A DNA stretch of 51,027 bases from an uncultured Mycoplasma sp. (GTDB taxonomy: Bacteria > Bacillota_I > Bacilli_A > Mycoplasmatales > Metamycoplasmataceae). Location of the stretch: the NCBI GenBank assembly GCA_947040455.1, contig CAMRBN010000005.1, positions 1 through 51,027 of the forward strand, given 5' to 3'. Numbering within the stretch: position 1 is the stretch's first letter; the number at the start of each line of letters is the position of its first letter. The notes under the pieces were generated by a model. It was given only the letters and a program-made list of their open reading frames with translations. It was not told the origin of the DNA and did not search any database. Below are positions 1 through 51,027 of this stretch, in pieces. Made by a program: the position numbers and the translations under genes.

Positions 1-55
1 TTCTTCTTTTAGTTTTATAAAAATAAGGTTGTAGTCTTTCTTGAATTAATTTTTT
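1..55 (-). repeat. Duplicated fragment of the rnj 3' end
   Basis: Positions 1-55 match 279-333 (inside rnj) base for base by eye. Read on the minus strand they encode the same stretch of the RNase J C-terminal tail, around residues KKLIQERLQPYFYKTKRR. Upstream of the match the sequence diverges and soon meets an in-frame stop, so this copy is a headless fragment lying downstream of the intact gene. It runs off the window edge, so its full length is unknown. It looks like a short direct duplication of the gene's end. Confidence 0.75.
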
Positions 56-165
56 AAAATCAATTGTATTTTGGAGTACAAAGTATAGCTAATTATGAGT
101 ATCTTGAATTTTGCTAGAGAAAATTATAATTATTTAATTGACTATTATTTTAGTTGATTGGTTTC

Positions 166-189
166 CTTTGATTCTAATAATAATCAAAG
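166..189. terminator. Hairpin downstream of rnj
   Basis: An 8-bp inverted repeat (CTTTGATT / AATCAAAG, 8-nt loop) lies just past the rnj stop codon on the minus strand. There is no clear T-tract in the direction of rnj transcription, so termination is plausible but not certain. Confidence 0.35.
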
Positions 190-195
190 ATATAA

Positions 196-1908
196 TTAAT
201 TAGCTATTATTTCTTCTTCAGGAGGAGAAATTAATCTTAAATCATCAGTATAAAAAATTGTGGAAGTAATAATTGGTTTTCTTCTTTTAGTTTTATAAAA
301 ATAAGGTTGTAGTCTTTCTTGAATTAATTTTTTCAATTGTTGAGTGGTTCAATTATCATGATTCTTTATTTTATACAATAGTGCACCATGAACTAATCTT
401 CTTGATTCTGTAATAATAGGAAGAGACGTTTTAACATATAAAGTTCCTCTAGAAATTATTTTGGTTCTTCCAATTATTTCATTTTTAGCTCTATTAATTG
501 TAACTACAACATGAACAAAACCACTTTCACCAAGAACCTCTCTTTCTTTAATAATTTTAGAATTTAATTCAGAAGCTATATCGCCATCAATGTAAACTGG
601 TTCTGCATCAATTCTGTTTGTAGAAAGTGTTAGTTTACGATTTAGTAATTCATATACTTCACCATGAGCGGCTATGAAAATATTTTCTGGTTTTACACCA
701 TTTTCCACAGCTGTTTGACCATGAACTACCGACATTCTATATTCACCATGATAAGGAACAAAATAATCAGGTTTTGTTAGTTGGAATATTTTATCATGTT
801 CTTCTCTATAAGCGTGTCCTGATGTATGTAAATAGCCATCTATTCGATTTTCTTTAATATCAGCTCCTAGTTTATATAAATTATTAATTAATAATTCGAT
901 TTTAATTCGATTTCCTGGAATAGGTGAAGATGAAAAAAGAATTAGATCTTTATTTTTAATAGTAACTTGCGGATGTTTACCAATGGCCATTTTTGCCAAA
1001 GCAGCTAATTGTTCACCTTGTGAACCAGTAGTTAAAATAACAATTTCATTTTCTGCAAATTTAGAGATATTTTTTTTATCAATAAAAACGCTAGCATCAA
1101 CATCAATATACCCTATTTCTCTTCCTATATTTACTCCATTAACCATTGAACGACCAAACGAAACAACTTTCTTACCTAATTCAGCAGCCATTTTAATAAT
1201 TGCACTAATTCTTGTCATGTTTGAAGCAAAAGCTGTAATGATAATTTTCTTTTCAGCTTTTTCCATATAGTTTCTAATATCTTTCAAAATATCTTTTTCA
1301 GAAGGTGAGTGGAAAGGTCTCATGGCATTTGTTGAATCAGAAAATAAAACACTTAAATTTTCTTCTCCCATTTGCTCTAATTTTTTAAAGTCCGTCATAT
1401 TCCCTATAGGGGTATAATCAAATCTAAAATCACCAGTAAACATCAAGGAACCATTAGGTGTTGAAAATCTAATACCAAAAGCGTCAGGAATTGAATGTTG
1501 AGCAGTTCAAAAATCAACAACTACATCATCAAAAACAAATTTTTCATCTTTTTCAATTTCAATAAATGTAACATTTGTATGCAATTTTCTTTCACTTATT
1601 TTAGCTTCTAAGTATTTAATAGCAATTTTCGGTGCATAAATAAATTTAAGATCTACCTGTTGCAACAAATAAGGGATACCACCCATGTGATCTTCATGAC
1701 CGTGGGTCAAAAATAATCCTTCTATTTTATTTTCATTTGCTTTTAAGTATTTGTAGTTTGGGATAATGCCTTTTATACCAGTAATTGAACCATTACCGAA
1801 TTTAATTCCGGCATCTAAGATAAAAATTTTATCATTATGTTCTATCACAAGTGTTGATTTACCAATTTCTTGCATTCCACCTAAACCAAAAAATTTTGTT
1901 GGTTGCAT
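196..1908 (-). CDS. rnj: Ribonuclease J, metallo-beta-lactamase family
   Basis: Length 570 aa, normal for RNase J. The enzyme is a cytoplasmic endo- and 5'-exoribonuclease in mRNA decay and rRNA maturation. The metal-binding motif HGHEDHMGG sits near residue 70 after an N-terminal GGMQEIGKS segment. Downstream are the beta-CASP motifs (SDSTNAMRP; ASNMTRI; TTGSQGE) and HTSGHA near residue 360. In-frame TGA codons read as Trp split it into fragments under the standard code. The start has a GGAG ribosome-binding site 6 nt upstream. mycoplasmas often carry one or two RNase J paralogues; this one cannot be assigned to J1 or J2 from sequence alone. A scrap of its 3' end is repeated at positions 1-55. 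Confidence 0.93.
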
Positions 1909-2025
1909 ATTTTACTCCTATATTTTTAAATTTTGAATATTTTGAATTTAAAGCTTTTAATTTTTTTAGTTAATATAAATTATAATGTATTTTCACAATT
2001 TCTTCACCAATATTAAATAATACTT

Positions 2026-2049
2026 TGAAAATATTTAGAAGTATTTTCA
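2026..2049 (-). terminator. Hairpin after the duplicated lipoprotein gene
   Basis: Perfect 8-bp stem TGAAAATA / TATTTTCA with an 8-nt loop lies 15 nt past the lipoprotein stop codon. The rest of the 156-bp gap to rnj is AT-rich. It includes ATTATA at 1979-1984, usable as the rnj -10 element on the minus strand. Confidence 0.5.
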
Positions 2050-2064
2050 TTAACCAAACTAGCC

Positions 2065-5000
2065 TTAATTAATTGTGTTTGCCATAATGATTACTTCACT
2101 ACTTAAATTAATTTCTTGAGTTCCACCATAGTAATCTATATTTAATTCTAAAGAATAAGAAACTTTATAATTTCCGTCAGCTTGTTTGGTTACTATAATT
2201 TTTTTATTATCTTGATTTTGTCCAACAACAATGTTTTTAAATAATGTATTTTCAAATAAACCATTATTATCAATAGATAACATATCTAAAAGTGATGTGT
2301 TATTTGATAATAAATTAAATGATAATCCTTCATTACTTAAATTTTGCAATAAAGTTAAAGAAGCACTTATATTGCCATTTTCTGCTTCAATTCAATTGTT
2401 GGAATAAATATTTGAATTTGATTTCAACACTTCTCTACCAAATGAAGTAACAAAATTTTGCAATGGTATTTCAACACTTTCATCATTTCCTAAACCTTGA
2501 ATTAACAGTTTATTAGCTTCAGAGTTTAAATCTTCCATTATCGCAATATCAAAAGCTCCAGATTTATTAATTAATACTTTATTATTTGTTGGATTTAATT
2601 TATCAACAGTAAATAATTCATCTATGGTTTTAAAGTTTTTTATTGATATACGTATTGAACTAGTAATATCGGTTGAAATTTCAAGAGATAGATGACCTCC
2701 TATAGTTCCTTCCTTATCATTAAAAATTAAAGTTGGTTCCATAATAAATTTCATTGTTTGTCCTGAAAAATAGTGGTTCATTATATTAGTGTCAAAAGTA
2801 ATATAATTCGCTCAAATATTTGGATCTTGCTTTGCTTTCAATAATACTGTAGAAGCATAAGTGGTTGGTTCTATATTGTCAGTTTGAGTAAATTGTTCTG
2901 CCAAAATGTTAAGAGCGGCTTGTTGTATATTTAAATTAACTTTATAATCCATTAATGAATTAGTAACTGGAGGAGTTTCTACTCAATCAGTTCCATTAAA
3001 TTCCTTTTGTGAAAAAGTTATTTTTATATTTCAATTTGTATTTGTAAAATTTATATTACTAAATTCCATATTTGAAATAAAGCCGTTATTATAGAATTTA
3101 TTTATATCTAAAAAAGTTAGAAAATTATTATATTGATATCTCACTAATAGAGGTGTTGTATTGTATTTAAAAAACTCCTCTATAGTAATACTTTGCATAC
3201 TCTCATCTTTTAAATCATTAATAAAGTTTTTATGGTTTATCAATATTTCAAAATTCATAATATCTAATTCTGAATTTGATTGGAAAATAGGAAAGTTGGA
3301 AATAGTAATTTTTTCGTTGTTAATTTCATGACCTTGATATGTACCATTTAATAATAAAATTAATTTTCCTGTTGATTGCGATGAACCTTGGACAATAGAT
3401 AATGATAAATCATTATAGAAATGATTGGCAACCAATCTCTTATTTAATTCATCATTTGTTAATTTAGATATATTTGTGTATTGGTCCAAATTTAATTGTC
3501 TAGCAACTGCAACATATTTATCAACTTCTAATTTGACATTAGGACTAAGTTCATCTTCAGGAGAATTTGCTGTATAACTAATTTGTCCGCCTTGTGCAAA
3601 TTCTGCCAAAACAGGAGGAATTGGGTTTGGATCAGGATTAACAGGAGGAATTGGATTTACAATTACTTCACTACTTAAATTAATTTCTTGAGTTCCACCA
3701 TAGTAATCTATATTTAATTCTAAAGAATAAGAAACTTTATAATTTCCGTCAGCTTGTTTGGTTACTATAATTTTTTTATTATCTTGATTTTGTCCAACAA
3801 CAATGTTTTTAAATAATGTATTTTCAAATAAACCATTATTATCAATAGATAACATATCTAAAAGTGATGTGTTATTTGATAATAAATTAAATGATAATCC
3901 TTCATTACTTAAATTTTGCAATAAAGTTAAAGAAGCACTTATATTGCCATTTTCTGCTTCAATTCAATTGTTGGAATAAATATTTGAATTTGATTTCAAC
4001 ACTTCTCTACCAAATGAAGTAACAAAATTTTGCAATGGTATTTCAACACTTTCATCATTTCCTAAACCTTGAATTAACAGTTTATTAGCTTCAGAGTTTA
4101 AATCTTCCATTATCGCAATATCAAAAGCTCCAGATTTATTAATTAATACTTTATTATTTGTTGGATTTAATTTATCAACAGTAAATAATTCATCTATGGT
4201 TTTAAAGTTTTTTATTGATATACGTATTGAACTAGTAATATCGGTTGAAATTTCAAGAGATAGATGACCTCCTATAGTTCCTTCCTTATCATTAAAAATT
4301 AAAGTTGGTTCCATAATAAATTTCATTGTTTGTCCTGAAAAATAGTGGTTCATTATATTAGTGTCAAAAGTAATATAATTCGCTCAAATATTTGGATCTT
4401 GCTTTGCTTTCAATAATACTGTAGAAGCATAAGTGGTTGGTTCTATATTGTCAGTTTGAGTAAATTGTTCTGCCAAAATGTTAAGAGCGGCTTGTTGTAT
4501 ATTTAAATTAACTTTATAATCCATTAATGAATTAGTAACTGGAGGAGTTTCTACTCAATCAGTTCCATTAAATTCCTTTTGTGAAAAAGTTATTTTTATA
4601 TTTCAATTTGTATTTGTAAAATTTATATTACTAAATTCCATATTTGAAATAAAGCCGTTATTATAGAATTTATTTATATCTAAAAAAGTTAGAAAATTAT
4701 TATATTGATATCTCACTAATAGAGGTGTTGTATTGTATTTAAAAAACTCCTCTATAGTAATACTTTGCATACTCTCATCTTTTAAATCATTAATAAAGTT
4801 TTTATGGTTTATCAATATTTCAAAATTCATAATATCTAATTCTGAATTTGATTGGAAAATAGGAAAGTTGGAAATAGTAATTTTTTCGTTGTTAATTTCA
4901 TGACCTTGATATGTACCATTTAATAATAAAATTAATTTTCCTGTTGATTGCGATGAACCTTGGACAATAGATAATGATAAATCATTATAGAAATGATTGG

Positions 5001-5364
5001 CAACCAATCTCTTATTTAATTCATCATTTGTTAATTTAGATATATTTGTGTATTGGTCCAAATTTAATTGTCTAGCAACTGCAACATATTTATCAACTTC
5101 TAATTTGACATTAGGACTAAGTTCATCTTCAGGAGAATTTGCTGTATAACTAATTTGTCCGCCTTGTGCAAATTCTGCCAAAACAGGAGGAATTGGGTTT
5201 GGATCAGGATTGGGGTTTGGATCAGGATTGGGGTTTGGATTGGGGTCAACAGGTGGATTAGTAGGTTTATCTTGTGTACAAGAAATAAGAATAAGAGGAG
5301 AACTAATTATACCTATAGCCAAGGTTCCAATAATCAAATTAGATAGTTTTAAGATTTTTTTCAT
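2065..5364 (-). CDS. Surface lipoprotein with two identical 1.55-kb internal repeats
   Basis: A 1099-residue prolipoprotein. The N-terminus MKKILKLSNLIIGTLAIGII leads to a lipobox ending SCT, so the mature protein would be lipidated at Cys and exposed on the surface. A linker rich in Pro-Asn/Asp follows, then a roughly 515-residue module present twice, the copies being joined by VNPIPPVNPDPNPIPPV. Segments such as GKLILLLNGTYQG...ITISNF resemble the mycoplasma Lipoprotein_17-type repeat domain. The reading frame stays open across both copies with TGA as Trp. The start at 5364 is chosen over an upstream Met because it begins the signal peptide and has AAAGGAATT upstream. A paralogue lies at 48747-50540. 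Function unknown; antigenic size variation is an inference. Confidence 0.9.
2090..3639. repeat. Tandem repeat copy 2 (C-terminal module)
   Basis: Second of two direct repeats with a period of 1572 bp (exactly 524 codons). The copies agree wherever I compared them, and the translated segments given for both are identical. Identity starts at 2090 and ends at 3639, with mismatches at 2089/3661 and 3640/5212. Confidence 0.93.
3662..5211. repeat. Tandem repeat copy 1 (N-terminal module)
   Basis: First (promoter-proximal) copy of the 1550-bp repeat, separated from copy 2 by 22 bp that encode part of the Pro-Asn linker. The upper breakpoint falls inside the Pro-Asn/Asp repeat coding region, which could have served as the recombination site. 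Confidence 0.93.
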
Positions 5365-5563
5365 TTTAATTCCTTTAACATTAAATATATGTTGAATGTA
5401 TTTGATATAAAGTTTTAAATACACAAAATACACACACATTATAACATAAATATATTTAATAAAACATTGCTATTAAAATAATAATTTTTTTAATTAAAAT
5501 TTAATATTTCAATTAAAACAATGTTATGATTTAATTGTATTTTAAACTAAAAATTTAAAATAT

Positions 5564-5592
5564 TATTGTCATCACTTAGATGAATAACAATA
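5564..5592. promoter_or_regulatory. Imperfect inverted repeat upstream of glpO
   Basis: TATTGT-CATC-ACTTA-GATG-AATA-ACAATA forms an inverted repeat with one asymmetric 4-nt insertion, 20 nt before the glpO start and touching a plausible -10 element (TATAAA, 5591-5596). It could be an operator or a leader hairpin. The rest of the 247-bp gap 5365-5611 is AT-rich. It holds ATTATA at 5438-5443, a likely minus-strand -10 for the lipoprotein gene. Confidence 0.35.
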
Positions 5593-5611
5593 TAAAAAGA
5601 AAGTAAAATCA

Positions 5612-6763
5612 ATGAAAATATATGATGTTGCCATTATTGGTGGGGGAATTATTGGAGGAATGATTTCTTATGAGTTATCTAAATATAAATTAACCAATGT
5701 AATATTTGAGAAGAATCCTGTTTTGGCTGATGAAACAACTAGAGGAAACTCAGGTGCCATTCATGGTGGTTTTGATCCCATTCCGGAAAAAGTAGAAGCT
5801 AAATTAAATGTTTTAGGAAATCAATTATGAAGAGAAGAGATTTTCCCAAATTTAGATTTTCCGAAAGCTCAAATAAATAGTTTAGTAGTTTCTTTTAATT
5901 CGGAAGAAGAAGAACACTTAGATATGCTATATGAAAGAGGTTTAACCAATAAAGTTCCTAAGGAATTTATGAAAATTATTTCTCAAGAAGAAGTAAGAAA
6001 AATAGAGCCCAATATAAGTTTAGAAGTTACAAAGGCATTATTATGTACTAGTTCATGAGCAATAGATCCTGTTGCTGCAACCAAATCTCTTTTTGGTGTT
6101 GCTGAAAATAACGGAATTAATATACAAAGAAATTCTGAAGTTACAAATATAAAATATATTAAAGATTATTTTGAAATAACTATTAATAAATCTGAAATAT
6201 TTTATGCTAAAAATATCATCAATGCTGCTGGTCACTATGCAGATATAATATCTGAAATGGCCGGATACCCTGACTTTAAACAAAAAGTTAGAAGAGGAGA
6301 ATATAGAATTTTAGCTAGATCTGAAAGACATTTTGTTAATTCTATAATTTTTATGGTACCAACAATTCACGGAAAAGGTGTAATTGTGGCTCCTATGTTG
6401 GATGGACATATTTTAGTAGGTCCAACAGCAGAAGAAGATGTTCCTAAAAATGAAACACGCTTAGTAACTAGAGAAAAATATGATGAAATTGGAAGAATTG
6501 GAAATAAACTAATTCCAACTTTGAATTTAGAAAAAACAATTATGACTTTATCTGGTTCAAGACCCATAGATATTGAAACAGATGATTTTATCATTAAATA
6601 TGCAAGTGGAAATAAACATTTTATTAATGTTGCCGGTATGCAATCACCTGCAATCGCTTCATCTCCTGCAATTGCTATTGAAGTATCTAATTTACTAAAA
6701 AATAATGGAACAAAAATGGAGAAAAACAACTCTTTTAAACCTAAGTTTAAACTTATGTATTAA
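5612..6763 (+). CDS. glpO: Glycerol-3-phosphate oxidase (FAD)
   Basis: Length 383 aa. The N-terminal dinucleotide-binding fold YDVAIIGGGIIGG is followed by TTRGNSGAIHGGF, typical of FAD-dependent glycerol-3-phosphate oxidases of the DAO family. The C-terminal part ends with an FAD-contact segment VAGMQSPAIASSPAIA. The enzyme oxidises glycerol 3-phosphate to dihydroxyacetone phosphate with oxygen, releasing hydrogen peroxide, a known cytotoxic factor in several mycoplasmas. It heads an operon with glpK (36-nt gap) and glpF, which supports this over a generic L-2-hydroxyglutarate oxidase. Length favours the short mycoplasma oxidase rather than the 550-600-residue GlpD type. Confidence 0.88.
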
Positions 6764-6799
6764 TTTACAATCAAAAATCAAATAAAGAAAGATAAAAAA

Positions 6800-8329
6800 A
6801 TGAATGAAAAATATATATTAACGATTGACTCCGGAACTACTTCTTGTAGATCTTTGGTTGTCAACAAAAAAGGAAATGTTGTAGCTACTTCACAAGTAGA
6901 ATTTACACAATTTTTTCCAAAAAGTGGTTGAGTGGAGCATGATCCTTTAGAAATTTGAAATGCTCAACTTTCTACAATTCAATCCGTTAAAAATAAAAGT
7001 GAAGTGAAATCTACAGATATCGCAGCTATAGGAATCACAAACCAGAGAGAAACAATTGTTGTTTGAGATAAGGCAAGTGGATTGCCTGTTTATAATGCTA
7101 TTGTTTGACAAGATGGAAGAACAAAAGAATATTGTGATGAATTAATTAAAGAAGGTCATTCTGATTTTTTCACTGATAAAACTGGATTAATTATTAATCC
7201 TTATTTTAGTGGTACAAAACTAAAATGAATACTTGAAAATGTTCCAGCTGCCAAAGAAACTTTGGAGCGTGGAGACTTATTAGCAGGAACAATAGATACT
7301 TGATTATTATGAAAATTAACAAAAGGAAAATCTTTTTTAACAGATGTATCAAATGCATCTAGAACATTATTATTCAATATTCATACAATGGATTGAGATC
7401 AAGAGATTTTAGATTTATTAAAAATTCCGAAATCTATTCTTCCTAAAGTTCAACCATCAAGTTCGTTTTTTGGTGATATGACACCAGAATTCTTTTCAAT
7501 TAACGCAAAAGGAATAGTTCCAATTACAGGTATGATTGGTGATCAACAATCATCTTTATTTGGTCAATTATGTGTTGAACCTGGAATGGTTAAAAACACT
7601 TATGGTACTGGTTGTTTTGTTTTAATAAACACTGGAGACAAACCAATAAAAAGTAAAAACAGATTGTTAACAACTGTAGCTTGACAAATAGAGGGAGAAA
7701 AAACTCAATATGCTTTAGAAGGATCTGTTTTTATAGCCGGCGCTTCTATTACTTGATTGAAAAATGGACTAAAATTAATTTATGATTCATCAGAAACTGA
7801 TTTTTATGCTGATTTAGTTGAAAAAATTAAAAAAGATAATCAAAGAATTTATGTTGTTCCTTCATTTACTGGATTGGGAGCACCTTATTGAGATTCAAAC
7901 TCAAGAGGTGCTATCTTTGGACTAGAAAGAGGAACAAAGAGAGAGCATATTGTAAAAGCTACTTTAGAATCAATTGCTTATCAAGCAAATGATTTAATAA
8001 AATCAATGTCTAGTGATATTAACAAAAAAATTGAAGTTATGAAAGTAGATGGAGGAGTAAGTAATTCAAATTATTTATTAGATTTTCAATCATCACTTTC
8101 TGATGTAAAAATTGTTAAATCTCAAAATATTGAAACAACTGCAATGGGTGCTGCCTATATGGCAGGATTGCAAATCAAATATTGAAAAAATATTGATGAA
8201 ATTAAAAAAATTGCAATTATTGATAAAGAATATAAATCTCAAATTACAAATGAAGAAAGAAAGACATTAATCAAAGGTTGAGATGAAGCAGTTAAAAGAA
8301 CTTTCAATTGAACAAAAGATATTGAATAG
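6800..8329 (+). CDS. glpK: Glycerol kinase
   Basis: Length 509 aa, the usual size. A FGGY-family kinase: ATP plus glycerol gives glycerol 3-phosphate, trapping the substrate in the cell. The N-terminal phosphate-binding motif DSGTTSCRS is present, as are [23 protein letters not shown] and WQDGR, the GLGAPYW segment near residue 360, and [15 protein letters not shown] near the C-terminus. About ten in-frame TGA Trp codons break it under the standard code. The start is preceded by an AAAGA-rich leader. It supplies the substrate of the upstream glpO product. Confidence 0.95.
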
Positions 8330-8392
8330 AATTCATCATTAAATAAAAAAATTGAAAATAGAATTAACTTACTATTAAGAAAGAAGAAAATT

Positions 8393-9163
8393 ATGGGAAA
8401 TTTATCCATAAGCCAATTATTCCAATTTGGCGCTAGCGAATTTGTTGGTACAATGTTACTAATTTTACTCGGTAACGGTGTCGTTGCAACTTGTTTGTTA
8501 AACGGAACTAAAGGAAAGGGTAGCGGATGAGTTGCTATTTGTTTGGGTTGATTCACAGCAATCTTTATATCTGTAACAGTAGCAACAGCATTAGCTCCTG
8601 CCGACTTGCCTACAGGATTAATAAATCCAGTATTTGCAATCAACAACATGATATTACATGCATCTGATAGTTCACAAGGACTTCCAGTAGCAGCAGGTTT
8701 TATTGCTTTGTTATTTCAATTTTTAGGTGCAGGAATAGGACAAATTTTAGTTGTTCTTGTATTTAAAAAACACTATGATGCTACAGATGACTCATCAGCT
8801 ATTTTAGGAACATTTGCAACAGGACCAGCAATAAGATCTCTACATTGAAATTTTTTAGCTGAAGTTATTGCAACTTTTGTATTAGTATTTGCTGTGTCAT
8901 CAATCGGATTAGCAAATTCAACATCTAACTCAGAGGGTTCTTTGTTTGTAGGTTTAATAATCTTAGGTATCGGAATCTCATTAGGTTCTGTAACGGGTTA
9001 TTCACTAAATCCTTTTAGAGATTTAGTACCAAGACTAGTTCATCAAGCACTTCCTTTAAAAAATAAAGGAACATCAGATTGATCTTATTCATGAGTACCT
9101 ACATTAGGTCCAATCACAGGTGGATTAATAGGTTTATTAGCTGCACCTGGTTTATTTTACTAA
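8393..9163 (+). CDS. glpF: Glycerol uptake facilitator (aquaglyceroporin)
   Basis: Length 256 aa with six hydrophobic segments of the MIP family, beginning QLFQFGASEFVGTMLLILLG. It would let glycerol diffuse across the membrane for glpK and glpO. The two half-helix signature motifs are altered. The first NPA reads NPV (NPVFAIN), and the second reads NPF but keeps the downstream Arg and Asp (NPFRDLVPR). The two Asn residues and the selectivity-filter Arg are therefore kept while both Ala are replaced. Third gene of the glp operon, followed by a terminator. Confidence 0.93.
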
Positions 9164-9183
9164 AATAAAACCAACAAAATATA

Positions 9184-9220
9184 AAATCAAAATCATAGTT
9201 ATATGGTTTTGATTTTTTTG
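9184..9220. terminator. Bidirectional terminator between glpF and def
   Basis: Inverted repeat AAATCAAAATCAT / ATGGTTTTGATTT followed by a T-run, placed between two convergent genes. It would stop glp transcription rightwards and def transcription leftwards. Confidence 0.8.
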
Positions 9221-9227
9221 TGATAAA

Positions 9228-9779
9228 TTATAAAAGTTTTAAATCTTCATCTTTGTTTCAAGGATGCTTGTGATCAATGTGATCAATAAATAATTTTCCT
9301 TGCAAATGATCTAATTCATGTTGAAAAACAATTGCAACAAATTGTTTACAATCAAATGTTTTAATCTTCTTGTCATTATAAGAATAAGCTTCTACAACTA
9401 TTCTCTCCGACCTTTTTATAAAACCTTCTTGATTAGGATCTGATTCTCTAACACTTAAACAACCTTCTCCTGGTTTCAAAGCAATCAATCCTTGACTTTT
9501 AGCTATTATTTTTGGATTAATGATGACATCACTGAAAACAATATTATCTTCATTATCTAAAATATGTACAAAAAAAATGTTTTTCAAAATACCATATTGC
9601 ACTGCAGCTACTCCGACAGCTGGTCTAAAATGAGTTTCGGATTTTGTACTATCTATTACATGATACATCATTTTTTGAACTAACAAATCATCTTCTTTAG
9701 TCAAGGGAATAGGCACATTAACTGACTTTTCTCGTAAGACTTTGTTTGGCAGTTTTATTATTCTTACATCAAATTTCAT
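9228..9779 (-). CDS. def: Peptide deformylase
   Basis: Length 183 aa. It removes the formyl group from nascent N-terminal Met. All three active-site motifs are visible: GVAAVQ (motif 1, Q present), EGCLSV (motif 2, metal-ligand Cys) and QHELDH (motif 3, HExxH with catalytic Glu). The C-terminal tail WNKDEDLKLL lies after an in-frame TGA. The start at 9779 is 7 nt from a minus-strand TATAAT, so the mRNA is probably leaderless. Confidence 0.95.
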
Positions 9780-9786
9780 ATTAAAA

Positions 9787-9828
9787 ATTATAAATAAAAT
9801 AAATATTTTTTTATTAAAAATATATAAT
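9787..9828. promoter_or_regulatory. Divergent def/serS promoters
   Basis: In the 55-bp gap between divergent genes, TATAAT occurs on the minus strand at 9792-9787 (7 nt before the def ATG) and on the plus strand at 9823-9828 (6 nt before the serS ATG). With the usual 6-8 nt between the -10 box and the start of transcription, both mRNAs would begin at or beside the start codon. Confidence 0.65.
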
Positions 9829-9834
9829 TAAAAT

Positions 9835-11088
9835 ATGTTAGATGTTAAATTATTAAAAAATGATATAGATGCAGTTATAGAAAGTTTAAATTCAAGAAAT
9901 TTTGATCAAGATCTCTTAAGAAAAATTTCTATTTTAATTTCAAATAGAAATCAAAATATTAATATTTTATCTAAATTACAATCAAGTAGAAATACTATTT
10001 CAAAACATATTAGTTTGGCAGAAAATAAAGAAGATTTATTAGAGAAAGCTAATGAAATTAAAGATGAAGTATTGCTGATGGAAGACAAAGTAAGAGAACT
10101 TCAATATGAATTGGATTCATTGTTGCCGTTAGTTCCCAACATTCCTTTACCAAATGTTCCTATTGGTGATAGTGAAGAAGATAACATTATTATAAGCGAA
10201 TTTCCTAAGATAGGTAGAGGTTTAGTAAAAGCTATGAAGCCACATTATGAAATTGGTATTGAAAAAGATATTATTGATTTTGAAAGAGCAGTAAAAATGT
10301 CAGGTGCTCGTTTTGTTATTTTCAAAAAAGAAGGAGCTAAGTTGGTAAGAGCATTATCTAATTTTATGTTAGATTCTCATATAGAAAATGGATATATTGA
10401 AATGCATGTTCCCTTAATGGTAAATTCAAATACCATGTATGGAACAGGGCAATTACCTAAGTTTAAAGATGATTTATTTAAAATTGAAAATAGTGATTTA
10501 TGAATGATTTCAACAGGTGAAATACCATTAACTAATTATTATAATGATGAAATTATTGACTTAACCAAACCACAATTATTTTGTGCTTTTACTCCTTGTT
10601 TTCGATCAGAGGCTGGAGCTTCTGGAAGAGATACAAGAGGTCTTATTCGTTCTCATCAATTTAATAAAGTTGAAATTGTAAAATTTACAAATGAACAAAA
10701 TGCTATGGAAGAATTCGAAAAAACAGTGAAGGATGCTGAAAAATTGTTAATTGCTTTAGAAATACCTTATAGAAAAGTATTATTGTGTACTGGAGACATG
10801 GGGTTTAGTTCAAAAATGACATATGATTTAGAATTGTGATTGCCTTCTGAACAAAAATATCGTGAGGTTTCTTCAATTTCTTATTTTGGAGATTTCCAAT
10901 CAAGAAGAGCTATGATTAGATATAAAGATGAACAAGAAAAAATTCAGTATGCTCACACAATTAATGGTTCTGGTTTGGCTATAGATAGAGTAATTGCCGC
11001 TTTATTAGAGCAATATCAAAATGAAGACGGAACAATCGATATTCCGAAAGTTTTAATTCCTTATATGAACAATTTGGTTAAACTATAA
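9835..11088 (+). CDS. serS: Seryl-tRNA synthetase
   Basis: Length 417 aa. A class II synthetase that charges tRNA-Ser in the cytoplasm. The N-terminal roughly 100 residues form the predicted coiled-coil tRNA-binding arm ([19 protein letters not shown] onward). The catalytic part carries motif 2 ([13 protein letters not shown]), the [12 protein letters not shown] segment and motif 3 ([16 protein letters not shown]). Two TGA Trp codons interrupt it under the standard code. The stop overlaps the next ATG (TAATG), implying translational coupling to the ABC ATPase gene. Confidence 0.97.
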
Positions 11089-12080
11089 TGGAAGAAATCA
11101 ATGGAGGAAGATTTTCAAAATTTGATGAAGAAAACTCGCTAGAAATAGATTCTAATATTCCTGCAATAAGCATTCAAAACTATACTAAAAAATTTAAAAA
11201 ATTTGTTGCAGTCAAAGACATAAACATGGAAGTTGGTCAAGGAAAAATTCATGGTTTTATTGGTCCTAATGGTTCAGGAAAAACCACAATAATTAAAACC
11301 TTAATTGGTGCGTATGTTTATCAAAATGGTTTAATAAAAATTCATTCTTTTAAAGCAGGAACGGTAAAAGCTAACTCGATAATTGGTTACATACCTGAGA
11401 GAGCTTCGTTTCCTTCACATTTAAATTGCGTGCAATATTTACAAACTATGGCCGAAATTTCAGGTTTTAATTCAAAAAAAGCAAAAATTAAAGCCAAAGA
11501 AATTTTAGAACAATTAAATTTAACTGATCTTTCCAATAGAAATCCAAATAATTTCTCTTCTGGAATGCAAAAAAAAATATTGCTTGCTCAAGCTTTATTG
11601 AATGATCCTAAAGTTTTAATTTTAGATGAACCGGCTGCCAATCTAGATCCTGTAGCTAGAAAAGAGTTGTTTGATACTTTATTTCTTTTGAAAAATAGTG
11701 GTAAATCAATATTAATTTCTTCACACATTCTTTCTGAATTAGAAAGAATTGTTGATGAAGTAACTTTTATTCATTATGGTAAAATAATTTATTCAGGAAA
11801 TTTAAGTAAATTTGATGGTCTGACTCAAGATGTTTTTATCAAAAGTAAAGACAATGAGTCTTTATCAAAATACTTAAATAATTTAGGATATCAAACTATA
11901 TTAAATTTAGGAAATGAATTGGTTGTCAAAAATATTGAGGATGAATTTAGAAAAAAATTACAGTATAACATTTCTCTTTCTGGCATTGAGGTTAGTGTTT
12001 ATAGGTCTTCTGATTTGATGTCTATTTATGATCATCTCTTGAAAGATCAAGACAAGGAGCTGAGCGATGCCCATCTATAA
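11088..12080 (+). CDS. ABC transporter ATP-binding protein
   Basis: Length 330 aa. Walker A GPNGSGKTT lies near residue 64, the ABC signature FSSGMQKKILLAQAL near 163 and Walker B VLILDEPAANLDP just after. An H-loop follows in SILISSHILSE. About 100 extra C-terminal residues follow the ABC domain, as in CcmA/NatA-type exporters with multi-pass permease partners. The start overlaps the serS stop, and the end overlaps the permease start by 14 nt. Substrate cannot be read from the sequence. Confidence 0.92.
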   Translation: MEEINGGRFSKFDEENSLEIDSNIPAISIQNYTKKFKKFVAVKDINMEVGQGKIHGFIGPNGSGKTTIIKTLIGAYVYQNGLIKIHSFKAGTVKANSIIGYIPERASFPSHLNCVQYLQTMAEISGFNSKKAKIKAKEILEQLNLTDLSNRNPNNFSSGMQKKILLAQALLNDPKVLILDEPAANLDPVARKELFDTLFLLKNSGKSILISSHILSELERIVDEVTFIHYGKIIYSGNLSKFDGLTQDVFIKSKDNESLSKYLNNLGYQTILNLGNELVVKNIEDEFRKKLQYNISLSGIEVSVYRSSDLMSIYDHLLKDQDKELSDAHL

Positions 12081-13824
12081 ATCTACTTTGATTAAATTTT
12101 TAAAATCCTTTTCTACTTGGTTCCCTTTGGGAATGACATTAATTATTGTGGCTTTAATTGGAGCTATTTTGCCTTTTTTATTTTTAGATTTACAAGCTCC
12201 ATCAATAATTCAAACATATAAATTATATATTGTAGCATCGGTGACAACAATTGGTTCTGCAACAGCAATAATTTCTGCTACATTTGCAGCATATAAATCA
12301 GTACAAATATACAAACAAGAAATTGAAGAAGGAACATTTTTAGTTTTAGTTTCTAAACCAATAAATAGAAAGAGAATTATTTTTGAAAAATGATTAGCTC
12401 TGTTTACCATTATTTCATTCTATGTCATTATATTAATATCTTTTTATATATTTTTAGTTTTGCTAATTGACCCAGGAGATCGAATACCAAACTTAAATAT
12501 TCCACCTATTAAAGATAAAATATTTATTGTAGGTTTGATCCTTATGGCGATCGTATTAGTTTTAACATTACTCTTTTCTTCTATAGCATTGATATTATCT
12601 TCTAAGATATCATCATCAGCTACAATTGCTTTAGTTGCAGGTTTGGGAGCAATTATTCCCATAACAGGGTTGATTCCTACGTTTACTAACAAACAACCAC
12701 AAACCATGATTACTAACCCAATAAATATTCTAAACACTTCCACCATTCCCAGAGATCAAACCATTAATTTTATTGAAAACATAATTGATAATCCTGAATT
12801 AAATAAAAAAAATATTTTGACACTTTTTCAAGAGGTTGATTTACATTATGACAAGATTGAAAATGATACAGAAAATAAATATGTCAATAATCTAGGAGTT
12901 AGTTCTGGAGAATGAGATGTTTATAATAATTTATTTTGATTAGATTTTAATTATCAATTATCTAGTATAGCAACTATAGCTAGTGATTTACTGATTTCAA
13001 AACAAGATAGTAACTCCATAGCTTCAGCAGCTATGATTGGAGGCTTTACCCAAAGTCCAACACTAAGTGGCAAAGTCAAAATAATCACCGAAAATATTCC
13101 TATTAACGAATTATCAACTATGCTCTTAAATACTTTACAAGAATATGATTCCATTACTCAAAGCACAGCTTATGGGAATGCTATTTTCCCATTTTTAGAT
13201 TATATTCTTACTGAATATAATGTTGTATTTGAAAAAACAACTAATAATAACTTTAACATTAACCTCAAAACATTATTTGCTGCTATAGACCCAAAAAATT
13301 ATGAAACATTTTTATTATCACCTATTACTCAAACAATCTTAAAGGATAAGGATGTTTCCGAAGATTTAAAAAAACAATTACAAAATAAAAATAATCCATA
13401 TTGAGGAGAGATTCATGCTATTGAAGCATTACTCTTAATGAGAATTAGTTTGGAAACCGGTTTAGGTTTAAATTTAATTATTGCTGACAAATTTGTCAAT
13501 AATTTTTATAACAAAAATGAAATTAATAAATTTCTAGATATTAATGAAGCTAGTGCATACTTGAGTCAATTTGCTACACCAGATAATGCTTTAACAATGA
13601 TTATTAATGATTATTGTAAAATAGACAATTTGGTATATAATCCGAAAGCCATCATCCAATTAGCAAACACAATAATGTTGACAGAAAAAGCAAAAAATGG
13701 TTTAAATAGCTTTGTATTTGAAGATTATGCCAACAAATGAATTTTGTTTGGAATATATATTTCCATAACTTTTATATTATTACCCACATCATACTTAATA
13801 ATTAAAAAACAGGACATTAGATAA
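12067..13824 (+). CDS. ABC transporter permease (ABC-2-like)
   Basis: Length 585 aa. Hydrophobic segments lie near residues 14-37, 50-77, 110-135, 150-178 and 183-204, followed by a largely polar region of about 350 residues and one last transmembrane segment near 559-582. This is the membrane partner of the upstream ATPase, whose gene it overlaps. The large polar domain between the fifth and sixth helices would lie on the extracytoplasmic side and is unusual for an ABC-2 permease. It resembles no domain I recognise. Four in-frame TGA codons are Trp. The stop overlaps the coaX-like start (TAATG). Confidence 0.82.
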
Positions 13825-14549
13825 TGTCTCTAACAAATATGAATCTATATATTTCTATTGGTAATACTAGAACAACTTTTGGTTATTTTCCAAACAATAT
13901 TAAGAGCATTAAAATTATTAAAAAAAATACCCAAGAATTTTTCAATAAAATTAATTTTGATCAAATATTAAGTGAATTCAATATTTCCATTAAACAAATT
14001 TTTGTTTGCTCAGTTGTCAAAGAAGCTAACGTAAAATTACAAGAATTTTTGGTTGGGAAAGAAATTATATTTTTAAAACACAATAATCAAAAAATGATCA
14101 AATTAGATCAATTGGACAATCCTCAAGAATTGGGTAATGATATCATTGCTTCCGCTATATATGCATCACATTTAAGTGATAACACTACTATTTTATCTTT
14201 GGGCACAGCAAGCGTGCTTTCTAGTGTGGTAAATGGTTCGTTGGCAGGCTGCATCATTATTCCAGGATTAGAACTATCATATAATGCTTTGATAGAAAGC
14301 ACCGATATGCAAAAAATAAAATTAAATTATACACCTAATAATATCGGTAAAAATACTCAAGATGCTTTGAGTATCGGTATCATTACAAGCCACCAAATAA
14401 TATTAGAAGAATTGGCTAAAAAATTTCATCACCAAAAAACTCTTTATGTTTATTTTGGAGGAAATGCCTCTTATATCAAATTAAATAATTGAAAAAAAAT
14501 TGAAGATATGGATTTGTTGGGTTTATATTTGTTTTCCATCAATTTGTAA
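13824..14549 (+). CDS. coaX: Type III pantothenate kinase-like protein
   Basis: Length 241 aa, close to the 255-residue norm for CoaX, which makes 4'-phosphopantothenate as the first step to coenzyme A. Visible CoaX-like blocks are IGNTRTTFGYF (phosphate 1), ELGNDIIASAIYAS (catalytic Asp region), LGTASVLSSVVNG (phosphate 2), GCIIIPGLELSYNAL and IGKNTQDALSIGI. The family DxGNT reads SIGNT here, and GTATT reads GTASV, so the protein is diverged and activity is likely but not certain. It is coupled to the permease gene and overlaps the convergent helicase gene by 27 bp at its 3' end. Confidence 0.72.
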
Positions 14550-17500
14550 ATTTTCATCTACAGGCAAAGATGAATTATTAGGAGTTTCTCCTTTTTCATT
14601 CAATTTTGAATTTGTTTCATGAACTACATTATTAATTTCTGAATTTGGTATTTCCGAAATATCTACTATGGGTTGCTGTGGGTCTAAGCGATTCTCAGAA
14701 TTAATAATATGTGGCATAGATCTTTTCGGTCTCATCATTGAAGGATTTCCTCTCATTGGTGGTCTTTGGGGGTTTTTGGAAAATTGTTTTTTATTAATGA
14801 TTAGATTAATATTATGAATTATTTGGTTTTTATTAATGATTCAATTCATTTCGTTAATTTTAATTACAGGATATTTTTTAATTAATAAAAAATTTTTTAA
14901 ATCTCTGTCAACCACATAATCTTCATATGATTTAAAATATGAGAAATTATCAATTAAAAACCCTTGAATGAAATTTTGTGTAAATTTATCGATAATAGCA
15001 ACATCAATTTTCATAGTTCCAATTGAAAAATTCTTAATAACTTCAACACCTGCTGAATTATCCAATCCTTTTTTAACACCATCAATAAATGAATCTAAAA
15101 GTTTATTTTTTGCTATTTCTAAAATTGAAGGTTTACTAGTAGAAGCCACTCTTGTAATATAATTTTTCTTTTGTTCTTCAGTAAAATCTAAAAATTTCAA
15201 TCATTCTTTAAAAACGTTGATATCTTCACTACCACTAGGATTATTGATATCCTCCGCCTTAATTGATTTAATAATAATCATTTTATCTTTAGCTCTTGAA
15301 ATAGCAACGTTAAGTGCGTTTTTACCACCAGATTTTGCTACATATGAAGAATGTAGTTTTGTATGCTTATCATAAACAATAGTCATGATAACCAAGTCTG
15401 CTTCATCACCTTGAATATTTTCAATATTTCTAATTAACAAATGATTAGTCGCCATTGCTTGTTCAATTATTGGATATTGAGTAAATATCAACTTTTCTAT
15501 TTGTGCTTGTTGAGATCCATTAAAACACAATAAAATTATTTTTTTATAGTTAGATAAATTATTAGTAACTTCTCTAATAGCTACTTCTATTTCAATTGCA
15601 TTTGTTGAGTCAACTCAAACACCATCAACATTAATAACGTCAATCGGTGTTATTTTTTCTGTAGAATTGACATCCACAACATCTAATTCACCCTTGTAAA
15701 ATGTTTCCGAATTAAATGTCATTAATGAAGCATGATTAGAACGATAGTTCTTATCTAACAAAATACTATATACTCCTTTGGCTGTTGCAAAATCCAACAA
15801 TGATTCAATATCGCCCAAAGTATTTTCTCCGTCAACTTTAGCAGCGAATCATCTAGTAGGTTGCATTTGTTGATCATCTCCGGCCAATATCTTTATTTTA
15901 GCCAAATAAAGAATAGGAATACCTTTTTCTAAAAATATTTGCGATGATTCATCTAGAATAGCATAATCAAATTCATTGCGTGTTCATGATCTTAATTCCG
16001 TTTCAGGAGTTGTAATAATAATAGGAAATAATATTTTCACAATATCTGCGTGTTTTTTAATAAATTGGTTAGGTTCTAGACTTGCAGTTCTAGCATCTAA
16101 TGCTAAAGCATTGTATTGAGCTTGCATTTTTTTATCAAATTTTTTAATTTTTTGAAAAATCATTTTTCCAATTATTTCTTTTAATTGGCTAGCATCATTA
16201 ATTTTGTTTTCATAATTATTTAAATTAAACTGATGTAACTTATCAATACTTTTCATTAATTGTAAATCTATATAATTTTGTTTTTTAACATAATTATCTA
16301 AATCAATATTTTTATCTAGAAAATTAGTTTCAATAATTTTAACCGCTTCTTTAACTTCTAAAGTTGAGCGTTTAAATAAGCTTGATTTTAAATTATTTTT
16401 AGTCATTAAAAATTTAGTAATATTTTTAGCTTCCTTTAAGTTAACTAAATCATAAACTAAAGTTTTTGGCAATTTTTGAATATCTTCAAAAATTTTAATA
16501 TCAAATTTATTCTGTGATACATATCAAGAAAATAAACTCATATTTTTAGTTCCATTTGGTGCTGACTTAATTTTGTTAATCAATTTCATAAAATCTTTTT
16601 CATAATCTGAAATTATTTTAATTGGTTCTTGAATAACATTGTTATCAAAATTTTCCAAATAAGTTATATATGACTTAATAGGTGTATAAAATGATTTTTT
16701 GTTCATATCTTTATCATTAAGAATGAACAAACAAAACATCCCCAATTCTTCCATTCTATTTTTCAGAACTTCAAGGGCAGCTTTTTTTTGCGATGCAACA
16801 ATTGCTGTTTTATCATACATTAAAACATTAGTAATAATATTAGAAATAGTTTGCGATTTACCTGTTCCAGGAGGGCCTCAAATAATGGTGTTTTGATTCA
16901 AAGCAGAAATTACAGCTTTATCTTGTGAGAGATTAGAATGTTGTGTTTTGTAAAAACCAAAGTTTTTTTTGAACATAGTGTCTTTTATTGTATCTTTATA
17001 AATGTTCTTATCGAATTCCACTTCTAAAATTTCGTCAATTATGCCGCTTTCTATAATTTCAACCATTATTTTTCTTAAATATCCACCTGTCGGTTCATAA
17101 AAACCAAGAGTTACTCCAGGTCAAAATTGAATTTTAGAATTTGTGATTTCATCTGCTTTTAAATTAGGTGCAAATCCAGAAAGCACAGATGGTATTTCAA
17201 AATTTTGTGATCATGATTTTTGAATAGTATCGTAAAGTTCTTGAATTGACATTTTAGAAAAATCAAAATCTAAATCAAACAAAAATCCATTTGATTCTAA
17301 AAAGTATGTCAATTTTTCGTTTATTTTAATGTCTCCAATTGAAATAATTGAAACATTTGAGTTTTTAATTTGAATATTGACTTCTTTAAGAAAAAGTGGT
17401 GCTTGAATAGATTTGTTATCTATGTTTATTGTTATATAAATAAATCCTAAATGTAATGGTCATAAATTGTTTTGTTCGTTAATTGTTTGTGCTTTGTTTA

Positions 17501-17939
17501 AAAGTATTTTTCAATTAAATGATGATTTTTGTTTTTTAAGTTCTGCAGCTTTAATGATTTCTTTTTTAGCTAATTCAATTTTGTTAGCACTACTTTTCGC
17601 TGAGATAATTTTTTGAATTGTTTCTGGAATGTCTTCATTGAATGATTTATATATTTCTTCTACTTCTGTCAGTTCCTCTAAAGCTTCAATTTTAGTAATA
17701 AATGAAGAAATATCCATTTCTGTTAAAGACAATAAAAAATACTTGTTAATTATAATCTTGTCAAAAAATTCATTACCAAACTTTTTGGCAATATCAAAAG
17801 AATTTTTGTTATTTATATTTGAAAACAAACAAGAATCATTCATTGAAATATTAAGTAAATTATTTAATATTTTTTTATAATTTTTTGTGCTATGTTTAAC
17901 AGGTTTAATTTCCTGATTATTGCTTGTTTTTATGTTCAT
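14523..17939 (-). CDS. DUF4011-like SF1 helicase with C-terminal nuclease-like domain
   Basis: Length 1138 aa. The first 300 residues include a DUF4011-like block (LWPLHLGFIYI...QAPLFLKEV). Walker A GPPGTGKSQT is near residue 356. The DEAD-like motif LDESSQ is near 658, followed by LAGDDQQMQPT, NYRSNHASLM, QGDEADLVIMT and LNVAISRAKDKMII, all Upf1-type SF1 helicase motifs. Residues about 960-1035 (KIDVAIIDK...FLIDN...DRDLKNFLL) resemble the Vsr-like nuclease end of DUF4011 helicases. The expected central acidic/Lys residues look altered, so nuclease activity is doubtful. The last 60 residues are polar, low-complexity. TATAAT sits 7 nt before the ATG. The role may be DNA/RNA repair or defence; this is inference. 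Confidence 0.82.
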
Positions 17940-17946
17940 ATAAAAT

Positions 17947-17978
17947 ATTATACATAAATAAAATCAATAAGTTATAAT
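17947..17978. promoter_or_regulatory. Divergent helicase / ECF-S promoters
   Basis: Minus-strand TATAAT at 17952-17947 lies 7 nt from the helicase ATG. Plus-strand TATAAT at 17973-17978 lies 10 nt from the GTG of the next gene. Both transcripts would have almost no 5' leader. Confidence 0.6.
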
Positions 17979-17988
17979 ATAAAAGATT

Positions 17989-18576
17989 GTGAAAAATAAG
18001 TTAATTTTAAGGGATATTTCTTTAGCAGGAATGTTTATAGCTTTAATAAATATTTTAAATATAATATTTTATTTTTTTCCAATAATTATGGGTTATTCTA
18101 TATATTTTTATTTTATTGTATTTGCAATAGGATTGGTTATCATCAAAACAAGTATAGTCAAATTTATTTTTTTTACTATGACACCAATGGTGTTGCTTAT
18201 TGTTCCAAATGTTTATTGAATAAACTTAGGTCAAATATTAGTTGAATATTTTTTGGCTATTTGATGTTTTTTCCCATTTCTATTTGGAAATCAAATTATT
18301 GAAAAATTAAATGTCAAAAAATATGGAAATAAAATTCAATTATTAATATTTTCAACATTATTTATTTTGTGTTGATTATTAAAATTATTTTTGCATGTAT
18401 TGGCTGGATATTGATGATGAACTAATCATGATTGACGAGGATCGATGTTAATTAATTTTCCTATTGTTCTTGCCAACATATTATTTACAATTCCTATTTT
18501 TATTTTAACGTTTAATAGAACCATAAAATTAACAAAAACTTACTATTTAAACATTTGAAATGAAGTAAAAATATAA
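17989..18576 (+). CDS. Putative ECF transporter S component (MPN527-like)
   Basis: Length 195 aa, about six hydrophobic segments, starting at a GTG codon. The first segment (RDISLAGMFIALINILNIIF) has the look of the substrate-binding S component of energy-coupling-factor vitamin transporters, which in mycoplasmas include the MPN527 group. The C-terminal half is Trp-rich with several TGA codons (AGYWWWTNHDW). No ATPase or T component is adjacent, as expected where S components share a common energising module. The substrate is unknown, and a different small multi-pass protein is possible. Confidence 0.6.
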
Positions 18577-18611
18577 TATAATTAAAATAATAAATATATG
18601 GAGACTTAATT

Positions 18612-20920
<2,309 letters not shown>

Positions 20921-20921
20921 T

Positions 20922-21758
20922 TTATAAAACATTTTTATTAATAAAATTAGCAATACCATCATTATCATTACTGTCTGTCACATAAGTTGCTATTTTTTTA
21001 AGATCATCAACAGCATTATTCATAGCTACTGAATATTGTACCGCTTCAAACATAGGAATATCATTATTGGCATCACCAAAAGCAAGCGTTTTCAAAATAT
21101 TCAATGATAGTAATTCAGAAACATACCGTATTCCATTTCCTTTAGATGAATTAGAAGGAATAATATCTAATATATTTTTTTGAGATTGTAATATTTTAAA
21201 AAAAGTAATTTCAGTTTCAAAAAAATGAATTAAATTGCGAATTAATTCTTCTTCTAGATTTATGGTAGGCACCAACAATTTAACTACGTGTTGATTTTTT
21301 AAAGTAAACTTATTGTCTATTTGAATTAAACTTCATTTATATTCGTCTCTTAAATTAGCAATGGTTGATTTCAATGATATTATTCATTCGTTTGTCTCAT
21401 CACAATTATAATACATAAGTTTATCGGTGTAAATAAGATAAGGATATCGATTGGTTTTTAAAAAATTTTCAATCTTTTCTAAAGATGGTAAATCTATTTC
21501 TTCTTGATATAAGGTGAGATTGGTTTTTGAATTAATGATCATTCCACCATTAACACAGATAACATGTTCATTAACTGTTAAATCTGATAATTCCTTTTTA
21601 ATCATATAATATGGTCGACCTGTTGCTATAAAAACATTAATATTCTTTGATTTTAATTTTTGTAAAATTTCTATAGTAGATGTTGAAATAGTCTTATTAC
21701 TTTTAAGAGTAGTTCCATCTAAATCTAAAAAAAGATTTTCTATATCTAACTTGTTCAT
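20922..21758 (-). CDS. Cof-type HAD hydrolase
   Basis: Length 278 aa, the standard size for the Cof subfamily, which dephosphorylates sugar phosphates, flavin or pyridoxal phosphates. All motifs are intact: FLDLDGTTL (nucleophile and acid Asp), IATGRP (motif II), SSKGNGIRY (Lys, motif III) and FGDANNDIPMF (motif IV). The specific substrate is not predictable. Last gene of the P80-P60-HinT operon, beginning 9 nt after the hinT stop. Confidence 0.92.
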
Positions 21759-21767
21759 AAAATATAA

Positions 21768-22103
21768 TTAGGCTGAGTGTTCAATTTTTGGCGAAGGAAC
21801 AACATGAATATGAGTATGAAAAACAACTTGTTTAGATGTTGCTTCATTATTAACCATAATCCTAAATCCATCTACTTGTTGTTTTTTTATTTCCTTTAAG
21901 GCTAGTTTTCTAGCTATAGAGAAACAGTATTTCAAATCTTTATCTTTAATGGTAATCAAATTTCTAGAAAAAGATTTAGGAACAACTAAAAAATGACCTT
22001 TTTCTATTGGTTTAATATCATAAAAAGCAATTACTTTTTTATTTTCAAAAATAATGTCTGCCGGTAATTCTTTGTTAATTATTTTTAAAAACAAAGTTTC
22101 CAT
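21768..22103 (-). CDS. hinT: HIT family nucleotide-binding protein (HinT)
   Basis: Length 111 aa. The histidine triad HTHIHVV near the C-terminus defines the family; it usually hydrolyses purine nucleoside phosphoramidates. N-terminal KIINKELPADIIFEN and the IEKGHFLVVPK block are typical. Its ATG overlaps the stop of the P60-like lipoprotein gene (TAATG). In M. hominis the HinT protein is encoded beside, and binds, the membrane proteins P60 and P80; the same gene order here supports a shared role at the cytoplasmic face of the membrane. Confidence 0.93.
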   Translation of the reverse strand: METLFLKIINKELPADIIFENKKVIAFYDIKPIEKGHFLVVPKSFSRNLITIKDKDLKYCFSIARKLALKEIKKQQVDGFRIMVNNEATSKQVVFHTHIHVVPSPKIEHSA

Positions 22104-24034
22104 TAGTTTGTCACACCAACTTTAGTTCTAGGAGTAGCATAGTCTGGTTTTTTTGGTAAATAAATAATTCCCAATTCTTCTAAAATAACATTAACTTCTT
22201 TAATTTTTCCTGGACGTATTGACACATCATTTAATACTAAAAATGCTTTAATTTTAGTTATTAATTCTGCATCATTCATGTACAACGAGAAAGCTAACAT
22301 TCTTTGATTATTTTTATTTATTGGGTCTGAAGATCAAGGTGTTCCCGCCATTGAAAATGTTCCAATCGCCTTTTCTTTTCCATCAATTTCTCTAACTTCT
22401 TTGATACCATCAATGGTTTTTCATATAAATTGAGGTAATAATCTAATATAATAAGAAACATTAACTTTACCTTCTACAATAGGGTCAATTCCATATATTT
22501 GTTGGCTTTCAAAAGAATTGTTTGGATTTAACTGAACAAAAGACATATTTTTAGGTAGTTCTGAAATTATTTCAGAAGCATCAGGATTATTTGTTTGATT
22601 TCAATTAATAATAACATTATAAGGATAATCCACAAAACCATTAATTGCATCACTATTGCTATATGTCATTGATAATTCAATAGATTGTTGAGAACTTGAA
22701 TCATTTAAAATAGGAGTAATACTTAAAACTTTTCAACTATTTTTTGATCCTTCTGGAGCATAAGATCCATCAAGTGCCAATTCACTATTATCAATTATCA
22801 AATCAGCTAAATTTATTTGCTTAGAATTTTTACGCACAACATCAGTGGTGTTGCGAATGGAAATAGCAGGCAAGAAAGCTTCTCCTTTTAAAAGGTCGAT
22901 TTTCGCTCTTTTTTCTAAAGTGTCAAAAGCAACAAATTTCTTTTTCGCATTTAATAAACCTGATGCATTAGCACCAAATCTTCTAATGATATCAGGATCA
23001 GTACTTAAATCACCTTCACCAGATTCAGTAGATAATTCTATAGTGGAATTGTAACCATAAAAATCTAAAGCTGATGCATTAAATTTAATATCACCAGATT
23101 TAATTAATAAATCTTTTGAAAATATTTTCTTTGGAGAAGATGTAGTACCAATTTGTTCTCCTGATCATAAATTAAAATAATCTTGAACATTTTTAATTTT
23201 TGTATTAGTTAAATTAGCTATTTTATCAGGCTTTTCTGAAGTATAGTTTCATTTTATTTTAGGTCCCTTTTCTACTAAGTATTTTTCTAAAAAATATGTA
23301 GGACTATTTATATCAAAACTAGTTGCTTGTCAATATTCAATTGCATTGATATCTCCATCCATAATGTCATTATAATCTGTCCCTCTTTGAATCATATCTG
23401 ATGTTGTGGCAGTGAAATAAAATTCAGCAATCGCCATATTTAATAACTCTGTTTGAATTCCTGTTTGAATAATTTGATACAACAAATTAAAATCAGCTTT
23501 AAATTGTGTTGCTTCTGTAGAAGATGAAGAATAAGCAAATTTTGGATTAAAATTTAATTCAATTGTTTGTTCATTAAGAGATAATTGATTTTCAACTCAA
23601 ATTTGTTTTTGATCTCTAAAATAATTAATATTTGTTGATGTTTTTCAAGCTGTATAAAAGGTATATGCACTAAATAGTTGAGTGTTTATTTCAGCAGAAA
23701 TGGCACCACCATTTAAACCGTGAATTACAACATCATTACCAATTGGATTTAAGTTCAAAAGATATGTTTTAATAATTTCCTTGTTAGATTCAAAAGTATC
23801 AGAAGTAACATCTTCACTAGGAGATTTCGACTTTAAATAAAGTTCTGCAAAAGCATCTCTCGCTCAATAATTAGAATATATTTCTTTTGCAGCAGGAGAA
23901 GTTAATCCTTCTAATTGACTAGCCAAATTTTCATCAATTTGTGGTACTGTTGAACACGATGTGACCACAGCAGTAGCTAAAACAGGTAATGTTAATACTG
24001 ATGGAATAAGTAACATTTTTTTGAACATAGACAT
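22103..24034 (-). CDS. P60-like surface lipoprotein
   Basis: Length 643 aa. The N-terminus MSMFKKMLLIPSVLTLPVLA ends in a lipobox with VTSCS, so the mature protein starts with a lipidated Cys. The rest is a soluble extracytoplasmic domain without recognisable enzyme motifs. Its ATG overlaps the stop of the upstream P80-like gene (TAATG) and its stop overlaps hinT. I assign it as a P60 homologue from position between a P80-like gene and hinT and from its lipoprotein nature, not from residue-level recognition. A second in-frame ATG 6 nt downstream is an alternative start. Confidence 0.78.
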
Positions 24035-26478
24035 TATTGACCACCAGTTTTTTTGCCAGAAGATAACACCCCAGGTTTAGCTTTGGCATGTACAGAAATA
24101 ATTGCACGCAATTTATCATCAAATTCTGATTCAATCAACAAGTAACCATCAAGTGCAGCATTTTTATATCCTGAATTATTCATAAAACTCAAAGTAATTG
24201 GACCAGCATTTATTGGAGTTTCAAAAAAATCATAACTATTCATAGGCTTAATCATTTCTTCTACCAAGATAGATAAGTCTGTCATTGCACCTTTAACATC
24301 AGGGTTTATAGTATTGTTAATAATACTAATTAAATTTTTATAAACATCGTCAACCATTTTTGTGGCATCAATTTCACTTAATGTATCTGATTTTAAAGTA
24401 TCGACAACATATTTTTTATTTTCTTCTATCAAAATTTTATTAATAATTTCAGGAGTTGCTATTTTGTTGTATTGTGCAGCTACATCATACAAAATAACTT
24501 GATCGGGGTTTTCAGTCACATCTATTGTATTTTGAATGTCGCTTTTCAACATTTTTAAAGATGGTTGATTTGCTGGTTCTGCTGTTGTATTTGTTAAATT
24601 TTCAATATTATAAACAGTTAGTCCTTTTGCATCAACATATAAAAATGTATCTTTGCCAATTTGGTAAACAGTTCATTTTTTAGGTGTTTCATTAACAGGA
24701 CTGGTTGGTTTGTTCACAAAACCTGCATATGGATCTAAATCTTCAAAAGATGAATTCAAAAGGTCATTAAATGTATTGTTAAAATCTTGTGAATTAATAG
24801 CATTAATTTTATCTTTTAAGTTTTTATTAAATTTAAATAAATCAAAATTAGGTTTAAATTTAAAAACAATTGTTTCACCAGTAGCGGTAGCGGTAGCTGG
24901 TTTTTCAGGCAATAATTCTGCATTTAAAAATTCAATCAAGTTCGTAATATTTTTGGATACTCCAGCAGCTATAACAGGATCCATAAATAAAATTTTATCC
25001 AAAAATATATCTATTGGATTAGCATTTTTAATCTTAAACAATCCTTCTTCAAGAGTAGGAGACAACATTGCAGATATTGCTGCAACATGGAATGATCTTA
25101 ATTCATTTTCTTCACTTTTAATTAATGTAGCTAGCGAAGTTACTTTCGATGAACCTAACTGTGAACCAGTGGTTGCTGCTGCTTTTGTAGGTGGTTCTGG
25201 TTCTGGTTCTGGTTCTGGAGCGGCTGTTAAGATAGTATTTAAAATTGTTTTGTCTTTGTCTTGTCTTGCAGATGAAGTATTTGCTCCCATAAAATTTGAA
25301 ATAGTATTGAAGGGTATAACTTGTTCATTTGAATTTGTTCTCGAAACTGTAAATAAATTTGTAAGCATAGCAGGAGTTATAGTTAATTCTAATTCTGTAT
25401 TTTCAGCATTTTGTGCCAAAGGGATTGAAACACTACTAATGTTAGCAGATTTAAAATACTCATTATATAAATTAGGTAAACGGTTTAATGGGTTTCTTTC
25501 ATGTAAAACATATGATTTTGTTTGATACACAGCTATTTTTATTTCCGAAGATGGTGTGATAGGATTTCTTTGTGATGGAATGGCAATGTTGTCTCCATCT
25601 GCACTTAAGAAGTTTTTACCTCCAGCTAAATTAGGAGAAAATAAACGAGTCCCTGCAGGAATGCTTTGTTCCACTCCAGCATCATCTTTATAAGTAATGT
25701 TTTGTTTGGCTTGCAAACTTAAATCGGCTTGTGTTCAAGATGTTATGTTAACTTCAGCTGTATTAAATCTTGCAAAAGCGGCATCTTTAGCTTTGTTTTT
25801 AGTTAAAAAATCAATTGCTTCTTGATCAGTTTCTGAACCACCATATTTTTCAGATTTCAATTCTTCATTTCATTTTAAAGGTCAATCCAAGGGATAAGAT
25901 TCCCTCATCGCTTTTTTAGCATTATTTAATTCTTTTTCTTGAGATTTTCTAATATCATCAAAAGATTCGGAAACATCAACACCAAATGATGTTGAACCAA
26001 CACTTTCGTTTGTATCTTTATATTTTGTATTATTCACAAAAGCTTCAAATTTTAGAAATGCTTCTCTTTCCTCTTTATAAAGTCTTTCAACAATAATATT
26101 TTCAATTTTTTCAGAATTTTTATTGATTGTTTCTTTATCTTTATTAGCTCCAATAATGTCATCAATAGTTGGTCCCCCCTCAAAAACAGGTAAATCACCC
26201 TTGTATGGTTTTTCACTTATATATTGAACTCCAGCAACACCCAAAGGAACTCCAATACCTATACACAAAAGAGAACCTATTGCTGCACCAAAAATTCATT
26301 TTACTCTTTTATCTTTCGGATTAACATCTACATTTCCATATGAAATTGTAGATGTAGTATTAACACTAGATATTTTTTTTGAAAGTGATTTTTTAGGGGC
26401 TCTTGGGGGTTTAGATACTTTGGGTTCTTTAGGAGATTTTTGTTTTTTTGGTTTTTTTGGTTTTTGGTTTTCATCCAT
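24034..26478 (-). CDS. P80-like membrane protein
   Basis: Length 814 aa. The N-terminal 60 residues are Lys/Pro-rich (KPKKPKKQKSPKEPK) and predicted cytoplasmic. They are followed by one membrane segment near residues 62-80 (IFGAAIGSLLCIGIGVPLG) and a long extracytoplasmic region. A Pro-Glu stretch (PEPEPEPEPP) near residue 425 separates two parts. There is no lipobox. Single-pass topology with a basic tail fits P80 of M. hominis, which contacts P60 outside and HinT inside. The ATG has AAGGGGAA upstream and a minus-strand -10 (ATTATA 26526-26531), giving a roughly 40-nt leader. Confidence 0.78.
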
Positions 26479-26583
26479 AAAATTCCCCTTTGAATATATA
26501 TAAAGTCTTATTTAAATTTATAAAAATTATATCATTTTTTAAATTTCTTGATAAAAAATATATTTAATTAACTTATTTGTCAA

Positions 26584-26589
26584 TATAAT
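26584..26589 (+). promoter_or_regulatory. Promoter of the LicD-like gene
   Basis: TATAAT 11 nt before the ATG at 26601; no ribosome-binding site lies between them, so the leader would be at most a few nucleotides. Confidence 0.5.
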
Positions 26590-26600
26590 ATATATTAATT

Positions 26601-27317
26601 ATGATTCAAGAAAATAACAATGATTATAAAAATATCTTTGCTAAATTTGTATATATTTGTGAACGAAATAATTTATGATATTCTTTAGCAAATAATACTC
26701 TACTTAGTGCAATGACAAATACTAATTATTTTGACAATATTGGTATTTTAGAAGTTTTTGTTACTTATGAAACTTTTTTGTTCATTAAAAACAAGTATCC
26801 AGATAATATTATTGATTTTACTTCCTCTGATTCCTTTTATCTTCCTACTCCTTTTTTTTATGTAAAAAATTTAAATAAATTTATTAAAATTATTATCTTG
26901 GTTCCTACTAGTGTTGATAAAGTGAATAAAGTTTATAAATGATCAAATAAAGTTAAAAACCAATATTCAAATTTCTTGACATTTAAAAAAGGGTATAACT
27001 TATCTACTAAATTAATGTTTAATTTATTTCATTTGTTTTCCGTATTTTTTTGTCCAATAGAACAAAACAAATTATATGATGCTTTATATTATGAAGATTA
27101 TAGAGGTTTTGTAGCAATTAATTCTTTAAATGAATCTAGTAATAAAAATTGATTTCCCAACATTACTTTCAAAATGGAACACATTAGTTTTTTAGATGTT
27201 AATACAAAAATTATTAAAGAGTATGACAAATTACTAATAGCTAGATATGGTGACTCATGAAGACATGGAGTTAAAATTAAACATGTTAATTTGAATTACG
27301 AAAAACTAATCACATAA
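26601..27317 (+). CDS. LicD-like nucleotidyltransferase-fold protein
   Basis: Length 238 aa. The arrangement resembles LicD phosphocholine transferases: an N-terminal helix, a NYFDNIGILEVFVTYETF block where LicD has the acidic DDDxD motif followed by the DYExF segment, and a C-terminal YDKLLIARYGDSWR resembling the conserved L..YG end. The acidic metal-binding triad seems reduced to a single Asp, so catalysis is doubtful. It sits alone between two minus-strand operons. The identification rests on the C-terminal signature and the overall pattern and should be treated as tentative. Confidence 0.5.
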
Positions 27318-27327
27318 TAATCATTTT

Positions 27328-28203
27328 CTATATAACTATATTTTCTGTGTAATTTATGGTTTCATCTGAAACAATTTTTGATTTAGATAACTTAATTACT
27401 CTAGTTGCATATATGACTACATCTGGATCATGAGAAACCATAATGATTGTTTTTCCTAATTCTTGATTTATTTTTCTTAATAATTCCATAACAATAATTC
27501 CGGTTTTTTTATCAAGAGCACCTGTCGGTTCATCAGCAAAAATAATTTCACTACTTTTAGCAAGAGCTCTTAATATAGAAATTCTTTGTTGTTGTCCCCC
27601 TGACATTTGAGAAGGATATTTGTGGATAACATCCAATAAATCAAAATCTTCAAACATTTTATGAATATCTGGTTTTTTAGTTTTATCTTTTTGTAAATAA
27701 GCACCGGTTTCAACATTGTCATAACCACTTAAATTTGTTAATAAATTATAACTTTGAAAAATAAAAGATAAGTTTTCCCTTCTAAATGTTGTCAATTCAT
27801 TATTTGATAAATATGGTAAATTTTTATCACAAACAACTAAGTTTCCCGTTGTTGGACGATCTAATCCAGAAATTAAATTTAATAGCGTTGTTTTACCTGA
27901 ACCTGATTTACCAAACAAAACTACAAATTCACCCCTTTTAATAGATAAGTTTAAATTCGTTAAAACTTGTGTAGAGTTACCTCCAGAAACATAATATTTA
28001 TTTAAATTATGAATATCAATTATGTTACCTTCTTGATTTACTAAATTTTTGTCCGTGTCTTTTTTACCCCTTCTTTTTCTATTGTTAGCTTTTGTAATTT
28101 CTTGCTTGGTTTTAAAATCAATTTTAAGAATATTAGAATCAAATAAACTCAAATCAAGCTCTGCTGTTTTTTTTAAAAATATGTCTAAAACTTTGTTCCT
28201 CAT
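27328..28203 (-). CDS. MacB/LolD-type ABC ATP-binding protein
   Basis: Length 291 aa. An N-terminal basic extension of about 60 residues (ANNRKRRGKKD) precedes the ABC domain. Walker A is GKSGSGKTT, the signature MSGGQQQRISILRAL, Walker B IIFADEPTGALD and the H-loop MVSHD. The subfamily-specific TGALD and GLDRPTTG segments place it with the MacB/LolD/FtsE-like ATPases that power FtsX-fold permeases. It starts 1 nt after the stop of the giant permease, clearly forming one transporter. Confidence 0.93.
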   Translation of the reverse strand: MRNKVLDIFLKKTAELDLSLFDSNILKIDFKTKQEITKANNRKRRGKKDTDKNLVNQEGNIIDIHNLNKYYVSGGNSTQVLTNLNLSIKRGEFVVLFGKSGSGKTTLLNLISGLDRPTTGNLVVCDKNLPYLSNNELTTFRRENLSFIFQSYNLLTNLSGYDNVETGAYLQKDKTKKPDIHKMFEDFDLLDVIHKYPSQMSGGQQQRISILRALAKSSEIIFADEPTGALDKKTGIIVMELLRKINQELGKTIIMVSHDPDVVIYATRVIKLSKSKIVSDETINYTENIVI

Positions 28204-28204
28204 T

Positions 28205-31200
28205 TTACTCTCCCTTCAGTAACATAATTGGTTTAATTCTGTTTAAATTCAATCATGAAATCAATGATGTAGCTGAAAATATAAGAATAACTAATAATGA
28301 TGAGAATAACACGTCAGTTGGTCCTAATGATATAGATAATGAAATTAACACTGTTGAATTAACCACGCTGCTAAACATTGTTATTAAACCTATAGTCAGT
28401 GGTATTGACAGAATAATAGCTAACAAGATTATTGGAATATAAAGTGAGAAAAAGAGTTTCATTTTCTCAACATTACTATAACCTAAAATGGAGAAGATAG
28501 CAACATTCCTTTCATTCTCGCTAATAATTAAAGTAGAAATCATAATTAATATTGTCATAGATATTAGTAACGATAATACAATAACCATGGTATTAACTGA
28601 ATTGATCGCATTTGTCGTATTCGAAATAAATCCTGATTCAATGTTTTTAGACTGTATATCTTTAAAACTTGGCCCTACAACATTATTACTATTATATATT
28701 TCTGAAAATTGTTCTAATGCATTGTTCACAACAGTTTCCATTCCTGGATTAATCATATCAGGTAAAGAAATGCTGTTGTCTCCTAGTAAAAATATTTCAA
28801 TTAAAGATGATTCTTCAGAGTGTGTAAAGTTAGGATTGATAATTCTTAATGTTTTTGCAAATACAGAGTTATTGACCATACTTGAACCACTTCCTTTAAT
28901 TTTATAAAATAATTCTTTAAATATACTGGTATTTTTTTCTTGTTGCTCATTAGATAAATTAGTTGATATTAAATCTATTTTATTGTTGGCAGATCAATAA
29001 CCATTTTCAGAATATAATCCTAAAGATTCGGTTGCTTGTACAGGGTTTTCATCAATTGATAAAATTCCATTAAACGGTATTTCGTTAGCAACAGCTAATT
29101 GTGGATCATCTAAATAAGTAATGGCATTAATAACTTTTTGTGTAGTGGTTCATTCTTCGTTAATAAAGGTTTCATTGATACCAACAACCTCCACTGTTCA
29201 AGTTGTTTTTTTAGGAGTGCCTAAATTAAGTGTTTTTTTAATGTTTTCAGTAAATCTACTTGTAGTATTCATAACAGTTAATTCTAATTGTGAACCTATA
29301 TTTAAATTTCTTTTATCTTTAACAACATGATTAATAACCACAGGAATTACTTCTTTAGAATTATCTCACCTATTGTCAATAATTTCTAAGAGATTGTTTC
29401 CGTGATTATCCAATATTTGAACTTGTTTTGAATTTGGGTCAAAACCATTGATTGTTGGCGTATGACTTTGATCATTTTTATTTACAGTAGTTGCATATGA
29501 ATATTTTTCATTGGTTGATTCATCAAACATCACACTACCAAAACTTAAGAAGAAATCTTTTACAAATTCAGGAGCATTTTCATTTTCTGGATTGGTACTA
29601 TCATAATTTAATGATTTATCATATGCACTTACTAAAAATTCTCTATATTTTTCTCTAATTCCTGATTGTATAAAGGGTTGATTTCCAGAAATAACAATAT
29701 CTTCATAAAAATATTCTCCCGTTGTATTATTGATATTTCTATAAACAAATTTTGAATCTTCAGGTTTTTCTAAATTAATTAAATATTTAAAGTAAGGAGC
29801 TTTATTAACCAAGTCATCTGCTAACTTATATTCATCACTTTGACCGTAATTAGTTAGTCCTTGGGTTCACTCTAATCATTTTGCAGCATACTGAGATGTT
29901 TCTACAACACTTACTCTTTGTGAATCGGGCATTGAGTTAAATAAAGAGTCTCAAACATTAGTTTCTACACCCCCACTATTAACAATTAAATCAAATGAAG
30001 ATTTTGTAATAATGTGTTTATCATGAATAGATGGAGTACCATTAGGATTGAAACCATTAGCATAAATGGGGTTGATAACATCATTTGGTCCAGGAGCAAA
30101 ATAAGTAGATAAATAAGTTGATCCTTCATTTGGATTTCCTATAGGTACATATAATAAATTTCCCACACTTTGTTTATCAAGCGTTGTAATTGCACCACCC
30201 TCTAATGTTGGAGTAATTAAGTCTATTTTAAAATCATATTTTCTATTTTTATATGTTTTATTAACTGCATTACCAAATGCATTTTGTGACGCTAAAGAGA
30301 AACTCATAATAGTAACTGTTAATAATAATGATATTAATAATGATATTAATTTTCAAATAGAGTTCAATGAAAGTGATAATGTAAATTTAGACTTAATATT
30401 TTTTGAATGAAATTTGTTTTTAATCACTTCAGCTGTTTTTGAATTATTTAATTGAAATGAACCATCCATTAATTTAACTGGTTTTACTTTCAATAAAAAT
30501 AGCGTGGTAATGATTGTTAGTAAAACCAAACCAATTAGGGGTACTAGAACCGTAATAATTAAGGACAAAATGTCAAAGGCGCTAGGGCCTATGGGGAGCG
30601 TTCAATATATAGAGAAAATATTCATAACAGGAATCTGCAAGAAGTGTCCAACAATATATCCTAAAGTGGCACCAAAGAAAGCAACAATTAAGGCAAAGAG
30701 ACAAATAGATGCAGCTATTTGAATCGATTTGTATCCTTGAGCTTTTAAAATACCTAATACTTTAGATCTAGATGATACATATCTTTTTATTACAAAAATT
30801 GTGATAATACCAATTAAAAATATTAAAATACTTGAAATTAATAAGTTAATATTGTTAATTGTTGATATCAAAGTTTCAATTGTTTGCACCCTCAATGATA
30901 TTTCTGGTTTTAATGGGTTAGTTTCATTGTATAAATAAGCTTTTTTAAACAATGCATTATTTTTTTCAGCTACACTTAAATCATTATAATTATTTAAACC
31001 AGTAGTGCTAACATAGATATATTCATTTATTTTATTTTGTAAAATTGTTGGTGTAGTATCACTTGGAGCAATAACTAAAAAATATTTATTAATCACTGCG
31101 TTGGCGTTTGATTCCTTAACTCTATCAAAACCAGATTGATTAACATAGACCAATGCTTGAGTTTCTGTATTAACTTGAATATTGTTTAAGTCAGTAACTG

Positions 31201-34200
31201 GATATAAGTAATCTACCGTTGAATCTTCACCAATAATTAAAAACTCTAATCCGTTAACATCAATTTTATATTTATCTGGTATATTTTCTATTAAATTTTG
31301 CATTTCTAATGAATCTTTAGGAGCATTTTCTAAAGTCATTGGATAAACTTCTTTTTTATTATTTTTTAAGTATGCTGAACTTACTTTCGCTAAGTAAGAA
31401 CCAACATCTGATATCACTATTTTATAATCATCTACAGTCACCTCTGTAAAAGAATCAACAGCAGCCAAAAGAGCATCAGATAAATTTATTCCAAAAATAT
31501 CAGGATTAGTTGCCAACATACTTGATAAATATTCTAAATAATCTAAATCCAAAGTCAATGTTATGGGATCATCTTCATAAATGGGTTGATCAATATAAAC
31601 ATCTTCACCTATTAATGAATCCATAATACCTTCGAAACCTTCATAATTAATAGCTACTGTGTCTGTTGAATTTTCAGAATTAAAGTTATATAGCTTATCT
31701 TTAATAACATAAGATAAATTACCCAAGCTACTTGCATCAATGGCACTTTGATTAACTGTAAATCATAACAATACTGGTGCGTTCATAACAGCACTAAATG
31801 GACTCATAATAACACTTGATATTCCTAAATTATCTAAAACAAAATTAACACCACCTGATAAAGTTTTTAATGTTGTTTGCCCCAAAGTTAACATTATTTG
31901 AGATTTTTCTTTATCCTTTTTAGGTAAAAATAAATTTATAAAATCCTTAGTAACCAATTCTGATTTAGTTGGACCACTTGAATTAGTGGCTCCATCCAAT
32001 GTAATAATAGAAGATAACCCAGATACCAAAGAAATAGTATTGTTATTTATCTTTAATTTTCCTTGAATTTCATCATAATCGAAATAATAATTAATTGCTT
32101 CCTTGGTTATTCCGTTTGACATTAATTCTTTTGGAGTATATTGAGTAAACTTCATTGCTGTGGCTTTAACATTTGAAAAACCATCTAAAATTCCGAAATT
32201 TAAAATAAAATTGGGGTTAAATGATTCTGTTGTGGAATTTAAAATTTTACCAATAAAAGAATTTTTATTCAAGACATTGTTCACAAGTTTGATTATTTCG
32301 GATGCAACACTATTTGTTGTTGCACTACTTGGTTGTAGATTAAGTTCTGCAAACTTCATTCAAAATGAATAAAAACTTAATATTTCAACAGTCATATCTT
32401 TTGCTTGCAAAGGATTTTTATCATTATAAAATTCATTGTAAACTTGTGTAGCTAAAATATCATAAATTGGATTTTTACTTGACGGTTTAACATTGGGGTT
32501 GATCATATTAATAAATTTGTCAGCTAAAGAATTGGGAAGAATCGGATTAGCAATATTCCCTCCCAAAGCACCACCTGTTGTAGGTGATGGCATATTGGGA
32601 TCAAAATTAACAAATTCTGTTTGTTTCATAAACTCTAAATAAACATCTACTCTTTTTTTAATGTCATAATTAGAAATACTAATGTCTCCCGCAAAATTAA
32701 AAATATAATTTGTTAAATATTTTCCTATAGTTGATTCTGGGTCTACAAAATAATTGGGATCATTAAGGGAAATAGATAATTCTTTTAAAGCTGTTTCTAA
32801 ATCTTGTAATTCTGGTGTTGGCGATTTTAAAAGTGATTGCAAGTCTCTAATGTCCAGTTTATTAGGGTCGGATTCTGGTTGATAAACACCAACTACACCA
32901 CCTACTAATTCTGTTTTAGAAGATATATTTAATAATTCAATCATGGCATTGTGTAGGGCATCATCATTATCATTGTTGTGTCCTAAAGAATTTAACAAAG
33001 AAGCGGCCATTCCAGACATTGAAATAGAATTAATAATATATTTTTGTGTTTCTTGCTCATGATCTACATAGTAAGTTCGAATGACTGAGTTATTTTTAAT
33101 ATTTGTTGTCATTGCGTCAACATTAATTAAATCAATAATTTTATTTAAACCACTATTCATATTTAAAAAATCATTATTAGGATCTGGATTAACAACCCCT
33201 AAATTACCATTTAATTGATTAAGAATAGGTCCAAATAAAGCTGCAGATTCTGCATCCAAAACATTTTCTTTTAAATATTTAATAATTTTTGAAAAGTTTA
33301 ACTGTGTAACTATTTGCTTTAAGCCGGCTTTAAACCCTACATTAGGGTTGCTAGGATTGTCTACAAAAATATTATTTAGCAAAATAGGTAAAACATCTCC
33401 TGTACCAATTGTTTCTATAACACCTTTGATGTTTGGTGAATTATCATAAAAATTGGTTCAAATTTCGATAATTGTAGCATCCATATCAATTGATGCAATA
33501 ATTTTACGCAAACCTATTAAAGCTTCTCTGGGATCATTTACAAAATTTAGAAGTGTTGCAATATCAAATTCATTACCAAACATTGCTTGAAAAATTTTAT
33601 TAATATTTTCGATTTGTTTGTTTATATATAACGGATCTGGATTAGATATTACAACATTTAATATTTCATCTAAAAAACTGTTTCAATATAGATCCTCGTT
33701 ATATTTTGCGCCTTCATAAAAGATTCCAAATATTATTTTTTGCAATTTTCTAGATTGAATTTGAGAAGGAAATGTCAATACATCAGCAAATCCATTTTTA
33801 GACATCGATGTTGTTGTGGCTTCTATAATGATTTTTAAGTTTTTAGGTGAAATTAGTGGTTCTAAAATACTGGTTAATGAATTAATAAGGTTATCTCTAA
33901 AAACATTAAAATTATTTGATTCTTGTCAATTATTAATAATGTCAGAACCGGGAATTACAAGTTTAAACGGAATAGAATATTTATTTTCATAATTAGGGTT
34001 TTGTTTAGCTCAACCATTAGGTCCAACTATTACTCTCATATCTCCTGCAGATGTGGTGGTTGCAAAATTTAAACGACTTGTTTGAATGAATTTTGCAAGT
34101 GACTCATCAGTACCATCAAATTGATAATTACTCATATCTTTAGAAAATCAAGTTTTTTTACCACCCATATTTTTTTCTTCTAAAACATAATATCTACCTA

Positions 34201-36283
34201 CAGCATCATTTGTATTGGGAGCTTGTTTTGTTATTCCATAAATTTGTCCATTGGCATCTTGCATTCTAATTATTTTGGCATTTGACATTTTTAATCATTC
34301 ACTAGAACCAATGTGTTCTTGGTTGACAGGAATATATGAATAATTTTCAAAAGTTATAATAGGATTTATATAGTTTTTGTCTACTGACATTCCACTAAAA
34401 ATAAGATCAATAATTTTAAAAATATATGATTCAGGGACTTTTGTTGACATTATGTCATCTTTTGAGCTAAGTTCAAATAACAAAGACTTTTCTTTGCTTT
34501 CATTATAAAGTTTACCAACATTTTGTTCAACCGAAATATTGTTATTTAATTTAATCTCTTGATTTTCATTACCACCATTTATAAAGTGAAATGTGTGTGC
34601 AATATTGTCTAAAAATCCTGAAACAGTAATATTTTCTCTAAGACCAATATTCTCAATATCACCAACAAGTCTCAATATTTCGTTGTATAAATTTTCTTGA
34701 GCGATAGCTTTAGCGCCATCATCTATTTGTTTAATTCTATTGTTTTTAGAATTAGCATCATTAAGTATTTTTTGTATTTTACTTGATGTATCTCCATTTA
34801 AATCTTTTAAAATGGCATCAATATCCGCTTGTGATATGAATTTAGATTCTCTTTCTATTCATAAAATAGAACCTGGATTCAAAGTGTTTGATGATGGTGC
34901 TCTTGGTCCATGTATTTTGATGTTATTTTTAGGCTTTAATTTTCTGTTCAAGTCTTTTGATGTAATAGATTCTGAAAGACGTATTGTTTCTTTTGGATCA
35001 ATAACTGTAATACCATCTTGTTCAACAATTTCAATAACTTGTGTCTTTTTTCAATAAGATGTTTGTGAGTAATATTGTTGTTCTTGTTTTGTTAAACTTA
35101 ACATATAATCTTTATAGTTTTTGGTCCATAATTTGTTGTTTTCTGCTTGACTATTTAAAAAATCATAATTAATTTTACTATGATATCTTTCATATTCATA
35201 ACTTGTTCTTTCTTTAACAATTCAAGTTTTAGGGATAATAAAATTACTTTGAATAACAAAAAATAATTTAGTATTTGGCTGAACTATGTCATTGACAATT
35301 GTGTTATTATAATTAATTGAAAAACCGCCCGGTTTAATGGTTTTGGTTAATGATTGTGAAAGTCTTCATTTTTTATTATTTGTGGGGGCAATAATGTCAA
35401 AAACACCCTGTTGTTCTAATGATTTGTCAATAGAATAAATGGCACCACGACTTTCTCCTGCACTTTTAGTAAAACCAAGTAATCTAGCAACTTGATCAGG
35501 AGTAATAGTAATCAATTTTCCTTGCTTTTCTCATGATTGTTTTAGTGATTGAGAAATGGTTGCTTCATGATTATCTGCATTAATATAAATGCTTTTCACG
35601 TTGGTAATTCTATCATCTGTAGATGAAAAAAAACCGTCTACACCCGGAACAATCATTATTAAATCACCTAATGTAATGTTTGAAGCTCCAGATTTAAAAA
35701 CAGTTATTTTATCAGTTGCATTTAATCTATAATTAACATCTACTGTGATTCCTGGTGATTTATATTCTTTTAAGGGTGTTGGTGGAAAACGTTTTGATTC
35801 TACAACTCCTGTTTCAGAATTAACAAAATTGGAAATATTATTTACTTGTAAAAAACGATATAAATCCTTAACTTTTAAGTAATTATTGTTAGTTTCTGCT
35901 CCCATAAAATTCAATTTTGAAATTTTAATATAACCCTCTTTTGTAAAAGGGTGAATCACAACATCTGTTTGAGGAAATCTAATGGTGTTTTGAGTATTGA
36001 CTGTTGCTTCATCAGAGAAATATTCGGTTTTTTCTGGAATTAAACCATCAGGAATGTATGTTTTTGAGGGTTTTTCACCTGTTGCTTCTATTTCTGTATC
36101 AACTGTTAAATCATGAATCTTTGAAACTTTTTTATAATCATCAAATTGAGAAGTATAATTGGCTTTAACATCACTTAAAAGAGTGAATACACCAGAAGAA
36201 AGGAAGATTAAAACGGTTAATCCTAAAATTAAACTTTTTGTTTTAGAGAATGATTTTCAAATTTCTTTGAATAATTTTTTCAT
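28205..36283 (-). CDS. Giant FtsX-family ABC permease (2692 aa)
   Basis: One uninterrupted code-4 frame of 2693 codons including the stop. An N-terminal helix (residues about 15-37) is followed by a roughly 1750-residue extracytoplasmic part, then a helix group with the FtsX-like turn ILKAQGYKSIQIA (about 1830-1910), another helix near 1980, and a second external domain of about 480 residues. A final FtsX block follows (NVAIFSILGYSNVEKMKLF) and ends LKGE. Duplicated FtsX units with intervening soluble domains are the MacB-like mechanotransmission design, here greatly enlarged. It would couple ATP hydrolysis by the adjacent ATPase to work on surface lipids or proteins. Substrate unknown. The ATG has AAAGGAAA upstream. 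Confidence 0.88.
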
Positions 36284-36346
36284 TTTTTTCCTTTTACAAT
36301 ACTAATATAATATAGAGTAATTTTATCACATATAGGTTATATAAGG

Positions 36347-37033
36347 TTATTTTGTAGAAATTAATAATCAAGTTCTAGGATATTTTTTGGGTGTTGTTTT
36401 ATCTTTGATATATTCCAATAAATAATGTGTTTGTATTTCGTTATTTTTGGTTTCAATATCAACAGTTCTAATGTTTGTTTGCAAGGATAATTCATCAATG
36501 ATTCATTGTGACTCCTGAAGTTCGTCATATATTTTTGGACCCTTTAAAAATGAATACTTAGAACCCAAAGCGCCTACTTTAGCAGAAATTTCAATTAAAT
36601 TCTTTAAAGAAGTAACGGCTCTGGCAGTAATAAAATCAAAAACACCTTCTTCTTGAAAATCTTCAATTCTTTGAACTATAAATGTCACGTCTAGGGATAA
36701 CTCATTTTTAACTTTTTTTAAAAAATCAACTCTTTTTATACTAGGTTCAGAAATATATAGTTGAAAATCTCTTTTAAATATTAAATAAGGTATGGAAGGA
36801 AATCCTACTCCAGCTCCAATATCTAACATTTTTTTGTTTTGCGTGTCTTCAAAAGCTTCTGTCATTAAAATTATTGATTGATATATCCCTTCTCTTCAAA
36901 GGTCGTCTCCACTAAAACCCGTTAAATTCAGTGTTTTGTTTGTGGTTTCTATCATTTCAACATATTTAACTAAATCTTGAAAAATTTGTTGATTTTGCCC
37001 TACCAATTCAAAAGTTTTATCTTTAAAGGTCAT
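36347..37033 (-). CDS. rsmG: 16S rRNA (guanine-N7) methyltransferase RsmG
   Basis: Length 228 aa. It methylates G527 of 16S rRNA using SAM. The SAM-binding loop MLDIGAGVGFPSIP, the following SEPSIKRVDFL and the ITARAVTSLKNL motif are characteristic. The start codon lies inside the end of prs (11-nt overlap). In-frame TGA codons occur near both ends. Confidence 0.93.
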
Positions 37034-37997
37034 TTTCTTTTATTTTCTCGTAAATTCTTGAAATTGATTCTGAATTAATAGACGCTCTAATAACCTCAGA
37101 AATAAATGGCGCCAAAGAAATAATTGCTATTTTGGGGGATTTAATGTTATGCACGCTTTGAATCGAGTCAGAAACTAAAACCTTGTCAATAAATTTTGAT
37201 TTGTCAAATGCATCAAATGATTTCGTAAATAATCCGTGAGTTGCTGCTATATATATTTTTTTTGCGCCCTCTTTCTTCAAGGCCTCCGCAGCTTTTAAAA
37301 TTGTATTTCCGGTATCAATAATATCATCAATAATAATAATATTTTTACCACTAACACTTCCCAATATCCCCAAGACTTCACTTTGATTTGGACCCACTCT
37401 TCTTTTATCAACAATAGCTATTTTTACTGTATTGGAAATAAGTTCAGCCAAAATTCTTGCCCTAACAGCTCCTCCATGATCAGGAGACACTATGGTAAAT
37501 TTCATAACTTTATTTTGTTCATCCGTTTTGGTTAAGTAACTAGCCAAACTAATTGATCACCTTAAATCATCTACAGGAATGTTAAAAAAACCTTGAATAG
37601 AAGGATTGTGTAGATCAACAGTGATTAATTTATTAACTCCTGCAACCTCTAAAATATTGGCCATTAATCTTGCGCCAATAGGTTCTCTTTGCTTAGCTTT
37701 TCTATCTTGTCTAGAATAACCATAATAAGAATTAATAACCGTAATGTGTTTAGCGCTCGCTCTTTTAACAGAATCCACAAATAGTAATAATTCAATAATT
37801 GATTCCGGGGAAGAAGTATTACAAACAATGAATACACTTGAATTGCGCACAGTTTCTTCAGAGTGTAAAATCATTTCGCCATCTGAAAAAGTTGTTTTTT
37901 CAATTGGCACCAACGCTAATCCTGAAATTTTCGAAACTTTTTTAGCTAACTCTTCTGAATTAGACATACCAAATAATTTTATATTTAAATCATTCAT
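37023..37997 (-). CDS. prs: Ribose-phosphate pyrophosphokinase
   Basis: Length 324 aa. It makes PRPP from ribose 5-phosphate and ATP, feeding nucleotide salvage. Visible are the ATP-binding loop region YGYSRQDRKAKQREPI, the metal site TVDLHNPSIQGFF, SPDHGGAVRA and the PRPP loop IIIIDDIIDTGNT. A ribosome-binding site AAAGGTGG precedes the ATG. It overlaps rsmG. Confidence 0.96.
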
Positions 37998-38029
37998 TTT
38001 TCCACCTTTATTTCCAAAATTAAAAAAAT

Positions 38030-38048
38030 AATCTTAAAAGATTATTTA
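38030..38048. terminator. Hairpin at the end of the hypothetical gene
   Basis: AATAATCTT / AAGATTATT forms a short hairpin spanning the stop codon of the minus-strand gene at 38042-38695; an A/T-rich flank follows. Weak termination is plausible. Confidence 0.4.
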
Positions 38049-38695
38049 TCAAATATTATAGTTTCTTTCTTTTTCTCTGTTGCTAATACAAATTCTTCAT
38101 TTTTAGAAATTGCTTGTTCTCAGTCATATAGCAAAAAGGATTTAAAATATGGTAGAAAAGTTCTTTCTATATATCTTATTGTTTGTTTTTGTTCAAATTC
38201 AATATCTGTTTCATATACTGTAGTTGTTTTATGATTTAAATTTATTAAAGAATTGATAGTTTCTGCATAAAATCTTTCTAACTTAATTAAAAAATTGTAT
38301 TTAACATGAATATTGAATCAATTGTCAAATTTACCATCTGTGTTTTTTATGATTCTACAAAAAGATTCTTTATCACCTAGTTGTTTTTTATAATAAACCG
38401 CAAAATAAGCCACTTGTTTAACTGTAAGAGCTTTACTATCATTAAATATTTGTTCTTCAATAGTTAAAATGTTGTTCAAAAATATCGAACCCTCTGCGTT
38501 ATCAATAATTTTTGAAAACAATTTTTTGTTAACAAACTTATCTCTCAAACTTCTTATTTCAGCAATAGTTAAAGTAGATCTATTTCCAAAATCTAAAATT
38601 GCAGTCTCTCTAGTTTTTACCAAGTCTTCAACTAAAACTTGCACATCACCAACATTGATAATTGATGTTTCCATTCTTTTTCTACTTATCGGCAT
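38042..38695 (-). CDS. Hypothetical protein, unrecognised
   Basis: Length 217 aa, soluble, no signal peptide. The N-terminus MPISRKRMETSIINVGDV is followed by mixed helical sequence rich in Ile, Lys and Asp; C-terminal YEKTIxDK-like ending (KKKETIIFDK). I recognise no family. The start is set by GGGGTGG 5-6 nt before the ATG, rather than an upstream Met, and a minus-strand -10 (ATTATA 38723-38728) precedes it. It has its own promoter between rsmA and prs and so may be transcribed separately from the mnmE-tatD-rsmA operon. Confidence 0.75.
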
Positions 38696-38763
38696 AATCC
38701 ACCCCTTTGAATTTATAGAATAATTATAATACAAAAGATGAATTATTTAATTATTTAATAAAT

Positions 38764-39537
38764 TTAGTGAAGCGCTTTATAAAGTTCTTGGTATTGTTCT
38801 AAGGTTAAACTTTGTGGTCTAATGTCTAAATTTAAATTATTGACTAAATAAAAATTATTAACTTTTTGGTCATCAAAATTCTTTTGAGCTTTTAAATTAT
38901 TCATCAATGTTTTTCTTCTCATTGCAAAACACAATTTAACAAACAATAAAAAATTTTCATCATTGATTTCAAGTTTATTTTTTTTCATTTTTAAATGTAT
39001 TATTGCAGAGGTAACTTTTGGAGATGGATAAAAAGCTTTGGGACTAATGTCAAATAATTTGGTGGCAGTTGCAAAATGATTAGTACTTACACTTAATTTG
39101 CCGTAATTAGTTGTTCCAGGCTTAGCACTAATTCTATCTGCGACTTCTTTTTGAACCATTAAAATAACATCATCAAAATTTTTGTGATATTCAAATATTT
39201 TAAACAATATAGGTGTGGTAATGTTGTATGGAATATTTGCCATAATAGAATATCCTTGATAATTAGATAAATCTATTTTCAAAAAATCTTCATTAATTAA
39301 AGTAAAGTTTTGATCTTTAATTTCTTCTCTTAAAAAATCAACCAAATTGTAATCAATTTCAAAAGCCACCAAATGCTTCGCTTTTGCTAACATTAATTTA
39401 GATAACGCTCCTTTACCGGGACCTATCTCTATAACATTCTTATCCTTAATGTCAATACTGTTCACAATTTTTTCCAAAACATTTATGTCTTGTAAAAAAT
39501 TTTGCCCAAATCTTTTCATTGCATAGTTTTTATTCAT
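38764..39537 (-). CDS. rsmA: 16S rRNA dimethyladenosine transferase RsmA
   Basis: Length 257 aa. It dimethylates A1518 and A1519 of 16S rRNA. The N-terminal RFGQNFLQD, SAM-loop IEIGPGKGALS, acidic FEIDYNLV and catalytic NIPYNITTPIL are all conserved, as is FYPSPKVTSA. The start overlaps the tatD end by 8 nt. Confidence 0.96.
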   Translation of the reverse strand: MNKNYAMKRFGQNFLQDINVLEKIVNSIDIKDKNVIEIGPGKGALSKLMLAKAKHLVAFEIDYNLVDFLREEIKDQNFTLINEDFLKIDLSNYQGYSIMANIPYNITTPILFKIFEYHKNFDDVILMVQKEVADRISAKPGTTNYGKLSVSTNHFATATKLFDISPKAFYPSPKVTSAIIHLKMKKNKLEINDENFLLFVKLCFAMRRKTLMNNLKAQKNFDDQKVNNFYLVNNLNLDIRPQSLTLEQYQELYKALH

Positions 39538-40315
39538 GTTGCCTCTTTTTAAGTTGGAAAACTAATTCCACGTTTTTATTCACTTGTTCATTTAATTCTT
39601 CAATGCTAATTTGTTTCAAGTTAGCAATAAATTTAGCTGTATGAACAGCATAACTAGGTTTGTTAACTTTTCCTCTCATAGGCATTGGACTTAAATAAGG
39701 AGTGTCTGTTTCATAAAAAATTCTATCAATAGGAGTAATTCTTGCAGCCTCTTGAATATCTTTGGCATTTTTAAAAGTAACCACGCCAGAAAAAGACAAA
39801 TATGCACCAATGCTTAAAAAACTCGCTACTCAATCAGGTCCAGAAGAATAAGAATGAATAACTATTTGCATATCGGGATTTTGCTCTTTATACTCTTTCA
39901 ACAAATCAAAAGTTTCCTGTGTTGCATCACGACAATGAATAATGACAGGAATCTCAAACTCTAAAGCCAATTCAACTTGATATCTAAAAAATATTTCTTG
40001 TTGAGCGTGAGAGGGTGAATCATTATAATGAAAATCAAACCCAATTTCTCCAATTCCAACAATAGTTTTGTCCACCAAACTTCTTAATGCTATTAAATCT
40101 TCAGAATTGGTAGCACTATTTGGATGAATACCTATAACTGGAAATGTGTAAGTATATTTTGCCGCAAGATCTTTCACTTCCTGTGAATCTTCCACACAAG
40201 TACCAACAAGCATCATAGTATCGATTCCATTCAAGTGTGATTCTTCAATAATTTCTTCAGGAGAATCAAAATATTCTTTAAATGGATGAGCGTGTAAATC
40301 AATATATTTTTTCAT
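39530..40315 (-). CDS. tatD: TatD family metal-dependent DNase
   Basis: Length 261 aa. A TIM-barrel metallohydrolase; family members act as 3'-5' exonucleases. Metal ligands are visible: DLHAHP (HxH), GIGEIGFD (Glu), VIIHCRD (His), IVIHSYSSG (His) and YETDTPYLSP (Asp). One TGA Trp codon is internal. It starts 2 nt after the mnmE stop and overlaps rsmA, so the three form an operon. Confidence 0.93.
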
Positions 40316-40317
40316 AT

Positions 40318-41649
40318 TTATTTACCCAAACAAAAATTAGCAAAAATACTATCTAATAAATCTTCTTTGTTAATTTCTCCCACTATTGATTTAATGCTTT
40401 CTCAAGCAGAAACAACATCAATGATAACAACATCAAATCCCATATCATTCTCAATAGCATCTAGTGCTTCTTGTAGTAAATTTTTGCCTTGTTTTAACAA
40501 AGCTATTTGTCTATTGTTAAAAAAGGATGATGAGTCTATGTCAACATTCTTAAAGTGCTTGTCAAAGGCGTTTTCCAATTGACTAATGTCGCTATTTTTA
40601 GCTGAAATTAATATTTTATTTTTAAGACTCTTTAAATCATCATTTGATAATAAATCAATCTTGTTAAAGATTTTAAAATATATTTTATTTTTGGATAATG
40701 AGACTATTTTTTGATCTATTTCATGTTCTTGAGAATTAACATCTACAACATGCAAAACAATATTTGCGTTTTTAATTTCATTGTATGATTTTTCAATCCC
40801 TATTTTCTCAATAGTATCTTGTGAATTTCGAATACCTGCGGTATCTTTGAATTTTAAAATAATATTATTAAAGATAATTTCACCTTCAACCACATCACGT
40901 GTGGTTCCTGCAATATTTGTCACTATTGATTTTTCTTCATTGAGTATCGCGTTCATTAGGGCGCTTTTACCCACATTAGGTAATCCTACTATCGCAATTG
41001 TTTGGGGCACCACAAAAATTTGATTTGCTTCTGAAACATCAATGATTTCGTTAATTTTTAAAATTAATCCATTTATCAAAGAAACTAATTTTGGGGCATC
41101 CATTTTCTCCACATCATCATATTCAGGATAATCAATATTTACTTCACAAATACCAATAATATTTTCTATTTCTTTAATTAGATCTAAAATTAATACTGAT
41201 GATTTATTATTAAATTTTTGGACCGCTATTTTAGTTTGTAATTTTGTTTTTGCATGAATTAAGTCATTAATGGCTTCAGCCTTAATTAAATCTAGCTTGC
41301 CATTTAAAAAAGCTCTTCTAGAAAATTCTCCAGGTGTTGCATGTCTGGCACCATAACTAATAATTAACTCTAATATCATATTTGTAATGACAACTCCACC
41401 ATGAGCATTAATTTCAATGGTATCTTCGCCCACAAAGTTATTTTTTCCACGAAAGATATTGACTAACACTTCATCTATTCTTTGTTTTTCATCATCCACA
41501 ATATAACCAAAAGAAATTGTTTTGTCCTCGCCTATAGCACCTGTAAAGATTTTTTGCAAAATTGAAAAAGCTTCAGGACCGCTAACTCTGATTATTGATA
41601 TGGCTTGGTTTATATTGCCCGAAGCTATTGCAACTATTGTGTCAAACAT
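40318..41649 (-). CDS. mnmE: tRNA modification GTPase MnmE
   Basis: Length 443 aa. With MnmG it modifies U34 of certain tRNAs. N-terminal TIVAIASG and folate-binding domain (HATPGEFSRRAFLNGKLDL) are followed by the G domain with G1 [12 protein letters not shown]3 DTAG and G4 NKID. The C-terminus CLGK corresponds to the conserved catalytic-Cys CIGK tail. A minus-strand TATAAT at 41660-41665 is 10 nt upstream of the ATG. Confidence 0.96.
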
Positions 41650-41710
41650 TATTAATATTATTATATATATTTTAGTTTATACTTATTAATAATTATACAA
41701 AAGAGGTTAT

Positions 41711-42814
41711 ATGTCATTAAAAGCAGGAATAGTTGGTTTGCCAAACGTAGGAAAGAGTACTTTGTTTTCTGGTTTAACTAAAATGAAAGTAGAATCAGCT
41801 AACTATGCTTTTACCACCATTGATCCCAACGTTAGTGTTGTCGAGTTAAATGACAAAAGAATTGATCTACTAGCAGATATGGTAAAAACCAAAAAAACAG
41901 TAAAGGCAACGTTTGAATTTGTTGATATTGCCGGATTAGTTGAAGGAGCATCAAAAGGTGAAGGTTTAGGTAATAAATTTTTATCCAATATTAGAGAAGT
42001 GGATTTAATCGTGCATGTGATTAGATGTTTTAAAAATGATGACGTGTTGCATGTTTCTAGTTCTATTGATGCCTTAAGAGACTTTGAAGTTATCAACTTA
42101 GAATTGTTATTGGCAGATATGCAAGTTATTTCTAATGTGAAAACTAGAATTGGTAAAAGAGCGCTCAGCACAGGCGACAAAGTATTAATCAAAGAAATGG
42201 AAGTTGTAACCAAATTACTAGATGGTTTTGAACAAAGCATTCCAGCTAGAGAGATTGATTTAGATGAAGAGGAATTGAAGATTGCGAAACATTATCAATT
42301 ATTAACCCTAAAACCCATGTTGGTTGTTGGTAATGTTGGGGCGTCTTTTGCTGCCTCTCCTAATGAAGAACCCGAATTTCAAAAACTAGAAACTTATGTT
42401 AAAAATAAACAAATGGAAATTATTGGATTGTCGGTGGAAATTGAATCTGAAATTGCTATTTTAGATGATGAAAGTAAGGAAATGTTTTTAGCTGAATACG
42501 GACTAACAGTTTCTGGTTTAGATAATTTAATTTCTACTTCATTTAAATGATTAGATTTATTTACTTATTTTACAGTTGGTGTTCAAGAAACAAGAGCATG
42601 AGTATTTAAAAAAGATATGAGCGCTCCACAATGTGCAGGAATTATTCATACAGACTTTGAAAAAAACTTTATTAGAGCTGAAGTTATTGGTTATGAAGAC
42701 TTTATTGAATTTGATGGAGAAAAGGGCGCAAAAGATAATGGCAAAATGCACCTAGAAGGCAAAACTTATAAAATGAAAGATGGGGATGTTTGTAATTTTA
42801 GAATAGGAAAATAA
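41711..42814 (+). CDS. ychF: Ribosome-binding ATPase YchF (OLA1-like)
   Basis: Length 367 aa. An Obg-family P-loop protein that prefers ATP. G1 is [11 protein letters not shown] near residue 9; the switch region [10 protein letters not shown] and G3 DIAG follow. The family's non-canonical G4 (NVG instead of NKxD) and the C-terminal TGS domain ([19 protein letters not shown]) are visible. GAGG lies 6 nt before the ATG. It is convergent with the methyltransferase gene with no spacer: the two stop codons abut at 42814/42815. Confidence 0.96.
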
Positions 42815-43894
42815 TTAATTTCTTTTTTCTAAAACCATTAATGATTCAATGTGCTTAGTTTGTGGAAACATATCATAAACTTTATTAAAGATAATTTTAT
42901 AATGTCTTTTTAGTTTGGCAAAATCAGCAGCTTGAGTACCAGGGTTACATGAAAGATATACAATTCTTTCTGGTTTGAATTTTAAAATTAGTGTTTTAAT
43001 AACTTTGGCACTCATTCCTTCTCTGGGAGGATCTATAACAAAAGTGTTAAAGTGAGTGTGATTTTTCTTCAAAAATATTTCCACATCAGCCTTAATAAAT
43101 CTTACGTTAGTGATTTGATTTTGTACAATATTTTGTACTGCATTATTATAAGAATCTTTATTATCTTCCACGGCTACTACAGATTCTGAAATATCACTTA
43201 CATAAATTGCAATAGTGCCAATTCCTGAATATAAATCTAGTGTTTTCCCATTTGGAATAACATGATTTTTAATATCCTTATATGCTTCTTGTGCAACCTC
43301 TTTATTTGTTTGGTAAAACGAACCAATACCCACATTAAACTTTAAACCAAACATGGAATCTGTAGTCATTAATCCTGATTTTTTGTTTCCTACAATTAAA
43401 GTATCTAATTTTCTATAAATAATTTCTCCAGGTAAATCTTCATTATATTCAATATCAGATAGCATATAGTTATCAATTTTAATCTTGTTTTTAGTTTGTT
43501 TTTGATAAAAAGCACCATCATGTAAAGTAATTTTATTACGATAATAAAATTCTTTTTCACCTACAAAAAATTCTAAATTTTTTAGTTCTGTTTTGGCAAT
43601 ACTTTTAAAATCATTCATTACTCGTTCTTTTTTGAAAGTAATTTGTTCATCTTGATTCATGTGGATTAACTCATATCCGCCAATTAATTTTGCATCTTCA
43701 AAAGTTTCTAACCTTCTGTTTGTTGAAGGTGTAATTATTTGCACTATTTCACCTATTGAATATTTTTCTTTTTCAACAATTAAGTTAATGTCAACCTCTT
43801 CTCCTCTAATTGCGCCAAAAATATATATTGGTTTGTTGTCAACAAAAGCTACCCCTTCTCCATTTTGATTATATTTTTCTATTGTTACTGTCAT
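42815..43894 (-). CDS. 23S rRNA/tRNA m5U methyltransferase, RlmD/TrmA family
   Basis: Length 359 aa, shorter than the 430-460 residues typical of RlmD/RlmCD. An N-terminal TRAM-like domain is followed by a SAM domain (LDLYSGIGTIAIYV), DPPREGM and the catalytic Cys in YLSCNPGTQAAD. The four-Cys iron-sulfur site of the bacterial family is absent: the region that normally reads CxxxxxCGGC reads KLIGGYELIHMNQDE. A cluster-less enzyme fits other mycoplasma members. Whether the target is U747/U1939 of 23S rRNA or tRNA U54 cannot be decided here. The ATG has AAGGAATT upstream. Confidence 0.9.
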   Translation of the reverse strand: MTVTIEKYNQNGEGVAFVDNKPIYIFGAIRGEEVDINLIVEKEKYSIGEIVQIITPSTNRRLETFEDAKLIGGYELIHMNQDEQITFKKERVMNDFKSIAKTELKNLEFFVGEKEFYYRNKITLHDGAFYQKQTKNKIKIDNYMLSDIEYNEDLPGEIIYRKLDTLIVGNKKSGLMTTDSMFGLKFNVGIGSFYQTNKEVAQEAYKDIKNHVIPNGKTLDLYSGIGTIAIYVSDISESVVAVEDNKDSYNNAVQNIVQNQITNVRFIKADVEIFLKKNHTHFNTFVIDPPREGMSAKVIKTLILKFKPERIVYLSCNPGTQAADFAKLKRHYKIIFNKVYDMFPQTKHIESLMVLEKRN

Positions 43895-43969
43895 TTTAAT
43901 TCCTTATATTAAATTTTTATTTTAATATTTTCTATTATTATATTTTATAATTAGGAAAAATGTTAAATT

Positions 43970-44043
43970 AAGGGATTAGTATAATGGTAGTGCTGCAGAT
44001 TCCAAACCTGCATGTAGGGGTTCAATTCCTCTATCCCTTGCCA
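43970..44043 (+). tRNA. tRNA-Trp (anticodon CCA)
   Basis: 74 nt with encoded CCA. Acceptor AAGGGAT / ATCCCTT, D arm with GGTAG, anticodon loop TTCCAAA giving CCA, T arm AGGGG / CCTCT with TTCAATT. It decodes UGG. The UGA codons abundant in this window need a separate tRNA-Trp with anticodon UCA, not present here. Base pair 31-39 appears as A-C. A plus-strand TATAAT lies at 43946-43951. Confidence 0.93.
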
Positions 44044-44045
44044 TT

Positions 44046-44058
44046 TCTCACAGTGAGA
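44046..44058. terminator. Short hairpin after tRNA-Trp
   Basis: TCTCA / TGAGA with a 3-nt loop just downstream of the tRNA. It could mark the 3' end or processing of the precursor; no strong T-tract on the plus strand. Confidence 0.35.
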
Positions 44059-44079
44059 CCACAAAAAAAACAATTAAAT

Positions 44080-44733
44080 TTAAAATAGCAAATTACTTAA
44101 AATAGCAAAAATTTGTTGATTAATTTCTGGTGCTGTTGACAAAACATATTTTTCTCTTGATTCACCTAATAAAAATAAAGATTTTAATAATGCTAGTGGT
44201 GTGCTTATATTGCCGTGTGTTTGACACAATATTCCGCCCTGCAAAATATCAAAACCGAAAAGATCTTGATTTGTTCCACATTGTACACAACTTGAAAAGG
44301 ATAATCCCTCTCCCAGACTATCTAAAATTTTGGCCACTAAAAATGTTTGGTTTTTATAAAAATCAACATTATCGAAATCTTTTATCATCAAAGTATATAT
44401 ATCAAATATTTCGTGATGATAATCTTTGATATTTTTAATAATTTTTAATAAAATTTCAATTTTTTGAGCATTTGTTTTATTAATTTCTGGCAAACCTTGA
44501 ATAATTATGGCTTTTTTTAACAAAACAGAGTGAGCGGTTGCATAAGAATTAAATATTTCAAAACTAACCAGCGCGCCCCTAAAAACATTAACTCTATTTT
44601 TACTAGATATCTTCTTAACTCCCTTAGCATAAATATTGATAAACGCATTTTCTGTTAAAACATTTAACATTTCATCATTTTCAGCGTATGGTGTTTTAGA
44701 AATAATTATTCCCTCGATGATTTTTGTTTGCAT
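44080..44733 (-). CDS. recO: DNA repair protein RecO
   Basis: Length 217 aa, slightly short for RecO. The N-terminal OB-fold (EGIIISKTPYAENDEMLNVLTE) is the most recognisable part. A zinc-binding region SSCVQCGT...GGILCQTH follows near residue 155, with three of the usual four Cys plus a His. RecO helps load RecA in recombinational repair. TATAAT (minus strand, 44747-44742) is 8 nt before the ATG. Confidence 0.88.
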   Translation of the reverse strand: MQTKIIEGIIISKTPYAENDEMLNVLTENAFINIYAKGVKKISSKNRVNVFRGALVSFEIFNSYATAHSVLLKKAIIIQGLPEINKTNAQKIEILLKIIKNIKDYHHEIFDIYTLMIKDFDNVDFYKNQTFLVAKILDSLGEGLSFSSCVQCGTNQDLFGFDILQGGILCQTHGNISTPLALLKSLFLLGESREKYVLSTAPEINQQIFAILSNLLF

Positions 44734-44741
44734 TATTTCTA

Positions 44742-44757
44742 ATTATATTTATATAAT
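44742..44757. promoter_or_regulatory. Back-to-back divergent -10 boxes (recO / regulator)
   Basis: Minus-strand TATAAT at 44747-44742 and plus-strand TATAAT at 44752-44757 are separated by only 4 nt in a 32-bp intergenic gap. Each lies 8 nt from its start codon. RNA polymerase could not occupy both at once, so the two genes should be expressed in competition. Confidence 0.65.
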
Positions 44758-44765
44758 TAAATAAT

Positions 44766-45476
44766 ATGATAAAACAATTGAAGAAAAATTTAGATAAATC
44801 TCCTTTAAAAATTTTGATTATTGCTAACCAAAAAACAGATAAAACACTTTGAGACCAATTATTACAAGTTGCTCAAGAATATTTTAATATCACTTGAGAT
44901 TACCTTAATTTTTTAAATCAAGATAATTGGCAAGACTTTGAAGTGCCCGATGTTCTATTTATAGATTTCCAAGAAGATTATAACTCAATTTTTAATTGAG
45001 AATTTTATGATAAATGCCATACTAAAAACCACATTTTTTTACAAATAATGATTTTGGAGACATTTAACAAAAATGATTATAAATTATTCAAACATGGTGC
45101 TGATGAAATCATCTATAAAAATGATGGGTTTGAATTTTTAAAATGAAAAATTATTTCTATGCTAAGGCGTTCTTGAGATTCACATAGCAAAAAAACTACC
45201 ATTATGTGCAAGGGAATGATTTTAGATAAAAATAAAAACCGGTTTTATTTTAACGAAACGCAAATACACTTGACCAAAAAAGAATTGCAATTAATGGACT
45301 TGTTAATGACTAATGTTAATGCCGGTTTTATTACTAAAAGAAAAATATTTGTCAGTTTATGAGATGACCAAGGAGAGGACAATTCTCGAGTTGTTGACCA
45401 GATAATTTTTAAAATAAAAAAGAAACTTGGTAAAGAAGTGTTTGAAATTACCAAAAAAGGAATAAAAATAATATAA
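44766..45476 (+). CDS. OmpR/PhoB-like regulator with degenerate receiver domain
   Basis: Length 236 aa. Residues about 14-130 look like a response-regulator receiver: KILIIANQ, PDVLFIDF (phospho-acceptor Asp position kept) and FKHGADEIIYKN (Lys kept). However, the usual acidic DD pair reads AN, so Mg2+-dependent phosphorylation is doubtful. Residues about 140-236 form an OmpR-type winged helix: GMILDKNKNRF, HLTKKELQLMDLLM, ITKRKIFVSLW, SRVVDQIIFKIKKKLG and a final KGIKII. No histidine kinase is nearby. It probably binds DNA, with a phosphorylation-independent mode; targets unknown. The flanking genes are recO (divergent) and an S1 protein. Confidence 0.8.
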
Positions 45477-45486
45477 TTGATTTGTT

Positions 45487-45813
45487 ATGGAAAAAATATT
45501 TGTAAAGGGTAAGGTCACAAAAATTACCAAAAACTTTGTAGAAGTAATAACCAAACAAAACAAAATTGGTATTCTTTATATACAAGATGTTTCAGATTAC
45601 TATATTAGATCTTTGCAAAGTATTTTCTCAATTGGTGAGGAATTAGAGTTATTAGTAAAATCTATTAAAGATGAAATATATTTTTGTGATTTTAAACAAG
45701 GAAGGGCTGATTATTTAAATTTTCCATTTAAATATGAGATAAATGAAACCCCAAGTGCTTTTGAAAATTTATTAAAATATAACAATAAAGAGGTGATAAA
45801 ATGAAAAAAATAA
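45487..45813 (+). CDS. S1-domain RNA-binding protein
   Basis: Length 108 aa. The first 70 residues form an S1-like OB domain (FVKGKVTKITKNFVEVIT...GILYIQDVSDYYI). Small S1 proteins of this kind bind RNA, often at the ribosome. TATAAT at 45472-45477 overlaps the previous stop codon and is 9 nt from the ATG. Because TGA is Trp, the frame does not stop at 45802-45804 but continues as WKK to TAA at 45811-45813, overlapping pgi by 13 nt. Confidence 0.8.
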
Positions 45814-47096
45814 AACTAAACATCAATCGAGCTATTGATTTTACTAACATAATGAAATATGAAGCTAAAGTTAAAGATATCCACAATAAAATGGAAAAAT
45901 ATGAATCTTTAGGGCATGAATTTTTAGGGTGAAAAGATTTACCCAACAATATTGAAATGCAAGATATCAAAGAAATGGAAATGACAGCCAAAAAATTACA
46001 TCAACATGAAATTGAAGTTTTGGTTGTTATTGGAATTGGCGGATCTTATCTAGGTGTAAAAGCCGGTGTTGATTTCATCTTAGGTAATTATCCAACTACC
46101 GAAGAACAAAAAATGGAAGTAATATTTGCTGGAGAATCATTATCATCAACAGATCTTGCTCAAAAATTGAAATATGTAGAAAACAAAAAATTTGCCATCA
46201 ATGTTATTTCAAAATCTGGAACAACCACAGAACCAGCAATTGCATTTAGAATGTTCAAAAAATTATTAGAAGATACAATTGGTAAAAATAATGCCAAGGA
46301 CTTCATTATTGCTACAACAGATGCTAACAAAGGTTCATTATTTGAATTAGCAGAACAACAAGGATATCAAAGATTTGTTATTCCTGACAATATCGGGGGA
46401 AGATTCTCTGTTTTAACACCAGTTGGATTGTTTCCTTTTGCTTGTGTAGGTTTAAACATTAAAAAAATGATTAGTGGAGCTAAAAGTGCTAATGAAGACT
46501 ATTCAATCGATTCTTTGGAAGATAATTTAGCCTATCAATATGCAGTTACTAGATTTATATTATGAAAAGAAAAAGAATTTGTTTCTGAAATGGTTGTAGC
46601 ATATGAACCAAACATTAACTTTTTTTTAGAATGATGAAAACAACTTTTTGGTGAATCAGAAGGAAAATTAAACAAAGGTCTTTTGCCTCATAGTGCCATT
46701 TTTTCAACAGATTTACATTCTTTAGGACAATTTATCCAAGAAGGATCGAAAGTTTTATTTGAAACAGTTATTACAGTTCAAAAACCAATAATTGATTTGC
46801 AAATTGTAGAAGATCGAGAAAACTTAGATAACTTGAACTACTTAATCAATAGAAGTGTTCATGAAATTAACAATGTAGCTTTTCAAGCAACACTAGACGC
46901 ACACTCTTCTATCGGTCAAGTTCCTAATATTCACATTGAACTGCCTGAATTAAGCGAAGAAGTATTTGGAGCAATAGTTATGTTTTTCGAAAGAGCAGTT
47001 GCTATGAGTGCTTATTTAATGGGAGTGAACCCATTTAACCAACCTGGAGTAGAAGTTTATAAAACTAATATGTTTAGAATATTAAAAAAACCTTAA
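45801..47096 (+). CDS. pgi: Glucose-6-phosphate isomerase
   Basis: Length 431 aa, the short bacterial form. It interconverts glucose 6-phosphate and fructose 6-phosphate in glycolysis. Signatures are IGIGGSYLGVKAG, SKSGTTTEP (sugar-phosphate site), IGGRFSVLTPVG and the C-terminal MGVNPFNQPGVEVYK. Its strong ribosome-binding site AGAGGTGAT lies inside the S1-protein gene, which it overlaps. Confidence 0.97.
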
Positions 47097-47107
47097 TAAA
47101 TTTAATA

Positions 47108-47113
47108 TATAAT
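47108..47113 (+). promoter_or_regulatory. Promoter of the SRP RNA gene
   Basis: TATAAT with the predicted first nucleotide G47120 six bases further on, the expected spacing. Confidence 0.65.
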
Positions 47114-47119
47114 ATATAT

Positions 47120-47198
47120 GCCATTGAAATAGCAACCTTGTAACTTGGTCAGGACAGAAATGTAGCATCCATATCGAGAAGTGTTATGTTCAATGGTT
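47120..47198 (+). ncRNA. ffs: Signal recognition particle RNA (4.5S-like)
   Basis: About 79 nt. The ends pair (CCATTGAA with TTCAATGG). The apical domain has the conserved GGTCAGGAC on the left, a GAAA tetraloop closed by C-G and A-U pairs, and TAGCATCC on the right, matching the Ffh-binding helix 8 of small bacterial SRP RNA. It guides membrane-protein translation together with Ffh. The 3' end is approximate, since the closing stem merges with the terminator palindrome. Confidence 0.92.
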
Positions 47199-47220
47199 TT
47201 ATTTTAAAATAAAACCATTG
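47191..47220. terminator. 30-bp perfect palindrome at the 3' end of the SRP RNA
   Basis: Fifteen bases from 47191 are perfectly inverted in 47206-47220 (arms run CAATGG...ATTTT and AAAAT...CCATTG). Its first six bases are also the 3' strand of the SRP RNA closing stem, so the two structures compete. The inner ATTTTAAAAT supplies U-rich sequence, but no T-run follows. Confidence 0.75.
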
Positions 47221-47258
47221 AGTTTCCCACATCAAATTATCATAAAATAGTGTGTGTT

Positions 47259-47293
47259 TATAATGGTTTTGGGGTTTATAGACGTTATCCACA
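47259..47293 (+). promoter_or_regulatory. dnaN promoter with DnaA box in the leader
   Basis: TATAAT at 47259-47264 would start a leader of about 65 nt. Within it, TTATCCACA at 47285-47293 is a perfect consensus DnaA box, and a weaker TTTCCCACA lies upstream at 47223-47231. This suggests that DnaA regulates dnaN or that the region belongs to a replication origin. Confidence 0.6.
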
Positions 47294-47336
47294 CACTTTA
47301 TTATTAAAAAAAGAAAAAGAAAGAAAAGAATCCATT

Positions 47337-48443
47337 ATGAAAATACAAGTTAATGCCAAAGAAATTATCAAGAATCTTGATGAAGTTAATAAATGTATTA
47401 ACAACAATAATATGTTTTTACCATTGAGGGGTGTTTTAGTAGAAGTTTTAGAAGATCGTATTTCTATGATTACATCTGATGGAACACTTTCAATTGTTAA
47501 AAGCATTCTTCCTAATGATGAAGTCTTTAAAGTTCAAGAACCTGGTAGATTGCTAATTCCTTCTCTTTTATTTACTAATATCATTAGAAAGTGTGAAGGA
47601 AATATTGAAATCTTTAATAAAGGCAACATTTTATTTATTAAAAACGGAACAGATGATTATGAAATTAATTTGTTTGATGTTTCGGAGTATCCTGCTATCG
47701 ACTTTACACTTCAAGGGGTAAAGTTATCAGTTAATGCTAAAAACTTACGAGAAGCTGCTAAAAATGTCTTATTCGCGGCATCAATCAGTGATGTAGACAT
47801 TATCTTCAATGGAGTTAATATTAATTATGACAATAACAAGATGACATTGATAGCAACTGACTCTTATCGGGTAGCTTATCAAGAGATGGAAGTTAAAGAT
47901 TCTCGTAATGTTAATTTCAATGTTTCAATATTTGCTAAAAATCTAAAAGAATTTATTCCTGAATTTATTAATGATGATGTTGATTTGTTTGTTAATGACT
48001 ATAAAATTAATTTGGTTTATCAAAATACAGTTATTCAATCTAAATTAATTGATGCGCCTTACAAGGATGTTTCGAAAATATTCCCTACTGGTTTTTCGAA
48101 AACTTTAACCATTCAAAAAAAAGAGTTAATTGATGCCATTAACAAAGCAATTGTTATTTCTTCAGATGCTTTTTGTAGATTAAGATTTGAAATTAATCAA
48201 AAGGAAATTAAGGTAATTTCAGTTAAAGAAGAAATTGGTAATTCAAGTGTTGTTATTCCCACTAAGAATTTTGTGGGTGATGATCTGGTTATAACGGTTA
48301 ATTATAAATTCTTAAAAGAAGCTCTATCGGTTTTTGATGGAGAAATTCAAATTAAGTTTAACAATGGGATTGATCGTTTTGTGATTATTGGAACTTCGAA
48401 TCCCAACAACAAGCAATTGATAGCACCACAAAGAAGTTATTAA
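47337..48443 (+). CDS. dnaN: DNA polymerase III beta subunit (sliding clamp)
   Basis: Length 368 aa, normal. It forms the ring-shaped processivity clamp. The start MKIQVNAKEIIKNLDEVNK and the domain-typical LPLRGVLVEV, ISDVDIIFNGVNINYD and LIATDSYRVAYQEM are characteristic, and the protein ends with a long beta strand region. The start at 47337 is chosen because it opens the conserved N-terminal strand; an upstream Met at 47250 would add an unrelated leader. dnaA is not adjacent on the left, where pgi and the SRP RNA gene lie; it may lie elsewhere. yaaA follows 23 nt later. Confidence 0.97.
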   Translation: MKIQVNAKEIIKNLDEVNKCINNNNMFLPLRGVLVEVLEDRISMITSDGTLSIVKSILPNDEVFKVQEPGRLLIPSLLFTNIIRKCEGNIEIFNKGNILFIKNGTDDYEINLFDVSEYPAIDFTLQGVKLSVNAKNLREAAKNVLFAASISDVDIIFNGVNINYDNNKMTLIATDSYRVAYQEMEVKDSRNVNFNVSIFAKNLKEFIPEFINDDVDLFVNDYKINLVYQNTVIQSKLIDAPYKDVSKIFPTGFSKTLTIQKKELIDAINKAIVISSDAFCRLRFEINQKEIKVISVKEEIGNSSVVIPTKNFVGDDLVITVNYKFLKEALSVFDGEIQIKFNNGIDRFVIIGTSNPNNKQLIAPQRSY

Positions 48444-48466
48444 AAAAAGAAAGGGATATATAAACT

Positions 48467-48679
48467 ATGAAAGTAGAAATAATTGGAGAATTCATTAAGT
48501 TAGGACAACTTATCAAAAAATTAAACTTAATTGACACAGGAGGTCAAATTAAGGACTTTATTTTGAATAATGAAATCAAAGTAAATAAAGACAAACCTAA
48601 AGGTCGAAGCACCAAGGTTTTTGTTGGTTCAACAGTGTGAATTGATGAAGAAGTTTACATGATTGTCAACGCAGGGTAA
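48467..48679 (+). CDS. yaaA: S4-domain RNA-binding protein YaaA/RlbA
   Basis: Length 70 aa, consisting of one S4 domain: FIKLGQLIKKLNLIDTGGQIK followed by NNEIKVNKDKPKGRSTKVFVG. In Bacillota this small gene lies directly after dnaN, and the same order is kept here, although recF is absent next to it. Its likely role is RNA binding linked to ribosome or replication control; exact function unproven. AAGGGAT is the probable ribosome-binding site. Confidence 0.9.
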
Positions 48680-48691
48680 AAAATTATTATA

Positions 48692-48726
48692 AAAAAACAT
48701 CCTTTTAAAATTCAAGGATGTTTTTT
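48692..48726. terminator. Bidirectional terminator between yaaA and lipoprotein gene
   Basis: AAAAAACATCCTT / AAGGATGTTTTTT hairpin with a 9-nt loop and T-tracts on both strands, placed between convergent genes. Confidence 0.88.
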
Positions 48727-48746
48727 GTGGTTGTTTTTAATTGTTT

Positions 48747-50540
48747 TTAACTTGGTACAACAGCTCCTGTATTAATGTCGATTGATGTTTCGTTTGTTAA
48801 GGTAATGTTTTGTATTCCACCTAGATATATTAAATTTATATCAACTTTATAAGTTACCTTATAATCTGTGCCATTTATTTTGGTGATTGTAACTTCATTG
48901 GCACTATCTGGAAGAACACTTATTAAATTTATATACATATCTTCAAATGCTCCCATGCTTCCTTTTGATAAAATACTCTTTAAAGTACCTTGTCTTCCCA
49001 AGATGTTTAAATTAATTCCTCTTTTGTTAAGATCTGTTAAATAATTTAGAGAAGTTTCAAAAACGTCACCAGGAACAACTTCATTTAATTGATTGTTAAA
49101 AATAGTGTCATTTGACTTGAAAGCTTTATTTCAAGATCTATCAAACAAACTTGTACTTAGTTTTTTGCTAGCACCAATTGCTAATGATTCTATTTGTGCT
49201 TTGTTGGTCCTTAAATCAGCACTTAAACTAGTTTCAAATTGTCCACCCGGAACCAAAACAATTTTGTTTTTGTTAGCAGCTAAATTAGTAGGAGATAATA
49301 AGTCTCTTGTTGTCTGGAAGTTATTTATAGTAACTTTAAAACTAGCTATCTTAGGAATTCCTGGGGCAGAGATTACAAAATCACCACTCAAAACACCAGT
49401 AACATCATTTGCCTCTAGGTTTGGAGTTTCTATTTTAATTGATTCTACATTACCAAAATAATGGTTAGCTATTCTAGCATCCAAAGTAATATATTCATTA
49501 AATGGCGGAATTGTTTGTTTTCATTTAGCTCAAACTGTTGAAGCATATATTGGTTGCAAGGCATTATGTTCTTGTATTTTTACTCTTTTAGCTAAAACGT
49601 CTAAAGCTGCTTGTTGAATGTCTAAGTTAACAGAGTAATCTCATAATGTTGTTTTTCGTTCTTTTTCAATTTCTCATTTACCAAGTTCAAATACTCTTTC
49701 AATAAAATCAAATGAGATATTTCATTTGTTACCAATTACATTACCTCATTTAATATCAAATTTACTTACAAAGTTGTTTTCAACTAATTTATTTAAACTT
49801 AATCTTTGGTTTTGACCTTGAGAAAATTCTTGGATAAAGATTTCATCATTATATTTCAAAAATTGCTCTATGGTTAGTGTTTTAATATTTTCTGCATCTC
49901 TTAAATCACTAATAAAATTAACTTCATTAATTTGAGCGGATCTACTCAAACTTACAAGGTTAGTGTACTTGTTTGTTAAAAAACCAGTAATATTAATGAT
50001 TTCATCGTTCATAAAGTATCCATCATATTCTCCGTTTAAAGATAGAGTCAAAGTTCCCTCTGCTGTCGAACCATCTATGATTTCAAGTGATAAATTTGTA
50101 AAATCAGCATTTTCCATAATAATAGTATTTAAAATAGCATCATCGAAATTAATAATATTAGAATATTCAACAAAACCAATCTGTTCTATTATTGGCAAAT
50201 ATTTATCTACTTTTAGTGTTACAGAATTTAAAGATATTTCTCCTCCTTTTTTGAATTGATCATAAGCAGGTGGAGTTGGTTCTGGATCCGGGTTCGGATT
50301 TGGATTCGGATTTGGATTTGGGTTCGGATTTGGGTCTGGATTTGGGTTCGGATTTGGGTTCGGATTTGGGTTCGGATTTGGGTCTGGATTCGGATTTGGG
50401 TCTGGATTCGGATTTGGATCTGGTGTTACATCTCCTCCATTATCTTCGCTAGTACATGATATTAGGGCTAGTGGTGAGATCGAACAAATCATTACACCCC
50501 CCATTAGTACTCATTTAATACTTTTAGTTAGTTTTTTCAT
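48747..50540 (-). CDS. Surface lipoprotein with Pro-Asn/Asp repeat linker
   Basis: Length 597 aa. The N-terminal MKKLTKSIKWVLMGGVMICS leads to lipobox ALISCT. A linker of about 50 residues made of PNP and PDP units follows, then a domain with AEGTLTLSLNGEYDG...INITGF matching that of the lipoprotein at 2065-5364 and resembling Lipoprotein_17-type repeats. Other segments (VDKYLPIIEQIGFVEYSN; DIQQAALDVLA) also align with that paralogue, but this one has a single module. The start at 50540 is chosen because it opens the signal peptide. Length variation of the linker is likely. Function unknown. Confidence 0.88.
50278..50423. repeat. Hexanucleotide-type tandem repeat encoding (PN/PD)n
   Basis: Imperfect 6-bp units of the GGATTT / GGGTTC / GGTCT type (plus strand) repeat about 24 times, encoding alternating Pro-Asn and Pro-Asp on the minus strand. 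A shorter version lies at 5194-5250 in the paralogue. Such arrays tend to change in length by slippage. Confidence 0.8.
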
Positions 50541-50611
50541 ATTTTCTATCTTTCTTAATATAGTTAGTTTATTGTAATTATCATAATTTTTTATTGTAAT
50601 TAACCAAACAT

Positions 50612-51027
50612 TATAATATAAAATGACATATTTTTTATTATTAACTTAATAATTTCAATTGTTGTTGATATTATTTTCTATCTTTACTACTCCCCTAATT
50701 ATTATTATGATGGTATACCAAAGCTCAAGAGTTGATAACTAATGAATCAACTTATGCTATGTAATTTTTGTCTTTTGTAATTCTTTAATTATTTTGGTAA
50801 CTGATTTTGAAAACAAAGAAATTAATGAATCTATAATATTGTGAGGTTTATGCTCTTTATTTTTAATAGGTCTTATAGTTTTTGTCAAAAAAATAAGCAA
50901 AAATTGGTTGATGAGCCTGTTGATGACAATATATCAAAAACCACATATTGCTGCTATCTTAATATTAGTGGAAAACTTTGAAGTAAAAGAAGTTGAAGAA
51001 TCTCGTATTTTATGAGGAATTTTATCT
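50612..51027 (+). pseudogene. Disrupted membrane-protein reading frame, partial
   Basis: TATAAT at 50612-50617 is followed 5 nt later by ATG 50623 (MTYFLLLT, then TAA). Beyond it, hydrophobic code-4 sequence continues. In the +1-related frame about 30 residues (IISIVVDIIFYLYYSPN) run to TAA 50736. In the ATG frame the sequence after TAA 50737-50739 is open to the window end (INLCYVIFVFCNSLIILVTD, then a second hydrophobic stretch and a soluble part). It may be a frameshifted or truncated membrane protein, or a real gene starting further in at a rare codon. No family is recognised. The window edge cuts it. Confidence 0.35.

Follow-up and report, generated by a model that had tools for sequence, protein, structure and literature searches.

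The locus and its product

The window analysed here, a stretch of 51,027 bp from an uncultured Mycoplasma sp., corresponds to the complete contig C5 in a draft genome (G000) of 820 kb and 16 contigs. On its minus strand lies a lipoprotein gene (2065..5364) carrying two identical ectodomain modules in tandem. It is bordered on one side by the ribonuclease J gene rnj (196..1908, minus strand), whose product shows 99% amino acid identity to that of the sister species G005, and on the other by the putative gene of a GlpO-type FAD oxidase (5612..6763, plus strand; named from the character of its sequence), after which comes glpK (6800-8329). Both flanks are syntenic: the order RNase J, lipoprotein, GlpO, GlpK is common to G000, G005 and two remoter relatives, G008 and G006. 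Farther along, a 2692-aa open reading frame with FtsX-like permease domains (28205-36283) adjoins an ABC ATPase gene (27328-28203).

Under genetic code 4, with eight TGA codons of the gene read as Trp, the longest open reading frame (2065-5439, minus strand, 1124 aa) contains both copies of the repeat. Translation probably begins at the ATG at 5364, which is preceded by AAAGGAATTAAAATG with its Shine-Dalgarno-like AAAGGA, and the resulting protein counts 1099 aa. It would begin with a lipoprotein signal peptide (5278..5364), predicted from the lipobox motif ...PLILISC, and continues with a Pro/Asn/Asp-rich linker (5182..5277) containing an 18-bp repeat (5195-5240), a first module of 506 residues (LAEF...LSSEV), a junction, the second module and a tail of 8 residues. 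At the DNA level, and always on the minus strand, the N-terminal repeat copy (3662..5211) takes in the last 30 bp of the linker and the first module (5181-3664), the junction is occupied by a unique 22-bp spacer, TGTAAATCCAATTCCTCCTGTT (3640..3661), the C-terminal copy (2090..3639) follows, and the gene ends with a unique tail (2065..2089; IMANTIN and the stop codon) that is absent from the junction. We propose that the product is one lipid-anchored protein presenting two identical ectodomains of ~506 residues in series, connected via a Pro-rich linker. The lipobox suggests that the protein is exposed at the cell surface, and avidity or extra reach would result from the serial arrangement of its two identical modules.

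The exact repeat comparison over the 51-kb window establishes that positions 2090-3639 and 3662-5211 are identical at 1550 of 1550 bases, without a single mismatch, which excludes a chance origin; the offset of 1572 bp is 3 x 524, and the reading frame is thereby kept. The preliminary description had reported two in-frame copies of 1550 bp with this period, had seen no difference between them by eye and had recognized a surface lipoprotein gene doubled by a whole domain, all of which is borne out. Its breakpoints had been placed in the Pro-Asn/Asp linker; this is correct for the upstream breakpoint only. The opposite one sits at the module's C-terminus (...LSSEVI), at which junction and gene tail part ways. 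Elsewhere in the window no exact direct repeat exceeds 55 bases, and the matches of the copies in the rest of their own genome are weak paralogues only.

AlphaFold2 predicts for one module a well-folded mixed alpha/beta structure (pLDDT 87.5, pTM 0.76). The fold search of the PDB with this model gave best TM-scores of about 0.1 and no meaningful match, and for this reason we draw no function from it. Pfam and NCBIfam scans of the module revealed no credible family. With Pfam Lipoprotein_17 (PF04200, cut-off 22.4 bits) the gene of the window gave no match and the paralogue on contig C3 reached 13.7 bits, while the NCBIfam variable surface lipoprotein model (NF033817) did not match the module of the window and gave a best E of 0.022 for 2 of the 13 family members. 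The sole result of the PDB sequence search was a designed repeat protein; it contained no significant stretch and was taken as a chance hit. Sub-repeats inside the module were not established by hhalign (best probability 5%), no relation was found between the module and the ~97-aa tandem arrays of G005, and viral contigs yielded no relatives.

The genome contains three genes of this module family: the doubled gene, a single-module paralogue of 597 aa in the same window (48747..50540, minus strand; about 35% identical) and a third member at C3:84910-86694. RuvA/RuvB-like open reading frames, putative and named by eye, adjoin a paralogue. The linker of the paralogue in the window (50272-50423) encodes Pro-Asn-Pro-Asp in a tandem array of 12/18-bp units, in which length variation by slippage is likely. 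The family is clear within the genus; other genera of the taxonomic family yield weak matches only, mostly at the end of the profile formed by the signal peptide and the linker. At the locus between RNase J and GlpO, G008 and G006 have one module only, and in the G006 orthologue (L059 4158-5459, G006:C6) a stop shortens the protein to 433 aa.

Comparison with the sister species

At the same locus, between RNase J and glpO, G005 also possesses a two-module gene, with a period of 1560. The two copies within a genome differ at 0 of 1518 positions in G000 and at 3 of 1518 in G005, with dS values of 0 and 0.003, whereas the modules of the two species share 86.4% nucleotide identity, with a dS of 0.33 that is similar to those of the flanking genes (0.37 for RNase J, 0.31 for GlpK and 0.50 for GlpO). 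The informative sites number 205, and every one of them places the two copies of a genome together; neither paralogous grouping is favoured by any. The protein tree of the 13 family members has the same form, ((G000_N,G000_C),(G005_N,G005_C)), with support of 100/98 for the G005 pair, and the genes that G008 and G006 have at this locus, with their single module, fall outside the clade of the doubled genes. Gene conversion had been one of the options of the preliminary description, and this grouping of the copies by genome supports it in the sense of an ongoing homogenisation.

Both junctions read SSE(V/I)IVNxIPPV...IPPVLAEF, and the IVN element shared by them occurs in neither the present C-terminal tail nor the N-terminal linker of either species, which favours one duplication before the species split. 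Changes in the linker are common to both copies of a species, NPDPNPIPPV standing before both modules in G000 and DPIPPV before both in G005, so that the homogenised tract takes in part of the linker. Since the same two-module gene and the same kind of junction are found in a sister that has diverged by ~14% in nucleotide sequence, the duplication most likely predates the separation of G000 and G005, and its earlier qualification as very recent is not supported.

Two independent recent duplications, one per species and each at the corresponding point of the gene, would be the alternative; with a single module at the locus in the remoter relatives, this question concerns the two-module pair only. 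Such events would account for pairs that are identical or nearly so, and the repeats of the Pro-rich linker could constitute a hot spot of joining. The 22-bp spacer is itself linker-like, and its agreement with ordinary linkers is about as good as that with the other junction: its G005 counterpart, also of 22 bp, is identical at 16/22 positions to the G000 junction vs 15/22 at ordinary linkers of the G000 gene, and the G000 spacer matches the linkers of G005 better still (19). The identity of the 22-bp junctions alone was rejected as a proof of common origin, the spacer being too linker-like for this purpose. Against independent events, however, in both junctions the passage from module end to linker occurs at one and the same residue, via IVN-x-IPPV, with an IVN that is found in none of the present linkers and tails, and we consider it unlikely that the doubling occurred twice.

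Limits set by the assemblies

Contig ends share exact 55-mers within each assembly, several in this genome and many in that of G005, and both drafts look like k=55 short-read de Bruijn assemblies. An assembler working at k=55 cannot span a repeat of 1550 bp and gives a simple loop, so that two copies are a minimum; the module copy number of 2 is to be read as a lower bound, derived from short-read drafts and one genome per species. At the window start, positions 1-58 recur at the 3' end of the RNase J gene (279-336), 55 bases being exact at an offset of 278, and contig C9 has an end that connects to this vicinity through a 55-mer; the repeat reflects either a tangle of the assembly or a tandem duplication of local extent. 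Many contigs of G005 (e.g. L081, L078, L086, L077) break inside tandem arrays of ~290-306 bp, several of which encode repeats of ~97-102 residues, one of them belonging to a protein that starts like a lipoprotein, and repetitive surface-protein genes seem to cut the assemblies of the genus. In the congener G006, positions 91559-92569 of L063 (G006:C3) are repeated at +1061; this exact tandem duplication of 1011 bp comprises two identical genes, each for a lipoprotein of 268 aa from another family.

The assembler could also have acted on the copies themselves. metaSPAdes is known to collapse bulges (PMC8021871), and the 0 or 3 differences counted may thus underestimate the true number. The two copies could be old and truly a few percent apart, their differences having been erased in this way, and our simulation makes such an effect plausible for a divergence of up to about 1-3%, which leaves short bulges only at k=55. 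Copies that had diverged like the orthologues (13.6%) would, in contrast, have only 5 of 1464 55-mers in common and form bulges of about 1500 bp, and with so little sharing a divergence of this level is not collapsible by the assembler. It follows that identity within a genome is, on the sequences compared, far younger than the species split. We judge a complete erasure of old differences to be about as improbable as the independent duplications, and even then the copies would still be far closer to each other than orthologues are, and the homogenisation would hold. The three G005 differences all fall in the initial 80 bp of the repeat, at most 55 bp from each other and from its edge. Their clustering was considered as the signature of a conversion tract, but this reading was abandoned, since differences so placed are the ones that an assembly at k=55 would retain.

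That the gene truly possesses a single module, its doubling being an artefact of assembly, is very improbable. The draft consists of 16 contigs built from reads too short to cross an exact 1550-bp repeat, but the junction, in which the end of the module is followed by the 22 bp, the linker and the start of the module, is unique, in frame and matched by a counterpart in G005. The tandem junction is real, and a single-copy gene could not produce it. Finally, selection on the protein sequence instead of recombination, conceivable insofar as both copies encode the same domain, is already refuted, the copies being identical at synonymous sites as well.

A model for the evolution of the gene

The reading that we consider probable combines an ancestral in-frame duplication with a subsequent homogenisation by homologous recombination between the direct repeats, the process that remains once selection at the protein level alone is ruled out by the synonymous sites. 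A single-module surface lipoprotein gene located between rnj and glpO would have been doubled in frame, linker and whole ectodomain together, in the common ancestor of the G000 species and its sister G005. The direct repeats would then recombine by gene conversion and/or unequal crossing-over, probably in a RecA-dependent manner, and RecA is encoded in the genome. This recombination would repeatedly equalise the copies inside each genome while the species diverge. The same recombination should delete or add whole modules, and length variants of the protein are expected to result from it.

A more tentative extension, possible in our opinion and distinctly less probable than the homogenisation itself, is that the gene operates as a size switch of the whole ectodomain. 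Cells would display one, two or more identical modules of 524 residues by means of RecA-driven exchange between the 1.55-kb repeats, and selection would keep the repeats identical so that the switch works.

What appeared to be a one-off duplication thus becomes a two-species case of probable concerted evolution within a single gene, in a lineage with tiny genomes. It offers a specific locus at which to ask whether the mollicutes change the length of their surface proteins by recombining very large intragenic repeats, and it also indicates that the copy number and the perfect identity of repeats in metagenome-assembled genomes are not to be taken at face value.

Comparison with known systems

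By analogy, the gene would work like those of bacterial surface proteins already described whose tandem domains are highly identical, its own unit being unusually large. The Lmp (large membrane protein) of Mycoplasma hominis contains long intragenic direct repeats and varies in size by their insertion or deletion (PMC524362). The present gene resembles it, by description, as a mollicute surface protein gene with long identical intragenic direct repeats, its location at the surface being suggested by the lipobox; the Lmp repeat, however, measures about 500 bp, whereas the unit here is 1572 bp and corresponds to the whole ectodomain. Vaa, also of M. hominis, is an adhesin of variable size, its gene containing 1-5 cassettes that can be exchanged (PMC524362). 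The likeness lies in a mollicute surface protein built of units within one gene, the size variation being that of Vaa; but the Vaa cassettes are divergent and of about 110 aa, whereas our copies show no difference and have about five times that length.

The Periscope Proteins (SasG, Rib/alpha C, Sgo_0707) are surface proteins in which folded domains, very highly identical in DNA, follow one another in tandem, and recombination has been proposed to change their copy number (PMC8201768, PMC9704523). Our protein shares this organisation, and its unit of 524 aa with 100% identity falls within the rule used for their detection (tandem repeats of >50 residues with >=80% identity; PMC8201768). In Periscope Proteins, however, smaller domains form an array that bears a head domain, whereas here there are two 506-residue modules behind an N-terminal lipid anchor, and the signal peptide, the linker and the 8-residue tail are all that lies outside the modules; having no separate head domain on a stalk, the protein was not filed in this class. 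What distinguishes it among these systems is a repeat unit made of a complete 524-residue ectodomain with its linker, together with the evidence from two species for a concerted evolution of the copies.
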